From Thermodesulfobium narugense DSM 14796 (GTDB lineage: Bacteria; Thermodesulfobiota; Thermodesulfobiia; Thermodesulfobiales; Thermodesulfobiaceae): 64,000 bases of DNA. Location of the stretch: assembly GCF_000212395.1 (NCBI RefSeq), contig NC_015499.1:1313421-1377420 (forward strand). Reading direction: 5' to 3'. The notes beneath the pieces are model-generated. The model made no database searches, was not told the origin of the DNA, and worked only from the letters and a program-made list of their open reading frames with translations. Made by a program: the position numbers and the translations under genes. Of this stretch, positions 1-64,000 are shown in pieces. Positions within the stretch are counted from its first letter, which is position 1. Every line of letters begins with the position of its first letter.

Positions 1-1598
1 TCTTTGTTGTAGTGACTCCAGGTTAGAGAATTATCAAACAGCCTTTTTCTTTCTTTATAAGAAATTTCAATATCTGGATTGGGATCGACAAATATCTCTT
101 TACCGTTAAAAGCAGCCTTTAAACAAATATTTTTTAACTCTATCATAGCATTACCAAACACGTCACCACTCATATCCCCTACGCCAACCACAGATATAGA
201 GGTGTTATCCAAATTTATTCCAAGTTCTCTAAAATGCCTCTTAACACAAACTAAAGCACCTTTTGAAGTAATGCCCAATTCTTTGTGGTCATAACCATAT
301 TTTCCACCTGAAGCAAACGCGTCTTTAAGCCAAAATTTATATTCTTCTTGTACAATTTCATTTGCAATATCAGAAAATTTAGCAGTACCCTTATCTGCAG
401 CAACAACTAGATATGGATCAAAATCGTCATAGCAAACTACATTAACTGGCCTTAATTTTTCATTTGACACTGAATAATTGTCGGTAACATCTAACATGCC
501 TCTAATCAAAGTTTTATAAGATTCTATAGCTTTTTCTTGTACATCACCGTTTGGCTGCTTAATTATAAATCCACCCTTTGAACCAACAGGGACAATTACA
601 GCATTTTTTACCATCTGAGTTTTCATCAATTCCAAAATTTCAAGCCTGAAGTCATCCTTTCTATCACTCCATCTAATGCCACCTCTAGCAACTTTTCCAC
701 CCCTTAAATGACAACCTTCCATCAAATAAGAGTGTACATATATCTCATACATAGGTCTTGGCAAAGGCATCTTAATAATTTTTGATGAATCTATTTTAAG
801 TGAAATATAATGATAAAGCTTGTCTTTATAAAAGTTTGTTCTAAGTGTTGAATCAATTATATTCATAATTGCTACTAGAATTTTGTATTCTTGGATGTTA
901 TTTATACCTTCGAGTAAATTATTAATTTGATTTGAAATTTCAACTGTTTTTCTTGCGCCCTTTTCAATATTTGGATTAAATTTTTGATCAAACAATTCAA
1001 TAAAGAGTCTAGATATATTTGAATATTTTACCAAAGCTGTGTATAAAGATTTTCTTTTAATATTGAAATCTATTTGCATTAAATAATTACAAATCGTTCT
1101 TAATAGATCAATTTGTTTAAAATTCATAAATTCCTTCGTAGCAAGTGTGTTTAGCTCATCATTTTCCACCACATTATTAATTATGGCTATAAAATTTTCC
1201 TGAACTATTGATGCATTTTTTTCGATCTCAGCACTAATGTCCTCTATATTGTATCTTTGGATAAGAATTTTTTTGTCGTTTGCCACTATTTCATAGAAAT
1301 TCCCATATACAGCATTTAATCCTAGATTTTTTAAAATCGGCAATACTTCGTACAAGGGTATTTTGCAAAAAGAATAAATTTTAAAAAATAGGTTGTCGTC
1401 TTTTTTAATAATTCTTACCTGTTTTTGCCCTTTTTTTATAAGCAAATCAAAAGCATCACTATCAATTATCGCCTCTTGGGGCGTAACGTTTAACCTATAA
1501 TCATCACTAAAAAAAGAAAAATATTGAGATGCTATTTTATTGCCTTTTGACAACCTTTCATACTCTTGTTTCCAGGTTGAAAAATCTTGAGATGACAT
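1..1598 (-). CDS. NAD-specific glutamate dehydrogenase, large type (partial)
   Basis: The gene starts at ATG 1598 after a good ribosome site (AAGGAGAT) and runs off the left edge of the window, so only about 532 N-terminal residues are visible. Residues about 300-340 carry the catalytic-domain core of the large NAD-GDH family (GGKVARGGIRWSDR, then a KTQMVKNAV / PVGSKGGF stretch). The family oxidatively deaminates glutamate to 2-oxoglutarate and ammonia. The catalytic core begins near residue 300, whereas in GDH180 enzymes several hundred more residues precede it, so this looks like a shorter class. It is the last visible gene of a serine/threonine catabolism operon, which fits amino-acid deamination. 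No in-frame stop was seen in the part read. The family call is firm; the full length is unknown. Confidence 0.85.
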   Translation of the reverse strand, partial: MSSQDFSTWKQEYERLSKGNKIASQYFSFFSDDYRLNVTPQEAIIDSDAFDLLIKKGQKQVRIIKKDDNLFFKIYSFCKIPLYEVLPILKNLGLNAVYGNFYEIVANDKKILIQRYNIEDISAEIEKNASIVQENFIAIINNVVENDELNTLATKEFMNFKQIDLLRTICNYLMQIDFNIKRKSLYTALVKYSNISRLFIELFDQKFNPNIEKGARKTVEISNQINNLLEGINNIQEYKILVAIMNIIDSTLRTNFYKDKLYHYISLKIDSSKIIKMPLPRPMYEIYVHSYLMEGCHLRGGKVARGGIRWSDRKDDFRLEILELMKTQMVKNAVIVPVGSKGGFIIKQPNGDVQEKAIESYKTLIRGMLDVTDNYSVSNEKLRPVNVVCYDDFDPYLVVAADKGTAKFSDIANEIVQEEYKFWLKDAFASGGKYGYDHKELGITSKGALVCVKRHFRELGINLDNTSISVVGVGDMSGDVFGNAMIELKNICLKAAFNGKEIFVDPNPDIEISYKERKRLFDNSLTWSHYNK

Positions 1599-1652
1599 AA
1601 TTATCTCCTTTCACATACATCCAATGTTAAATTTTAAAGATTCTCAAACTTT

Positions 1653-2042
1653 TCATGATTCAAAACTTGCTATAGCTTCGATCTCTACTCGTCCTCCCTT
1701 TGGTAATTTAGAAACCTCAATAGCAGATCTTGCAGGCAGAATATTTTTAAAATAATTAGCATACACTTCATTTATTAAAGCAAATTCATTTATGTCAGTC
1801 AAAAAAACTGTTGTTTTTACTACATTATCTAATGTAAGATTAACAGAACTTAATACAGATCTCAAATTCTTTAAGGCTTGATCGAACTGTGATTTAGTAT
1901 CTTCGCCAGCAAAACTTCCTGTTTTTGGATCTATCCCCAGCTGACCAGAAACAAAAACAAATCCATTAGCGATTATTGCTTGAGAATAAGGACCAACAGC
2001 AGTTGGCGCATCTTTAGTAGAAATCACTTTTAATTTTGACAA
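1653..2042 (-). CDS. ridA: RidA family 2-iminobutanoate/2-iminopropanoate deaminase
   Basis: This is a 129-residue YjgF/YER057c/UK114 protein. It has the N-terminal APTAVGPYSQA segment, the VSGQLG segment and the C-terminal family signature PARSAIEVSKLPKGGRVEIE. RidA proteins hydrolyse reactive enamine/imine intermediates released by PLP-dependent threonine and serine dehydratases. Its place downstream of threonine ammonia-lyase and serine dehydratase in one operon fits that role exactly. The open frame extends to a TTG at 2051, but that codon abuts the AAGGGG ribosome site at 2057-2052. The TTG at 2042 has a 9-nt spacing and is preferred. Confidence 0.93.
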   Translation of the reverse strand: MSKLKVISTKDAPTAVGPYSQAIIANGFVFVSGQLGIDPKTGSFAGEDTKSQFDQALKNLRSVLSSVNLTLDNVVKTTVFLTDINEFALINEVYANYFKNILPARSAIEVSKLPKGGRVEIEAIASFES

Positions 2043-2129
2043 AATTTTCAACCCCTTTATTTTAAGTATTATTTATTTAAATCTAACAAACATTAGTTAT
2101 TCAATCTCATCAAATCAACATCATTTACC

Positions 2130-3005
2130 TCACAAATTGTTGATCATAGACTCTACTTTTCTACCAGTAGAAGTCGTAGCTAATCCTGCTTCTGACGTTT
2201 CTTTTAAGCTTTTTGGCATCAAACGTCCTATTTCGTAAGAAGCAAGTATAACTTCATCAGGTGGAATAACGCTTTCGATGCCTGCCAAAGCTAGCTCAGC
2301 AGCTACTAGTGCATGTACTGCAGCAAAGGCATTTCTTTTAACACAGGGTACCTCAACCAAACCGGCTACTGGATCACAAACAAGTCCAAGATAGTTTTTC
2401 AAGGCTAATGCAACAGCGTGACCAATTTGGCTTGGAGTTCCACCTAGCAACTCCAAAACAGCAGCAGCAGCCATAGCAGAAGCTGAACCGCATTCAGCCT
2501 GACAACCTCCAACTGCTCCTGATAGCGTTGCATTTTTTCCTATTACCATACCAATACCAGCAGCAGTAAACAAACTTAAAACAATTTTTTCATCAGGCAC
2601 ATTCATTTCCTCTGACACAGACAAAACAGCTCCTGGCAAAATTCCACAAGACCCAGCAGTAGGACAAGCTACTACTAAACCCATGCATGCGTTTACTTCA
2701 CTTACCGACAGAGCATAGCATATCGCTTTTTCAACTATTTTTCCTAAAATAGAATTTTTGTTCATAAAGTTATCAAACTTTGCTGCATTCATACCCACCA
2801 TTTTGCTTACTGAATAGCTATAATTTTTCCTGCCTTTTTCTATCGATTTTTTCATAACAGTTAATCTTTGGTTCATTGCTTCAATTATTTCTTTCCTGCT
2901 ATTTTGCATTTTTTGGGCTTCACAAGACAAAACTATTTCGGAAATGCTAGAACAATTTTCTTCTGCCATTGAAACAAGTTCTGATATTGTAGAAAAAGAA
3001 GTCAC
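2130..3005 (-). CDS. sdaAA: L-serine ammonia-lyase, iron-sulfur-dependent, alpha subunit
   Basis: This is the catalytic subunit of the two-chain Fe-S serine dehydratase, which converts L-serine to pyruvate and ammonia. Family blocks are clear: VVACPTAGSCGILPGAV, a GGCQAECGSASAMAAAA block, and NYLGLVCDPVAGLVEVPC. These contain the cysteines expected to hold the [4Fe-4S] cluster. The beta subunit gene lies immediately upstream. The frame opens at GTG 3014, but an AAAGGCAGG ribosome site lies too close to it; GTG 3005, with six bases of spacing from AGGTG, is the likelier start (291 residues). The enzyme is oxygen-sensitive in characterised relatives, in keeping with an anaerobic host. Confidence 0.93.
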   Translation of the reverse strand: MTSFSTISELVSMAEENCSSISEIVLSCEAQKMQNSRKEIIEAMNQRLTVMKKSIEKGRKNYSYSVSKMVGMNAAKFDNFMNKNSILGKIVEKAICYALSVSEVNACMGLVVACPTAGSCGILPGAVLSVSEEMNVPDEKIVLSLFTAAGIGMVIGKNATLSGAVGGCQAECGSASAMAAAAVLELLGGTPSQIGHAVALALKNYLGLVCDPVAGLVEVPCVKRNAFAAVHALVAAELALAGIESVIPPDEVILASYEIGRLMPKSLKETSEAGLATTSTGRKVESMINNL

Positions 3006-3020
3006 GCTATTCACCTGCCT

Positions 3021-3683
3021 TTATGTCTTATGTATTATCTTTACAAAGTTTAAATCAGGAGATTTTAGTAAAGCACTATAAATATCTGGCGTAATATAAT
3101 CATCTGTTTCAATTGTCATCATAGCGTCCTTGCCTTTTTCTAATCTAGAAACATACATGTATGCAATATTTATATTTTTACTGGATATAATTTGAGTTAT
3201 TTTGGCAATTATGCCCGGATGATCTTTATGACAAGTAATTAAAGTCTCATAGTTTCCAGTTAAATTTACTTCATAATTATCAATTTTCTTAACTACGATG
3301 TTGCCTCCTCCTATAGAAATTCCTTGAACTACAATCTTTAATCCTGATTTACCAGTCATTTCAAACTCTAGGGTATTTGGATGATCCACAGAAATATTTG
3401 AAGGAAGAAACTCAATTTCTACTCCCATTTCAGTTGCAATATCAATAGCATTAGGAATTCTTTCATCTTCAGTATTAAAACCCAAAAAGCCTGCAGCAAT
3501 AGCTCTATCACTACCATGTCCTCTATATGTTTTTGCAAAAGATCCATAAAGGTGGACGCGAACTTTGTTTGGAGTTTCACCTAAAATAGACCTTGCCATG
3601 CTTGCCAACTTCAAAGCACCTGCAGTGTGAGAGCTTGAGGGCCCAATCATAATTGGGCCAATAATATCAAATACGCTTTCCAT
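3021..3683 (-). CDS. sdaAB: L-serine ammonia-lyase, iron-sulfur-dependent, beta subunit
   Basis: This 220-residue protein starts with the beta-subunit block SVFDIIGPIMIGPSSSHTAG and ends with an ACT domain from about residue 145 (ETLITCHKDHPGIIAKITQI). The ACT domain is the usual regulatory module of this subunit. The ATG at 3683 follows GAGGAGAT at good spacing. The gene sits between the permease and the alpha subunit with short gaps on both sides, so the three are almost certainly co-transcribed and form a serine uptake and deamination unit. Confidence 0.93.
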   Translation of the reverse strand: MESVFDIIGPIMIGPSSSHTAGALKLASMARSILGETPNKVRVHLYGSFAKTYRGHGSDRAIAAGFLGFNTEDERIPNAIDIATEMGVEIEFLPSNISVDHPNTLEFEMTGKSGLKIVVQGISIGGGNIVVKKIDNYEVNLTGNYETLITCHKDHPGIIAKITQIISSKNINIAYMYVSRLEKGKDAMMTIETDDYITPDIYSALLKSPDLNFVKIIHKT

Positions 3684-3715
3684 GGTTATCTCCTCAAAAA
3701 AATCTAAAAAATATT

Positions 3716-5107
3716 TTAAGCCTCATCAGCTTCAACAGGACCAGATGAAACTACAGCTTTTCCTTTAAGTCCCAAAGCGAAATAGAATCCCATGATTACA
3801 GACATAAAAACTATCCCACATAATAAAGATAATTTTGTATCTGGGTTAAAACACATTCCTACAAGAACTGCACAAAGAAAGATAATTGTTATGTAGTTGC
3901 TAACAGGAAACAAAATAGATTTAAAGGGATGATTATTGATTTCACTGCCTAATTTCTTTCTAAACCTGAATTGGCTAATAGCCAAAACAAACCATGGAAT
4001 CATGCCTGGAAAGACGCTAGCGCTATAAATGTAAACAAATAACTTAGAATTAGGCGTAATATAGTTAAATAAAACACCTAAAAACATTATTGCTAATGTA
4101 ATTACAATTGCATTAAACGGTACTCCAAGTTTAGTTACTTTGCTTAAAAATTTCGGCGCTTGGTTGTTTTCTGATAAAGTATAAATCATTCGACTTGCTG
4201 AATATATTCCACAATTGCAACCGGAAAGTGCTGCTGTCACAACTACAAAATTAATGATGCTTGCTGCAGCAGTAATACCAACTTTTGAAAAAGCTAGTAC
4301 AAATGGGCTTCCATTCAAACCAACTTGATTCCATGGGAAAACTGTAACAATAACCAAAATAGCTCCAATATAAAATATAAGAATTCGCCACGTTACATTC
4401 TTTGTAGCTCTTACTAGGGTTTTTTTCGGATCTTGAGCCTCTCCTGCAGTTATACCTACGAGCTCAACACCTTGATATGCAGCCGTAACTATACAAAGTG
4501 CAAACAAAAAACCAACCCATCCGTGTGGAAAAAATCCACCATGATTAAAAAGGTTTCCAAATCCCATAGGTACTCCAGAATTACCAAAACCAAAAAATAT
4601 TATTCCTATGCCGAGAAGAAGCATTAAGATTATTGTTACCACTTTTATAGAAGCAAACCAGAATTCAAATTCACCATAATACTTAACTGCAGTCAAATTT
4701 GCTATACCAAGAATAAATAATGCTATAAATCCCGGAATCCAGTGCGGCATATTAGGAAACCAAAAGTTCATATAAATGCCCACGGCTGTTACTTCAGACA
4801 TTGCGACAGCCACCCATTCAAACCAATAAGACCATGCAGTAAGATATCCTGCCCAATGTCCAATATATTTATATGCATAAGTAGCAAACGATCCTGTAAC
4901 TGGCTCACTATATAGCATTTCCCCCATGGATCTCATTACAAACATTACTATTAAGCCTACCAACATATAGGCCAATATTACCGATGGACCAGTAGTCTGT
5001 ATTGTGCTAGCAGAACCCATAAACAATCCAACACCAATAGTTCCGCCCAAAGCAATTAGTTCGATATGTCTTGCTTTTAATCCACGACTTAGTTTTTCTT
5101 TTTCCAT
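3716..5107 (-). CDS. APC-family amino-acid permease
   Basis: This 463-residue integral membrane protein has about twelve hydrophobic segments. It carries the amino-acid permease signature near its start ([20 protein letters not shown]) and the [20 protein letters not shown] block after TM2. It resembles the CycA/GabP/AapA branch of proton-coupled amino-acid symporters. Substrate cannot be read from the sequence. Because it lies between threonine ammonia-lyase and serine dehydratase, serine and/or threonine are the likely substrates (inference). ATG 5107 is preceded by GGAGGCTC. Confidence 0.9.
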
Positions 5108-5129
5108 GATATTGAGCCTCCAATTATCA

Positions 5130-6338
5130 CTAAATTAGTTTAACTTCATATTGATGATTTTCTAAGAGAGATTTAATTTCATAGATATGATCTCTATCGA
5201 ATACCTCAAGATCAATAATCACTTCCGCACTATCTAAATTTATGTCTCCTCTTTCTCTGTTGTGTAATATAGACAAAACATTAGCTCCAGACTCAGCGAT
5301 CAGTTGCAACAATCTCCACAAAGATCCTGGCCTATCAGGAAGAACAACCTTGAAACTAGCTTTTCTAAAAGACTTCACAAGACCTTTGTTTATGATGCGA
5401 GAAACCATATTGATATCAATATTCCCTCCACTTACAACAGCAACAATCTTCTTGTTAGAATAGTCCCTCAATCTATACAACAATGCCGCAACTGAGGTAG
5501 CTCCAGCGCCTTCAGAAATAGTCTTAATTCTTTCCATCAAAATAATAATTGCATCAGCAATTTCATCTTCATCTACTAAAACAATGTCATCAACATATTT
5601 TTTAATAATCTCAAAGGTTATTTCACCAGGCTTACCAACAGCTATCCCATCAGCAATAGTGGGGAAACCCTTGTAAAAGGATGGGATTCCTGTTAGGAGA
5701 GCTTCCTTCATAGAAGGCATATTTTTAGCTTCTACGCCGATAATCTTAACATTTGGTTTAATCTCTTTGACCGCGACTGCTATACCTGAAATAAGACCTC
5801 CTCCTCCTACAGGAACAACAATTACGTCTACATCAGGCATATCTTCTAATATCTCCAAACCAATAGTACCCTGCCCTCTGATTACGTCAAGGTCGTCATA
5901 AGGGTGAACAAAAACTAAATTTTTTTCAGCTTGTAATTTTCTTGCAGCTTCATTAGCCTCATCAAAGTTGTTTCCATGCAAAATTACATTTGCACCATAG
6001 CTTTTTGTAGCTTTTACTTTAACAATAGAAGCCTTTGATGGCATTACTATAAATGATTTAACGTTTAGTAGCGTCGCACTTAAAGCTACCCCTTGTGCAT
6101 GATTTCCTGCAGAAGAAGCTACTACTCCCGCCTTCTTTTCTTTCTCGGTTAAATTAAAAATTTTATTGTATGCCCCCCTAAGTTTAAAAGATCCAGTACG
6201 TTGATAATTTTCCATCTTTAGATAAACACTATTACCAGTCATACCAGATAGTGTATTGCTATAGCTAAGATCTGTCTTGTATGCAACGCCTTGCAAAGTT
6301 TCTCTAGCATTTTCAATTTCTTTTTTAGAGATATTCAT
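5130..6338 (-). CDS. ilvA: Threonine ammonia-lyase (PLP-dependent)
   Basis: This 402-residue fold-type II PLP enzyme converts threonine to 2-oxobutanoate and ammonia. The PLP lysine is K52 in [11 protein letters not shown]. The glycine-rich phosphate loop is [10 protein letters not shown], and [12 protein letters not shown] follows. A single C-terminal ACT domain spans about residues 325-402. The layout matches the short ilvA/tdcB-type enzymes rather than the long biosynthetic IlvA with a doubled regulatory domain. An upstream in-frame ATG at 6356 overlaps the ribosome site; ATG 6338 follows AAAGGAG at good spacing. It is the first gene of the operon that continues with the permease, sdaAB, sdaAA, ridA and glutamate dehydrogenase, so a catabolic role is more likely than isoleucine biosynthesis alone. 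Confidence 0.9.
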
Positions 6339-6547
6339 AAAAATCTCCTTTGCCATTACTAAAAGCCAATTTTACAAAACTTATTTTCATAAAATACAAA
6401 AAACAAATTACTATAAATAATTGTATAACATTTAAAAAATTTTATTACATTTAAAAATTAACTAATATGTACTAAACTTTCCTAAGAGATTAAAATCATA
6501 TCAAGGTTAACACTCCTTTCTCAACAAATATCCTTTTTATACAAAAA

Positions 6548-6576
6548 ATTTTATAACATAAAAATATTTATGTCAA
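6548..6576 (-). promoter_or_regulatory. Sigma-70-type promoter for the ilvA-sda-ridA-gdh operon
   Basis: On the minus strand TTGACA (6576-6571) is followed after exactly 17 bases by TAAAAT (6553-6548). Only one base differs from the combined consensus. The predicted start lies about 200 nt upstream of the ilvA ATG. Confidence 0.6.
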
Positions 6577-6681
6577 ATAATTTTTATTAAATACAAAATA
6601 TTGTATTAATTTATCCAAAGTTATACATAACTTATTCTTGCTTGTTATATAATATTGCTAAAAATAAAAATTATTGCTTGC

Positions 6682-6710
6682 TTGACATTAAAATTTTGTA
6701 GTTTCATACT
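6682..6710 (+). promoter_or_regulatory. Sigma-70-type promoter for eno
   Basis: A perfect TTGACA at 6682-6687 is followed after 17 bases by CATACT at 6705-6710, which matches four of six -10 positions. The eno ribosome site AGGAGGG (6729-6735) and ATG 6741 follow directly, which implies a short leader. Confidence 0.6.
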
Positions 6711-6740
6711 AATAAAAAATATCTTTTTAGGAGGGATAAA

Positions 6741-8036
6741 ATGCAACAGGGGATAGCATCGATCAAAGCAAGAGAAATATTAGATTCTAGAGGCAACCCT
6801 ACTATAGAAGTCGACTGCTTATTAGAATGTGGTATAACAGCTCGGGCAGGAGTTCCATCAGGTGCTTCAACTGGATCAAAAGAAGCAATTGAATTAAGAG
6901 ATAACGATAAAAATAGATTTTTTGGAAAGGGAGTTTTAAAAGCAGTCAACAACGTAAATGAAATAATTGCTCCAAAATTAATCGGTTTAGACGTTACAAA
7001 ACAAAGACAAATAGACTCTATTATGATAGAGCTCGATGGAACTCCAAACAAAGCCAAATTAGGTGCAAACGCTATTCTTGGTGTTTCTCTTGCAGTTGCA
7101 AGGGCAGCAAGTTATTTCTCTGATCTCCCGCTTTATCAATATTTGGGAGGCCCAAATGCAAATTTATTACCTGTACCATGTATGAATATTATGAACGGCG
7201 GTGTACATGCAAATTGGCAAGGTGCTGACTTTCAAGAGTTTATGATTGCACCGTACGGAGCCAATTCTTTCAAAGAAGCCTATGAGTGGTGCAGTGAAAT
7301 TTATCAAGCACTTAAAGGCCTACTAAAAGAAAAAGGCTATAGCGTGGGGGTAGGTGACGAAGGAGGCTTCGCTCCTCTGGTGAAATCAAACGAGGAACCC
7401 TTCGAGTTGATGAGCAAAGCAATAGAAAACGCAGGTCTAAAAGTTGGAGAACAAGTAGGCTTTGCCCTCGATCCAGCCTCAAGCGAATTCTACAAAGAGG
7501 GCAAATACATTCTAAGGCGCGAGAAAAAAGAGTTAGAACCAGCCAAAATGGTAAAATACTACGAAAAAATTGTTAACAATTTTCCACTTGTATTGTTAGA
7601 AGATGGCCTTGCCGAATATGACTGGGATTCCTGGAAAATATTAAATAAAACTTTAGGTGATAAAATAGAACTTGTTGGTGACGATATATTCGTAACAAAT
7701 CTAGAAATAGTAAAGAGAGGCATTTCTGAAAATATTGCAAACTCAGTCTTGATTAAATTAAATCAGATAGGAACTCTCTCAGAAACTCTTGATACTGTAA
7801 GATATGCTCAAAATTCGAAGTGGGGCACATTTGTATCTCATAGAAGCGGTGAAACTACCGACAGTTTTATCGCTGATTTAACTGTGGCAATTAGTGCCGG
7901 TCACTTAAAGACAGGTGCACCTGCTAGGGGTGAGAGGGTCGAGAAATATAACCAGTTGGTAAGAATTGAAGAAGAGCTTGGAAAATACGCAAAATATGCT
8001 GGCAAAAGTGCTTTTATAAGACCTATAAAATTCTAA
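6741..8036 (+). CDS. eno: Enolase (phosphopyruvate hydratase)
   Basis: This 431-residue protein is full length for the family. It interconverts 2-phosphoglycerate and phosphoenolpyruvate in glycolysis/gluconeogenesis. It has the N-terminal [12 protein letters not shown] block, the GDEGGFAP loop, the catalytic-lysine signature [13 protein letters not shown], and the C-terminal SHRSGETTD motif. It has its own promoter and a strong terminator right after the stop, so it is probably monocistronic. The start is set by AGGAGGG upstream of ATG 6741. Confidence 0.97.
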
Positions 8037-8061
8037 AGCTATTTTTAACTTTTTTAAACTT

Positions 8062-8098
8062 GAAACCCTACTTAAAAATTTGGTAGGGTTTCTTTTTT
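8062..8098 (+). terminator. Intrinsic terminator after eno
   Basis: Perfect 10-bp inverted repeat GAAACCCTAC (8062-8071) / GTAGGGTTTC (8083-8092) with an 11-nt loop, followed by a run of T (8093-8098). Confidence 0.9.
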
Positions 8099-8134
8099 CA
8101 ATTTAAAAAAATATTTAATAAATATAGAATAAAA

Positions 8135-8163
8135 TTTACATAATATTTAATTTATTATATAAT
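8135..8163 (+). promoter_or_regulatory. Promoter of the riboswitch-wtpABC operon
   Basis: TTTACA (8135-8140), 17 bases, then a perfect TATAAT (8158-8163). The predicted start near 8170 coincides with the 5' edge of the structured RNA that follows. Confidence 0.65.
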
Positions 8164-8169
8164 TATCAA

Positions 8170-8275
8170 TACTCCGAGTTCTTTTGACCTAAAGCTTTAG
8201 GGCTATGGTAAAGAACCACTTAACGGTTGTTCGGGAAACTGAGCAGCCCCCCATTTGGAAAGGAGGTTGTGTGGG
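8170..8275 (+). ncRNA. Probable Moco/Tuco-family riboswitch upstream of wtpABC
   Basis: About 105 nt of GC-richer, non-coding sequence stand out from the AT-rich surroundings just after a good promoter. Helices can be drawn: GTTCTTT (from 8178) with AAAGAAC (from 8210) enclosing the self-complementary CCTAAAGCTTTAGG, then an AACC/GGTT hairpin. The 5' CTCCG and the 3' CAGCCCCCCATTTGGAAAGGAGG stretch resemble the conserved core of the Moco RNA motif as I remember it. The family senses molybdenum or tungsten cofactor and often controls molybdate/tungstate transport, which matches the downstream genes. The class assignment rests on memory plus context; a structured leader is the safer claim. Confidence 0.55.
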
Positions 8276-8352
8276 TGTGTTTAATCTTTCATCTTTAACG
8301 CTTTTGTTTCAGGCTTTCTTGTCTTCCCCCTTCTTCTGAACAGCTTTAGATA

Positions 8353-8379
8353 TCTCAAAATAATTTAAAAATTTTGAGA
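8353..8379 (+). other. Hairpin between the riboswitch and wtpA
   Basis: A 9-bp stem TCTCAAAAT (8353-8361) / ATTTTGAGA (8371-8379) with a 9-nt loop lies in the leader, about 90 nt before wtpA. No clear U-tract follows, so it is not called a terminator. It may be part of the expression platform. The rest of the 8099-8466 gap contains no gene. Confidence 0.4.
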
Positions 8380-8466
8380 GATTTAGAAATTATTTGTGCA
8401 AAATATAACTAATTTAATTAAAAGCATTATTTCTTTAACTTTAAATAAGAAGGGAAGATAAAAAAT

Positions 8467-9453
8467 TTGAAAAGGGGAATAATTGGTATTGTAATATTAA
8501 TTGCAGCCTTAATTTTTGTTGCAGGATGTGCAGCTTCTAATAAGGGGGGAAATCAACAAACAGAAAAAGTAAAATTATATCTTTATGGAGCTGGGACTTT
8601 AGCCAAACCGTTTAAAGAAGTTATAGGTGAGTTTGAAAAAAAATACCCTAATGTAACAATAGAATCCCAATTTGGTGGAAGTGTAAAAATGGTCAAACAA
8701 GTAACTGAGTTGCATCAACCTGGTGATATAATTGCAGTTGCTGACTACAACGTAATTCCCAAGTATATGTTTGGAGAAAATGGGCAAACAAAATATACGG
8801 ATTGGTATATAGGTTTCGTAAATAACTCTATTACTTTTGTATATACCGATAAAAGCAAATATGCAAACGAAATAAATTCAACTAATTGGTACAAGATTCT
8901 ATCGGAAAAAGGAGTTCAAATTGGCAGATCCAATCCTAATACTGATCCTTCGGGGTATCAAACACTTCAAATGTTAAAATTAGCAGAGAAATATTATAAA
9001 GATCCAACAATTTATGAAAAAATTCTCGCAAACGCACCAGAAAAAAATATCAGAGATACAGAAACAGAGTTACTCAGCTCTCTTGAAGCTGGTCAGATTG
9101 ACTACCTTGCCATCTATAAATCCGATGCACTACAACATCACTTGAAATATTTAGACTTACCAGCGCAAATAAACCTAAGCGATCCAAAATATGCTAACTT
9201 TTATAAAGAAGCAGTAGTAGATACAAAAAATGGTGAACTATCCGGAAAGCCAATTATCTATGCAATAACAATACCAAATAACTCTAAAAATACCGAATGG
9301 GCTATAAAATTCGTAGAATTCTTGCTTGGGCCAGATGGACAATCAATAATGAAGAAGAATGGTTTTGGTGTTTTAGAAAAACCATATGCAAATAATGTTG
9401 ATAAAGTTCCAGCAGAACTCAAAAATTTTGTAAGCGAGTGGCCAAAGCAATAA
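8467..9453 (+). CDS. wtpA: Tungstate ABC transporter, substrate-binding lipoprotein
   Basis: This 328-residue periplasmic-binding lipoprotein has a signal peptide ending in the lipobox VAGC, with Cys around residue 21. The body matches the WtpA/ModA class of oxyanion-binding proteins: LYLYGAGTLAKP at the start of the mature part, and the WtpA-typical GRSNPNTDPSGYQTLQ near the middle. WtpA proteins bind tungstate (and molybdate) for the WtpBC importer. The start is TTG 8467, with AAGGGAAG upstream. The permease and ATPase genes follow with overlap or near-overlap, and the upstream RNA looks like a Moco/Tuco riboswitch, which supports tungstate/molybdate as ligand. Confidence 0.9.
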   Translation: MKRGIIGIVILIAALIFVAGCAASNKGGNQQTEKVKLYLYGAGTLAKPFKEVIGEFEKKYPNVTIESQFGGSVKMVKQVTELHQPGDIIAVADYNVIPKYMFGENGQTKYTDWYIGFVNNSITFVYTDKSKYANEINSTNWYKILSEKGVQIGRSNPNTDPSGYQTLQMLKLAEKYYKDPTIYEKILANAPEKNIRDTETELLSSLEAGQIDYLAIYKSDALQHHLKYLDLPAQINLSDPKYANFYKEAVVDTKNGELSGKPIIYAITIPNNSKNTEWAIKFVEFLLGPDGQSIMKKNGFGVLEKPYANNVDKVPAELKNFVSEWPKQ

Positions 9454-9455
9454 AA

Positions 9456-10274
9456 ATGAAAAACAAGGTGGACAGCAAGAGATTTCATTTTAATTGGTTA
9501 CTTTTAACTTTTTGGTTATTTTCGATGATAATTTTAGGCTTCATTGTTCTACCACTTATTGAAATGTTGTTAGAACAACCAATTGACATGATTATAAAAG
9601 CTGCTCAGATGCCTGATATTACCAATTCAATTCTTTTAAGCATAGAGGCTTCACTCATCACTTCAATTATTGCAGTCATATTTGGAACTCCTCTGTCATA
9701 CATTCTAGCTAGAATTGAATTTCCATATAAATCAATTGTTGAAGCTATTGTAAACCTTCCTCTTGCTGTCCCACATACAGTGGCAGGCATCGCACTTTTA
9801 TTCGTTTTTGGCAGGTCAGGTCCCATTGGTCATATAACCGAACGTTTTGGAATCAGTTTTTGGGGAACTATATTTGGAATAATTGTTGGAATGCTCTTTG
9901 TAAGTTTACCATATATGATAAACTCTGCTAGGCTGGGATTTGAGAACGTCGATATTAGAATAGAAAAAGCTGCAAGAACATTGGGTGCTACAAATAGACA
10001 GGTTTTCTTTCACATATCTCTTCCTCTTGCTTTTAGGTCTATTTTAAGTGGAATGGTTCTTACTTATGCAAGATCTATTGCCGAATTCGGAGCTGTTATA
10101 ATTTTAGCCTACTATCCAGAAACAGCACCAGTAAAAATATATGAACTATTTCTTACAGGAGGGCTAAAACAATCTTCTGCCGCAGCAGTATTGCTATTAA
10201 TTATTACAATTTCAACTTTCATCATATTTCGATATCTAACAGATTTTAATAGAAAAGGGCATAAATTAAAGTGA
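9456..10274 (+). CDS. wtpB: Tungstate ABC transporter, permease
   Basis: This is a membrane protein of about 272 residues with six hydrophobic segments. It has the binding-protein-dependent permease EAA-type loop (EKAARTLGATNRQVFFHISLP), which docks the ATPase. It belongs to the ModB/WtpB/CysT-type permeases. The open frame extends to a GTG at 9438 inside wtpA; I prefer ATG 9456, two bases after the wtpA stop, though no strong ribosome site favours either. Its stop overlaps the GTG start of wtpC, so translation is probably coupled. Confidence 0.9.
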   Translation: MKNKVDSKRFHFNWLLLTFWLFSMIILGFIVLPLIEMLLEQPIDMIIKAAQMPDITNSILLSIEASLITSIIAVIFGTPLSYILARIEFPYKSIVEAIVNLPLAVPHTVAGIALLFVFGRSGPIGHITERFGISFWGTIFGIIVGMLFVSLPYMINSARLGFENVDIRIEKAARTLGATNRQVFFHISLPLAFRSILSGMVLTYARSIAEFGAVIILAYYPETAPVKIYELFLTGGLKQSSAAAVLLLIITISTFIIFRYLTDFNRKGHKLK

Positions 10275-11359
10275 GTTTTTTTAAAGTTAAAAACCTTAAA
10301 GTAAAAGTAGGAAATTTTATTCTAGACAACATTTCATTTGAACTAAATAAAGGTCAAATTCTTGCAATTCTAGGACCAAGTGGTTCAGGCAAGACTCTTT
10401 TATTAGAATCCATTGCAGGCTTTCATCTCCCCGATAAAGGGGAGCTTTATCTTGAAAATAAAGATATAAGCATATTGCCTATAGAAAAAAGGGAAATAGG
10501 CTTTATGTTTCAAGATTATGCTCTTTTCCCTCATTGGAACGTTAAAGAAAACATCTTATCTTCTTTTAAGTTTTCAAAAGGATATAAAAAAATTAATATC
10601 AATCCAGAAGAAATAATAAAAATGCTTCATATTGAAGATCTTCTAGATAGATATCCTAACAACTTAAGTGGAGGAGAAAAACAAAGAGTAGCCTTAGCAA
10701 GATCTTTAATTACAAATCCGAAAATGTTCTTGTTCGATGAACCTATGTCAGCACTTGACACAAGAACCAGAGAAAACCTAAGAGATGAACTTCTAAGTAT
10801 ATTAAAAAAACTCTCTTTAAGCGCAATATATGTAACTCACGATCACATTGAAGCCTTTACTTTAGGAGATTTGGTAGGAATAATTAAAGAGGGAAGATTA
10901 ATTCAAATTGGAGAAAAAAACCAAATATTTAGAAAACCAAACTCTATCTTTGTAGCAGATTTTATAGGAATAGAAAACCTATTTTCTGCAACAATTAAAT
11001 CAGTAAAAAGAATTTCGCCAGAATTATATTGTATTGAAGCCAAACATAAACAAATTGTATTTGAAATAATTTCGAATGAGAAGCTTTCAGCCAATGAAGA
11101 AGTTTTTCTTTCAATAAGATCTGAAGACATTAGCTTTTTAGACGAATCAGACGAAAGATACAACAATCTAAAAAACATAATAACTTTAGAGGTTATTGAT
11201 ATAGTTCAAGTTGATTTTTTTTATAAAATTTTTTTAAGCGGTGACGTTCATCTTAAAGCAATAACTTTAAAAGATTCCATTAAAAAGCATAAAATAAATA
11301 TTGGCAAAAAAATTAAAATATATATTGATCCTGAATACATTCATATTATAAAAACATAA
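10271..11359 (+). CDS. wtpC: Tungstate ABC transporter, ATP-binding protein
   Basis: This 362-residue ABC ATPase has Walker A GPSGSGKT at residues 35-42, the signature LSGGEKQRVALA, Walker B MFLFDEP, and the switch histidine in VTHDH. A C-terminal extension of about 130 residues fits the TOBE-like oxyanion-binding domain found in ModC/WtpC and PotA-type ATPases. It starts at GTG 10271, overlapping the wtpB TGA by four bases. It ends seven bases before the convergent MgtC gene. Confidence 0.92.
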   Translation: MSFFKVKNLKVKVGNFILDNISFELNKGQILAILGPSGSGKTLLLESIAGFHLPDKGELYLENKDISILPIEKREIGFMFQDYALFPHWNVKENILSSFKFSKGYKKININPEEIIKMLHIEDLLDRYPNNLSGGEKQRVALARSLITNPKMFLFDEPMSALDTRTRENLRDELLSILKKLSLSAIYVTHDHIEAFTLGDLVGIIKEGRLIQIGEKNQIFRKPNSIFVADFIGIENLFSATIKSVKRISPELYCIEAKHKQIVFEIISNEKLSANEEVFLSIRSEDISFLDESDERYNNLKNIITLEVIDIVQVDFFYKIFLSGDVHLKAITLKDSIKKHKINIGKKIKIYIDPEYIHIIKT

Positions 11360-11366
11360 AAAAATT

Positions 11367-12068
11367 TCAATGATCTTTAGCTCCTTGACTCCAATTTACA
11401 TATTTTACATAGCTTGTGTGCTTTAATCTCTCTAAAAGATCTTTTAGATCTTCTTCATTTATATCCCCCGATAAAATATTAAATATTATTTTGCTCTCAC
11501 CTTCTTTTGTTGATTCTATTCTCATATTTCTCACAGGATATCCTAATTGTCTCAGAAGTTTTCTCATAACGTTAAATACCCTATCCTCTTTGTCCACTTC
11601 TACTCCAGCACAAACTGAAATAATAAAATCATTAGCTGTTACCATAGGCAAATTATTAATAGTGCCTACAATCGTTCTTAAAAAGGTATTGGTAAGCAAA
11701 ATAAAAAAAGTAGCCATAACAGCCGGCATCCATTGTTGAGCTCCTGAACAAGCGCCAACAGCAGCAGAACACCAAAGTGTAGCAGCAGTGTTTATACCTC
11801 TTATATTAATTCCTTCCTTCATGATTGCACCGGCACCAAGAAATCCAACTCCAGAAACCACATAGCTAACTACTCTTATATCATTAACTCTTCCGCCCAT
11901 ACGAAGTCCAAGGTCGACAAAGATAGCAGCCCCAAGGGCGACAAGAGTATTAGTCCTTAAACCAGCTGGATGCTGACGCCACTGACGTTCAACACCTATA
12001 AATGTTCCAAGTACAAATGCTAGAAATAATCCAAAAAAAGTTTGGCCTAAGCCCATTGTCTGATCCAT
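11367..12068 (-). CDS. MgtC/SapB family membrane protein
   Basis: This 233-residue protein has an N-terminal MgtC domain: GTFIGVERQWRQHPAGLRTNTLVALGAA and SGVGFLGAGAIMKEG are the family blocks, spread over four to five membrane segments. A soluble C-terminal domain of about 85 residues follows (from about residue 148). Relatives are linked to magnesium limitation and F-ATPase regulation, but many have unknown function. ATG 12068 follows GAGGTG. It is monocistronic and convergent with wtpC, and I see no functional link to the transporter. Confidence 0.9.
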   Translation of the reverse strand: MDQTMGLGQTFFGLFLAFVLGTFIGVERQWRQHPAGLRTNTLVALGAAIFVDLGLRMGGRVNDIRVVSYVVSGVGFLGAGAIMKEGINIRGINTAATLWCSAAVGACSGAQQWMPAVMATFFILLTNTFLRTIVGTINNLPMVTANDFIISVCAGVEVDKEDRVFNVMRKLLRQLGYPVRNMRIESTKEGESKIIFNILSGDINEEDLKDLLERLKHTSYVKYVNWSQGAKDH

Positions 12069-12238
12069 ATTTCACCTCAATTCTGACTTATTTTTCCTAA
12101 ATTTTAAACATTTTTGTTTAGAATTCTCTTAAAATCAATTATAAGAAATTTTTAATGTTTTTAAAATTTATATTTAAGAAATATCTCATATTATTAGATT
12201 CAGAATTAATAAATAAAAATAATTTAATTATTAAACTA

Positions 12239-12267
12239 ATTACAATAACCTACCAAAATGTTATAAT
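12239..12267 (+). promoter_or_regulatory. Promoter of the rubredoxin-like/Fur operon
   Basis: ATTACA (12239-12244), 17 bases, then TATAAT (12262-12267) preceded by TG one base upstream (extended -10, 12259-12260). It lies about 50 nt before the microprotein start. Confidence 0.6.
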
Positions 12268-12275
12268 ATTTAAAA
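12261..12275. promoter_or_regulatory. Possible PerR/Fur-type operator over the -10 box
   Basis: TTATAAT-A-TTTAAAA resembles the 7-1-7 PerR box (TTATAATNATTATAA): the left half is exact and the right half matches five of seven. It overlaps the -10 element of an operon that encodes a Fur-family regulator, the usual arrangement for autorepression. AT-rich background makes chance matches easy. Confidence 0.35.
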
Positions 12276-12315
12276 ATAGTTATAAAAATTAATTAATAAC
12301 AAGGGAGAGATTGAA

Positions 12316-12438
12316 ATGGCAGTTTTTAAGTGTAAAAAATGTGGTTATACTAAAGAGGGAAGGTGTAAACCAAAAAAGTGTCCAGAATGTAACGAACAAA
12401 ATTCTTTTGAAAAAGTCGAATCAGAAAAGAGAAAGTAG
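12316..12438 (+). CDS. Rubredoxin-like zinc-ribbon microprotein (RCKP type)
   Basis: This is a 40-residue protein with ATG 12316 after AAGGGAGAG. Four cysteines form two pairs: FKCKKCGY near the start and KKCPECNEQ after the segment GRCKPKK. The RCKP sequence matches the small rubredoxin-like domain described by that motif. A fifth cysteine sits in RCKP itself. It presumably binds one Fe or Zn atom. It is the first gene of the operon with the Fur/PerR regulator 56 bases downstream, so a role in oxidative-stress electron transfer or metal handling is plausible (inference). Confidence 0.85.
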   Translation: MAVFKCKKCGYTKEGRCKPKKCPECNEQNSFEKVESEKRK

Positions 12439-12494
12439 TCTTAAATTATGCTACAATATTTTCTGTTAAAAATATTTAATAAGGGTGACTTAAA

Positions 12495-12875
12495 ATGAGA
12501 ATGACGCCTCAGAGGAAGTTAATTATAGACATATTAAAAAGCACAAAGTCACATCCTGATGCGTTATGGATTTACCAGAACGCTATAAAGAAAATGCCAA
12601 GGATGGGACTTGGTACTGTTTACAGAACGCTGGATCAACTCGAAAGAGATGGGGAAATAAAAAGAATTGATTTCAAAGGAATAGCTCATTACGACGCAAA
12701 TGTAAACGTTCATCCACATCTTTTATGCTCAAAATGCGGAAAAATAGTTGATATAAGTGACAGCTACGATCTTGACATAAAAAATTTTGATTTAAAGGGT
12801 TTCAAAGTTGAATCTATAAACCTTGATATTATAGGTATTTGCCCTGAATGTCAATCAAGAAAGGGTGAAAGTTAG
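12495..12875 (+). CDS. Fur family transcriptional regulator (PerR-like)
   Basis: This 126-residue metalloregulator has an N-terminal winged helix (MTPQRKLIIDILK; GLGTVYRTLDQLERDGEI) and a C-terminal dimerisation/metal domain with HYDANVNVHPH. Its two CxxC pairs, C78/C81 and C116/C119, should hold the structural zinc. The short N-terminus and the rubredoxin-like gene in front favour a PerR-type peroxide sensor over an iron-uptake Fur, but the regulatory metal ligands do not settle it. The stop lies two bases before the tautomerase ATG. Confidence 0.88.
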   Translation: MRMTPQRKLIIDILKSTKSHPDALWIYQNAIKKMPRMGLGTVYRTLDQLERDGEIKRIDFKGIAHYDANVNVHPHLLCSKCGKIVDISDSYDLDIKNFDLKGFKVESINLDIIGICPECQSRKGES

Positions 12876-12876
12876 A

Positions 12877-13062
12877 ATGCCAATCGTTACGATAGAATTA
12901 TTAGAAGGCAGGTCAAAGGAGCAAAAGAAGCAAATTGCAAAAGATATAACCGAAACTTTGATAAAAAATGCAAATGTCAAACCTGAGGCTATCACAATTT
13001 TGTTTCATGATCTGAAAGCTGATGATATTGCAAAAGGTGGCAAGCTTTTATCTGAAAAATAA
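12877..13062 (+). CDS. 4-oxalocrotonate tautomerase family protein
   Basis: This is a 61-residue protein of the tautomerase superfamily. The frame opens at 12865 inside fur, but ATG 12877 puts Pro directly after Met (MPIVTIELLEGRSKEQK). That gives the free N-terminal catalytic proline the family needs, and AAAGGGTG lies upstream. R12 of the mature-type sequence (GRS) is also conserved in the family. Substrate is unknown: this family includes 4-OT, DmpI and YwhB-type enzymes, many without known physiology. Its stop overlaps the panB ATG. Confidence 0.85.
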   Translation: MPIVTIELLEGRSKEQKKQIAKDITETLIKNANVKPEAITILFHDLKADDIAKGGKLLSEK

Positions 13063-13874
13063 TGGATAAAAAACTTTACGCACCTGATATTATTAAATTA
13101 AAGGGCGTTAGGAAATTTTCGATGGTTACAGCTTATGATTATACTAGCGCTCTTTTAGTTTCAATGAGTGATATAGATATAATACTCGTTGGGGACTCAC
13201 TTGGTATGGTAATGCTTGGCCACGAGAATACCCTTAATGTAACGGTCGACGAAATGCTAATCTTTCTTAAAGCTGTAAAAAAGGGTGCTCCAAACAAGAT
13301 GATCGTAGCTGATATGCCTTTTCTTTCTTATCAAATAGACATAAAAGATGCCATAGAGAATGCTGGTAAACTTATAAAAGCAGGCGCAGATGCAGTAAAA
13401 ATAGAAGGATTTGAATTTCCAATACCTGAAATCACCAAAAGATTAAGCAGTATGGGAATACCAGTGATGAGTCATTTAGGTCTAACCCCACAACACGTTC
13501 TCAAATTTGGAGGATTTAAGGTTCAAGGCAATACAAAAGAAGATGCCGATAAAATTATCGGTGCCAGCAAAGAACTTGAAGAACAGGGAGCATTTTGTGT
13601 GCTTTTAGAAGCTGTTCCTGAAGAAATTTCCGAAATGGTAACTAAAGAGCTACAAATTCCAACTATTGGTATAGGCGCTGGGAGATTTGTAGATGGCCAG
13701 GTATTAGTATGGCAAGATCTTTTGGGTATAAATCCAAACAGAGTTCCAAAATTCGTTAGAAAATACGCAAATATAAAGGACATCATAATTGATTCTTTGA
13801 ACAGATATCATCTTGATATTCTAAATTCAACTTTTCCTTCTTATGAAGAAGCTCACCACCTAAAGAGAGTTTAA
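13062..13874 (+). CDS. panB: 3-methyl-2-oxobutanoate hydroxymethyltransferase
   Basis: This 270-residue (beta/alpha)8 enzyme transfers a hydroxymethyl group from methylenetetrahydrofolate to 2-oxoisovalerate, the first step to pantothenate. Family blocks include MVTAYDYTSALLVS, ILVGDSLGMVMLGHENTLNVT with the metal-binding Asp, ADMPFLSY, GIPVMSHLGLTPQ, and TIGIGAG. Start ATG 13062 overlaps the tautomerase stop (TAATG). No panC or panD is nearby. The last 15 bases overlap the convergent coaE gene, so two CoA-pathway genes meet tail to tail. Confidence 0.95.
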   Translation: MDKKLYAPDIIKLKGVRKFSMVTAYDYTSALLVSMSDIDIILVGDSLGMVMLGHENTLNVTVDEMLIFLKAVKKGAPNKMIVADMPFLSYQIDIKDAIENAGKLIKAGADAVKIEGFEFPIPEITKRLSSMGIPVMSHLGLTPQHVLKFGGFKVQGNTKEDADKIIGASKELEEQGAFCVLLEAVPEEISEMVTKELQIPTIGIGAGRFVDGQVLVWQDLLGINPNRVPKFVRKYANIKDIIIDSLNRYHLDILNSTFPSYEEAHHLKRV

Positions 13875-14453
13875 AAGATCTAAAACTCTTTTTTTTACAT
13901 CTTCTATATCTTGACTGCCATCAATATAATAAATAGGAACTTTACATTTTTCTATCGGTTTAGAGGGCGGCCACTGCATATTCATTCTAACTTTTGCTTC
14001 TTCTTCGCTATACTCTCTACTTTTAACTAATCTATTCAGTCTAACATCAAAAGGAGCATCTACTATCCATATAATATCAAAATCGTCTTCCATATTAGCC
14101 TCAAAAAGTAACGGAATTTCAACAAATACAATTTTGTCTCTTCTTAATATGCTTTTAAAATACTCTTTTATCTTTGGCCAAATTAAATCTTCAAGTTTCT
14201 TTTTCATGAATTTATCTTTTGAAATTATTAGAGCAATTTCTCTTCTAAGTTTCTGAATATCATAATTTTGCCTACCATCAAAATAGCTCTTAAACATATT
14301 GTAAATATCTTGAAAATTTTCATTAAAAATTTTTTTTGATATTTCATCAGCACTATATACTTCAAATCCCAGCCTAGATAAAAAATTTAAGACTTCACTT
14401 TTCCCTGACCCTTGAGGACCTGTAATAGCAATTAACAATCCTTCTTTCTTCAT
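13860..14453 (-). CDS. coaE: Dephospho-CoA kinase
   Basis: This 197-residue P-loop kinase makes CoA from dephospho-CoA and ATP. Walker A is GPQGSGKS near residue 12 (GGIGSGKS is more usual). SADEISKKIF, EIPLLFEANMED and the lid-type segment LNRLVKSREYSEEEAKVRMNMQW match the family. It is the last gene of the - strand run that begins with the envelope cluster, 16 bases after the barrel gene stop. That placement is probably incidental transcription coupling. Confidence 0.9.
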   Translation of the reverse strand: MKKEGLLIAITGPQGSGKSEVLNFLSRLGFEVYSADEISKKIFNENFQDIYNMFKSYFDGRQNYDIQKLRREIALIISKDKFMKKKLEDLIWPKIKEYFKSILRRDKIVFVEIPLLFEANMEDDFDIIWIVDAPFDVRLNRLVKSREYSEEEAKVRMNMQWPPSKPIEKCKVPIYYIDGSQDIEDVKKRVLDLLNSL

Positions 14454-14469
14454 TATCTCTCAACAATTA

Positions 14470-16347
14470 TCAAAAAGACATAATACTTAGTGTTGCTCCA
14501 AATGACCAACTTCTACCACTTCCATTATCACTTTTTTGATTTACCGCATAAAATTCTATTGGTGTAGAAGCCAGACCTATAGTAAACCTAAACCCCTGAC
14601 TCATTCTTATCCAGGGATATGGTATTGGAATAGTTTTTGTAAAACCAATATAGTATTTTGTATCGAAAGGAGCCCCAGATTCACTTCTTGAAAATTCAAT
14701 TTCAGAAAATACAAAATCCAAACCAAGCCTATTTAATATATCTTTTTTATTTAAAACGTCTGCATATTTCATAAGGTATATATTTCTTCTTTCCCAAAAG
14801 GCATTAACTGTTTGTCCACCTGTTCTTAGATTATCGTCAAGCCCTCTAAAACGAATAATCCAGTTTTTACCTAAATAATAGTCAAGATCAAGTCTCAAAT
14901 TAATCCAGGAGTTCCTGCCCACAGTATAGTATGAAGAATATGCATAACCTCCAAATCTATTTGAATCTATTCCAAGTATAACGGGCCTACCAATAGTAGT
15001 TTCATATTCTAGATTTGTGTTCAGGTGTCTATCTGCCCTCATATAAAAGTCGTCATTAGGGTCCAAATGAATACTTCCAATTCGTAAATATGTATTTTTA
15101 ATGAAATTATCCCATTCTACCATAGCGCCAATTTTTTCAAATCCTCCTGTAAATGAACCGGTATTTGAAGAAAAACTGCTAACGCTTCCTCTTTGAGAAG
15201 TAAAATCAAAGTTGTCCAGCCTTCCATAAAAGCCAAGATATTCTGGATTATATTCGTCTTTTGATTTGTAAAGATCCCATCTCCACGCAAAATGAGGTTT
15301 TGTAAACATAATATTGTCAAAATAACCCCATTCATAATGAGCATTCTTAGTATCCCAATCAAAATTGGCACCAATTAAAGTTCTTCTTTCTCTCGCCTTG
15401 CTGTAATCTAATCTTATATCAGATGATACATTAGTAATCACGTTATTCCCGATCTTTGATAAATCACCTTTGTAAGATTCTATAGGTACGTGTTGTTCAA
15501 TATATCCTACTGTAGGGTCAGCTTTCCCAAGAATATACTGATCGCTTATGTGCGTATTGTTAAAATTTGCCCAAAAGGAAAAGTCTTGTTTATGAAGTCT
15601 ATTTGTAGTGTCATATATCGAACCGCCAACCTGTCCTGAATAATCATAATTTATAACAAAACCTTGATCAGCCGTATCTGACCATGTAATGTTTAACCTC
15701 TTGGTTATAATAGGAACTACTCCCAAAACAAGTCTTCCTGGAGGATTGCCAATTTGACCCGCCTTTGCAACAGGTATATATATATTGTTTGGAAAAAGAG
15801 TTTCTCTTTGGCGTGGAATGCTGATATATTCAATTTTACCATCAGCCATTAATACTGGAATCCTTGCACCTTCTGCAAGAGCCTTGTCAGTTACGCCAAC
15901 GGGTACCATAAAACTATTTCCTGGTTTTTGCATATCTTTATAAGTGATATCAATTGTTTCATTTCCAAGTTTTACAGTCTTAGTAACATTTGATTTGGCA
16001 TTTTTATCCTGATATGTAAAAATTTTTCCATCTATCAAGAGAATTTGTCCACTTTTAGCGCTATTTGTATCCATAACTATACTTTCATTAGCATAAGAGG
16101 AGTTGTTAGAGAAACAAACAAAAAACGTTGATAAAAAAAAGATACCAACGAAGAAAGTTTTATTTTTGCTAAAAGACAAGTTTCTTAATCTAGAGAAGAA
16201 AAATGAAGTTAAAAAACTATCTTTTTTCCCAAATAAAAATAGACGAAGTTGATAAAGCCTTTCCTTTAGTATAATAAAATCAAAAAGAGCATTCTTAATA
16301 CTGTAATCACGATATGTTTTTTTATAAGAATTATTGTTCATTTTCAC
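14470..16347 (-). CDS. Predicted outer-membrane beta-barrel protein of the envelope cluster
   Basis: I do not recognise a named family. This 625-residue protein has an unusually long basic N-terminus (about 65 residues), then a hydrophobic stretch around residues 65-85 ending in a possible signal-peptidase site (SSYA, then NES). The mature part starts with a beta-rich region of about 150 residues. From about residue 210 it is a long run of alternating aromatic/polar strands with short turns, typical of a beta-barrel. It ends in Phe (LSIMSF), the usual BAM recognition end. The start is GTG 16347, overlapping the upstream stop, or ATG 16341. It is the outer-membrane candidate of the cluster that includes TolQ/ExbD-like genes. 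Confidence 0.75.
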   Translation of the reverse strand: MKMNNNSYKKTYRDYSIKNALFDFIILKERLYQLRLFLFGKKDSFLTSFFFSRLRNLSFSKNKTFFVGIFFLSTFFVCFSNNSSYANESIVMDTNSAKSGQILLIDGKIFTYQDKNAKSNVTKTVKLGNETIDITYKDMQKPGNSFMVPVGVTDKALAEGARIPVLMADGKIEYISIPRQRETLFPNNIYIPVAKAGQIGNPPGRLVLGVVPIITKRLNITWSDTADQGFVINYDYSGQVGGSIYDTTNRLHKQDFSFWANFNNTHISDQYILGKADPTVGYIEQHVPIESYKGDLSKIGNNVITNVSSDIRLDYSKARERRTLIGANFDWDTKNAHYEWGYFDNIMFTKPHFAWRWDLYKSKDEYNPEYLGFYGRLDNFDFTSQRGSVSSFSSNTGSFTGGFEKIGAMVEWDNFIKNTYLRIGSIHLDPNDDFYMRADRHLNTNLEYETTIGRPVILGIDSNRFGGYAYSSYYTVGRNSWINLRLDLDYYLGKNWIIRFRGLDDNLRTGGQTVNAFWERRNIYLMKYADVLNKKDILNRLGLDFVFSEIEFSRSESGAPFDTKYYIGFTKTIPIPYPWIRMSQGFRFTIGLASTPIEFYAVNQKSDNGSGRSWSFGATLSIMSF

Positions 16348-16880
16348 GGTTCTTGATATATAAACCCTTCATAAAAAATGTGAATGTTGTCATTAGAAGA
16401 CGTTCCCTCCAAAAAGACTGCTTTCTTTTTTACAGGAATTTGTTCTAAATTATTCAGAATTTCAAAACCCATTTTTTCTAAGACTATCCTTGCATCATTA
16501 ATTGAAAGCCCTTCAATATCAGGGATTAAACCCATCACTTCTGCCTCTCTAAGTTTAAGATCTAAACCCCACTTCCCAAACTTATAGGACATATACAGAT
16601 TGTATCTTTCTACTTTAAGAGTAGGGTAATTTTTTTTAACCCAGTCAAAGACATCATCAATCTTTTTCTCATTTTTTTTATAAGAATCTTCTAAAGAATA
16701 CAACTCACTAGCAGTACCAAAAACTACTACTATGCCATTTTGAGTCCTAAAAACAATGTTATCTTCAGGTTCTGCAAACACAAAACTCTGGGAAATCAAA
16801 ATTGAGCAAAAAGAGAATAAAATCAAAAACAAGACAAAAAAATTAATCCTTAAATTTTTTAAATTTATAATTCTTCTCAT
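16344..16880 (-). CDS. Exported protein with a PASTA-like C-terminal domain
   Basis: This 178-residue protein has a clear signal peptide: basic start MRRIINLKNLR, hydrophobic core, SFVFA cleavage site before EPED around residue 37. A short periplasmic domain follows. From about residue 117 the segment GLIPDIEGLSINDARIVLEK resembles the core of a PASTA domain, and a second half continues to the C-terminus. PASTA domains often bind peptidoglycan, so this could anchor the cluster to the cell wall (inference). ATG 16880 overlaps the stop of the upstream gene; its own stop overlaps the barrel gene start. Confidence 0.65.
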   Translation of the reverse strand: MRRIINLKNLRINFFVLFLILFSFCSILISQSFVFAEPEDNIVFRTQNGIVVVFGTASELYSLEDSYKKNEKKIDDVFDWVKKNYPTLKVERYNLYMSYKFGKWGLDLKLREAEVMGLIPDIEGLSINDARIVLEKMGFEILNNLEQIPVKKKAVFLEGTSSNDNIHIFYEGFIYQEP

Positions 16881-17608
16881 TACATCAAATACACCTTGCT
16901 AAGTTTTTTGAAAAAAGCGTCAATAAAAGTTTTATAAGAATCAAAATCTGGCGGAGGATCTTGATCTAAGAGTGTCAAAAGATAATACTTTTGCTCCTGG
17001 CCTACACCCCTATTCATTCTTTCTATCTGAGAGTATGTTAATCTTATCATCCTAACTTGAAGCGGCAAAAAGTCCAAACCGTATATGCTTCTCTCTTTAA
17101 CATTATAAAGATCTGGAAAATATGTAACCTTTTCTAAAGCACTTCTAATATCAAGATAATGTAAGAGTTTTTGTTCAACTTTATCATTTAAAGCTTTACT
17201 AAAAATAGGATCGTCAATAGGCATAGAATCCTCTTTTAATCTTTGCTCAGCATTCACGTAAGCAGAAAAAAGTTCTTTTGGAACGTCCTGAGCATGCCCT
17301 AGTATATACATTGCCTTTAAAGAGTCTTCCTCAGAAAGAGATTTTAGTTTTGGCAAGTTTCCTCTTGAAAATGTATAGAAATATCTATATGAAAGATCAT
17401 TTGCTTTCTTTTCCCAAATTTGAATTATTTCCTGGGACAAATTTACTACATCAGCGTAAGCATCCTTATTTAAGAAAAGAAAGTTACTTGCAGAAAGAAA
17501 AATAAATAAAAATACAGAAAAAAATAAAATAAAAAAGACCTTCTTGAAGGCAAAGAAAACTAAACCTCTTTTTATATCTTTAATCTTAAAAAAATTTGAA
17601 TTTATAAT
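16880..17608 (-). CDS. Exported protein of unknown function with probable AUU start
   Basis: No family recognised. The canonical frame starts at TTG 17440, but the reading frame continues upstream for 56 sense codons that encode a textbook signal peptide: basic region KIKDIKRG, a long Phe/Leu/Ile core, and AYA before Asp as cleavage site, directly before residue 53. No ATG, GTG or TTG exists in that extension. An ATT at 17608 lies 10 bases after GGAGG (17623-17619), and a stop lies just upstream. I therefore place the start at ATT 17608 (242 residues). The mature protein (about 190 residues) is helical and charged, and lies between the ExbD-like and PASTA-like genes. Confidence 0.65.
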   Translation of the reverse strand: MINSNFFKIKDIKRGLVFFAFKKVFFILFFSVFLFIFLSASNFLFLNKDAYADVVNLSQEIIQIWEKKANDLSYRYFYTFSRGNLPKLKSLSEEDSLKAMYILGHAQDVPKELFSAYVNAEQRLKEDSMPIDDPIFSKALNDKVEQKLLHYLDIRSALEKVTYFPDLYNVKERSIYGLDFLPLQVRMIRLTYSQIERMNRGVGQEQKYYLLTLLDQDPPPDFDSYKTFIDAFFKKLSKVYLM

Positions 17609-17629
17609 ACTTTATATTCCTCCAAATTT

Positions 17630-18022
17630 TTATTTTCTTATATCAATATACTCGCTTGAGCCAAATTTACCCCTTAACTCCTTTTGAAGTGCTTCGTTTT
17701 TAGCTTGAAGTTCTGAAACTTTAGCCTCAAGCTGAGCAATTTGTGATAAAAGCTTTTGTCTTTCACTCTGAGTAAATTGGTTCTGATTTTTGTAAACATT
17801 TTGTTCGTTTGCTGGAATTTTGCTTCTTAACATATTATTTTCTTTTACAAGAGCCGCAATCATTTCTTGACTTTGCTGAAGTTGTTCTTGAAGATTACTT
17901 GTAGAAACTTCTTGCGGTTTAAAGTAAGCAATAGACAGCAACGCAACAAATACAATTACTAACATAAAAGCAAAGTCAATGAATGGCATAAGAAAAGTAA
18001 TACGTCTTTTTGGAGAAGCCAT
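17630..18022 (-). CDS. ExbD/TolR-like membrane protein with coiled-coil tail
   Basis: This 130-residue protein has one N-terminal membrane segment, residues about 10-34, containing TFLMPFIDFAFMLVIVF. The pattern P-x-x-D followed by a hydrophobic run with Phe matches the proton-path Asp (D16 here) of ExbD/TolR/MotB-type proteins. The usual periplasmic ExbD or OmpA-like domain is absent; a Gln/Glu/Lys-rich coiled coil (about residues 42-120) replaces it. It starts one base after the stop of the TolQ/ExbB-like gene, so the two are translated together and probably form one complex in the inner membrane. Confidence 0.7.
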   Translation of the reverse strand: MASPKRRITFLMPFIDFAFMLVIVFVALLSIAYFKPQEVSTSNLQEQLQQSQEMIAALVKENNMLRSKIPANEQNVYKNQNQFTQSERQKLLSQIAQLEAKVSELQAKNEALQKELRGKFGSSEYIDIRK

Positions 18023-18023
18023 C

Positions 18024-18425
18024 TTACGAAAGTCTAGCCGAAATAGCTGACAATATGACTGATATCAAAAGTCCAGTAATTGTCGCTTCAATTTTGATAG
18101 AAACACCATATCCTACCATTTCAACATTGTGGGCAGCAATAGCAGGGCCAATAACCTGGCCTAAACCATAAAGAGTTACAACAAGACCTAAACCCTGAGC
18201 TACCCCACCCATTGTAATTAGCTTTTCCTGTGGAGATTCCTTAGAAATAAGACCAGCCCATGCCGCCCCAACAGGTACTATTGCAGCCCACACAGTACTT
18301 CTTGCAATAAAATAAACCAAAGGAGCTGCTACCAAAAGTAAAAACGTTATCATTACTAGATCTATTCTATCCCTAACAAATCCTTGTAAAGTAGATTTTT
18401 TTGTACTCAATTCTATTTCCTTCAT
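18024..18425 (-). CDS. Minimal TolQ/ExbB/MotA-like proton-channel protein
   Basis: This 133-residue membrane protein has about four hydrophobic segments. The last two resemble the conserved core of the MotA/TolQ/ExbB family: GGVAQGLGLVVTLYGLGQVI corresponds to the GLLGTVxGM helix, and EATITGLLISVILSAI to the TTxxGLxxAI helix. It is about half the length of ExbB/TolQ and lacks their large cytoplasmic loop. The partner gene downstream carries the expected single-Asp helix. A flux-type stator role is inferred from this pairing; an alternative is an unrelated small membrane protein. ATG 18425 follows AAGGGTG at a long spacing. Confidence 0.65.
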   Translation of the reverse strand: MKEIELSTKKSTLQGFVRDRIDLVMITFLLLVAAPLVYFIARSTVWAAIVPVGAAWAGLISKESPQEKLITMGGVAQGLGLVVTLYGLGQVIGPAIAAHNVEMVGYGVSIKIEATITGLLISVILSAISARLS

Positions 18426-18504
18426 ACTTCAAATTTCACCCTTCGTAAAATTAATTTATAACCTATACAATTTTAACAATAAAAAATAAAAAAACTTATT
18501 ATTT

Positions 18505-19122
18505 CTAAGAACTTCTATTTTTTAACCATTCTTTGAAAATTGTAAAAAATAAAAATAAAACACCTATTAACCACAATAAGGGTATTCCATATTCAATTAC
18601 TGGAGGATTTGGCATATTAAGAGATACGTTATTAGGAGTATTTGTCTGATTTTGTAGATTTTTATTAAGCCCAATATTTATTGTATTATTTCCCTTTTCT
18701 ACGCTTGCTCCAAGATTAAGTGCTGTAATCTCTAATGGAACCATTGTTCTATCCTGATAAATAAAAGCAGGAGCTAACATTCTTTCTTCTTTATTATTCA
18801 CATTTACTTGAGAACTTTCAATATAAAACTCTATACTTTTATCACCTAATGAAACTTTAACTGTTCTGTGTTGTTCATCCCATGTTACAGTTGCTTTTAA
18901 AGCTTCTGATACAAATCTTACTGGAACGTAAATTAACCCATATCTTATTACCGGAGGCACATCACTTTTGATTTCTTTCCCATCAACAATAATTTTCAAA
19001 TCGTTAGCAATTTTAATATTTGCATCTAAAATCTTTGATGCGCTAACTGGCGTTTGTTCTTGAGCATACGCAGTAGAAAATAGAATACACAGAGCAAAAA
19101 AAATAAAAATAATCCTCTTCAT
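18505..19122 (-). CDS. Copper amine oxidase N-terminal domain protein, C-terminally anchored
   Basis: This 205-residue protein has a signal peptide (MKRIIFIFFALCILFSTAYA, cleavage before residue 21). It then has a copper amine oxidase N1-type domain, roughly residues 40-155, recognisable from VDGKEIKSDVPPVIRYGLIY, VPVRFVSEALKATVTWDE and MVPLEITALNLGA. This domain is common in secreted proteins of Firmicutes-like and thermophilic bacteria and has no oxidase activity by itself. A C-terminal membrane helix (WLIGVLFLFFTIF) with a basic tail would tether it to the inner membrane facing the periplasm. It is 79 bases upstream of the TolQ/ExbB-like gene on the same strand and probably heads the envelope operon. 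Confidence 0.8.
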   Translation of the reverse strand: MKRIIFIFFALCILFSTAYAQEQTPVSASKILDANIKIANDLKIIVDGKEIKSDVPPVIRYGLIYVPVRFVSEALKATVTWDEQHRTVKVSLGDKSIEFYIESSQVNVNNKEERMLAPAFIYQDRTMVPLEITALNLGASVEKGNNTINIGLNKNLQNQTNTPNNVSLNMPNPPVIEYGIPLLWLIGVLFLFFTIFKEWLKNRSS

Positions 19123-19214
19123 ACTTTTAAAATCCTATAAAGCCATGCATATAATTTTTACTCCCTATATAAAAATATTCTTATATTATACACTGTCTTT
19201 AAAATATCCCAAAA

Positions 19215-20762
19215 TTATTCCCACTCTATTGTTGCAGGTGGTTTAGAGGATATATCATAGACCACCCTATTAACTTCATCTACCTCGTTTACAATCCTTC
19301 GGGCAATTCTATCAAGCAAGTCATAAGGTATTCTTGCCCAATCTGCTGTCATTGCATCGTCACTAGAAACTATTCTTAACACTATCGGATATGAATAAGT
19401 TCGCCTATCTCCCATAACTCCTACGCTTTTTATTGGTAAAAGCACAGCAAAAGCTTGCCATACATCCCTATACAATCCGGCATTAAAAATCTCTTCCCGA
19501 ACAATTGCATCAGCATCTCTCAAAATTCTTAGTTTTTCTCTAGTTATCTCACCTACAATTCTTATTGCTAGACCTGGTCCAGGAAAGGGATGCCTATAAA
19601 CAATTTCTTCAGGAAGACCAAGCTCCAAAGCAAGATTTCTTACTTCATCCTTAAATAAATTTCTAAAGGGCTCAAGAAGTTTAAACTTCATGTCTTCAGG
19701 GAGGCCAGCAACATTATGGTGCGATTTAATTCTTACTGCTTTGCCACCAACGCTAACAGCACTCTCTATTACATCAGGATAAAGAGTACCCTGCACCAAC
19801 CAATCAAAATCACCCAATCCTTTTATTGCATCTTCGAATGTCCTTATAAATTCTTCGCCAATAATTTTTCTTTTACGCTCTGGATCTGACACTCCTTCTA
19901 GTTTCGATAAAAATCTTTCTCTTGCATCGATAAATTTGACATTTAAATGGAATTCTTCATCAAATATCCTTTTAATATCTCTATTTTCATTTTTTCTCAT
20001 AAGACCTGTATCAACATAAAAGCATGTAAGATTGTCGCCAATAGCTTTGTGAACCAAAACAGCAGCAGCACTGGAATCAACTCCTCCAGATAGTGCACAT
20101 ATTGCCTTTTGATCGCCAACCATTTCTTTAATTTTAGATATAGAATCTTGTATAAAGGTAACCATAGACCATGTAGGCTTTGCTTTACAAATATCAAAAA
20201 CGAAATTTCTTATTATTAACTGTCCCTGTTCTGTATGAGCTACTTCAGGGTGAAACTGTACAGCATATATATTTTTTTCAGGAGAACAAACGCTTGCAAG
20301 TTTTTTGTTTTCGGTTATAGCAAGACAACAGAAGCCTTCTGGTAAAACCTTTACTTCGTCTCCATGACTCATCCATACGTTAATTTCATTGGTAACATTT
20401 TTGAAAAGTAAATTTTCACTTTCAAATTTTATTTTTGTTCTTCCGTATTCGTGTTTTTGACCCTGCTCTACGTGGCCACCAAGTTGTTGAGAAATAAGTT
20501 GCATGCCATAACAAATACCTAAAATTGGTATACCCATGTTTAATATTTCAGGATCCATTTTTGGAGCATCTTCATCATAAACAGAATTAGGACCACCTGA
20601 AAGAATAATCCCTTTTGGGCTGAGCTTAGCAAGTTCTTTGGCACTTATTGTAGGGGGGAAAAGTTCAGAATATACAGAACATTCTCTTACTCTTCTTGCA
20701 ATAAGTTGACTATATTGTGAGCCAAAATCTATTACTGCAATGAGATCCTTCTCAGAAGCCAT
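19215..20762 (-). CDS. guaA: GMP synthase (glutamine-hydrolysing)
   Basis: This 515-residue enzyme converts XMP to GMP. The N-terminal class I amidotransferase has its nucleophile C84 in GICYGMQL and the His/Glu pair in [12 protein letters not shown]. The ATP-pyrophosphatase domain follows with the P-loop ALSGGVDSS. The dimerisation domain ends in the family C-terminus [12 protein letters not shown] 20762 overlaps the guaB3 stop by one base, so IMP oxidation and XMP amination are co-expressed. Confidence 0.97.
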
Positions 20763-21919
20763 TATTTACCCATCCCAAGCTTTTGGGCTTTCTGATAGAC
20801 TTTTCCCTCGGTAAGAAGAGATGGAGCAACAATAACCTCTACGTTATGTAATTCTCTAATAGTTTTAACTCCAAGAGTTGCCAGTGACAAAACCATAGCT
20901 CCTGCTATATTATGACAACCATAATCAAATCTAGCAGGGCCTACTAATATCTCCTTAAGAGTTCCGACCGTTCCTACTCTTATCCTTGTGCCTCGCGGCA
21001 AAACTGAATTAGGTGTAGCCATACCCCAGTGAAATCCCATTCCAGGAGCTTCTTGAGCCCTTGCTATAGGTGAGCCTATCATGACTGCGTCTGCACCCAC
21101 AGCTAATGCTTTAATCATATCTCCTGAATTTACCATGCCACCATCAGCAATTATAGGTATATATTTCCCAGTTTCATTAAAAAACATATCTCTTGCAGCT
21201 GCCGCTTCACTAATAGCAGTAGCTTGAGGCACGCCAATACCTAAAACTCCTCTTGTTGTACAGGCTGCACCTGGTCCAACTCCTATCAAGACCGCACTTG
21301 CTCCCTGCCTCATAAGACCAATAGTTGAAGAAAATCCAACTGTGTTTCCTACAATTACTGGAATTTCCATCATAGAACAAAACTCTTTTATATTCAATAT
21401 ATTTCCTTTGCTGCTTATATGCTTTGGTGCAATAACAGTCGCCTGAAGAACAAATATATCTGCACCAGCATCCCTTGCAATAGGACCAAACTCAGCAGCC
21501 ATTTGAGGAACGCTAGATACTGCTGCAATTGCTCCGTGAGATTTTACCTCTTGTATTCTTTTTATTATAAGTTCCGGCTTAATCGGCTCTTCATAAAGTC
21601 TTTGCATTACTGTTACAAAATCATCTGTTGATGCTGCTGCAATTTCTTCAAGTACAGGAACAGGATCATCATATCTTGTTTGAATGCCTTGCAAATTAAT
21701 TACTCCCAAAGCACCATATTTTGAAAGTTCTACTGCAATAAAAGGGTTTACTACAGAATCCATTGCTGAAGCAATAACAGGAATGCTAAATTCATAACAC
21801 CCAATTTTAACAGATATATCTACATCTTCTGGATCAATAGTCCTTTCGGTCGGCCTTAATGCAATTTCATCAAGACCATAACCTCTTCTTGTAATCTTAA
21901 ACTTTGAAATCTCTTCCAC
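20762..21919 (-). CDS. guaB3: IMP dehydrogenase, GuaB3-type (no CBS domains)
   Basis: This 385-residue (beta/alpha)8 enzyme belongs to the GuaB3 branch known from actinobacteria and cyanobacteria. The catalytic loop [20 protein letters not shown] carries the nucleophilic Cys, and [27 protein letters not shown] binds the phosphate. The CBS regulatory pair of canonical GuaB is absent. The family catalyses or is thought to catalyse IMP to XMP. Fusion by overlap with guaA supports a working role in GMP synthesis. The start is GTG 21919 after GAGGAGG. Confidence 0.9.
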
Positions 21920-21951
21920 TAATAATATACCTCCTCAAACGGATTAATTGT

Positions 21952-22797
21952 TTAATATCTTACATAATTTGTGTTATTTGAGCAAACATTTCCTTGAAGA
22001 AGCATTTTTAAAGTTACCGTATTTAATGGTATAAAATTAAACCTATCTCCCAAAAAAGCAGCTATTTTAAATAAGAATAAAGGAGCAGGCACAAAGATAA
22101 CCTTTTTCCCAACAATTTTTGCTATATATTCTATAAGTCCTCTGAAGTTCATTTCTTCTTCACCGCATATTTTTATAACATTGGATTCTAAGCTGCCATT
22201 CACGAGATCTTCAGCCACTTTTACAATTTTTTCAGCAACAAGTTCTACCTTTACTGGAGAAAATTTTACATCAATTTTTGGGAGAGGGAAAAAGCCTAAA
22301 CTCAAGGGTATTGACAAATCTTTTACTATACCTTCTTTTTCACCAATCACAATTGATGGTCTAATTATTGCATACCTCAAACCACTAGACTTTACTTTTT
22401 CTTCAGCTTGATATTTATATTTAAAGTAATCAGTAATATCTTTGCCTTTTTCCACTCCATTGGCACTTATTTGTACTAATGGAATGTTTTTATTAAATTC
22501 TACTATAGAGTCTATTAAATTTGACGCCGCATCAAAGTGCATAGTTTTAAAGGTAATCCCTCTTTTTGGTATCTCTTTAATTATGCCAACAAGATTAATT
22601 ACAACATCTGGTTTTAATTTAAGAGCTTCTTTTATAGAGTTTTTATCAAGAATATCGCCTTTAAAATGTTCGACATTTTTTTTATCTGATATCTTTCTTT
22701 TATGAGAAAACACTATAACTCTATTCTCTTTATCAAGTAAAGTTTTTACTACTCGTTTACCAATAAACCCTGTTCCACCAAAAATTAAAACTTTCAT
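21952..22797 (-). CDS. Atypical short-chain dehydrogenase, NDUFA9-like
   Basis: This 281-residue NAD(P)-binding protein has the N-terminal Rossmann motif GGTGFIGKRVV and the segments VVINLVGIIKE, VQISANG and KYQAEEKVKSSGLRYAIIRPS, typical of the complex I NDUFA9-like/atypical SDR group. The classical YxxxK arrangement is present only as YKYQAEE. The physiological role of bacterial members is unclear; quinone or sugar-nucleotide metabolism are both possible. The frame opens at GTG 22803, but ATG 22797 is the more usual choice (GAGGTG just upstream). It lies between purine and LPS genes on the same strand. Confidence 0.8.
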   Translation of the reverse strand: MKVLIFGGTGFIGKRVVKTLLDKENRVIVFSHKRKISDKKNVEHFKGDILDKNSIKEALKLKPDVVINLVGIIKEIPKRGITFKTMHFDAASNLIDSIVEFNKNIPLVQISANGVEKGKDITDYFKYKYQAEEKVKSSGLRYAIIRPSIVIGEKEGIVKDLSIPLSLGFFPLPKIDVKFSPVKVELVAEKIVKVAEDLVNGSLESNVIKICGEEEMNFRGLIEYIAKIVGKKVIFVPAPLFLFKIAAFLGDRFNFIPLNTVTLKMLLQGNVCSNNTNYVRY

Positions 22798-22866
22798 TTT
22801 CACCTCAAAAAAATTTATTATTCTATCTTAAAGAATTTAAAGAATAATTGCAAACGTGTAAATTTT

Positions 22867-23334
22867 TTAAAAACTTCTTATTTTGTTTAAAATGTTTGTT
22901 GTTGAGAAATCTTTATAAAAAGGAAATATTACAACTTTTCCACCATAGCGATGAACAGTTTCAGCCTCTGGGAGATCTTCAAGCTTATAATCTCCACCTT
23001 TAACGTGAATTAATGGTCTTAATCTTTCAATCGATGATATGGGGTTTTGCTCATTAAAAATAAAGCAATAATCAACAAATCTAATAGAAGCAACAACCAC
23101 GGCTCTATTTTCTTGTTTATTTATAGGTCTAGAATTGCCTTTTAATGCTTTAACTGAGCTGTCAGAATTTATCCCAACAACCAAATAATCTCCCAAAGTT
23201 TTTGCAAATTCGAATAATCTAATATGGCCTTCGTGTACAATATCAAAGCATCCATTTGTAAATACAACCTTTCTGCCTTCAACTAATAAAATTATTTCAT
23301 CTAAAGTCTTAAATACATCTGAAATTTTTTTCAA
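22867..23334 (-). CDS. rfaE2: D-glycero-beta-D-manno-heptose 1-phosphate adenylyltransferase
   Basis: This 155-residue nucleotidyltransferase has TNGCFDIVHEGHIRLFEFAK with the HxGH nucleotide-binding motif, HVKGGDYK, and a C-terminal STTNILNKIR end that matches RfaE2/HldE C-domains. It forms ADP-D-glycero-beta-D-manno-heptose for LPS core. The start is TTG 23334 after GAAAGG. The partner kinase lies directly upstream as a separate gene; in E. coli the two are fused as HldE. Confidence 0.92.
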   Translation of the reverse strand: MKKISDVFKTLDEIILLVEGRKVVFTNGCFDIVHEGHIRLFEFAKTLGDYLVVGINSDSSVKALKGNSRPINKQENRAVVVASIRFVDYCFIFNEQNPISSIERLRPLIHVKGGDYKLEDLPEAETVHRYGGKVVIFPFYKDFSTTNILNKIRSF

Positions 23335-23387
23335 ATTTTTAAAACCTTTCTATCAAAATTATCTAAATTTAAAAACAACCTATATGA

Positions 23388-24410
23388 TTATTCATTTTTT
23401 TTCGATTTTAGAACAATTTTATTATACAAGTCTCTAATTTCCTCTTCTCTAAGGTATCTTTCTATTTCATTAATACTAGTAGTCGAGGTTCCAACTTTTC
23501 TTACAACTATTGCAGCAGCAACATTTGCTAAAAATGTTGAATGAATCATATCGAACCCTGACATTAGCGCCAATGTTAAAACTGCTGTAACTGTATCCCC
23601 TGCACCTGTCACGTCATAAACTTCACTAGAAAATGCGGGGAAATTTATAGTTGATTCTTCAGTAAAAAGAGAAATTCCATCAGCACCCCTTGTAATATGA
23701 ACAGCCTTGCTGCCTAAAAGCTTTAAAAGTTCTCGTCCTGACTGAACAATATCCTCTTCACTCATTAACTTTCTGTCGAAAATAGCCTCAACCTCTTTGA
23801 GGTTGGGGGCAACCGTAGTAAAACCTTTGAATAAGAGATAATTTTTTGCTTTAGAATCAGCTACACAAACTCTATTATCAATTGAATTTACTAAAAATTC
23901 TATTACCTCTTTAGTAATTATTCCCTTTCTATAGTCAGAAACTATTATAGCGCCGCAATCAGGTATTTGTTTTTTTAAAGAATTTATTACTTTTTCAAGT
24001 TCCTCGCTATCAATCTGATTTGAATCTTCGCTATCTACTCTTAAAACTTGTTGTTTTCTGGCAATTAATCTGAGCTTTCTCGTTGTAGGCCTTTTTTTAG
24101 AAACAACCAGGCCAGATGTGTCTATATTTGAATCAAATAAAAGTTCTTTAAGCCTTTCTGACTCAACATCATTGCCGACAAGCCCAACAATAGAAACATT
24201 TGCCCCTAAAGAAGTTAAATTTTTCGCAACATTCGCAGCTCCACCAAGTCTAAATTCACTACTAATATACTTTAAGACTGGAACTGGAGCCTCAGGAGAA
24301 ATCCTTTCCATCTCCCCAAACCAATATTCATCAAGCATAATATCTCCAATAACTAAAATCTTTTTAGAAGTATTAAATTTTAAGGAAAAATTATGAATTT
24401 CAGAAAACAT
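23388..24410 (-). CDS. rfaE1: D-glycero-beta-D-manno-heptose-7-phosphate kinase
   Basis: This 340-residue PfkB-family kinase has the N-terminal IGDIMLDEYWFGEMERISPEA of HldE kinases, the LGGAANVAKNL block, and the anion-hole signature VYDVTGAGDTVTA with the catalytic Asp. It phosphorylates heptose 7-phosphate at C1 for LPS core synthesis and pairs with rfaE2 immediately downstream. ATG 24410 follows AAAGGA. The pair is good evidence for an LPS-bearing outer membrane. Confidence 0.92.
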   Translation of the reverse strand: MFSEIHNFSLKFNTSKKILVIGDIMLDEYWFGEMERISPEAPVPVLKYISSEFRLGGAANVAKNLTSLGANVSIVGLVGNDVESERLKELLFDSNIDTSGLVVSKKRPTTRKLRLIARKQQVLRVDSEDSNQIDSEELEKVINSLKKQIPDCGAIIVSDYRKGIITKEVIEFLVNSIDNRVCVADSKAKNYLLFKGFTTVAPNLKEVEAIFDRKLMSEEDIVQSGRELLKLLGSKAVHITRGADGISLFTEESTINFPAFSSEVYDVTGAGDTVTAVLTLALMSGFDMIHSTFLANVAAAIVVRKVGTSTTSINEIERYLREEEIRDLYNKIVLKSKKNE

Positions 24411-24445
24411 TACACAAATCCTTTCTAAAATTTATTATGAGTTAA

Positions 24446-25645
24446 CTAGAAGACTTTTCTCTTAACAAAATAAATAATCTTTTTAATAGCGTAAACAACA
24501 TCATCCACATCCTTTTCTGTTATATTTGCACCTATTGGAACAGAGAAAATTTTTTTACCTATTTTTGTAGCGACAGGAAATTCACTTTCTTCCAAAGAAT
24601 ATTTTTCTTTATAATATTTTTGTGTATGAAGGGGCAAATAATGTATTCCAGTTCCAATATTCTCATGCTTAAGTGCATCCATCATAAAATCTCTTGATAA
24701 AGAATCGTCAGTAATTTTTAAAATGAATAAATGATAAGAAGGTCTTCTTCTGTCAAATGAATATTCAATGGGTTCTATTTCATCAATTTCTGAAAACCTA
24801 TTGATATAAATTTTGGCAATTTCATCTCTAATTTTCCAATACCTTTCTATTTTTTCTAGCTGTTTTATTCCTAATGCCGCTTGAATATCAGTCATATTAT
24901 ATTTGAATCCAGGCTCAATCACCTCATAGTGTTTAAAACCTTCAGAAGAATACCTCTTCCACGCATCTCTCGATATGCCGTGAAGTGATAGTATTCTTCC
25001 CCTTTCATAAAGTTTATTATCCTTAACAACTAACATACCGCCTTCAGCCGTAGTAATGTTTTTAGTAGCATAAAAGCTGTAGCTTGAAAAATCTCCATAA
25101 TAAGAGATCTTTTTCCCATCCCATTCAGTCTCAATAGCATGAGCAGTATCGTTAATCCAAACCAGATTGTGTCTTTTTACTATTTCACTAATTTTTTCAA
25201 TGTTACACGAATTTCCTGCCATATGAACCGATATTAAAGCCTTTGTTTTTTCATTAATCTTTGATTCAATAAGATCTTCATCAAAGTTTAAATCTGATTC
25301 CTTTATATCAATAAAAACAGGCTTTGCTCCGACATGTTCAATAACATTTGCGCTTGAAGCAAAAGTCAAAGTAGTTGTAATAACTTCATCATTATTTCCG
25401 ATTCCAGCAAGAACAAGTGCAAGAAAAAGACCAGCCGTACAAGAATTAAGAGCTATACAATTTTTTACACCAATATATTCAGAAAACTTTTCCTCAAACT
25501 TTTTTACTCTTGGTCCTGTTGAAATCCAACCTGATCTTAGCGTCTTGACTACCTCTTCAATTTCATCTTCTTCAATCCTTGGCTTTCCAAAAACCAAAAA
25601 GTCTTCTCTTTGGGGCTTTCCACCCTCCAATGCTATCTTTTCCAA
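24446..25645 (-). CDS. DegT/DnrJ/EryC1-family sugar aminotransferase
   Basis: This 399-residue fold-type I PLP enzyme has the internal-aldimine lysine K195 in FYATKNITTAEGG, and NDTAHA upstream. The family aminates nucleotide-linked keto sugars for LPS O-units or related glycans. The specific sugar cannot be read. The start is TTG 25645 with AGGAGGT at ideal spacing. It stands between a GT4 glycosyltransferase and the heptose genes, so a role in LPS or surface-glycan assembly is likely. Confidence 0.9.
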   Translation of the reverse strand: MEKIALEGGKPQREDFLVFGKPRIEEDEIEEVVKTLRSGWISTGPRVKKFEEKFSEYIGVKNCIALNSCTAGLFLALVLAGIGNNDEVITTTLTFASSANVIEHVGAKPVFIDIKESDLNFDEDLIESKINEKTKALISVHMAGNSCNIEKISEIVKRHNLVWINDTAHAIETEWDGKKISYYGDFSSYSFYATKNITTAEGGMLVVKDNKLYERGRILSLHGISRDAWKRYSSEGFKHYEVIEPGFKYNMTDIQAALGIKQLEKIERYWKIRDEIAKIYINRFSEIDEIEPIEYSFDRRRPSYHLFILKITDDSLSRDFMMDALKHENIGTGIHYLPLHTQKYYKEKYSLEESEFPVATKIGKKIFSVPIGANITEKDVDDVVYAIKKIIYFVKRKVF

Positions 25646-25693
25646 ATAAAACCTCCTAAAGTGATTTATAAAACTTAGTCTTAAAAACTGCCA

Positions 25694-26794
25694 TCATCTT
25701 AAAAGTGATTTATAAATTTCATAATATGACTTAACCATTTTATCAAGTGAAAAATTCTCGATTACGTGCTTTCTTCCTTCCTCTTTAATTTTTATTATAC
25801 TTTCATCTTTATTAAAAAATTTATTTAAAAACTCTTTCATAGATCGATATATCGATTCTGAATCTGGATTTACTAAAAAACCAGTTTTATTATTAATAAT
25901 TATCTCATTTGTTCCGGCAATATCAGTCGCTATTACAGGCACTTCCATTAAAAGTGCTTCTATTAGAATTGTAGGCAAACCTTCCTTTTCTATTGAAGAG
26001 GATATATAAAGATCGAATGAGCACAGAAGTTCAACCAAATCATCTCTTCTACCTAGAAAAATTATATCTTTTTCAATTTTTAAATTTTTTGCATGTTGTC
26101 TAAGTTCAGATTCTAGCTCTCCGTCCCCAACTACAACAAGAACAATTGCTTTATCTTTATAGTCATCTTTAATTTTTCTAAAAGATTCAAAGAGTAGTCT
26201 ATGTCCTTTCATGGGAGAAAGCCTTGCAACAATACCTATGGAAAAAGTTTCGGAACTAATGCCAATTCTAGATTTAGCCCGATCTTTGTTTATTTTCTTT
26301 GGAAAATAATTCTCAAAATTAATACCATTATAAATCTGTGTTATATTGCCTGAAAATCCTTTTTTAATAAAATCTTTTTCAACAGATTTAGAACACGCTA
26401 CTACAACGTCTGAATTCAAAAAATATTTTATAGAACTAACCTTTTGGGCGCTTGAAACAACCTTCACCTTAATTAATTTTTTTGCCATTCCAGCATAAAG
26501 AGCTGCTCTTGATAGTTGAGAATGAACAATATCAATTTTTTGATTTCTGATAATATTAACCAGTTTAAAGTAAGAAAACGGATCAAAAAAACCTTTAAAT
26601 TGAATAGGAATAATATTAAAGGCTGGCTTGTCGGCCAGCCTAATTTTATAATCATTTAGGAAATCATAAGTATAACCATTATCTGGCATACCTATAACAT
26701 TTTCTACATTGTAATTACATAAACCATACACAAAGTCAGCGAAAGTTTTTTGCCAGCTAAGTTCACCTTCATTCAAAAGATGTAAAATTCTCAT
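25694..26794 (-). CDS. GT4-family glycosyltransferase
   Basis: This 366-residue GT-B protein has the acceptor domain at the N-terminus, SIGIVARLSPMKGHRLLFES at the start of the donor domain, VVVGDGELESEL, and the donor-binding block YISSSIEKEGLPTILIEALLMEVPVIATDIAGTNE (E-x7-E pattern). It is a retaining transferase of the LPS/exopolysaccharide type. Donor and acceptor are unknown. The ATG at 26794 has only a weak ribosome site. It heads the surface-sugar run on this strand. Confidence 0.9.
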   Translation of the reverse strand: MRILHLLNEGELSWQKTFADFVYGLCNYNVENVIGMPDNGYTYDFLNDYKIRLADKPAFNIIPIQFKGFFDPFSYFKLVNIIRNQKIDIVHSQLSRAALYAGMAKKLIKVKVVSSAQKVSSIKYFLNSDVVVACSKSVEKDFIKKGFSGNITQIYNGINFENYFPKKINKDRAKSRIGISSETFSIGIVARLSPMKGHRLLFESFRKIKDDYKDKAIVLVVVGDGELESELRQHAKNLKIEKDIIFLGRRDDLVELLCSFDLYISSSIEKEGLPTILIEALLMEVPVIATDIAGTNEIIINNKTGFLVNPDSESIYRSMKEFLNKFFNKDESIIKIKEEGRKHVIENFSLDKMVKSYYEIYKSLLR

Positions 26795-26878
26795 AAACTA
26801 TTTACTAGTTCAATGCTTATCAAATTACTTCAAATTCTTAATCAAAAAAGGTGAGTAAAGGATACAAATGATTTTAAT

Positions 26879-28003
26879 CTAATATTTCATGCTTGCAGGT
26901 CTGGCTTCAAGAGTAACAGGTATTTCCATGATTTTACCAGATCTGTACAGAGTTACTTTAATCACATCTCCCACGTTATGAGTAAGAATTATATTTGGTA
27001 AAGTATAAACGTCAACTTCCTTATTATCAATCTTTAGGATTATATCTCCAGGTAAAATGCCAGCCTTCTCTGCAGGAGAATTTGGTAAAACCCTTGCTAC
27101 ATAGACAGCTGCATTTTGTTTAATTCCCATCTGGCTCAACTGATATTGATCAACAGGCAGCATGTCAATTCCAAGATATGGGTGAACAACCTCATGATTT
27201 GTTATTAATTGGTTCAATATATTTTTTGCAGTGTCTATTGGAATCGCAAAACCAATCCCCTGTGCATAAGGTATAATTGCAGTATTAATACCTATTACTC
27301 TTCCATTAATATCTACCAAAGGCCCACCTGAATTTCCTGGGTTTATAGCGGCATCAGTTTGAATAAATGGACCAGCATTATAAGCAGATGTTTGAACTCT
27401 TCTGTCTAGCGCGCTTACAATACCAAGAGTCACAGTACCAGAAAAACCATATGGATTGCCTATTGCAATAGCCCACTCTCCTAACTGAAGGTTTGAAGAC
27501 GAACCAAGCTCTGCTGCAGGTAGACCTGTAGCATTTACTTTTACCACAGCTAAATCAGTAACAGGGTCTGCTCCAATCACCTCTCCATCAAATTTTCTGC
27601 CATCAGAAAGAGTGACTTTCACCTTTGTTGCATTGGCAATTACATGATTGTTAGTAAGGATTAATCCATCACTTCTAATAATAACACCAGATCCAAGCCC
27701 TTCTTCGGGAATTGGTTTCATTGGAATTCCAAAGAAATCAGATATAGGATTTTTAACGTACATTAAAGTGTTTATTTGAACAACGCTTGGCATAACTTTC
27801 TTTACTGCTTCAACTATAGGGGAATCTACAGACATATCTATTGCAGCTACAGCAGTTGAAGGCGCAACTTTTACCGGAGGTCTAAAAGCGGGAAATGCCC
27901 ATATTGCGCCTAGAACTAGCATTCCTCCCAAACAAGCTGCTACAAAAAAGAAGATTGATTTTACCAGGACTTCTTTAAGTTTATTTCCTTTTTGTTCGTA
28001 CAT
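26879..28003 (-). CDS. HtrA/DegP-type serine protease with PDZ domain
   Basis: This 374-residue protein has an N-terminal membrane anchor (residues about 15-40), a trypsin-like domain with catalytic H120 (TNNHVIA), D150 (DPVTDLAVVKV) and S225 (NPGNSGGPLVD), and one C-terminal PDZ domain (about 275-365). Anchoring plus a single PDZ matches DegS/HtrA-type periplasmic quality-control proteases. ATG 28003 follows TAGGAGG. It sits alone between the glycosyltransferase and rpoC. Confidence 0.95.
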   Translation of the reverse strand: MYEQKGNKLKEVLVKSIFFFVAACLGGMLVLGAIWAFPAFRPPVKVAPSTAVAAIDMSVDSPIVEAVKKVMPSVVQINTLMYVKNPISDFFGIPMKPIPEEGLGSGVIIRSDGLILTNNHVIANATKVKVTLSDGRKFDGEVIGADPVTDLAVVKVNATGLPAAELGSSSNLQLGEWAIAIGNPYGFSGTVTLGIVSALDRRVQTSAYNAGPFIQTDAAINPGNSGGPLVDINGRVIGINTAIIPYAQGIGFAIPIDTAKNILNQLITNHEVVHPYLGIDMLPVDQYQLSQMGIKQNAAVYVARVLPNSPAEKAGILPGDIILKIDNKEVDVYTLPNIILTHNVGDVIKVTLYRSGKIMEIPVTLEARPASMKY

Positions 28004-28086
28004 AAAAACCTCCTAACTTTATATACTTTGGAAAACATTTTTATTACGAAAATTATATCCTAAAAAATGTTGTATTACATTAAAAT

Positions 28087-31000
28087 TTACTTATCATTTG
28101 CTTTAATATAGTCATAATTTTCATATAAATCAAACCCAGTTCCTGCAGGAATTAATCTTCCTATTACAACGTTTTCTTTCAATCCTCTAAGATAGTCTAC
28201 CTTGCCTCTAATTGATGCCTCAGTTAATATTCTAGTTGTTTCCTGAAAAGAAGCTGCAGCAATAAACGAAGATGTGTTTAAAGATGATTTTGTAATGCCA
28301 AGCACTGCATCTTCTGCTTCTGGAGGAGTTTTGCCTTGAAGAGTTAACTCTTTGACCACTTTTTCGAATTCACCTCTATCCACATATTCTCCTGGTAACC
28401 AATCAGAGTCTCCATCATTCTTAATTTTTACTCTTTTAGTCATTTGTCTAACAATAATTTCAATGTGTTTGTCATGGATTGAAACGCTTTGATCTTTATA
28501 CACCTTTTGAATTTCATCAACTATATATTGCTTCACTGCATCTATTCCTCTAGTTTTAAGTACCTCCTGAGGATAAAATTGCCCTTCTGTAAGAGGATAT
28601 CCTTTTTTAATAAAGGCACCATCCGATACCTGAAGTTGTGTGCTTGCAGGTACAACAATTTCCTTTGTCTCCTCCAGCCCTTCTATTATAATTTTGACAG
28701 GTTCTGTATCACTATTAGAAATAATATGAACTATTCCATCTATCTCAGAAAGTATTGCGGCATTTTTTGGTCTCCTTGCCTCGAAAAGTTCTTCAACTCT
28801 AGGCAAACCCTGGATAATATCTTTTGTCTTAATTGCGCTTTCTTTTGATTTAGGTGAAATTGCAACTAATGTAGTGTTAGTCAACATGGTTGAATCTTTT
28901 ACAAACAATCTTGAATTTTTATTACATGGCGCAAAATCACCTTGGTAAATGTAGACATGTGTAACCATCTCACCAGTTTCAGGATCTAAAACTGGCTCGA
29001 ACTTTGGAATAACAGCCATGCCCAAAACTGGACTAGTGATACCTTCAGCAATTTCTTTACCAGGTACAACTTTTTCTCTATCTTTAATCTTAATATCAAG
29101 ATTAGCATTAACCTTTATCACTATTGGCTTTTCTTTTGTGAAAAGAACTTCTCCATTTTGTGAAGCAATACTTATCACATTGTCCTGTGATATAACTCTT
29201 TCCTCGACAGGCATTGCATAAAATACAATATTGCCTTTCTCTGCTATAAGATACTCATTATCTTCATCTTCCTCAACAAGAACGTCATTCTCTTTTACAA
29301 AAGAACCATCCTTAACGTGTAGAAGCATCCCTCTATTCACAAAAACTTTAGCGCTTGTCTCACCTTTTATCACAATATTACCTTCAGAAATAGCTATAGT
29401 AGTCTCTACGTTATCGTTCAAAAAAGTGAAAGTCTTAAGAGATTCAAACTTTACTGTGCCACTAATCTTTGATCTTTCTATGTTTTTACTTCTATGAAGA
29501 GCTACTCCGCCAGTGTGAAATGTTCTCATAGTAAGCTGAGTACCAGGCTCTCCTATCGATTGTGCAGCAATAATGCCTACAGCTTCACCAAGTTCCACAA
29601 CTTCCCTGGTAGCCAGACTCCAACCGTAACATTTTTGACATACTCCATGAGGAGTCTTACAGGTTAAAGGAGATCTTACAGCTACTTCTTTTATTCCAGC
29701 ATCTACTATCTTATCAGCTATTGAAGGAGTTATTAACTCATTTCTTTTAACTATTATTTTTCCATCAGCATCATAAATATCCTCAGCACTAAACCTACCA
29801 ATTATTCTATCTTTTAATTCCAAAATTACCTTTGTCCCATCCATCAAATCAGAAACCACAATGCTTTCTTCGCTGCCACAATCTTCTTCCCTTACAATTA
29901 TTTCTTGTGCAACGTCAACCAATCTTCTCGTAAGATATCCAGAGTTAGAAGTTCTCAGTGCAGTATCGACCAAACCTTTTCTTGCACCGTACGTTGAAAT
30001 GAAATACTCCATCATATTCATACCTTCTTTAAGGTTTGCCTTTATGGGAATAGGTATGATCCTACCATGTGGATCTGACATAAGACCTCTCATTGCAGCC
30101 AACTGCCTAACTTGGTCGATATTGCCTCTTGCACCAGAATTTGCCATCATAAATACGGGATTTCTTTCTCCCATACTTGAGTTCATTCTATCCTTAATTT
30201 CGTCAGTAATCATATTCCATTTTTCTCTTACTTTAGCATCTTTTTCTTCCTGAGTCATAGTACCTTCAGAAACGAATTCATCAAATCTTTTAATTTCTTC
30301 TTCCGCTTTCTTTATTATCTCTTTTTTTTCTGCGGGCACAACAAGATCGTCAATTGATATAGATATTCCAGATTCTTTAGCATATTTAAATCCCATATCC
30401 TTCAAGTCATCCACTAATTTCACCGTTCTGGTAAGGCCAAAATCTTCATAACATTGTCTTACTATTTTTGCAATTCTCTTCTTTGTTAGTGGTTCTCTAT
30501 AGTAAGGCCACTTGCTGGGCAATATTTCATTAAATAATATTTGACCTACGCTAGTAGATAGAAATTCATTATCAATTTTCACAGCAATCCTATCAATAAG
30601 ACTAAGTGAAAACTCATGTGATGGCTTTACGCTATCAATTTGATACCTTGTAATAGCATCGTTTTTATCTATAAAAAACAAGAATGGTTGTCCAGTTTTT
30701 ATTTTTTTAATATTAGTTGTCAGATAACCATTAACTTTTTCAGAGTATACGTCTATTTTTTGAGTTTCATCAATTTCTCCTCTATTAAAAGCGTCTATTG
30801 CATCTTCTTCACTTCTAAAAGTAGGATTTTTTTCAAAACTTGTAAGATAGTGAAGTCCTAAAACCATATCCTGTGAAGGGGTAACCAATGGTTGGCCATT
30901 AGCAGGGGACAACAAATTATGACTCGAAAGCATTAACACCCTTGCTTCAGCTTGTGCCTCAAGGGACAGTGGAACGTGAACAGCCATCTGATCGCCGTCA

Positions 31001-32532
31001 AAGTCTGCATTAAAAGCCGTACAAACTAAAGGATGAAGTTGTATGGCTTTACCCTCTATTAAAACTGGTTCAAACGCCTGGATTCCAAGCCTATGAAGTG
31101 TGGGAGCACGATTTAGGAAAACAGGATGCCCTTGTATAACTTCAGCAAGGATATCCCATATAACATTTTCACCTCGTTCTATTTTTCTTTTGGCTCCTTT
31201 TACATTTCCAGTAATACCCCTTTTAATAAGCTCATGAATTACAAAAGGCTTAAAAAGTTCTAAAGCCATTTCTTTTGGCAAACCACATTGATGGAGTTTA
31301 AGGGTAGGACCCACAACAATTACTGAGCGCCCAGAATAATCTACTCTTTTCCCCAACAAATTCTGCCTAAAACGTCCTTGCTTCCCCTCAATGATATCAG
31401 AAAGAGATCTAAGAGGTCTATCATGAGTTCCAGTTACAGGCTTTAATCTTCTTTCGTTATCAAAGAGTGCATCTACTGCTTCCTGGAGCATTCTTTTTTC
31501 GTTTCTAACAATAATCTCAGGAGCACCCATATCAAGTAGTTTTTTTAATCTGTTATTTCTATTAATAACTCTTCTATAAAGATCATTTAAGTCCGAAGTA
31601 GCAAATCTTCCACCATCCAACTGAACCATCGGCCTAAGATCAGGTGGAATAACAGGTATAGCTTCCAAAACCATCCAAGCAGGATTAGCGCCAGATTTTC
31701 TGAAAAACTCCAAAACCCTGAATCTCTTTATCATCTTGAGCCTTTTTGGGCTTTGAGAAGATGTTGAAGTCATCTCTTCTTTAATTTGATTACTCAGTTC
31801 TTCAACGTTAATAGACTCTAATGCCTCTTTAATGGCTTCAGCTCCCATTTTTGCTACAAAGTAGTTTTGGCCAAAACTATATGTATAATATTCGTATTCA
31901 TCAGCAGTTAAAATCCTTCCTGCCTCAAGAAAAGTATCTTTAGGATCAACAACCTGATAATTACCGTCATTTAAATGCTCTACTTCAATTGCCGATCTGC
32001 CAAGTTGCTTTACCCAGTATTCGTATTCATCTTCAGAAAGTGTTTTAAACTTTTGTAATCCGCTATCTTTAGGGTCCAAAATTAAGTATCTCGAAAAATA
32101 TATTACTTCTTCAACTTCTTTGTTTGAAAGGTCTAAAACAGAACCAATATAACTTGTAGTACCTTTAAAATACCAAATATGAGCAACAGGAGCTGCCAAG
32201 TCAATGTGTCCCATTCTTAATCTTCTTACCTTTGATGAAGTAACCTCAACTCCGCACCTATCACAAATTGTTCCTTTATATCTTGGTCTTTTATATTTGC
32301 CACAATAACATTCATAATCCTTAGTAGGCCCAAATATCTTTTCGCAAAATAGACCACCTCTTTCAGGTCTCAGCGTTCTATAATTAATAGTTTCAGGTTT
32401 TTTTACTTCTCCTTTTGACCATGATCTTATCTTTTCACTTGATGCAAGACCAATCTTTATGGCTACAAGTTTAGAAGAAGTTTTATCCTTAACTTGTTTG
32501 TTATTTTCACTAATTTCAACAAAGGGTTCCAA
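28087..32532 (-). CDS. rpoC: RNA polymerase subunit beta'
   Basis: This 1481-residue subunit has the N-terminal zinc site C75, C77, C90, C93, and the catalytic [12 protein letters not shown] motif near residue 510 that holds the active-site Mg. The second zinc cluster is in the late middle ([13 protein letters not shown]). The C-terminal part ends in the usual [18 protein letters not shown] block. The start is TTG 32532 after GGGAGG. It lies 56 bases downstream of rpoB on the same strand. Confidence 0.97.
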
Positions 32533-32588
32533 ACTATTTCCTCCCTTTCAAAATTTGATATTTCAAGCTAAAGTTACTAGCTCCTCTT

Positions 32589-35500
32589 CTAGCCTTCGAC
32601 ATCCACAGACTTTAAAAGTGGCAATACGTTGTTGTCATCTTCATCTATATGTTCTAAATCAATTTGACTTCCATCTTGATGTATAAGGGTAATATCAAGT
32701 GCCAATCCCTGAAGCTCTCTAACCAATACTTTAAACGACTCAGGCAAACCAGGGGTTCCAAGATTTTTGCCTTTGATTATAGCTTCCATGGCTTTCGTCC
32801 TACCAGTAATGTCATCAGATTTTATAGTTAATATCTCTTGCAGCACGTTCGCAGCGCCGTATGCCTCTAAAGCCCAGACTTCCATTTCACCAAATCTCTG
32901 TCCACCAAATTGAGCTTTGCCTCCAAGTGGTTGTTGAGTAATTAAAGAATAAGGACCAGTTGACCTTGCGTGTATCTTATCGTCAACAAGGTGCACAAGT
33001 TTTAAGAGGTACATATAGCCTACTGTTACGGGAGACAAAAAGGGATCACCTGTTTTTCCGTCATATAGAGTAACTTTCCCATTTTTTCCAATAAATGGTT
33101 TTATTTCTCTTGCTTTTTCCAAATATTCTTCAACGAACCTTTCAGACGCTCTTTCACCAAACGATTCATCAAACGGCGTTGCTTCAAATTTATATTCTAC
33201 GTTCTTATCCTTGCCAAAGTTATTAAGAACTCCAGCAGCAAGACCAAGAAGCACTTCAAAAATCTGTCCGACGTTCATTCTTGACGGAACACCCAAGGGA
33301 TTCAAAACGACGTCTACGGGGGTTCCATCGGGCAAATACGGCATATCAGCTTCAGGCAAAATTTTAGATATTACCCCCTTGTTTCCATGTCTACCTGTCA
33401 TTTTGTCTCCAACAGAAATCTTTCTTAATTGAGCTACCGTAACTCTTACTTTTGTTATTACTCCAGGTGGAAGATCGTCTCCGTTGTTTCTAGAAAAAAC
33501 CTTTACATCAATAACCTTACCCTTTTCTCCATGGGGTAATTTGAGAGACGTGTCTCTCATATCCTTTAATTTATCGCCAAAAATTGCCCTTAATAGCCTT
33601 TCTTCAGATGGAGGTTCTACATCTCCTTTCGGAGTAAGCTTACCTACCAAATAATCCCCAGCTTCTACTTCAGTTCCAACTACAACAATGCCCTGCTCGT
33701 CAAGATGCCTTCTTGCTTCTTCTGAAACATTAGGAATCTCTCTTGTTATCTCTTCATCTCCTAATTTGGTTGATCTTGCTTCAACTTCATAACTTTCAAT
33801 GTGTATGGACGTAAATACGTCCTCTCTTACAAGTCTATTGCTAATAAGTATCGCATCTTCAAAGTTGTAACCACCAAAAGGCATAAAAGCAACCAGGACG
33901 TTTCTACCCAGAGCCAATTCGCCACTATCAGTTGCACAACCAGATGTAAGAACTTGTCCCTTCTTGACTCTATCTCCTGCTCTTACTAGAGCCTTTTGGT
34001 TAAAACAAGTTGCATTATTAGTTCTAACAAATTTCATTAATTTATACTCTTTCGAAGTTCCATCATCAAAATCAATAATTATTTTTCCTCCCGCAGCGCT
34101 CCTAACAGTTCCATCCTTTTCAGCTACGTGAACCATACCTGAATCAATTGCAGCTACCATTTCCATGCCAGTACCAACCCATGGCGCCTCTTCTACAACA
34201 AGAGGTACTGCCTGACGCTGCATGTTGCAACCCATCAAAGCACGGTTTGCGTCGTTGTGCTCTACAAAAGGAATCAGAGATGAACTCAAGCTGAGCATTT
34301 GCTTCGGAGAAACACCAATATAGTCAATCTTATCAGGAGGAACTTGTTGAAATTCACCATTATATCTTGCTACTACAGTGTCTCCAACAATCTTCTTGTT
34401 TTCAACTTTCACGTCTGCAGATGCAATATAAACGTTTCTTTCTTTACTAGCTGTAAAACTTTCTATAATATCAGTTAGTTTGCCGTTTTTAACCTTCCTA
34501 TAGGGAGTCTCCAAAAAACCGTAATCATTTACAACGGCATAAATAGTTGGTGAACTAATTAATCCAACATTTGGACCTTCAGGGGTTTCGATAGGACAAA
34601 ATCTCCCATAGTAAGAAGGATGAATATCTCTGACCTCAAAGCCAGCTCTCTCTCTTGTTAATCCTCCAGGACCAAGAACAGAGATTCTTCTTTTATGAGT
34701 TAGCTCTGCAAGTGGATTGGTTTGATCCATGTACTGTGATAACTGACCGGTACAGAAAAATTCACGCAAAGCTACAGTAAGGGGGCCGCTATTTATAATA
34801 TTACTAATCTTAAGTTTTGTGGTACCTTTATATAAAGACATTCTCTCATGAATTACATGCTCCATCCTATATAGGCCTTCTCTAAATTTTTGTCTTACAA
34901 GCTCTCCTACTAATCTAACTCTTCTGTTTTCTAAATGATCTATGTCGTCAAGAGTGCCATCACCATAATGGAGATTTACAAGATATTTAACAATTGCAAG
35001 CATGTCTTCTCTATGAAGGACAAGGCAATCGAGTGGAACAATACCGTTTAAGCCTAACTTTTCGTTTATTTTAAGACGACCAACTTCGCCTAGATCAAAT
35101 CTCTTTTTATCAAAAAACCTATTATTGATGATGCCCTTAGCTGCCTCAGGATTTGGAGCTTCTCCTGGCCTAATTTTCTTATAAAATTCTTGAAGGGCTT
35201 CTTCTCTATTTTGAGTATTATCCTGCGCAAATGTTGCCTTTCTAAATTTGTCATCCACTAAAGCCTCTTCAATTCTTGATTGTTCAATCCCACAAGCCTT
35301 AAGAAAAGTAGATACTGGTAATTTTCTCGACTTTTCGATTCTAATCCAAACAGTACCATTTGAGGGAGCTTCAAAGTTTATCCAATTTCCTTTCACAGGT
35401 ATTACTGTCCCAACAAATGTTTTTCTGTCCATAAGATCTTTGTCTTCTTTAAAATAAACGCCAGGAGATCTTGTAAGTTGGTTAACTATAACTCTTTCCG

Positions 35501-35891
35501 AGCCATTTACAATAAAAGTCGCTCGTTTCGTCATAATTGGTATTTCTCCCAACAAAACTTCAGACTCAACGACTTCTTGACTTTGCTTATCAAGCAATCT
35601 TAATTTAACCTTTATTTGAGCCTCATAAGTCTTATCCTTGATTCTAACTTCTTCTTCAGATAATTTTGGTTCTTCCAAACGATATGAAACAAAGGATAAT
35701 TCAAACCTATCACCTGCATCTACAATCGGAAAATAAGAGCTCAACTCCTCTCCGATTCCCTGATAAAGAAACTTTTCGTAGGATTTTTTTTGCAGATCTA
35801 AAAGATTTGGTATAGGTGCCTCAATCTTCTGTTTTTCATCCAAACTCTCACCCATAAATCTAATACGGGGTTTAACCAACACATCTCTCAT
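32589..35891 (-). CDS. rpoB: RNA polymerase subunit beta
   Basis: This 1100-residue subunit is short for the family and so lacks the large lineage insertions. The rifampicin region is visible: FCTGQLSQYMDQTNPLAELTHKRRISVLGPGGL. Near the C-terminus are GDKMTGRHGNKGVIS and GGKAQFGGQRFGEMEVWALEAYGA. The frame opens at GTG 35897, but ATG 35891 follows GAGGTG at five bases and is preferred. The usual rplJL genes are not upstream; a divergent tatA gene is. Confidence 0.97.
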   Translation of the reverse strand: MRDVLVKPRIRFMGESLDEKQKIEAPIPNLLDLQKKSYEKFLYQGIGEELSSYFPIVDAGDRFELSFVSYRLEEPKLSEEEVRIKDKTYEAQIKVKLRLLDKQSQEVVESEVLLGEIPIMTKRATFIVNGSERVIVNQLTRSPGVYFKEDKDLMDRKTFVGTVIPVKGNWINFEAPSNGTVWIRIEKSRKLPVSTFLKACGIEQSRIEEALVDDKFRKATFAQDNTQNREEALQEFYKKIRPGEAPNPEAAKGIINNRFFDKKRFDLGEVGRLKINEKLGLNGIVPLDCLVLHREDMLAIVKYLVNLHYGDGTLDDIDHLENRRVRLVGELVRQKFREGLYRMEHVIHERMSLYKGTTKLKISNIINSGPLTVALREFFCTGQLSQYMDQTNPLAELTHKRRISVLGPGGLTRERAGFEVRDIHPSYYGRFCPIETPEGPNVGLISSPTIYAVVNDYGFLETPYRKVKNGKLTDIIESFTASKERNVYIASADVKVENKKIVGDTVVARYNGEFQQVPPDKIDYIGVSPKQMLSLSSSLIPFVEHNDANRALMGCNMQRQAVPLVVEEAPWVGTGMEMVAAIDSGMVHVAEKDGTVRSAAGGKIIIDFDDGTSKEYKLMKFVRTNNATCFNQKALVRAGDRVKKGQVLTSGCATDSGELALGRNVLVAFMPFGGYNFEDAILISNRLVREDVFTSIHIESYEVEARSTKLGDEEITREIPNVSEEARRHLDEQGIVVVGTEVEAGDYLVGKLTPKGDVEPPSEERLLRAIFGDKLKDMRDTSLKLPHGEKGKVIDVKVFSRNNGDDLPPGVITKVRVTVAQLRKISVGDKMTGRHGNKGVISKILPEADMPYLPDGTPVDVVLNPLGVPSRMNVGQIFEVLLGLAAGVLNNFGKDKNVEYKFEATPFDESFGERASERFVEEYLEKAREIKPFIGKNGKVTLYDGKTGDPFLSPVTVGYMYLLKLVHLVDDKIHARSTGPYSLITQQPLGGKAQFGGQRFGEMEVWALEAYGAANVLQEILTIKSDDITGRTKAMEAIIKGKNLGTPGLPESFKVLVRELQGLALDITLIHQDGSQIDLEHIDEDDNNVLPLLKSVDVEG

Positions 35892-36014
35892 AAACACACC
35901 TCACAAGACAAGTTCTTGCATCACACGAAGAAAAAAGATAAAATATAACACAATAATCATCAAAAATAACATTTAAAAAGCAAACTCCAAAAAATAAAGA
36001 AAGGAATAAAGAAA

Positions 36015-36182
36015 ATGATAAGTTGGCAACAAACCGGAATGATAATAGCAATTCTTTTGATCGTTCTTGGTCCTAGAAAGCTTCCAAAAGTTACAAAAGA
36101 AATTGGGAAAACGCTTGGAAGCATTAAAAAAGAAACCCAAGAGATCAAAGATCAAGTAGATATAACTAAAGAAATTAAATAA
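36015..36182 (+). CDS. tatA: Twin-arginine translocase TatA/TatE-type subunit
   Basis: This 55-residue protein has one short N-terminal membrane helix (about residues 7-20), the LGPRKLPKVTKEIGKTLG hinge/amphipathic helix typical of TatA/B, and a charged tail. It is among the shorter TatA proteins. ATG 36015 follows AAAGGAA. tatC is not in the window. It is divergent from rpoB. Confidence 0.85.
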   Translation: MISWQQTGMIIAILLIVLGPRKLPKVTKEIGKTLGSIKKETQEIKDQVDITKEIK

Positions 36183-36296
36183 AGTAGAAACAATTTTAAA
36201 CCAAAACATTATCTCGTCTAAAGAAAAAAACCAAAAAAATAAAAAATTTAAGCGATTCTTGAGGCTTTATGCATATCCCTCCTAAAAGATAAAGAG

Positions 36297-36371
36297 TGGT
36301 GGGCGAAGTAGGAATCGAACCTACGACCCCTTGCGTGTGAAGCAAGTGCTCTACCTCTGAGCTATCCGCCC
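36297..36371 (-). tRNA. tRNA-Val (anticodon CAC)
   Basis: The cloverleaf reads 5' GGGCGGA acceptor, D-arm AGCTCAGAGGTAGAGC, anticodon stem CTTGC/GCAAG with loop TTCACAC (anticodon CAC, decoding GUG), and T-arm GGTTCGATTCC. The acceptor pairs with TTCGCCC, and A plus an encoded CCA end follow. Confidence 0.95.
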
Positions 36372-36421
36372 AAAAAATGTGCAAAAATTTATCTTAACAC
36401 AAATGTGTATATTTGTAAATA

Positions 36422-37630
36422 CTAAAAAATTTCAAACCATTCGTCAGGATGAGGGTTCTCTATTGAAGCTATTAACAGCCACGCATTAGTCTTTTTGTTA
36501 GCTATAACCATTACAAACGGATGATCGAAATTCACGACATCCTTAATGTCTTTGTTAAATATTGTCTTATTTAACCCATATTCATCGACCTTCAAAAAAT
36601 TATCAGAGATCTCGTTTGAAACAAAAGAAAAGTTTGCAACTTTAAACATTTTTTTAAAATCAGCATAGTTTTGATCAAAAGGATCTCCTACTCCTATCCC
36701 CTTAAATTCGGGTATAAAGGAGGTTTTGTATTCAAGATCCATTTTTGGAATTATAAGCATCAAAGGCCTTTTTTTAAATTGTGTAGACCAATTAAAATAA
36801 TTTTCACCGTTCATGTTTCTATAGATATTCATAAGAGTTTTTGTTCCTTTTGGCAGAAAAAATACTGCTTCTAGATCTGGGTCTGCCAGTTCAACTTTGA
36901 CTGCTTGAAAGATATCATTTTCATAATAATCGAAATTGCCTGTAGTTTTCATATACAAAGCTTTAGCAGTCTGACCATTTGAAAGATAAAAAGTCCCCTT
37001 TTTAGTAAGATTTTTTGGAAACTCATTTTTCCATGCAAGCTTTGCATAAGTAATATTTATCAAATACATCATTGTATCCTTGCTTACATCCTTTTTACTG
37101 ACAATACTCGTAACTTGATGATTTGTACTTGTTTTGACCCAATCATTTATAGCAGAAGGTGTATATTTATCAGAAAAGTTTATATAGGTCAAATCAAATC
37201 CTGGATAAAAAGAATTAATTGTAGACATAAACTCTGGATTGAATGTAAATCCATTTTGAACCCAAAGAGATGACCTTGTAAAAATGAACATCTTTTTATC
37301 GTAGACATAAGGAGTTGAACTTACAGTATTTTTCCAAAAAGAATTAATTTCTGATTCGCGATAACCATTAAAACCTTGAACAAGATTTAGCTCATCAAAA
37401 GTAGAACCCACAGCACCATTAGAAAGAACACTTAGCGATTGTCCCAATCCTATTGGAGAAAAAATTACATTATTGTCGAATTCATGATTCCTTACTTCAT
37501 TCATTAACTTGATCCCAAAATTTATATTCCCCTTAATTAACTGGCTATCATCTACCCCCTTAGCAAAAGCAGTACAGATAAAAATCAACATAAAAAACAA
37601 TATATCCAGAAAAATTAAAAATCTTTTCAA
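36422..37630 (-). CDS. Secreted serpin-family protein with atypical reactive loop
   Basis: This 402-residue protein has a signal peptide (MKRFLIFLDILFFMLIF...TAFA) and a full serpin fold: NVIFSPIGLGQSLSVLSNGA near the start and the signature NFDHPFVMVIANKKT near the C-terminus. Serpins trap proteases by inserting the reactive-centre loop. Here the hinge after DEYG reads LNKTIFNK, without the small residues (TEAAAAT type) inhibitors need. The loop between DEYG and DHPF is 16 residues, against about 22 in alpha-1-antitrypsin. Loss of inhibitory function is likely. The start is TTG 37630 (GAGGTG upstream); the frame opens at GTG 37639. Confidence 0.88.
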   Translation of the reverse strand: MKRFLIFLDILFFMLIFICTAFAKGVDDSQLIKGNINFGIKLMNEVRNHEFDNNVIFSPIGLGQSLSVLSNGAVGSTFDELNLVQGFNGYRESEINSFWKNTVSSTPYVYDKKMFIFTRSSLWVQNGFTFNPEFMSTINSFYPGFDLTYINFSDKYTPSAINDWVKTSTNHQVTSIVSKKDVSKDTMMYLINITYAKLAWKNEFPKNLTKKGTFYLSNGQTAKALYMKTTGNFDYYENDIFQAVKVELADPDLEAVFFLPKGTKTLMNIYRNMNGENYFNWSTQFKKRPLMLIIPKMDLEYKTSFIPEFKGIGVGDPFDQNYADFKKMFKVANFSFVSNEISDNFLKVDEYGLNKTIFNKDIKDVVNFDHPFVMVIANKKTNAWLLIASIENPHPDEWFEIF

Positions 37631-37683
37631 TAAGATCACCTCTCTAATAATAAGATAGCATAAATTTCAAAAATTTATAATTA

Positions 37684-39228
37684 CTAATATTTCTTTGTCC
37701 CTTTAAAAACACCGTCAAACCAATATCCTTTTTCAACTCTCCCATCAGCATAATACATTGTTCCGAAGCCATGCCTTTTTGACTTACTCCATTCTCCTTC
37801 ATATCTGTCACCATTTGCATGTTCTAAAATCCCTTTTCCCTCCCAAAAATCAGAATCCCATTCCCCGACGTAGTGATTTTTATTTGCTGCAAAAAATTCT
37901 CCATATCCGTGTCTCTTATCGAACTTCCACTCTCCGTCATAAATATCCCCTTTAGTTGTTACAAATCTACCTCTTCCATGTCTTTTACCATCTTTACACT
38001 CTCCCTCATACCTATCTCCGTTCGGCCAAGTCAAAACGCCGCTCCCCTTGAATTCTCCGTCTTCAAAAACTCCTTCATACTTCCTTCCATCTAAATTTTT
38101 CAAAACTATTGTGCTATAAAATTTTCCCTCCCTCCACTCTCCATCACATTCAAGACCATCAGACAATATTAATTTGCCTTTGCCAAAAAATTGATCATCT
38201 CTAAATTCTCCAACAAATCTGCTATTATTTGGCCACCAAAAAGTACCTTTCCCATGCATTAAGTTCTCTTTAATGTCTCCAAAATATTTTCTGCCATCAG
38301 GCCAAAAAATCACTTTTTCACCGACAAACCTACCATTTATATACTCAACCTCATATGTCTTCCCCTCAAAGTAAATAAAGCCTTTGCCCGCTATTTTATC
38401 ATTGACAAATTGTCCCTCAAAAATTATGCCGCTTGAAAAAAACATTTTTCCTAAACCACATTTTTTCCCTTCTTTCCACTCTCCATCATATTTATCTCCA
38501 TTTTTATAATAAAATTTACCCCTGCCATCATACAAGTCATTCTTCCACAAGCCTTCATATTTAGTTGAATTATGATAATACATTATTCCATAACCATTTT
38601 TCATTCCATCTTTAAAGTATCCTTCATACCTATCTCCATTAACTGAAGTAAAAATTCCCTGACCTTCCCACTTACTCTCTTTCCATTCTCCCTCATATTT
38701 ATCGCCATTAGGCCAGATGTAAATTCCTCTTCCACAAAATTGATCGTCTTTGTATTCTCCCTCATATATACTACCATTAGGCCATTTAAAAACTCCTTTA
38801 CCAAATTTTTTGCCACGTCTCCACGAACCCTCATATGTCCTTCCATCAGGCCAGATTTCTTTTCCCTGAATCAGTTCGTCATCCTTCCATTGCCCCTCTA
38901 GCCTAACACCAGACAATGGATTTGATTCTAAAAATGTAAAAACCCCATAACCATCCCTTACACCTTCTTTAAATTCTCCTTCATATATTCCTTCGCCTTC
39001 ATAAAAAGCCTTTCCTTTGCCATGCTTTCTACCGTCCTTAAATTCTCCCTCATATTTGTTGCCGTTTGGTTCTATAAGGATCCCAAAACCATTTGGAACT
39101 AAGTTCAAAAGATCGCCCTTATATTTTGAACCATCTTCAAAATATTTCCACGGATCTACTTTTCTTGAGTCTTTAGCTTTTTCTTTCTTTTTATTAAACA
39201 CTCTAGCAATCGGATCAAAAAAGCCCAC
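37684..39228 (-). CDS. MORN-repeat protein (about 21 repeats)
   Basis: This 514-residue protein is almost wholly built of MORN repeats: after about 30 basic residues I count about 21 copies of the pattern YEGEWKxGxxxGxGxxxxxNGxx. The protein has no signal peptide or membrane segment and is probably cytoplasmic. MORN arrays form elongated beta-sheets that bind membranes lipids or partner proteins; bacterial roles are mostly unknown. The start is GTG 39228 with GGAGG six bases upstream. It lies between serpin and TPR genes on the same strand. Confidence 0.92.
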   Translation of the reverse strand: MGFFDPIARVFNKKKEKAKDSRKVDPWKYFEDGSKYKGDLLNLVPNGFGILIEPNGNKYEGEFKDGRKHGKGKAFYEGEGIYEGEFKEGVRDGYGVFTFLESNPLSGVRLEGQWKDDELIQGKEIWPDGRTYEGSWRRGKKFGKGVFKWPNGSIYEGEYKDDQFCGRGIYIWPNGDKYEGEWKESKWEGQGIFTSVNGDRYEGYFKDGMKNGYGIMYYHNSTKYEGLWKNDLYDGRGKFYYKNGDKYDGEWKEGKKCGLGKMFFSSGIIFEGQFVNDKIAGKGFIYFEGKTYEVEYINGRFVGEKVIFWPDGRKYFGDIKENLMHGKGTFWWPNNSRFVGEFRDDQFFGKGKLILSDGLECDGEWREGKFYSTIVLKNLDGRKYEGVFEDGEFKGSGVLTWPNGDRYEGECKDGKRHGRGRFVTTKGDIYDGEWKFDKRHGYGEFFAANKNHYVGEWDSDFWEGKGILEHANGDRYEGEWSKSKRHGFGTMYYADGRVEKGYWFDGVFKGTKKY

Positions 39229-39267
39229 ATTTTACCTCCACCAAAAACTATCTTGAATTTATTCTAA

Positions 39268-40311
39268 CTATAATTTCTTGTCAATTGCCTCCTTTAAATC
39301 CTTAAATGATGAATTTTCTGGATCTAAAGAAAGAGCAGCTTCAATGTCCTTCTTTGCATCTTTATATTTATTTAATTCATATTCATAATATGCCTTTTGA
39401 AAATAATAATACTTGTTTTGTGAAATAGATAAAGCAGTTTCAATATCATCCAGAGCCTTTTTTGGTTGTTTCAACGAATCTTCGATTTTTGCCCTCATTG
39501 CATAATAATCGCTCTGGTTAGGATCCAAAGATATTGCAAAATTTAAGGCTTCAAGTGAACCCTGAAAATTGCTTAAGTCATAAAGAATATTTCCTTTAAG
39601 AAAAAAAAGATCAGCTTTTTTGCTATCGATCTCCAATGCCTTGTTTACATCTAATAAAGCATTCTCATAATCCCCTTTTTCCAACTCAAGGCTTGATTTG
39701 AATTCAAGTATCTGCAGCGAATTCGGATATAACTTATAAGCACTATTGATAGTAGAGAGCGCGTCATCAATTTTGCCATTACTTTGTTCCAAAGAAGCTT
39801 TAAACAAAAAATATTCGCTTCTTGGTTCTAATTTAATTGCGTTGTCAACATCTTCTAAAGATTGATCATATTTTTTTTCTAAATAATAGTCGATCGCTCT
39901 ACCAAAATAGAATTTAGGAACATGACTGTTTATCTCAATTGCCTTAGTGTAAAAGTTAATAGCTGTATCAATATTTCCTGTTTCCTCATTGATTTTTGCC
40001 AGGCCATAATAGCCCTCACTGTTATTAGGATTTAACAAGATAGCTTCATTAAAATCCTTAGATGCCTCAGTTAAGTCTGAGTCAACGTAAAAACATTTAC
40101 CTCTCAATGTAAGAAATTTATCGCGTAATGGATTATTCTTATCCATTTGCAAAAGAGCTTTTGTAAGTTCAATTGAACAACCCAATGCATCACCTTTCTG
40201 CAACTTTTCTTCTGCTTGTTTGTACACATCATCAAGGCCAGCAGCATAACATGCTGTTACAATAAATATAAATATTATTAATGAAATTATCACGTATCTT
40301 TTTATTATCAT
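39268..40311 (-). CDS. Exported TPR-repeat protein
   Basis: This 347-residue protein has an N-terminal export signal whose VTAC at residues 18-21 could be a lipobox, followed by about eight to nine tetratricopeptide repeats (for example YYGLAKINEETGNIDTAINF and LFFLKGNILYDLSNFQGSL). TPR arrays are helical scaffolds for protein-protein interaction. No enzymatic domain is present. ATG 40311 has a weak ribosome site. It heads the TPR-MORN-serpin run; shared function is conjectural. Confidence 0.88.
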   Translation of the reverse strand: MIIKRYVIISLIIFIFIVTACYAAGLDDVYKQAEEKLQKGDALGCSIELTKALLQMDKNNPLRDKFLTLRGKCFYVDSDLTEASKDFNEAILLNPNNSEGYYGLAKINEETGNIDTAINFYTKAIEINSHVPKFYFGRAIDYYLEKKYDQSLEDVDNAIKLEPRSEYFLFKASLEQSNGKIDDALSTINSAYKLYPNSLQILEFKSSLELEKGDYENALLDVNKALEIDSKKADLFFLKGNILYDLSNFQGSLEALNFAISLDPNQSDYYAMRAKIEDSLKQPKKALDDIETALSISQNKYYYFQKAYYEYELNKYKDAKKDIEAALSLDPENSSFKDLKEAIDKKL

Positions 40312-40399
40312 CTTTAATTTATTTTATAACATTTGAATAACTTTAAGCTATTTTTCAATCAAATTAAACAAAACCTCTTCTCGCTTATACTTAAGATAT

Positions 40400-40408
40400 T
40401 GGTATAAT
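40400..40408 (+). promoter_or_regulatory. Extended -10 promoter element before the mscS gene
   Basis: TGG followed by perfect TATAAT (40403-40408). No good -35 is visible at the right distance, as is common with extended -10 promoters. It would give a leader of about 20 nt before the ribosome site at 40423. Confidence 0.45.
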
Positions 40409-40436
40409 TAAAACAAAAATAAAGGAGGTAATATAC

Positions 40437-41480
40437 ATAATAAATTTTTTTGAAAGTCTAATAAAACCTGTAATTCTTTTTGTTTCGTTTACTCTCTTTG
40501 GCCTGATTACAGAAAAAGTTATATTAGCAAGAATACTGAATACAAAGCTTTCAAAAAACTACCTAATAAAAATTATTATAAGATCATTTAATTGGCTCTT
40601 TTCTTTATTTTTTATAATAATAGGACTACACCTTGCACTTTACAATTATCCCTTTACATACCAACATTCTTTCCTTTTAAACAAGATGTTTACTTCGTTA
40701 GAGATATTAATAGTCTTTTTGTTTTTGGCAAGAACCACTTCAAAAATTATAGTTCACTTTTTCTCCAAAAATGATAGCATCTTACCTGCTACAAGCATAA
40801 TATCTAATGTAATATTTATTGCAGTTATATTTTTAGGAATTCTGGTAATGTTAGAAGGAATCGGAATTTCAGATGTGCCAATCTTAACAACTTTTGGAGT
40901 TGGCGGCCTAGCTGTTTCACTTGCCCTTCAAGACACCCTTTCCAATTTTTTTGCAGGAATTCATATTCTAGCCTCAAAAAAAATTCAACCAGGCAATACA
41001 ATAATCTTAGAAAACGGCCAAAGGGGCAAGGTTACTGACATTAATTGGAGAAATACTACCCTTTTGACTCCTGATAATAATTTGATAATAATACCAAACT
41101 CAAAGATTTCTACTTCAATAATTACAAACTATTCTTTTCCAGAAGAAAACTTTAGCGTTAGCTTGCAAATAGGCATTTCTTACGATAGCAATCTTAACGA
41201 AGTAGAGGAAAAAACTGTTAACTTTCTTAAAAACTTTGTACAAAATACTCCTGGATGTGTAAAAAATATTGACCCCATATTAAGATATCAAAAATTTGAC
41301 AATTCCTGCATAACCCTTTCTATATACATAAGAGTACAATCTTATTCAGACCAGTTTGTAGTTCTCCACGAACTAATCAAGTCAATACACAAGTTTTATA
41401 AAGAAAACCACATTGAAATACCATACCCAATTCAAAATATTATTTTAGAAAAATCAAAAAAACTTGATAATTCTCTTTAA
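40437..41480 (+). CDS. MscS-family mechanosensitive channel with probable AUA start
   Basis: This protein of about 347 residues has the MscS pore helix and beta domain (VGGLAVSLALQDTLSNFFAG, then the ENGQRGKVTDINWRNTTLL block), flanked by about four upstream membrane segments and a C-terminal soluble domain. The first canonical start is ATG 40686, which would cut off two membrane segments. The frame runs on upstream without ATG, GTG or TTG to ATA codons at 40437 and 40440, seven bases after a near-perfect AAGGAGGT. I place the start at ATA 40437. It is a stretch-activated release valve for osmotic downshift. Confidence 0.8.
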   Translation: MINFFESLIKPVILFVSFTLFGLITEKVILARILNTKLSKNYLIKIIIRSFNWLFSLFFIIIGLHLALYNYPFTYQHSFLLNKMFTSLEILIVFLFLARTTSKIIVHFFSKNDSILPATSIISNVIFIAVIFLGILVMLEGIGISDVPILTTFGVGGLAVSLALQDTLSNFFAGIHILASKKIQPGNTIILENGQRGKVTDINWRNTTLLTPDNNLIIIPNSKISTSIITNYSFPEENFSVSLQIGISYDSNLNEVEEKTVNFLKNFVQNTPGCVKNIDPILRYQKFDNSCITLSIYIRVQSYSDQFVVLHELIKSIHKFYKENHIEIPYPIQNIILEKSKKLDNSL

Positions 41481-41650
41481 ATAGAATTTCCTTAACTAGT
41501 ATCAATTTATTATTTTAATGTTTTCCTTTAAAACAATAATTACAATAATTTAAAAATCAAGGTTTGCGTTCTTTCACTTTTGTATAATTATATGATATTA
41601 TTATCTAATAATGTTTAAATCAATTTATAAATTTTGAAGAGGGGTAGTTT

Positions 41651-42853
41651 ATGAAAAAATTCGATGTTAGAAAAAGGCTTCCAAAGAGTAGGAAGGGAAG
41701 AATAGTTCTTACCGTCTTAATTGTAGTGTTAATAGCGCTATTCTTTTTCATCAAGAAAAAAATAGAAATTATGCTCACTCCTCCAGCAAAACCTTATTCT
41801 GCAGTAGTAAAAGTGGTCAAAGTGAAATCAGGAATCCTCAAGGCATCACAAAAATATCTAGGAGATTTTCGCCCCGAAAACGACGCTCTTATTACCGCTA
41901 AAATAAGCGCAAAGCTCGATTATATAGCCAGCGAAGGCACTCCAGTGAAAATTGGACAGGTAGTTGCAAAATTAGATTCAAAAGATATTCAATCGAATAT
42001 TCAATCACTTATATATAACAAGAGATCTCTTGAAAGTACACTAAGCGGTGCGTATTCTGAAATAGAAGCTGCAAACACCCAACTTGCGAACGCAAAAAAT
42101 AATTTAGAGAGATACCAATATTTATACAAAGTAGAAGCAGTACCAAAAGTAGAACTAGAAACAATGGAAAACAATTACAAAGCAGCTGAAGCCAATCAAA
42201 AAACTGCAATAAGCCATCTTCAAAGTATTCAGGAAAGTATAAAAAGTGTCAACTCTCAAATCGCTTCTCTTGAAGATTCTTTGACTTATAGCATAATCAC
42301 ATCCCCTTTTAATGGCTTTATTGTAAAAAAATACTTTAATGAAGGCGATACAGTAGTTCAAGGAAAGCCTATATTAGAAATTACAGGAGGCGAGAATTCA
42401 CTTGTGTACGTGAGCGTACCCGTTGAAATTTCAAGCAAAGTTAAAGTTGGAGATGTTGAAACTATATCTTATAATGGCAAGACTGCTCAAGCAGTAGTAG
42501 ACGCAATACTTTCAAGTTCTGACAATAACTTAAACATGATAAAACTAAAACTTAACTCTAATCCTTTCAACCTACCAGCGCACACAATGATAGATACATA
42601 TATTTACACTGGAAGTGCCAAAGGCTTTATAGTTCCAAACAACTCAATAGTAAAATCAAATGGCAGAACATACGTAATTGTTGTAGGAAAAGATAATCGA
42701 GCAAAATTTGTAGACGTAAATATACTTGCCCAAAGCGATAAAGAAAGTTGCGTCAGTGGTGATCTTACAGATAATTCAGAAGTAGTCACTGGAGAAGATT
42801 CACTTCTCTTGAGAATATATGAAAACCAACCCCTCGAAGTGGTAAAAGAGTAG
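41651..42853 (+). CDS. RND efflux periplasmic adaptor (membrane fusion protein)
   Basis: This 400-residue HlyD/AcrA-type protein has one N-terminal membrane anchor (residues about 19-35). It then has a lipoyl half (SAKLDYIASEGTPVKIGQ), a long coiled-coil hairpin (about 110-215), the second lipoyl half (ITSPFNGFIVKKYFNEGD), and beta-barrel and membrane-proximal domains. It bridges the RND pump to an outer-membrane channel, which is not encoded in the window. ATG 41651 follows AGAGGGG; the pump gene starts three bases after its stop. Confidence 0.92.
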   Translation: MKKFDVRKRLPKSRKGRIVLTVLIVVLIALFFFIKKKIEIMLTPPAKPYSAVVKVVKVKSGILKASQKYLGDFRPENDALITAKISAKLDYIASEGTPVKIGQVVAKLDSKDIQSNIQSLIYNKRSLESTLSGAYSEIEAANTQLANAKNNLERYQYLYKVEAVPKVELETMENNYKAAEANQKTAISHLQSIQESIKSVNSQIASLEDSLTYSIITSPFNGFIVKKYFNEGDTVVQGKPILEITGGENSLVYVSVPVEISSKVKVGDVETISYNGKTAQAVVDAILSSSDNNLNMIKLKLNSNPFNLPAHTMIDTYIYTGSAKGFIVPNNSIVKSNGRTYVIVVGKDNRAKFVDVNILAQSDKESCVSGDLTDNSEVVTGEDSLLLRIYENQPLEVVKE

Positions 42854-42856
42854 AAG

Positions 42857-45800
42857 ATGCTTAAATGGTATATTACTAGACCACATTTTGTATTTGCAAT
42901 ACTTATTGCCTTTTTATTACTTGGTATAATAGGGTTTTTTAGCATGTCAAGAGACCTCTTCCCACCTGCTGATAGACCCCAAATTGATGTAGTAGTTGTA
43001 GAACCTGGCGCTTCAGCAAGGTATGTAGCAGATCATGTAAGTGCAGTAATAGAAAGAGAACTTTATACACTTAGCGGTATCAGGAGGGTTTATTCTACTT
43101 CCAACGACGGATTTTGCACTGTTACAGCAGAATTTCACTATGGCAAAAATATTGGAGAAGCTAAGACAGATGTTCAAAATGGTCTGTCTAAAGTAGCAAA
43201 CCTATTGCCATCTGATATTCAGACTCCTCAAATTTACGAGGTTACGTCATATTCACCACCCGTAATAGTACTTTCGATTTCTCCAAAAGAAGGCTCAAAC
43301 CTTTCGATGTCAGATGTAAGATATATCGCTGAAAATCAGATAAAGGATGAGATATTAAGAACAGGTGAAGTTGCAAACGTTGATGTTTTCGGAGGATACC
43401 AAAAAGACATAGAAATAAAATTTGACAATACGAAACTGGCATCTTTAGGACTTAGCGTTCAAGATGTAGTAAATACAATCCAAAAATCGAACAAAGACAT
43501 GCCACTCGGTATTATTATGAACCCAAATTCACAATATACCTTTAAAGTGCTTACAGAAGCTACAAATCTTGACATGATAAGAAATTTCCAAATAACCCCG
43601 GGTGTAAAATTAAAAGATGTAGCAAGCGTAGACTACGGCTATCCGTCTCCTACATCTTTCTACCACGGAGATGGACATCAGGCAATCGCTGTTGCTGTAC
43701 AAAGGCCATATGGTGGAGCTGTAATGACAACTATCAATACAGTCGAAAAAATATTGCCAAAACTTAGAACTCAGTTTCCTCAACTAAATATTCAAATTTC
43801 AGATACACAAAAAGAATTAGTACAATTAAGTAATGACAACATGTTTGAAGCTTTAAGAGATGCAATAATATTTACTGCAATAGTAATATTTTTGTTTCTT
43901 GCAGATTTGAGGCTTACAATAATTTCAGCAATTTCAATACCATTCGTTTATCTTGCCACAATTGCTATAATGTGGGTATTCAATATTGGCTTTAACATTG
44001 TAAGCTTAACAGGAATAATTTTAGCTCTTGGTATGTTAGTAGACGACGCAATAGTAATATTAGAAAATATAGAAAGACATCATACCCAGCTTAAAGAATC
44101 TCCATTAGATGCAGCTATAAATGGAACAAAAGAAGTCATGCTGGTTGTTTTTGGGGGTACTCTTGCCACAAGCGTGGTACTTTTGCCACTAATGTTCGTA
44201 GGGGGATATCCTGCACAGATCTTTAAACCACTTGCAGGAACGTTGTTAATTGCTATAGTAGTTTCATACTTTGTCTCTATTACCCTTATCCCAATTCTTA
44301 GTATAAGAATGTTAAAGTCTAAATCAAAAAAATCGAAATTCGAGACAAAAATTAATAGTATAATGGAATTTTGGCTTAACCCATTTAAACAATTTTACGC
44401 AAACGCGGTAAAATTTTTAATAGACAACAAGAAGATGCGAATACCTTTAACTTTACCTCTCTTGCCACTTTTGATGCTTAGTATTGGAGTTGTAATCCCC
44501 ACTATCGGAAGAGATCTTATGCCACCAATGGATACTGGTATTGTAAAAGCAAATATTACCTTTGACAGCAACACTTCTATTTTAAAAGTGAATCAAACTC
44601 TTTTTGAAATAGAAAAGTATGTAAAATCCCTGGGTGATGTAGAAATGATGTCTGATGCCATAGGCTCAGAACCAGGAGTTTTAACAATTTCAGCAGGCCC
44701 ACCGCAAGTAGCCAATATGACTATTCATTTTGTCAACAGATTTAAAAGGAGCTTAACCATATGGCAGCTAGAAGACAAAATCAGAAACTATATAAGGACG
44801 CTTCCTGGAGTAAAGTATGCCGACGTATATGATTATGGGGCCACACCGCTATCATCAATAAAGGCTACTCTCGATACTACTATTTATGGTGATAGTGTAG
44901 AATCTGTCAATAGAGCTGGCAATGTAGTTATTCAAGCTATGAAAAACGTTAAAGGATTGAAATCATACTCAAAAAGCTGGGATCTGGATAACCTTGAATA
45001 CGTTTTTAAGATTGATCATTTAAAAACCGCATATTATCAAACTACTCCTTATGATGTAGCATCACAACTCTCTGCAGGAATACAGGGAGCAACCGCATCA
45101 ATCTTTACTGTTCCAAATGAAACTGGATATTTGATAAAAGTTATACTTCCTTCCTCTTCAAGAGAATATGTAAATAGTCTAAAAAGCTTTCTAATAAAAA
45201 CCCCAAAAGGCTTTATACCTCTTGAATCTTTTGGAACTTTAAGTACAATTTATGAGCCCACTATTATTACAAGAGAAGCAATGAAGTATACTCAAGACGT
45301 AATGGGTTATCGCTCTACATTTCCTGTTACTCACATTATGGAAAGCTTTACCCCTGCACTTCAAAAAGCCATAAAAGAAAACAAGGGCAAAGTTACTTCT
45401 GATGTAGAGTTAAAACAAACTGGCGATATATCTACGATGATGGATTCCATGGAAAGAATGTTCAAGGCAATATTCGTAGGTTTTATTCTTCTTTATCTGG
45501 TACTTGCTCCGATATTCAGATCGTGGCTAAACCCTCTTGCTATTATGGCAGCTATACCGCTTTCTATAATTGGTGGTGCATGGTCTCTATTAATAGCAGA
45601 CAAGCCAATGTGTCTACCCGCTATTATGGGCTTTGTATTACTCTCTGGCATAATTGTTAAAAATTCTATATTAATAATTGATTTTATAAAAACTTATCTT
45701 GATCAAGGCTATGACAGAGAAGAGGCAGTACTTCAAAGCATTCACATAAGAACAAGACCTGTAATGATGACAGCATTTGGCACTGCAGTTGGCATGATTC

Positions 45801-45940
45801 CAATAGCAATGCAGTGGGCAATTGGATTAGAAAGGCTGTCTCCTCTTGCAGTAGTTGCAATTGGAGGCTTGATATTCGGGACGTTTTTAAGTCTTATTTA
45901 TGTCCCATTTTTCTCATATTTTATAACAAAGAAGGGTTAA
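42857..45940 (+). CDS. RND efflux pump (AcrB/HAE1-type)
   Basis: This 1027-residue inner-membrane pump has twelve membrane segments in two repeated halves, with two large periplasmic porter domains. The proton-relay pair DD is visible in LALGMLVDDAIVILENIE in TM4. PGASARYVADHVSAVIE and GMIPIAMQW are family blocks. It exports hydrophobic compounds together with the adaptor encoded upstream. Substrate cannot be read. It starts at ATG 42857. Confidence 0.95.
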   Translation: MLKWYITRPHFVFAILIAFLLLGIIGFFSMSRDLFPPADRPQIDVVVVEPGASARYVADHVSAVIERELYTLSGIRRVYSTSNDGFCTVTAEFHYGKNIGEAKTDVQNGLSKVANLLPSDIQTPQIYEVTSYSPPVIVLSISPKEGSNLSMSDVRYIAENQIKDEILRTGEVANVDVFGGYQKDIEIKFDNTKLASLGLSVQDVVNTIQKSNKDMPLGIIMNPNSQYTFKVLTEATNLDMIRNFQITPGVKLKDVASVDYGYPSPTSFYHGDGHQAIAVAVQRPYGGAVMTTINTVEKILPKLRTQFPQLNIQISDTQKELVQLSNDNMFEALRDAIIFTAIVIFLFLADLRLTIISAISIPFVYLATIAIMWVFNIGFNIVSLTGIILALGMLVDDAIVILENIERHHTQLKESPLDAAINGTKEVMLVVFGGTLATSVVLLPLMFVGGYPAQIFKPLAGTLLIAIVVSYFVSITLIPILSIRMLKSKSKKSKFETKINSIMEFWLNPFKQFYANAVKFLIDNKKMRIPLTLPLLPLLMLSIGVVIPTIGRDLMPPMDTGIVKANITFDSNTSILKVNQTLFEIEKYVKSLGDVEMMSDAIGSEPGVLTISAGPPQVANMTIHFVNRFKRSLTIWQLEDKIRNYIRTLPGVKYADVYDYGATPLSSIKATLDTTIYGDSVESVNRAGNVVIQAMKNVKGLKSYSKSWDLDNLEYVFKIDHLKTAYYQTTPYDVASQLSAGIQGATASIFTVPNETGYLIKVILPSSSREYVNSLKSFLIKTPKGFIPLESFGTLSTIYEPTIITREAMKYTQDVMGYRSTFPVTHIMESFTPALQKAIKENKGKVTSDVELKQTGDISTMMDSMERMFKAIFVGFILLYLVLAPIFRSWLNPLAIMAAIPLSIIGGAWSLLIADKPMCLPAIMGFVLLSGIIVKNSILIIDFIKTYLDQGYDREEAVLQSIHIRTRPVMMTAFGTAVGMIPIAMQWAIGLERLSPLAVVAIGGLIFGTFLSLIYVPFFSYFITKKG

Positions 45941-45948
45941 TAGTTAAT

Positions 45949-47148
45949 ATAAGAACCATCTTAAATGAAGAAAGATATTTAGTCTATGCAAGAGCTATAA
46001 GAAGTATTGGACAGGGAACTCTTTTAGTTGATTTTCCTTTATATTTGCACCAAATAGGCTGGAACTCTGTCTATATAGGAGCGCTTTTTAGCGCTAGTTT
46101 ATTTATAAATGGGACCTTATCATTTCTTTTTGGATTGACTGCAGGAAAGTACGATAAGAAAAAATTTATTTTAGGATTTCAAGTTATTTTAATAATTTGC
46201 GCAGCGATTGCATTTTTCACTTCAAACAACTTCTTGCTTGGTATTGTTGCAATAATTGGAGGATTTGGCAGAAGCGGAATGGGTGGCTCTGGACCTTTTG
46301 CAGTAATAGAAGTTTCATGGTTGAATGACTTAATAAAGTATAGCAGAAAATCTGCAATCTTTAGCCTTAACAACTCTCTTATATTTTTTGGGATGGGAGT
46401 TGGAACTATGATTGCAACCGTTCCTGAATTTTTGTCGAATTTTATCGCTCCGGCTCTTGCATTTAGAGCAATCTTTCTTACGATAATTTTCTGGAATATA
46501 ATTTGTTTTTACTTGATCACCAAAGTAAAAAATGATCCTATAACTCAAAATAAAGATATAGATAAATCTAAAAAAGAAAATAAAGATATTAGCAAGGAAA
46601 ATAAAAGTTTATTTATTTTATTCGCGTTAAATACCCTCAACGGATTATCTCTTGGTTTTATAATGCCACTTTTACCTTATTGGTTCAAGCTAAAGTTCAA
46701 TAGCAATGCTTTCGACCTTGGAATAATATTTACCATATCTCTTTTTATGACATCTCTTTCAAGCATTCTATCTATATATCTTATACAAAAACTTGGCGCA
46801 GCCAAAACTGTAACCCTTATGAGACTAGGAGGTCTGATATCTTTGCTTTTGATGATTTCATCTCCTAGTTCATTATTGGCAGGATTTTTTTACATGTTAA
46901 GATCCTTTTTGAATAGAGGAAATATCGGCGCAAGACAAGCCCTTGTTACTAATATTACCAGAAACAAAGCAACTTTGGCTCTTAGTATAAACAACTTTTC
47001 ACAAATATTATCTTTATCAATTGGACCATTTATTACAGGAATATTTTTTGCACACAAAGACTATATTACACCGTTTATTGTAGGCGCTATATTTCAGATA
47101 CTCTATCTTGTATGTTTTTATATATTCTTCAAAAATTACGAAGTATAA
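45949..47148 (+). CDS. Major facilitator superfamily transporter with probable AUA start
   Basis: This membrane protein of about 399 residues has twelve segments with a charged central loop (about residues 195-220). The automatic frame begins with GTG 45814 inside the RND gene, which would add 45 residues of out-of-frame shadow sequence. The natural N-terminus NEERYLVYARAIRSIGQG begins just after the RND stop, but no ATG, GTG or TTG precedes TM1. ATA 45949, 12 bases after GAAGGG, is the best candidate, perhaps helped by translational coupling to the RND stop at 45938-45940. Substrate unknown. Confidence 0.75.
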   Translation: MRTILNEERYLVYARAIRSIGQGTLLVDFPLYLHQIGWNSVYIGALFSASLFINGTLSFLFGLTAGKYDKKKFILGFQVILIICAAIAFFTSNNFLLGIVAIIGGFGRSGMGGSGPFAVIEVSWLNDLIKYSRKSAIFSLNNSLIFFGMGVGTMIATVPEFLSNFIAPALAFRAIFLTIIFWNIICFYLITKVKNDPITQNKDIDKSKKENKDISKENKSLFILFALNTLNGLSLGFIMPLLPYWFKLKFNSNAFDLGIIFTISLFMTSLSSILSIYLIQKLGAAKTVTLMRLGGLISLLLMISSPSSLLAGFFYMLRSFLNRGNIGARQALVTNITRNKATLALSINNFSQILSLSIGPFITGIFFAHKDYITPFIVGAIFQILYLVCFYIFFKNYEV

Positions 47149-47183
47149 AATTGTAGATCACATCACTAATAATAATAAGTATG

Positions 47184-47212
47184 TGGAAAAATCTTTTAAT
47201 TAGTTATATAAT
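47184..47212 (+). promoter_or_regulatory. Possible promoter of the alcohol dehydrogenase-GGDEF run
   Basis: TGGAAA (47184-47189, four of six), 17 bases, then perfect TATAAT (47207-47212). ATG 47260 follows after a short leader. Confidence 0.45.
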
Positions 47213-47259
47213 GCTTACATACCCAGCACAAATGCTATAAATTTTAGGGGAGAGTATAT

Positions 47260-48429
47260 ATGAGCAAAGATAAATCAATGTACAAAATTTCAAAGTTCGT
47301 TGCCCCAGAATTTATATTTGGCGTAGACTCAATAGAGTACGTAAAAAGGTATATTAAGAACTTTTCGCTTACTTCCCCTATAGTTATTACTGATCATGGA
47401 TTATTGAAAGCAAGCTGGGCTAAAAATATTTTTAAACAGTTAGAAGAAATTAACATAGAATACTGTATATTTGACAATATCACAGAAAACCCAAAGGACT
47501 ATGAAGTAGAAGAGATCGCAAAAGTTATAAGAAGTTGCAATTGTGACTCTATTATTGCTGTTGGTGGGGGCAGCGTAATAGATGCTGCAAAGGCAGCAGG
47601 CATTATGTGCACAAATCCAGGAACAATAAGAGACTATGAAGGAATTGACAAAATTACTCATCCAATGCCTCCTATAATTTGTGTGCCAACCACCTGTGGA
47701 AGCTCGGCAGATGTTTCTCAATTTGCAATTATTACAAACTCTGATGAAAGATACAAAATGGCCATAGTCAGTAAATCGCTTACTCCTGACATTTCAATAA
47801 TAGATCCTAAAACTCTTATCACACTACCAGAAGAGCTTTTGATCTCCACATCTCTAGACGCATTAACCCACGCTATCGAATCGTATATATCACTTGGCTC
47901 ATCTCCCATCACTGATATGTTTTCTTTAAAAGCCATAAAACTTATCTTTGAAACCCTCCCAAAAGCTGCAAAAGACCCAAAAAATATAAATTATCTAGAA
48001 GATTTGATGCTTGCAAGCCTTATGGCCGGACTTTCTTTTTCTAATGCAAGTCTTGGTATGGTTCACGCTATAGCACATAGCATTGGCGGATACAAAGATA
48101 TTAGACACGGTACCTGCAACGCAATACTCTTAGAGAGCGTTATAGATTTTAATTACCTTTATGCAGCCTATAGATACGACAAAATTAGCGAAAGCCTAGG
48201 GTATGAAATAAAAGATTTGAATGAAGTAGATAGAAAAAAGATTTTAATTGATAGTATTAAAGAACTAAAAAGAAAAATTGGATTTAACATTACTTTAAAA
48301 GATCTAGATTTAAAAGAAGAGGAAATAGATATAATTGCAAAACATGCAGTAAACGATCCCTGTATACTTACAAATCCAGTTATGCCTACTATAGAAGAGG
48401 TGAAAGAGATCATTGAGAGAAACATCTAA
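47260..48429 (+). CDS. Iron-containing (group III) alcohol dehydrogenase
   Basis: This 389-residue protein has the NAD-binding GGGSVIDAAKAAGI motif and the metal-binding signature: SLDALTHAIESY with Asp and His, then MVHAIAHSIGG and RHGTCNA. The family reduces aldehydes or ketones with Fe2+ as cofactor. Substrate cannot be read. ATG 47260 follows GGGGAGAG. Its end overlaps the GGDEF gene by 17 bases, which suggests co-transcription but not a shared pathway. Confidence 0.93.
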   Translation: MSKDKSMYKISKFVAPEFIFGVDSIEYVKRYIKNFSLTSPIVITDHGLLKASWAKNIFKQLEEINIEYCIFDNITENPKDYEVEEIAKVIRSCNCDSIIAVGGGSVIDAAKAAGIMCTNPGTIRDYEGIDKITHPMPPIICVPTTCGSSADVSQFAIITNSDERYKMAIVSKSLTPDISIIDPKTLITLPEELLISTSLDALTHAIESYISLGSSPITDMFSLKAIKLIFETLPKAAKDPKNINYLEDLMLASLMAGLSFSNASLGMVHAIAHSIGGYKDIRHGTCNAILLESVIDFNYLYAAYRYDKISESLGYEIKDLNEVDRKKILIDSIKELKRKIGFNITLKDLDLKEEEIDIIAKHAVNDPCILTNPVMPTIEEVKEIIERNI

Positions 48430-50149
48430 AGAACCGTCTTTTGTCGAGAGTATTAGAAAACAACTAATAGGTTTAGGTGAGGATTCATCAAAAAAGACCT
48501 ATTACGGCGAGCTGAGAGAAAAAATTAAGTACTTAGAGCGCTTTCGAACTCTTCTTGACAGCTCAACAGATATGATTTTGCTTATAAATTCTCAAACAAA
48601 AAGGTTAATTGACGCGAACCTTAGTGCTATAAAAAAATTAGGATATAGTGTAAAAGAATTAGAAAAAATGTCAATTCTAGAATTTATAAACATTAAAGAA
48701 AATGAATGCCTAGAACTATTCGATTATAGTATTTCAAAAGACTTTACTAAATCACTTGTAACAGAATTCATATGTAAGGATAGCAAAAAAATCCCTGTTG
48801 AGATCACCATAACTTCAAAGAGGTTTTCTGCCCAATGGTACTACATAATTATTGCAAGGGATATCACCGAAAAACTTGCTAAAGAAGCTGAAATAAAGGC
48901 AAAAGAACTACGCTATGCTAAAATTCTTGAAAACATATCTGATTTAATAATTGAGCTTTCCGAAAACTTCAGAATCTTATCTATAACTCCTTCTGTCTTT
49001 AAGATCCTTGGTTATCATGATTATGAAATTATAGGTCACAATTTCTACGAGTTCGTAGAAGACAAAGACCTTAATTTAGTAAGATCAGCTTTTTCTAGTG
49101 TTGTCAAAGACGAGCACATTAGCTTTAGCATAAAAAATAAGAAAAATACCTCAATAATCGTAGGGGCAAGCATATCAAAAATTAAAGATGACAGTACAAC
49201 ATATATTGTAAGCTTAAGAGATATATCAGAAGTCTCAAGGATTTACAGAGATCTAGAAGAGAAAGAAAGACGCTTTAGAGTTCTTTTTAACAATATAAGC
49301 GAAGCAGTTTTGTTATTTCCTATACCCATAAAAGGACAATTTGAAAAATTTATAGAGGTCAACGATACTGCGTGTGCTTTTTTAAACATGAAAAAGGAAG
49401 AAATACTTAACCTTACTATCAAAGACATTGTAGCACCTGGAAAAGAAAAGAATGATCTTTTAGAAAAGCTAATCTTAGGAGAATTCGAAAACTCAATCCA
49501 AGCAGAATTTATTAGCAAAAATTCTCAAAATATCTTTGTGGAAATAGATATTAAAAGATGTCATATAGGCAATCAAGATATGGTGCTTTTAATAGCAAAA
49601 AATGTTACTGAGAAAAGGTTAATGGAAAACAAACTCAACTATCTCGCTTTCCACGATCATCTAACAGGACTTTCTAATAGAACGCTTTTCTCCGATAGAG
49701 TCCAATACGAGATTTCAAGGGCGAAGAGAAACCGAACCTTTTTGGGGGTAATGTTCTTAGACTTAGACAGATTCAAAGATGTAAACGATACTCTTGGTCA
49801 CAAAATTGGAGACAGCCTTTTGCAACACGTAAGTGCAAAACTTCAAGAAACAATAAGAGAAACTGATATTTTAGCAAGAATGGGTGGAGACGAATTTGCT
49901 ATTCTTGTGCCAGATCTTAAAGACAAAAACGAAATAAAGCCTCTTGCAAAAAGAATACTAAAGCTATTTGAAAATCCATTTACAGTGAATAACAATTCTT
50001 TCAAACTTGGCATTAGCATAGGTATTAGTATCTATCCATATGATGCCAAAAATTATGAAGAACTTCTTACTAATGCTGACACAGCCATGTATAGCGCTAA
50101 AAACTCAGGAGGCAACAAGTTTATATTCTATTGTGAAAACATTCTATAG
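48413..50149 (+). CDS. PAS-GGDEF diguanylate cyclase
   Basis: This 578-residue cytoplasmic signalling protein has three PAS-like domains (about residues 40-155, 165-275, 285-405) and a C-terminal GGDEF domain (about 415-575). The active-site motif is intact (MGGDEF), and the RxxD inhibitory site is present five residues upstream (RETD). It should make cyclic di-GMP with product feedback. The start is TTG 48413 with AGAGGTG ten bases upstream. No membrane segment or signal peptide, so the PAS domains probably read an intracellular cue such as redox state or a bound cofactor. Confidence 0.92.
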   Translation: MRETSKEPSFVESIRKQLIGLGEDSSKKTYYGELREKIKYLERFRTLLDSSTDMILLINSQTKRLIDANLSAIKKLGYSVKELEKMSILEFINIKENECLELFDYSISKDFTKSLVTEFICKDSKKIPVEITITSKRFSAQWYYIIIARDITEKLAKEAEIKAKELRYAKILENISDLIIELSENFRILSITPSVFKILGYHDYEIIGHNFYEFVEDKDLNLVRSAFSSVVKDEHISFSIKNKKNTSIIVGASISKIKDDSTTYIVSLRDISEVSRIYRDLEEKERRFRVLFNNISEAVLLFPIPIKGQFEKFIEVNDTACAFLNMKKEEILNLTIKDIVAPGKEKNDLLEKLILGEFENSIQAEFISKNSQNIFVEIDIKRCHIGNQDMVLLIAKNVTEKRLMENKLNYLAFHDHLTGLSNRTLFSDRVQYEISRAKRNRTFLGVMFLDLDRFKDVNDTLGHKIGDSLLQHVSAKLQETIRETDILARMGGDEFAILVPDLKDKNEIKPLAKRILKLFENPFTVNNNSFKLGISIGISIYPYDAKNYEELLTNADTAMYSAKNSGGNKFIFYCENIL

Positions 50150-51383
50150 GTTTTCTTTATTTGTAATTTTATTCTCAATACTTCAAGCCAATAACTTTTG
50201 CCTAGCAAATTTTGATTTAGAATTGTATATGTCCAATTTAAACAATAACTTACTGATGTCACAGGATGAAATACACAATTTCAACAAAAAAATAAATGGC
50301 ATAGTATCACTAAGCTCTTTTAAAAATGTCCTTTCAAAAGAAGAATTAGAAAATATCATATTTCAAAACGATAATTATTTTCCTCTTTATATTGATTCAG
50401 TCTATTATGAACACCAGAATTTCAGTGACAAAATTATTATAAGGGATCTAAATACAATAAAGTATGCTATTACATTAAAAAGAGTTAATATAAGAACATT
50501 TCCAACTTTAGAGAAAGCTAGCTATTATCCTGATGATACTGAATTTGATCAATTTCAAGAGACAACCTTTGAAATAAATGAACCAATACTAGTGTTAACT
50601 GAAGATAAGACGGGGAAATGGGTCTTTGTCCAGAGTAAAAATTATAATGGATGGACATTGAAAAAGGACATCGCCTTTTTCCCTAACAAAGAAGAATTTA
50701 TAAAATATATAGAATCTCTAAAATCTAATTTTATTACAACTATTTCTTCCAAAACCAGACTCACGTTTGATACTGGAGAATTTCAGGATGTAAATATGGG
50801 AACAAAATTCATACTAAAAGAGAAAAAACCAATAAATGGTTCTTTTAAAGTTATAGTCCCAATAAAAGATAGCTTCGGCATGGTTAATTTTGCCACAGCA
50901 AAAATTTCTACTTCCAATGCTGTTTATCAATTTCTTCCATATACAAGAAAAAACGTTATCGCTGAAGCCTTTAAAATGTTAAACGAACCTTATGGTTGGG
51001 GGGGAGAACATGGCTTTCACGATTGTTCTTCCTTTACTCAAGATATCTTCAAAACGTTTGGTTTTACTTTTCCAAGAAATGCAGATACACAGGAAATACT
51101 ACCCGGAAAAAGATTTTCCTTTAAAAATTTAGATTATGATGATCGATTAGACTTTATAAAGACCCTAAAGCCTGGTGCTCTTCTTTTTATGAAGGATCAT
51201 GTGATGTTGTATCTTGGGTTTATCGATAATTCACCATATGTAATAAATGACATTACATCATATTACCAGAACGAAATTCTCGTCAGGGATTACAAAGTCG
51301 CAGTTACTGATATAATTAATGCAAGAAGATCAGATTCTAAAAGTTTTTTAGAGTCTCTTACTACTGCAATTGAAATACCATAA
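50133..51383 (+). CDS. NlpC/P60 cell-wall peptidase with SH3-like region
   Basis: This exported protein of about 416 residues has a signal peptide (MKTFYRFSLFVILFSILQAN...), then an SH3b-like region (VNIRTFPTLEKASYYPDDTE to GWTLKKDI), and a C-terminal NlpC/P60 domain with catalytic Cys in GGEHGFHDCSSFTQDIF and His in MKDHVMLYLGF. It cleaves peptidoglycan stem peptides. The frame opens at 50040 inside the GGDEF gene; GTG 50133 is the first start that gives a normal signal peptide, although its ribosome site (AGGAGG, 20 bases away) is distant. Overlaps the GGDEF gene by 17 bases. Confidence 0.88.
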   Translation: MKTFYRFSLFVILFSILQANNFCLANFDLELYMSNLNNNLLMSQDEIHNFNKKINGIVSLSSFKNVLSKEELENIIFQNDNYFPLYIDSVYYEHQNFSDKIIIRDLNTIKYAITLKRVNIRTFPTLEKASYYPDDTEFDQFQETTFEINEPILVLTEDKTGKWVFVQSKNYNGWTLKKDIAFFPNKEEFIKYIESLKSNFITTISSKTRLTFDTGEFQDVNMGTKFILKEKKPINGSFKVIVPIKDSFGMVNFATAKISTSNAVYQFLPYTRKNVIAEAFKMLNEPYGWGGEHGFHDCSSFTQDIFKTFGFTFPRNADTQEILPGKRFSFKNLDYDDRLDFIKTLKPGALLFMKDHVMLYLGFIDNSPYVINDITSYYQNEILVRDYKVAVTDIINARRSDSKSFLESLTTAIEIP

Positions 51384-51401
51384 TTTAACGAGGTGATGAA
51401 T

Positions 51402-51917
51402 ATGAAATTTCTAATTTTTATATTGGCTTTAATATTTTTGTTCACCGCATCTGCATATGCAGATGAGACAAATAACACCTATTTTCAATTGCTAAATTTA
51501 GACGTCCAAGCCGATTCTTCTATTTATATCCCAAAAGGAACAGGAAAAATTACTGAAAGAAAGATGGGCGATGAAGACCTTTCTAAATTTTATGATATTA
51601 TAAAATCAGACCTTAATGCACATAATGTAGGCATAAATCCTAATAGCAATATCCATTTAATAGTAACAGTAACTGATGTTAAGAAGGTTCCACAATTTAG
51701 TTTTGGGATTTCAGCAGAAAAATCATTCATAAAAGCAAAAATCGTTCTTTTAAAAGGCGAAAAAGTAATAATTACAGATTCTGTATACGGAGAAAGTAGC
51801 TCATCAACCCCAATTATTAGAACAAACAATCCTTTTGAAGGTGCTATGAAAGAAGCTTCAGCTGAAATAATGCGAAAGGTATTGCCTATTATAATTCCTG
51901 GTTTCCCTTCAAAATAA
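51402..51917 (+). CDS. Exported protein of unknown function
   Basis: I recognise no firm family. This 171-residue protein has a signal peptide ending AYA before Asp (MKFLIFILALIFLFTASAYA) and a mixed alpha/beta mature part of about 150 residues. The segment LSKFYDIIKSDLNAHNVGINPNS followed by a beta strand HLIVTVTDV, and the C-terminal AMKEASAEIMRKVLPII, resemble small envelope proteins of the DUF4410/outer-membrane-lipoprotein-assembly kind, but it lacks a lipobox. The start is ATG 51402 after GAGGTG. Convergent with mtaB. Confidence 0.7.
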   Translation: MKFLIFILALIFLFTASAYADETNNTYFQLLNLDVQADSSIYIPKGTGKITERKMGDEDLSKFYDIIKSDLNAHNVGINPNSNIHLIVTVTDVKKVPQFSFGISAEKSFIKAKIVLLKGEKVIITDSVYGESSSSTPIIRTNNPFEGAMKEASAEIMRKVLPIIIPGFPSK

Positions 51918-51925
51918 AAATAATT

Positions 51926-53122
51926 TTATCCAACAATTAAATAATTTTTGTCTAAAGACTTACCCTTTAGAAAAGTTATTCCTAGGTTACTTTTATTGGC
52001 CTTAATAGGTATATAGTTTGAACTGTGCCCATAAATATAATTTTCATCTTCTCTTTCCCATAAGGGAGAGAATATTTCTTTGCCAATAAATTTTTCTAAA
52101 ATTCTTGATTGAGAAAACCTTTCAGTTACCTTCTTTTGCCTTTCCAAAATAATTTTTTTATCAAGGGGTTTTAACTGAAATGCCACCGTGCCCTTTCTTG
52201 CCGAAAATGGAAAGGAGTGAACTCTTACTAAAGGAAGCTTGTCAAGAAAATCAATTGTCATTTGAAAATCTCTATCGCTCTCAGTAGGATAGCCAACAAT
52301 TATGTCTGTAGAAACAAGAAAGTTATCTCTTTTATCTCTAATCTCAAAAATTTTATCCAAAACCTTATCTACATTTGTAAATCTTTTCATAGATTTCAAA
52401 ACGTCAGGACTTGCACTCTGAAGGGATAGGTGCAAATGAGGCTGAATTTTATTTGAGTTAGCTATAAAATTTACAAACTCTTTATTTAAAAGCAGAGCTG
52501 GATAAATAGATCCTAGCCTTATTTTTGTGTTGTTATTATCTAGTAATCTAACGATTTGATCCAATAGCCAAACTATATTAAGTCCAAAATCATGCCCCCA
52601 TAAAGCTAACTCGATCGCACTCAAAACTATTTCATCTACGTTACGCAACATAAGTATTTCTTTTTTAATATCTTCAAAGGGTCTAGACCTTAATGGACCT
52701 CGCAAATACCTTATTATGCAGTAAGTACACTCCCTACAACATCCATCCCCCACTTTAAGAATATATCTTTTTCTACCGTGATAGTTTGAAATTATAACTT
52801 TATTACTCAACAATTCTTCTAGCTCTTTATTATTAAAAAAAATTACTTGAGGAAATAATTTTTTCAAGTTTTCATATGCTGTAACAGCACAACCTAAAAA
52901 ATAGATTTGTTTGTTTAACTTACTAAATTTTTTTAATATCCTGATAGATTCTTTTTGCGCATTTTCTGTTACTGCACAGCTACTCAAAATAATAACGTCT
53001 GACAAACTAGCTGACACTTCTTCTGTATAATTAGGAAAGAATAATTCTTTAAACTTTGCAAGATCAGCCTGACTAACCTTGCAACCCAATGCAAGTGAAA
53101 ATACCTTTTTATTTAATATCAT
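51926..53122 (-). CDS. mtaB: tRNA N6-threonylcarbamoyladenosine methylthiotransferase
   Basis: This 398-residue radical-SAM enzyme has an N-terminal UPF0004 domain (FSLALGCKVSQAD), a SAM-binding CxxxCxxC (GDGCCRECTYC) followed by IIRYLRGPLRSR, and a C-terminal TRAM-like end. The LGCKVSQ and RGPLRSR blocks favour MtaB over MiaB/RimO. It adds the methylthio group to t6A37 in tRNA. It overlaps rsmE by 14 bases, as in the widely seen dnaJ-rsmE-mtaB order. Confidence 0.88.
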   Translation of the reverse strand: MILNKKVFSLALGCKVSQADLAKFKELFFPNYTEEVSASLSDVIILSSCAVTENAQKESIRILKKFSKLNKQIYFLGCAVTAYENLKKLFPQVIFFNNKELEELLSNKVIISNYHGRKRYILKVGDGCCRECTYCIIRYLRGPLRSRPFEDIKKEILMLRNVDEIVLSAIELALWGHDFGLNIVWLLDQIVRLLDNNNTKIRLGSIYPALLLNKEFVNFIANSNKIQPHLHLSLQSASPDVLKSMKRFTNVDKVLDKIFEIRDKRDNFLVSTDIIVGYPTESDRDFQMTIDFLDKLPLVRVHSFPFSARKGTVAFQLKPLDKKIILERQKKVTERFSQSRILEKFIGKEIFSPLWEREDENYIYGHSSNYIPIKANKSNLGITFLKGKSLDKNYLIVG

Positions 53123-53831
53123 TTGATAAATAAAACATTATGCTACAAGCAGATACACTTGCAGTCTGAACCCTTAAGATTCTCTCTCCTAAAGATAGAA
53201 CATAAGCCCCCTTAGATTTGAGAAACTCTATCTCATTTAAAGATATACCCCCTTCGGCTCCAATAAAAAGCGATAAATCTTCAGAAATAGCTGATTTAAA
53301 TAGATCTTTAATTGATTGATTTGAATTCTCCCAAAAAACAACAATCTGACCTTTAAAAAGTTCATCCGGCACTTTAAAAAGCTTATATGGACCTAAAATT
53401 TCAGGAACCACTCCCCTTCCCGCAAGTTCAGCAGCTTCTTTAGCGATCCTTTGCCATCTTTTGATTTTGTTTAAAGATACTTCTCCATAAGAATTTCTTT
53501 CACCATATATTAGAACAAATTTCTTAACGCCAAGCTCTGTACACATGCGAATAATTTCACTGAACTTATCTCCTTTTGGGAGGAATTGAAATAAGGTAAG
53601 ATTTAATTTAGGTTCCTTTGCATCTGACTTTTCACCTAAAATTATACAGTCTCCTTTTACCCTGGATCTAAAAATATTTCCTGCCCCGTCAAGTACTACA
53701 ACCTCATCATCATCTTTTAGTCGCAATACTTTAAAAAGATAATGTTTTTCATCCTTATCTAGTTCTATAGAAAAGCCCTCTACAGGATTCGCTATTCTAT
53801 TTTTGTTTATATAAAGCCGTGGCTCAGACAC
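53109..53831 (-). CDS. rsmE: 16S rRNA (uridine(1498)-N3)-methyltransferase
   Basis: This 240-residue SPOUT-class methyltransferase has an N-terminal PUA-like domain and the knot region IGAEGGISLNEIEFLKSKGA with LGERILRVQTASVSA, typical of RsmE. It methylates U1498 of 16S rRNA. GTG 53831 overlaps the dnaJ stop by one base; its end overlaps mtaB. Standard neighbour of dnaJ in many bacteria. Confidence 0.93.
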   Translation of the reverse strand: MSEPRLYINKNRIANPVEGFSIELDKDEKHYLFKVLRLKDDDEVVVLDGAGNIFRSRVKGDCIILGEKSDAKEPKLNLTLFQFLPKGDKFSEIIRMCTELGVKKFVLIYGERNSYGEVSLNKIKRWQRIAKEAAELAGRGVVPEILGPYKLFKVPDELFKGQIVVFWENSNQSIKDLFKSAISEDLSLFIGAEGGISLNEIEFLKSKGAYVLSLGERILRVQTASVSACSIMFYLSNDIK

Positions 53832-54946
53832 TATTTTTTAATTTTTTTCTTAATTTTTTTAAATAAATTATCCTTCTCTAAATATTCACCTCTAATTTTA
53901 GCAAGCTTAATGTAAAGTTCTCGCTCTTCATCGGTAAGATCAGTAGGAGTCTTTATAATAGTCCTTATAATCAAATCACCTCTAGATCTTCCACCCTGCT
54001 TTGGAAGTCCTCTTCCTCTTATCTTAAACTCCGCATATGGCTGCACACCTGATGGAATTTCGTATTCGCTAAAATCTTCTTCTGAATCAGGAGTATAATA
54101 TTTTATCTTTGTACCTAAAACAGCTTGAGGAAAACTTATGTTCACGGGATATATCAGATCATATCCATCTCTAATAAATCTGTCATCGTTTATATACTTT
54201 ATCTGTACATATAAGTCTCCGTACTCTTCTCCATAAGAACCTGCATTTCCACCCGATCTCACTTTAAATATCTTTTTCTCTTCAGTGAATGGTGGAATGC
54301 TTATAGATATCTTTGTTTTTGTAATAACTCTTCCTGTACCTCTACAATGAGGACAAGGATCTTCTATCACAAATCCCTTTCCATTACACTCAGGACAACT
54401 ATAGGTCTGATAAACGTTCCCTAATATGGTCCTTCTTGAAGAGGTTACCTGTCCTGTACCATGACATACCTTACAAACAACTTTTCTTCCACTAACAGAG
54501 CCTTTCCCTTCACATTTCTCACATCTTTCGTATCTATCGTATTCAATTATTTTATTAGGAGCACCATTTATAGCCTCAAAATAAGTCAAACCTACTACAA
54601 TCTCCCTATCTTCGCCTCTAAAACTAACAGTTCGTCTTGTTCTTTCCTGACCAACTCCAAAAAAATCACCAAAGAATGTCTCAAAAATATCAGACATTCC
54701 ACCAAATGGATCTGCCATCTCCTTATCTGTGCCAAATCTATCATATCTCGCTCTTTTTTCTGGATCGGATAAAATCTCATAGGCTTGAGTAAGTTCTTTA
54801 AATTTTTCAGCACAATCAGGATCGTCTTTATTCACATCAGGATGGAGTTCTTTAGCAAGTCTTCTATATGAGGCTTTAATCTCTTCAAAAGAAGCATCGC
54901 GAGAAACTCCAAGAACTGAATAAAGATCTTTATTATTTGTTCTCAA
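53831..54946 (-). CDS. dnaJ: Chaperone DnaJ
   Basis: This 371-residue class-A J-protein has an N-terminal J domain with HPD (AKELHPDVN), a short linker, four CxxCxGxG zinc repeats (CEKCEGKG, CKVCHGTG, CPECNGKG, CPHCRGTG) and the C-terminal substrate-binding domains. It is the Hsp40 co-chaperone of DnaK. TTG 54946 overlaps the hrcA stop, with GAGGAGG eight bases upstream. The expected grpE and dnaK are not between hrcA and dnaJ. Confidence 0.96.
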   Translation of the reverse strand: MRTNNKDLYSVLGVSRDASFEEIKASYRRLAKELHPDVNKDDPDCAEKFKELTQAYEILSDPEKRARYDRFGTDKEMADPFGGMSDIFETFFGDFFGVGQERTRRTVSFRGEDREIVVGLTYFEAINGAPNKIIEYDRYERCEKCEGKGSVSGRKVVCKVCHGTGQVTSSRRTILGNVYQTYSCPECNGKGFVIEDPCPHCRGTGRVITKTKISISIPPFTEEKKIFKVRSGGNAGSYGEEYGDLYVQIKYINDDRFIRDGYDLIYPVNISFPQAVLGTKIKYYTPDSEEDFSEYEIPSGVQPYAEFKIRGRGLPKQGGRSRGDLIIRTIIKTPTDLTDEERELYIKLAKIRGEYLEKDNLFKKIKKKIKK

Positions 54947-55992
54947 TCAAATAACCTCCTCAAGCCGTTGGAAATTTTATGAGCATAAATATCAAGCAAC
55001 TCTACTACATATGGATACCTCACCCGAGTAGGAGAAATAAGTCCTATGAAGCCTACAACCTTATTAGCATAATAATATGGAATCTTAAAAAAGGTAAATT
55101 CCCAGAATTTTGGATCCTCGTTCTCTTCTCCAATTACTATTTTTATTTCTCTTTTCTCCCACGGGTCCTCAAAAAGCTTCTGTACAATTCTATCCTCTTC
55201 CTCTAACAAGGCAACTAATATATCAAATTTCTCTTTATCAGAGAAATCAGGTAGGTTAAACATCTTCATACTATAATAAATATAAGCCTTTTTATCAGTA
55301 GCCTTCCATAAATTTTCTATAACACTCGTCAAAATTTGCTTTGCTTGTGAAGAAAGTTTAAAAATAGGATCGAACACTGTGTCTAACTCAGAACTGATTT
55401 CGTTCCTGTTTTTCCCAATTACTTTGCTCTTTATAAGAGAATTAAGGACAAGAGCATCTTCTTCACTTGAAATATCTATATTTAGGGGATATGTAACACT
55501 AATTCCTCCTTCAAGGAGTAAAAAAACGATACAAAAACCCTTTTTGACATATGATAGGTGAAAATCTTTAACAGAGAGCTCCAAAAGAAGTGGATGAGAT
55601 ATTATAGCAATCCCCAGTGTTTTACTTGAAAGTTGTTTTGCCATTTTTTTCAAAAACTCACTTACAGGATCATCTTCATCAAATTCTTCATCAAATTCTA
55701 CATATTGGTTTAGATTTGGTTTGGGCCATTCCATCAGTGAATCGACATAGTATCTATATCCAATACAAGAAGGAATCCTGCCCGCTGAAACGTGAGGCTG
55801 ATTTAAAAATCCTTCTTCTTCAAGATCAGCCATATCGTTCCTTATAGTAGCAGGACTAACCCCTAAATCAAACCTTTTCCAAACAGTCCTCGATGCAACA
55901 GGTTCGGCTGTTTGAGTATAGCTTTCAACAACAGCCCACAAAACCTTTTTCTTTCTCGAAGAAAGATAATCATCAGAGAATTTTCCTTTCAT
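54943..55992 (-). CDS. hrcA: Heat-inducible transcription repressor HrcA
   Basis: This 349-residue protein has an N-terminal winged helix (LWAVVESYTQTAEPVASRTV...SPATIRNDMADLEEEGFLNQPHVSAGRIPS is the family signature stretch) and the HrcA C-domain. It represses heat-shock operons through CIRCE sites. No CIRCE (TTAGCACTC-N9-GAGTGCTAA) is visible upstream here. It overlaps dnaJ directly by four bases, so repressor and co-chaperone are co-expressed. Confidence 0.94.
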   Translation of the reverse strand: MKGKFSDDYLSSRKKKVLWAVVESYTQTAEPVASRTVWKRFDLGVSPATIRNDMADLEEEGFLNQPHVSAGRIPSCIGYRYYVDSLMEWPKPNLNQYVEFDEEFDEDDPVSEFLKKMAKQLSSKTLGIAIISHPLLLELSVKDFHLSYVKKGFCIVFLLLEGGISVTYPLNIDISSEEDALVLNSLIKSKVIGKNRNEISSELDTVFDPIFKLSSQAKQILTSVIENLWKATDKKAYIYYSMKMFNLPDFSDKEKFDILVALLEEEDRIVQKLFEDPWEKREIKIVIGEENEDPKFWEFTFFKIPYYYANKVVGFIGLISPTRVRYPYVVELLDIYAHKISNGLRRLFD

Positions 55993-56037
55993 TTTACTTA
56001 ATCCTCTTTCTCACATATTTTTATACTAATTCATAAT

Positions 56038-56065
56038 ATATTATAATACAATTAGTTTTTGTCAG
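56038..56065 (-). promoter_or_regulatory. Possible promoter of the hrcA-dnaJ operon
   Basis: On the minus strand CTGACA (56065-56060), 16 bases, then TAATAT (56043-56038); a TATAAT also lies two bases further upstream. No CIRCE palindrome overlaps it. Confidence 0.4.
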
Positions 56066-56182
56066 TTTATGACTAATCTTTTATGGGTATGCCAACCTCT
56101 TTGTTGATTCTAATTCGTAAGAAATATTTTTATTTATTAATCTTTGCATAAAACTAATTAAAAATTGAAGGGAGAAAGAAAG

Positions 56183-57856
56183 ATGACAAGAAGAAGTGAT
56201 ATGGTTACAAAAGGAGTTGAAAGAGCACCACATAGATCTCTTTTTTATGCTATGGGGTATACAAAAGAAGATATGTCAAAACCATTAATTGGCGTAGTAA
56301 ACGCATTTAATGAAATAATTCCAGGCCACATTCACCTTAGAACCCTTGTAGATTATATTAAAAAAGGAGTTAACCAAGCAGGAGGAGTGCCTATTGAATT
56401 TCCCGTAATAGGAATTTGTGATGGCATTGCAATGGGTCATGAAGGTATGAAATATCCTCTTGCATCAAGAGAGCTGGTGGCCGATTCAATTGAAACTATG
56501 GCTCAGGCACACATGTTTGATGGTCTTGTCTTGCTTACTAACTGTGATAAGATAGTTCCTGGAATGCTTATGGCAGCTGCCAGGCTAAATATTCCATCAA
56601 TCATAGTTTCGGGTGGCCCAATGCTTGCTGGAAGATTTCAACAAACTGACGTTGATCTGATCACTGTTTTCGAGGGAATAGGACACAAAACGCGGGGTGA
56701 ATATGACGATGCTACTCTTGAAGAACTAGAAATGTGTGCGTGTCCAGGTTGTGGATCTTGTTCTGGAATGTTTACAGCAAACACTATGAATTGTCTTTCA
56801 GAGGCTTTGGGAATGGCTCTTCCAGGCAATGGCACAATACCTGCAGCTTTTGAAGGAGAAAGAAAAAGACTTGCAACATATGCCGGAATGAAAGCCGTAG
56901 AGCTGGTTAACAAGAATATATGTCCAAGGGATATACTCACACCTCAAGCTTTTGAAAATGCAATAGCAGTTGATATGGCTGTAGGAGGCTCAACAAACAC
57001 AGTACTACATCTTCCAGCAATAGCACACGAAGCCGGAATAAACCTCCCCCTTGAAATATTTGATCTCATATCTTCAAGAACACCAAACCTTTGTAAAATA
57101 AGCCCAGCAGGAAAACACCACATTCAAGATTTGAATGAAGCGGGCGGAATAAGCGCAGTAATGAATGAACTGTCAAAGAAAAACTTAATAAATTTAAACA
57201 ACTTAACTGTTTCAGGACAAACAATTGGAGAGGTCATAAAAAATAAAACAGTTAAGAGAAGAGACGTTATAAGACATATTGAGGATCCATATTCCAATAG
57301 CGGTGGTATAGCAATTTTGAGAGGAAACCTGGCACCTGACGGCGCTGTGGTAAAACAATCTGCAGTAGATAAAGAAATGTTAGTTCACACTGGCCCAGCA
57401 AGAGTATTCGAATCGGAAGAAGAAGCTATGAAAGCTATATTAGAAGGTCGAATAAAACCTAAAGACATAATAGTTATTAGATATGAAGGCCCAAAAGGCG
57501 GTCCAGGTATGAGAGAAATGTTGAGTCCCACATCAGCAGTTGTTGGAATGGGGCTAGGAAAGGAGGTAGCCCTTTTAACAGATGGCAGATTTTCCGGAGG
57601 TTCACGCGGTGCAGTTATAGGGCATATCTCTCCAGAAGCCGCAGAAGGCGGTCCTATTGGCCTTGTAGAAGAGGGAGATATCATAGAAATTGATATCCCA
57701 GCAAAAAAAATTGAGCTTAAAATTGACTCTGAAACGTTTGAAAAAAGAAAGAAAAATTGGTCACCAAAACCACCTAAAGTAAAATCAGGCTATCTTGCAA
57801 GATATGCAAAACTGGTTACTTCTGCTAGTACCGGAGCAGTACTCAAAGATAATTAA
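56183..57856 (+). CDS. ilvD: Dihydroxy-acid dehydratase
   Basis: This 557-residue Fe-S dehydratase acts in valine, leucine, isoleucine and pantothenate precursor synthesis. It has the Fe-S cysteines in [10 protein letters not shown] and [17 protein letters not shown], the [12 protein letters not shown] loop (read [13 protein letters not shown]), and the C-terminal [11 protein letters not shown] with the catalytic Ser. The frame opens at TTG 56165, but that codon precedes the AAGGGAG ribosome site (56168-56174); ATG 56183 is the start. Followed by a strong terminator, so probably monocistronic. Confidence 0.96.
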
Positions 57857-57863
57857 AATAATT

Positions 57864-57910
57864 TATAAGCGCTTACAAAACTTTAGTAAGCGCTTATATT
57901 TTTTTATTTT
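57864..57910 (+). terminator. Intrinsic terminator after ilvD
   Basis: Perfect 13-bp inverted repeat TATAAGCGCTTAC (57864-57876) / GTAAGCGCTTATA (57886-57898) with a 9-nt loop, then a T-rich tract. It could also serve rsfS on the other strand. Confidence 0.9.
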
Positions 57911-57928
57911 GACTATTAAATTTGTTAT

Positions 57929-58276
57929 TTAAAATTTCTCTACGCTAACGCCTTTCCAAAAGTCTTCCAAATTATAATAAGTTCTTTCCATGGGAGAAAA
58001 AATATGGACCACAATGTCCAGTAAATCTATTATTACCCACAATCCTTCGTTATAACCAGAAATCTTAAAAAGATTCTTTCCTAGTTCTTTACATCTTTCC
58101 ATTATTTTGTCAGCAATAGCCTTTACTTGTATAGGCGAATTGCCTGAAGCGATGATAAAGTAATCGCATATTATAGACTTTTCGCCTATAGAAAGCATTG
58201 TAACGTCTTCTCCTTGTTTTTCTTTAATACAATTAATAATCTCAAGAGCAAGCGATCTAGAATTATCTTTTTCCAA
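57929..58276 (-). CDS. rsfS: Ribosomal silencing factor RsfS
   Basis: This protein of about 115 residues is of the RsfS/Iojap/DUF143 family, with the core ICDYFIIASGNSPIQVKAIADKI and WVIIDLLDIVVHIFSPMERTYYNLEDFW. It binds uL14 on the large ribosomal subunit and blocks subunit joining in stationary phase. The frame opens earlier inside yqeK, but TTG 58276, five bases after GGAGGT, is the likely start. It overlaps yqeK by 14 bases; the two are adjacent in many genomes. Confidence 0.92.
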   Translation of the reverse strand: MEKDNSRSLALEIINCIKEKQGEDVTMLSIGEKSIICDYFIIASGNSPIQVKAIADKIMERCKELGKNLFKISGYNEGLWVIIDLLDIVVHIFSPMERTYYNLEDFWKGVSVEKF

Positions 58277-58862
58277 ACAATACCTCCAAATTTTCTTTTT
58301 TGCAGTAGTAGTTCCAGGCTTCAATTGATATTGGATGAAGCTCCTGGTAGTTATCCATCAAATACTTAAAGCTATAAGTAAAACACCACAAAAAAACCTT
58401 TTCAATTTCATCAGGTAATAATTTTCGCGCATTAAGTAAGCTTTCATCTACGTGTGAGCCTTGTGTAATGGCAATTTTATCTGCTATAAAAAGAGCCACT
58501 GCCATTTTGCCCATATTTACTGCTCCTGTTGTATGTAGACAAATCGATTCGTATATTTCCCAATCATTTATATTTAACTTATCAATCAACCAATTCGCTG
58601 CTACCTGACCATGAAGTAATATTGGTCTTTTTTTGTCTAAAGTAGAAATATTTATTTTGTACTTTTTGGCTTCACTTAACATATCTTCAGGAGATAATGG
58701 TCTTGCCGTGTCATGCATTAAAGCCGCAATATATATTCTCTCGGCATCCACCCCTATAATAGAAGCAATAGATTTCGCTTCTTCTGCAACAGCCATTGTA
58801 TGGTGAAACCTATACGTATTTCCTAGTTTATCTTTTACAAATTCTAAAACTTTATCTACCAA
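58263..58862 (-). CDS. yqeK: HD-domain bis(5'-nucleosyl)-tetraphosphatase YqeK
   Basis: This 199-residue HD-superfamily phosphohydrolase has [16 protein letters not shown] at the N-terminus and [16 protein letters not shown] with the HD pair, then [11 protein letters not shown] and [21 protein letters not shown]. YqeK proteins cleave Ap4A to ADP. The gene neighbours rsfS as usual. ATG 58862. Confidence 0.9.
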
Positions 58863-58940
58863 AAAGCTTCCCTACCTTTTCAAAATTTGTTTTATCTGTT
58901 AATATTATACATATTTTGCATACACAAAGGAGGCGAAACA

Positions 58941-59129
58941 ATGTCAAAATTTTGTGCAATATGTGGCAAAGGGCCGTCAACAGGAAATAACGTTAGCCAC
59001 TCCAACAGGAAGACACGCCGTCGTTTTTTGCCAAACCTTCAGAAGATAAAGGTGAATCTTGAAGGCAGCATAAAAAATGTTTATGTTTGCACAAGTTGTA
59101 TAAAGTCAAACAAAGTCGTACGTGCATAA
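58941..59129 (+). CDS. rpmB: 50S ribosomal protein bL28 (zinc-ribbon form)
   Basis: This 62-residue protein has [20 protein letters not shown], the bL28 core. Four cysteines (C5, C8, C50, C53) show it is the zinc-binding C+ form. The frame opens at 58887, but ATG 58941 follows AAAGGAGG at good spacing. It is on its own, divergent from yqeK. Confidence 0.96.
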
Positions 59130-59130
59130 A

Positions 59131-59154
59131 GGGGGTCAATTTTGTTATCCCCCT
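59131..59154. terminator. Weak bidirectional hairpin between rpmB and pilT
   Basis: GGGGG (59131-59135) / CCCCC (59149-59153) with a 13-nt loop. It follows the rpmB stop directly and overlaps the last codons of pilT on the other strand. On the minus strand TTTAT follows. T-tracts are short, so it is modest as a terminator. Confidence 0.4.
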
Positions 59155-60272
59155 CCCTTTTGGGAGCTTGTAATCTCTCCAAACGCATCTGCGCTATTAT
59201 AAACTCCTCTTAACATCTGTTCAAGCTCGCTAGGTCTATAAGAAGCATTGAGAGCTGTGGTCTTATCAATTTTTCCTTCTTGAAACAATTTAAAAAGTGC
59301 TTGATTAAGAGTACTCATGGAATTGAACTGACCATTTTTTATATCAGTATACATGTCATCTAACCTTGCCTCAGCAATTAAATCCTTTATGTGTGGAGTT
59401 ACAACCATCACCTCACAAGCCACCACTCTTCCCTTCTTATCAATAGTAGGCAAAAGAGTTTGTGATATAACAACCTTTAGAGTTTCAGAAAGTCTCAATC
59501 TTACAAAGTGTTGCTGCTCGGCAGGAAAAGTGTTCACTATTCTGTCAACAGTAGAATAAGAATTATTTGTGTGTAGAGTTGATAAAACCAGATGGCCTGT
59601 TTCCGCTGCTAAGAAGGCAGAATTAATGGTTTCTTGATCCCTCATCTCACCTATAAATATAATATCCGGATCCTCACGAAGTGCATACCTAAGAGCTTCA
59701 GGAAAACTTCTTACATCCACACCAACTTCTCTTTGAATAATATTTGATTTTTTATCTGTAAAGACATACTCTATAGGATCTTCAACAGTTATGATATTTA
59801 AACTTTTCAAGCTGTTAAAATCATCAATCATCGAAGCCATAGTTGTAGATTTTCCTGAACCCGTTGGGCCTGTTACAAGAACCAATCCCTGCCTAAAATT
59901 TCTAATTTTTTCGATCACATCGGGCAAAGAAAGCTCTTCCCATGAATAAGGATTCATAGGCAATATTCTTAATGCAATGCCAATTGTCCCTCTATTAAAA
60001 TAAATATTCGCACGGCATCTGGATTTATTTTCATATGTAAACCCAAAATCAAGACCAAGTTCTGAAAACACCCTTTTTTGCTGCTCAGGAGTTAAAAGCT
60101 GCAATATTATCTTCTTTAGTTCCTCGTCTTTAAAAAATGGCAAATAAGATACTTTTCCAAGTTTGCCATGAATTCTAAATATAGGATACGAATCGCTCTT
60201 AAGATGGATATCGCTTGCTTCTAACCTTAAAGCTTCATCGAAAACTTGAGCAAATAAAGGATCAAATATCAC
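59145..60272 (-). CDS. pilT: PilT-type type IV pilus retraction ATPase
   Basis: This 375-residue hexameric ATPase has an N-terminal PAS-like domain, Walker A GPTGSGKST at residues 135-143, the Asp box EDPIEYVF, Walker B DPDIIFIGEMRD, and the His box GHLVLSTLHTNN. It powers pilus retraction and twitching. GTG 60272 overlaps the end of the DsrC-like gene; no other pilus gene is in the window. PilU-type roles are possible. The adjacency to a DsrC homologue is unusual. Confidence 0.92.
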   Translation of the reverse strand: MIFDPLFAQVFDEALRLEASDIHLKSDSYPIFRIHGKLGKVSYLPFFKDEELKKIILQLLTPEQQKRVFSELGLDFGFTYENKSRCRANIYFNRGTIGIALRILPMNPYSWEELSLPDVIEKIRNFRQGLVLVTGPTGSGKSTTMASMIDDFNSLKSLNIITVEDPIEYVFTDKKSNIIQREVGVDVRSFPEALRYALREDPDIIFIGEMRDQETINSAFLAAETGHLVLSTLHTNNSYSTVDRIVNTFPAEQQHFVRLRLSETLKVVISQTLLPTIDKKGRVVACEVMVVTPHIKDLIAEARLDDMYTDIKNGQFNSMSTLNQALFKLFQEGKIDKTTALNASYRPSELEQMLRGVYNSADAFGEITSSQKGGG

Positions 60273-60588
60273 CTGTAGGCACCGGTAAACCAGATAATTT
60301 GCTTAATAAATAGAGATATCCATCCTTATATTTCATGGGGAAAAGTCTTGACATATCTTTCTCACTTAGATTAAATTCTCTCTCTATCTGCTTTTTTGGC
60401 GGCATAACCTTGTCAACTTCGTAATATCTTCTTACGTAATCAATAATTTTCCAATGGATGTCTGAAAGAATAATATTATTTTCCTTAGCTACAGCTTCAG
60501 CAAATTCCTTTGTCCAACAGTCATAATCTAATAAATTGCCTTCTTGATCTACATAATATTCACTTTTGTTGACTTTAAAGATTCTCAA
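60262..60588 (-). CDS. DsrC/TusE-family protein lacking both redox cysteines (RspA-like)
   Basis: This 108-residue protein is of the DsrC/TusE/DsvC fold: LLDYDCWTKEFAEAVAKE, HWKIIDYVRRYYEV and a C-terminal SGLPVPTGDI arm. In DsrC that arm ends GLPKPTGCV with two conserved Cys that carry the sulfane trisulfide; here the penultimate position is Asp and the position 11 residues before it is Ser. It therefore cannot do DsrC redox chemistry and matches the cysteine-less subgroup thought to be regulatory. TTG 60588 follows GGGGTGG. It is co-encoded with pilT. Confidence 0.85.
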   Translation of the reverse strand: MRIFKVNKSEYYVDQEGNLLDYDCWTKEFAEAVAKENNIILSDIHWKIIDYVRRYYEVDKVMPPKKQIEREFNLSEKDMSRLFPMKYKDGYLYLLSKLSGLPVPTGDI

Positions 60589-60643
60589 TCAACCACCCCA
60601 TGTTTTTTTGTTATTATATCACAAATCTTTATGATTGAAAATT

Positions 60644-60657
60644 TTGATCTAGATCAA
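60644..60657. promoter_or_regulatory. Perfect FNR/CRP-superfamily-type palindrome
   Basis: TTGATCTAGATCAA is a perfect 14-bp palindrome identical to the FNR consensus half-sites TTGAT-N4-ATCAA. It lies in the divergent region between the DsrC-like/pilT genes (55 bases from the TTG start) and the siroheme reductase gene (65 bases from ATG 60723), so one bound regulator could control both. Confidence 0.65.
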
Positions 60658-60722
60658 TTTTTACAATTCCAAATAATTTAAAATAAATAATATAACTTAA
60701 TTAATAATTTAAGGAGTAAATT

Positions 60723-61352
60723 ATGAATCCAGAAATTCTAAAAAAACTTCCTATGAGTTTTTATGTTCCAGATGGAGTTTTAAACCCTCTTCAACTAAAA
60801 TTGCTTTTAGAATTATCAAATAACGGCTTTGAAGTAATTTTATCTGGCAATTCATCAATTACCATACCAAATCTAGACCCTTTAACAAAAGAAAAATTAA
60901 AAGAATCTGGTTTTTTACAGATGCCTCACATGGAAAACAAAGTATTTTATGCCCAGACTTGCCTTTCAAAACCATATTGTCCTATGTCAAGACAAGATGC
61001 CAGAACTCTTTCGAGAAGAATAAACGAAAATTTCTATGGTATGATTACTCCTGCAAAAGTAAAGATATCTATTAGTGGCTGCCCAAATGGATGTAGCGAA
61101 CCTTTAGTAAGAGATATCGGGATAATGGGTTATCCTACTGGATACGCTATAACAATTGGGGGATTTGCTGGTAGAAATGGTGGCATAGGCGAGGTAATCT
61201 TCTTAAACCTAGATGAAAGCCAAACGGTAGCGAAATTGGCAAAGTTACTTGAAATTTATAAAAATTATGCACAAGAAAAGGAAAGAATGTATAAATTTCT
61301 AAGAAGAGTAAGCTTAGAATTTATAAAAGAAAAAATGGAGAGTAAAGAATAA
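60723..61352 (+). CDS. Small siroheme-[4Fe-4S] sulfite/nitrite reductase-family protein
   Basis: This 209-residue protein has the complete siroheme/cluster motif: C80 and C86 (TCLSKPYC), C120 and C124 (SGCPNGC), a C-x5-C...C-x3-C arrangement, followed by DIGIMG. There is no ferredoxin domain. The length matches the small anaerobic assimilatory-type sulfite reductases of sulfate reducers and methanogens (about 210-220 residues). ATG 60723 follows AAGGAG. It is divergent from the DsrC-like gene across the FNR palindrome and convergent with the DsrMK-like pair. Sulfite is the likeliest substrate. Confidence 0.85.
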   Translation: MNPEILKKLPMSFYVPDGVLNPLQLKLLLELSNNGFEVILSGNSSITIPNLDPLTKEKLKESGFLQMPHMENKVFYAQTCLSKPYCPMSRQDARTLSRRINENFYGMITPAKVKISISGCPNGCSEPLVRDIGIMGYPTGYAITIGGFAGRNGGIGEVIFLNLDESQTVAKLAKLLEIYKNYAQEKERMYKFLRRVSLEFIKEKMESKE

Positions 61353-61365
61353 ACTTTACTCTCCA
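61325..61365 (-). terminator. Intrinsic terminator for the DsrMK-like pair
   Basis: Perfect 12-bp inverted repeat TGGAGAGTAAAG (61336-61347) / CTTTACTCTCCA (61354-61365) with a 6-nt loop. On the minus strand a T-rich tract (TTTTTTCTTTT) follows, so it terminates the dsrK side. The stem lies inside the 3' end of the siroheme reductase gene and its loop holds that gene's stop codon. Confidence 0.85.
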
Positions 61366-61378
61366 ATAAAATTTAAGA

Positions 61379-62998
61379 TTAATATTCATCCCATGTTATA
61401 TAAGGTTTCTTAAGATCAACCATAGCATTAACCATTAGCTCAACTAATCCGCCGTAAGTAAGATTAAATTTTTCCTTGCAATTATAATGTGCAAAAAGAT
61501 CTCTAATTGTTCCTTTGCAATTCGAACACGGAGCACACACATATTTTGGTATGTTTGGATCTAATTCATCCTTGAAAGCATTTAAAATTTGATTCAGTTT
61601 CATTCGCGATGAAACCTTATTTCTCCATTGAGGGAAGTTCAAACCCTGCATAATAGCAAATCCGGATCCTCCACCACAGCAATAATTATAGACACCATTT
61701 GGATGCATTTCTCTCCATTGTGGAGCAATTGCGCTAAGGACTTTTCTTTGTGGCATAACTATTCCCATATTTCTTACTATATTACATGGATCATGGAGAG
61801 TAACCGGAAAGTTATTCTTTGATGGATCAAATTTTATAGCACCGCTCTTATAAATCTCCCAAAATAAAGGCAAACAAGATTCTCTTGAAATTTCTGAGCT
61901 AGCAAGATCCCCTGTTAAAATTCTATCCCCAATAACGCAAAATGCCTTTGTAGAGTGTCCACATTCTCCAATAACTATTCTTTTAACGCCTAGGTCTTTC
62001 CCAATTTTTGCTTGTCTCAAAACTACCCTTGCAGCTTCAATATCATCGTTCCAAAGGCCATAGTTAACGTTATCGTATCCAACTGGTTCATCAGATATAG
62101 TCCAGCTTATACCGGCAGCATCAAATAATATAGCAAATGCAGCTGGATTTTCGTGCCATGAAACGAATTCACCCGCATTATGAAGCAGTAATATTTCAGC
62201 ACCTTTCTTATTAATGGGGAATTTAATCTTAATTCCTGTTTTTTCATATGTATCTTCTTCAACAAACTCTAAATAGTCCTTTAGCGCCATCGGTGAAAGC
62301 CCGGTAGAAGAACCAATTGTTAGTTGTAACCGAGAACCCTTCTCCAATATTTCAACCGGAGAAATTCCCAATTCTTGGCTTAAAAGAACCCTAATTTCTC
62401 TTGCAAGATAACCATTATCTATACCAACAGGACATCTTTGTGCACATCTTCTACAAAGATTGCATCTATGAGCTAATTCTGCCAATCTATATATAGTTTT
62501 CCAATTAAGATCTACATCAGCACCTACAAAAGATCCTAAAAGCTTGCCCTCAGGTGTAAAATATTTCTTGTATATTCTCCTTAGTATTTCTATTCGATAA
62601 GTCGGTCTATAAATTTCTTGTCTTCCGCTAGCGATAAACACATGACATGCTTCAGAACAGGTTTGGCATCTTACGCAATAATCCAAACCAGTTTTCAAAA
62701 TTTGCAACATAGTCCAATTATTTTTCGGATCTAAAAGCTTCTCAAAACCACTTAAAAATTTTCTGACGATCTCGTTCTCTTCTTCTTTAGTTTTGGGCGG
62801 GTACAAATTACTTAGTGCTATATGACCATCTAGATACCAATCATATGTATTTTTTATTTTATCGCTGGTTGGCTCAAGTGGAGTTTCTTCATTTTTATCT
62901 ATACCTAGAATATCTATCAAGTCATCCATTTCGATAGGAGCCATGGGTTCGTTAAGATCTTTTGATATATCTCTAAATGGCGGTCTTTTTATTGCCAT
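61379..62998 (-). CDS. dsrK: DsrK/HdrD-type Fe-S oxidoreductase
   Basis: This 539-residue cytoplasmic protein has two [4Fe-4S] ferredoxin motifs (CVRCQTCSEACHVF and CNLCRRCAQRCPVG, about residues 110-210), then two CCG-type domains: HDPCN...NYCCGGGSG and CAPCSNCKGT. This is the catalytic layout of HdrD, DsrK and TmcB, which reduce or oxidise thiol-disulfide pairs such as the DsrC trisulfide. The membrane partner is encoded just upstream with overlap. It is named dsrK by domain and context; TmcB or an HdrD-like role is possible. ATG 62998 follows AAAGGGG. Confidence 0.82.
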   Translation of the reverse strand: MAIKRPPFRDISKDLNEPMAPIEMDDLIDILGIDKNEETPLEPTSDKIKNTYDWYLDGHIALSNLYPPKTKEEENEIVRKFLSGFEKLLDPKNNWTMLQILKTGLDYCVRCQTCSEACHVFIASGRQEIYRPTYRIEILRRIYKKYFTPEGKLLGSFVGADVDLNWKTIYRLAELAHRCNLCRRCAQRCPVGIDNGYLAREIRVLLSQELGISPVEILEKGSRLQLTIGSSTGLSPMALKDYLEFVEEDTYEKTGIKIKFPINKKGAEILLLHNAGEFVSWHENPAAFAILFDAAGISWTISDEPVGYDNVNYGLWNDDIEAARVVLRQAKIGKDLGVKRIVIGECGHSTKAFCVIGDRILTGDLASSEISRESCLPLFWEIYKSGAIKFDPSKNNFPVTLHDPCNIVRNMGIVMPQRKVLSAIAPQWREMHPNGVYNYCCGGGSGFAIMQGLNFPQWRNKVSSRMKLNQILNAFKDELDPNIPKYVCAPCSNCKGTIRDLFAHYNCKEKFNLTYGGLVELMVNAMVDLKKPYITWDEY

Positions 62999-63893
62999 TA
63001 TTATTTCCCCTTTCTTCTACTTTAAGATTAGTAGCTACCTCAGCCCACGACGCGCCAGGAATAGCATGAGGAGCAGACCAGAACTGTTTGTATTTTAGTT
63101 GTTCTTGAAGAATTAAATCAATTTTTTTTCCTTTCATATTCAGAGCATCATCCCACATAATAGCGTGCCATGTCCAATACTTTATTGGAGCGTGCATAAA
63201 TTTCGAAAATGGAAAATATAATAGGAAAAACTGAAACAAAAAAAATTGAACAGTTACCAACAAGGATACGTGTGAATATTTAAAAGTGATAATAGAGTTT
63301 AAATATTTTAAAATATCGTGATTAACATCGAACAAAAAAACAGATAATGTGGCAACAAACATAGCAAAAAGCAAAAACAGGTTGAAGAAATCCAAGGGTG
63401 TAGTATAAAATCTTAATTCTTCCGAAAATATCCTCTTTAAAATCAAAAGGAAAGATCCTAAAGTTCCAAATATTCCTGATACAATACCCAAAATGCTTGA
63501 TAACTGTATTAAATAATAAAAAGGCCAAAAAATAGAAAGTACTGATAAGAAAATCCAACCAAATAACAAATACAATCCCCAATGCAAAAGTAAAGAGGGA
63601 AACCAAAGACCATAAATATTGTATTCTTTTACCCTACTCAAGAAAAGAACTTCTTTAAGAATTTCGATTATATCGTTTACCCATATATGCTTTAGCCCCT
63701 TTTTAGACTCTTCAACGTAGTTTGCCTCTTCCATATAACTACCACCATAACTGTGGTTTGGATCGTGAGCTACTGGATATAGCTCTGCCCTTAAATGTAA
63801 GGGCATATTGTTGATCTTTAGTAACTTAATGAAAGATCCAAGAAAAAAACATATTACAGAAAACCACGCAAAATAGATCATAAATTGGCTCAA
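62973..63893 (-). CDS. dsrM: DsrM/NarI-type cytochrome b membrane subunit
   Basis: This 306-residue membrane protein has about six segments. It has an N-terminal helix, a periplasmic or cytoplasmic loop of about 80 residues, then a NarI-like bundle with candidate haem histidines (LLLHWGLYLL, and a His in KYSHVSLL). It would pass electrons from menaquinol to the DsrK-like subunit, whose gene overlaps its 3' end by 26 bases. The start is TTG 63893 with AGGAGGT upstream. A TmcC or HmeC identity is also possible. Confidence 0.8.
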   Translation of the reverse strand: MSQFMIYFAWFSVICFFLGSFIKLLKINNMPLHLRAELYPVAHDPNHSYGGSYMEEANYVEESKKGLKHIWVNDIIEILKEVLFLSRVKEYNIYGLWFPSLLLHWGLYLLFGWIFLSVLSIFWPFYYLIQLSSILGIVSGIFGTLGSFLLILKRIFSEELRFYTTPLDFFNLFLLFAMFVATLSVFLFDVNHDILKYLNSIITFKYSHVSLLVTVQFFLFQFFLLYFPFSKFMHAPIKYWTWHAIMWDDALNMKGKKIDLILQEQLKYKQFWSAPHAIPGASWAEVATNLKVEERGNNNGNKKTAI

Positions 63894-64000
63894 TGTTACC
63901 TCCTTTGTTTGAAGTGATGTCTATAGAAAATTTATTTTATCACATTAATTCAATGTATTATTAAAAAAATTATTATTTTCATATTTTACTGAAAATTCAG

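Follow-up and report, generated by a model that had tools for sequence, protein, structure and literature searches.

A conserved six-gene envelope cluster of Thermodesulfobium narugense with a TolQ/ExbD-like pair and its own outer-membrane barrel

Does a run of six minus-strand genes in Thermodesulfobium narugense DSM 14796 encode an ion-driven system that spans the envelope from inner to outer membrane, as an initial annotation of the locus proposed? All coordinates refer to the window, the whole 64,000-nucleotide stretch that was analysed (NC_015499.1, positions 1,313,421 to 1,377,420). The six consecutive open reading frames are present at 14470–19122 and encode, from the guaA side to the coaE side, a CuAO-N-domain protein, a TolQ/MotA-like A subunit, an ExbD/TolR-like B subunit, an exported helical protein, an exported protein with half of a PASTA motif and an outer-membrane beta-barrel. 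The cluster lies 92 bp from guaA and 16 bp from coaE. Most of its junctions agree with the gaps or overlaps of 1–80 bases first reported: 79 bp separate the CuAO-N and TolQ-like genes and 1 bp the TolQ-like and ExbD-like genes, and the helical and PASTA-like genes overlap by 1 bp and the PASTA-like and barrel genes by 4 bp (GTGA). The exception is the gap between the ExbD-like and helical genes, 189 bp as called. In that call (16880–17440, from a TTG at 17440) the helical protein has no signal peptide; the peptide is encoded upstream, in a frame that opens at an ATT at 17608 after a GGAGG; two relatives have ATC at this position. With the gene extended to 16880–17608, the gap is therefore about 21 bp. 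The best promoter-like site, TTGGGA-16-TATAAT on the minus strand of the guaA–CuAO gap (19185–19212), is weak, and the number of such sites in the region is not above chance. Upstream of the cluster, within the window, lie rfaE-type, glycosyltransferase and HtrA genes.

All six genes occur in the same order in four of four species of the genus, and dN/dS values of 0.02–0.17 indicate strong purifying selection on every gene for which they could be computed. Outside the genus, the profiles of the barrel and of the TolQ-like protein independently pick the same 3 of 382 genomes, for which the chance is 1 in C(382,3), about 1e-7, if kinship is ignored; the three belong to one small phylum distant from the source. 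Six of seven genomes of this second phylum hold both proteins and the seventh holds neither. At one locus there, the CuAO-N protein is the N-terminal half of a single chain with the TolQ-like protein, a fusion found in three loci, and the ExbD-like gene follows directly; at a separate second locus, the helical, PASTA-like and barrel genes stand in the same order. The TolQ-like gene precedes the ExbD-like gene in both phyla. A contig search for genomes with the TolQ-like protein returned only a metagenome-assembled genome of the same genus. The set is real and more than a product of chance, because dN/dS is low, the N-terminus of the ExbD-like protein is unchanged (residues 1–40 carry zero amino-acid changes at a pS of 0.59) and a second phylum has the set as well. 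The genes are thus kept together in relatives, as gene order within the genus and two recurrent modules beyond it.

No TolA, TolB, TonB or Pal is encoded within the cluster (TolA and TolB were sought at cluster scope only). The genome carries a standard ExbB–ExbD–TonB system at a separate locus, with TonB there, and flagellar MotAB is likewise separately present. MotB is the only OmpA-domain protein found; Pal, an OmpA-domain lipoprotein, was not found in the genome, which carries several SLH (OmpM-type) proteins. Because ExbB–ExbD–TonB lies elsewhere and MotB is the sole OmpA-domain protein, the earlier statement that the cluster is neither a standard Tol nor a TonB system holds. Tol-Pal has been reported from Gracilicutes only, and diderm Terrabacteria tether the outer membrane by OmpM (PMC12204202, PMC10628300). 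We consider it probable that the cluster is a proton- or sodium-driven trans-envelope machine with periplasmic and barrel parts, its likely task being outer-membrane biogenesis, stabilization or constriction.

The barrel (14470–16347, 625 residues as called) has an N-terminal periplasmic beta region and a C-terminal beta-signal-like motif, [SR]xGxx(hydrophobic)SI. Since residues 2–56 evolve far more loosely (pN/pS 0.4–0.65, as against 0.09–0.10) and the signal peptide ends near residue 86, the true start may, judging from the sequence alone, be the TTG at residue 57. Homologues in the second phylum are full-length, with E-values down to 6e-24. The AF2 model is of low confidence (pLDDT 42); its structure matches are barrels (BamA, TamA, OpdO, AlgE), and the fold assignment from it was dropped as the model is too poor. 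The preceding protein (16344–16880, 178 residues) carries the motif IPxIEGLSxxxAxxxLxxxGF and aligns with second-phylum homologues at E-values of 3e-7 to 3e-4. Its description as PASTA-like survives for half of the motif but not for a full domain: Pfam PASTA (PF03793) reaches 11.9 bits against a cut-off of 23.2 and covers only the first 23 positions. The helical protein is exported as described, although not with the start as called; across phyla its counterpart is a positional and weak sequence homologue (E 0.1–0.4) with the common motif [ST][RK]GxL.

In the second phylum, the barrel module sits beside LptC/LptA-like, OmpM-type and glycosyl/heptosyltransferase-type genes. These neighbours, and the rfaE-type, glycosyltransferase and HtrA genes of the window, count in favour of the trans-envelope machine. 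The LptC/LptA-like and sugar-transfer neighbours, the periplasmic N-terminal region of a dedicated barrel and the service of ExbBD motors in transport (PMC12204202) also fit an energised outer-membrane transporter, in which a chelate, polysaccharide, lipid or LPS would cross a barrel whose opening or loading the motor drives through its own shaft, without TonB. We hold this to be a possible but minority reading: TonB is absent from the set, Pfam/NCBIfam-type libraries showed neither a plug nor a receptor family in the barrel, and the genome already holds ExbBD–TonB. It is not excluded, and differs from the preferred trans-envelope machine in task only.

The B subunit (17630–18022, 130 residues) starts with an N-in transmembrane helix that contains D16, invariant across phyla, within FLMPxIDFxFMLxIxF. 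Alignment to ExbD with hhalign, a profile check of the kind proposed at the outset, gives an E-value of 6.3e-5 and a score of 34.6, with shuffled and reversed controls at or below 18.6. The ExbD/TolR identity is upheld at the level of the aspartate motif but does not reach the curated cut-off of PF02472 (22.0 of 25.4 bits). The replacement of the periplasmic domain by a coiled coil is supported: the coiled coil spans residues from about 42 to 118 and is followed by a conserved C-terminal Y-[IL]-D-[IL]-R-[KE]. Neither an ExbD periplasmic fold nor an OmpA-like domain was found in this protein, which matches coiled-coil families instead; PHROGs and PADLOC searches gave matches of the coiled-coil type only.

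The A subunit (18024–18425, 133 residues) has four transmembrane helices and no cytoplasmic domain, with a loop of 8 residues (61–68) between TM2 and TM3, a topology closer to MotA, with its four transmembrane helices, than to TolQ. In a Foldseek search with the AF2 model (pLDDT 77), ranks 1–8 of 350,542 PDB chains are PomA, MotA or TolQ and ranks 10 and 13 are ZorA, with probabilities of up to 0.95 and E-values of about 0.5 or worse. T84 and T115 are invariant across two phyla in the alignment, and hhalign sets them in register with the two pore threonines (TM3, TM4) of ExbB/TolQ/MotA, but the reversed TolQ profile scores as high, so that the sequence evidence for this subunit is not decisive. 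Pfam MotA_ExbB (PF01618) gives 15.1 bits, below its cut-off of 22.9, and a sub-threshold match recurs in seven of the seven relatives scanned (best relative, 19.4 bits). The TolQ/ExbB/MotA identity, first drawn from membrane-helix patterns, thus finds support at fold level but not from the curated model. An HMM of 27 canonical ExbB/TolQ/MotA sequences does not separate real TolQ-like sequences from shuffled copies, and neither the TolQ-like nor the ExbD-like protein reaches the cut-off of any curated Pfam or NCBIfam model. PDB sequence searches with five profiles returned nothing meaningful, and the matches of the TolQ profile were judged to be chance. Weak TolQ-profile matches in other genomes (E 1e-5 to 1e-2) were rejected: the majority of the inspected ones are MFS-type transporters with a chance GxGxxIGPA match, and one falls within a ribosomal-protein locus.

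The CuAO-N protein (18505–19122, 205 residues) is laid out as a signal peptide, a periplasmic CuAO-N domain at 46–148 and one C-terminal transmembrane helix at 178–196 by hydropathy. Its assignment is solid (Pfam PF07833, 106.4 bits), and the C-terminal anchor is as annotated. A literature search for CuAO together with ExbB/ExbD gave no result.

The failure of the TolQ-like protein in sequence-level controls would suit a passive operon of envelope proteins without ion flow, in which the TolQ/ExbD likeness is convergence of short hydrophobic proteins. We find this unlikely in view of the Foldseek ranking, the invariant aspartate and two threonines in apparently matching register, the controls passed by the ExbD-like protein and the order of the genes, A before B, in the two phyla. 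The ion-motor reading has support, though not from sequence alone: the fold match, the ExbD motif and the conserved gene set favour the proposed system from inner to outer membrane, and ion flow itself is inferred. Gliding is powered by motors of this superfamily (PMC12204202, PMC12505986), but an Agl- or Gld-like motor for gliding or surface adhesins is very improbable here, as the cluster contains neither adhesin nor secretion genes, flagellar MotAB is present in the genome and nothing like Gld or Agl proteins was found in the libraries searched. An anti-phage Zorya-like island, suggested by ZorA among the fold matches and a PADLOC ZorB1 match of 20.5 bits to the ExbD-like protein, in its coiled coil, can hardly be entertained for a set that lacks an OmpA-type peptidoglycan domain and any other Zorya gene, is retained by every species of the genus and includes an outer-membrane barrel.

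For the preferred trans-envelope machine, we propose a ring of five TolQ-like chains around two ExbD-like helices, with a periplasmic CuAO-N domain either fused to each chain or alongside it; ion flow past the ExbD aspartate would turn or displace the dimer. The dimer would form a coiled-coil shaft into the periplasm, out through the CuAO-N ring and ending in the conserved peptide. This peptide, or a moving CuAO-N ring, might engage the helical and half-PASTA proteins, which would relay movement to the dedicated barrel, in a diderm envelope that has OmpM-type tethers and appears to lack Pal. The 5:2 stoichiometry, rotation, the contacts between parts and the physiological role are, like ion flow, inferred. 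There is no direct evidence of a physical link between motor and barrel, and in the second phylum the two lie at separate loci. Our best reading is an architecture new within the 5:2 motor family, with a barrel of its own. A doubtful extension would make it a class apart among ion-driven trans-envelope machines, whose motor ring, free of any cytoplasmic domain, would be the smallest known and which, with a barrel of its own, would replace Tol-Pal in OmpM-tethered diderms.

Among known systems, MotAB/PomAB stators give the best fold matches and share a four-helix A subunit with its N-terminus inside (AF2, hydropathy) and a single-helix B subunit with an aspartate and an extended periplasmic part. 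Unlike them, the cluster has an 8-residue loop where MotA has a cytoplasmic torque domain of roughly 95 residues, and a B subunit without plug or OmpA-like domain; the genome also has its own separate MotAB. The smallest cytoplasmic domains in a survey of the motor family have two or more helices (PMC12505986), which the TolQ-like protein does not meet; an A subunit with no such domain would set a lower limit on what a 5:2 motor needs. With TolQR/ExbBD, the cluster shares the A–B gene pair, apparently the Thr/Thr/Asp positions and, presumably, the coupling of the ion gradient to partners in the outer membrane, whereas it lacks TolA, TonB, TolB and Pal, a condensed cytoplasmic domain and the ExbD periplasmic fold, adds CuAO-N to the A subunit and has its own barrel. 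The vWA-type TolQ-linked force transducers (PMC12204202) similarly place a non-standard periplasmic partner on a TolQ-family motor, with an unknown outer-membrane target, but here the partners are CuAO-N and a coiled coil rather than vWA, the phyla differ and the barrel is dedicated. As with the OmpM tether, an outer-membrane barrel occurs in a diderm with SLH-type proteins, and an OmpM-type gene adjoins the second phylum's barrel module; unlike OmpM, the 625-residue protein has no match to an SLH domain, and OmpM-type proteins are present besides. If the cluster is an energised envelope machine in this OmpM-bearing, Pal-less lineage, how outer-membrane work is powered there becomes directly testable.

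The six genes lie on the minus strand (14470-19122) of a host genome that is a single contig of 1,898,865 bases, and the six open reading frames assigned there by the initial annotation were confirmed. They sit inside a long minus-strand gene run that encodes, in order of transcription, an HtrA-like protease, a glycosyltransferase, a DegT-type aminotransferase, an rfaE-like sugar kinase and nucleotidyltransferase, an epimerase-like protein, guaB, guaA, the six genes and coaE (the four from the kinase to guaB were assigned by eye from sequence). The two rfaE-type functions form separate genes upstream of guaB (22867-24410), and a small Fur-family-like regulator (12495-12875) is encoded on the opposite strand from the cluster, close to molybdate/sulfate-type ABC transporter genes (9438-11359). 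In family profile searches, the CuAO-N domain gave a clear Pfam match, the TolQ-like and ExbD-like proteins did not reach the cut-off, the PASTA-like protein fell far below it, and the barrel and the helical protein matched no family. A Shine–Dalgarno-like GGAGG precedes the apparent start codon of the helical-protein gene, ATT in the window (17605-17628) and ATC in two relatives; in the window, no ATG, GTG or TTG occurs before the end of the signal peptide. Ahead of its signal peptide, the barrel frame evolves loosely at residues 2-56 (16179-16347), and translation may in fact begin at the TTG of residue 57.

Within the genus, the TolQ-like protein occurs in all four species examined, with 94-96% identity between species from residue 22 onward, and both of the complete neighbourhoods compared keep the other five genes in the window's order from guaA to coaE; in a third relative, the contig stops within the barrel gene, the remainder of which is on a different contig. 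Such synteny, confined to one genus, would be weak evidence taken alone, because the neighbouring genes are kept too. dN/dS is 0.02-0.17 for the genes where it could be computed, and the transmembrane region of the ExbD-like protein shows no amino-acid change between species at a pS of about 0.6.

The gene set recurs in a second phylum. The barrel profile and the TolQ profile, each searched against the same 386 genomes, found strong matches outside the genus in the same three genomes, all from one small phylum. Six of the seven genomes examined from this phylum carry the TolQ-like protein, and the same six carry the barrel; the seventh, 78% complete, has neither. Improved profiles found no additional true members in about 380 other genomes. 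In the second phylum, a signal peptide, a CuAO-N domain and a transmembrane helix open a chain of about 340-376 residues whose C-terminal part is the TolQ-like protein, and the ExbD-like gene follows directly. The helical, half-PASTA and barrel genes form a separate locus, in the order seen in the window. Where the envelope locus was read (L038 and L042), an LptC/LptA-like protein of about 490 residues (L038:12475-13947, L042:12237-13694), possibly an extra component of the system, comes before the helical gene, and the barrel is followed by an exported ILEI-domain protein (Pfam, E about 1e-9) with another half-PASTA motif (L042:8219-9283, L038:8569-9594). Homology between phyla is significant for the barrel (E 1e-21 to 6e-24) and for the PASTA-like protein (E 3e-7 to 3e-4), a label that survives only as a half-PASTA motif; for the helical protein it is backed by position and a weak [ST][RK]GxL motif only. 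Given the co-occurrence and the two separate loci, we read the set as two modules, a motor (CuAO-N, TolQ-like and ExbD-like proteins) and an envelope module; the window's genus has them side by side, and elsewhere they lie apart but co-occur. The proposal of a minimal motor pair with its own periplasmic and outer-membrane proteins is borne out in its main lines, and the evidence from the second phylum, which the initial annotation could not see, strengthens it. Separately, a locus of second-phylum genome G122 (L107:1-3135) carries a Zorya-like group in which a MotB-like OmpA-domain protein comes after a long coiled-coil protein.

An alignment to ExbD of the motif FLMPxIDFxFMLxIxF from the ExbD-like protein puts the ion-binding aspartate in register and scores well over shuffled and reversed controls. 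The C-terminal residues of this protein are conserved between phyla (Y-[IL]-D-[IL]-R-[KE]) though the middle region cannot be aligned, as expected for a contact site. The fusion chain would place its CuAO-N domain outside, with the transmembrane helix running inward and four further helices next; in the window's genus these parts are divided over two chains. With five copies, the CuAO-N domains would make a ring in the periplasm round the pore, and the ExbD-like dimer would pass through it as a coiled coil. Stoichiometry, rotation and the contacts between parts are inferred. The barrel ends in a conserved C-terminal pattern that resembles the BAM beta-signal, and its structure model is poor, yet matches mostly outer-membrane barrels.

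The genome also carries its own exbB-exbD-tonB, motA and motB. An OmpA-domain search found no Pal, since the sole OmpA-domain protein found is MotB. The set is neither Tol-Pal nor Ton, as first proposed. Eight SLH matches were found, most within open frames of about 530-585 residues, a size that fits OmpM, and the barrel module of the second phylum has an OmpM-type SLH protein beside it. Tol-Pal has been reported from Gracilicutes only, and OmpM is the outer-membrane tether of diderm Terrabacteria (PMC12204202, PMC10628300). This setting makes a role in outer-membrane maintenance or constriction plausible; an energised transporter fits almost as well. Genome G386 has SLH proteins and lacks the gene set, so the set may be dispensable in SLH-type lineages, unless this incomplete genome simply misses it.

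Sequence statistics fail for the TolQ-like protein: the reversed profile scores as high as the real one, and shuffles match the canonical HMM equally well. T84 and T115, invariant across phyla, align on the family's two conserved threonines (GLFGTVWG, TAxGL), in an alignment whose reversed-profile control scores equally. The main support for its motor membership is structural, resting on an AF2 model of the TolQ-like protein (pLDDT 77). Among 350,542 PDB chains compared with this model, PomA, MotA and TolQ chains take ranks 1-8, with individual E values of about 0.5 or worse, and about half of the first 50 matches belong to the same superfamily. Membership of the TolQ/ExbD pair in the motor superfamily stands by fold and motif, but not by curated thresholds. 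Hydropathy and charges indicate four helices, N-inside, as in MotA; the genome's own MotA has about 95 residues where the TolQ-like protein has eight. According to a survey of the motor family, cytoplasmic domains comprise two to five helices (PMC12505986), and the TolQ-like protein would therefore represent a class below the smallest described.
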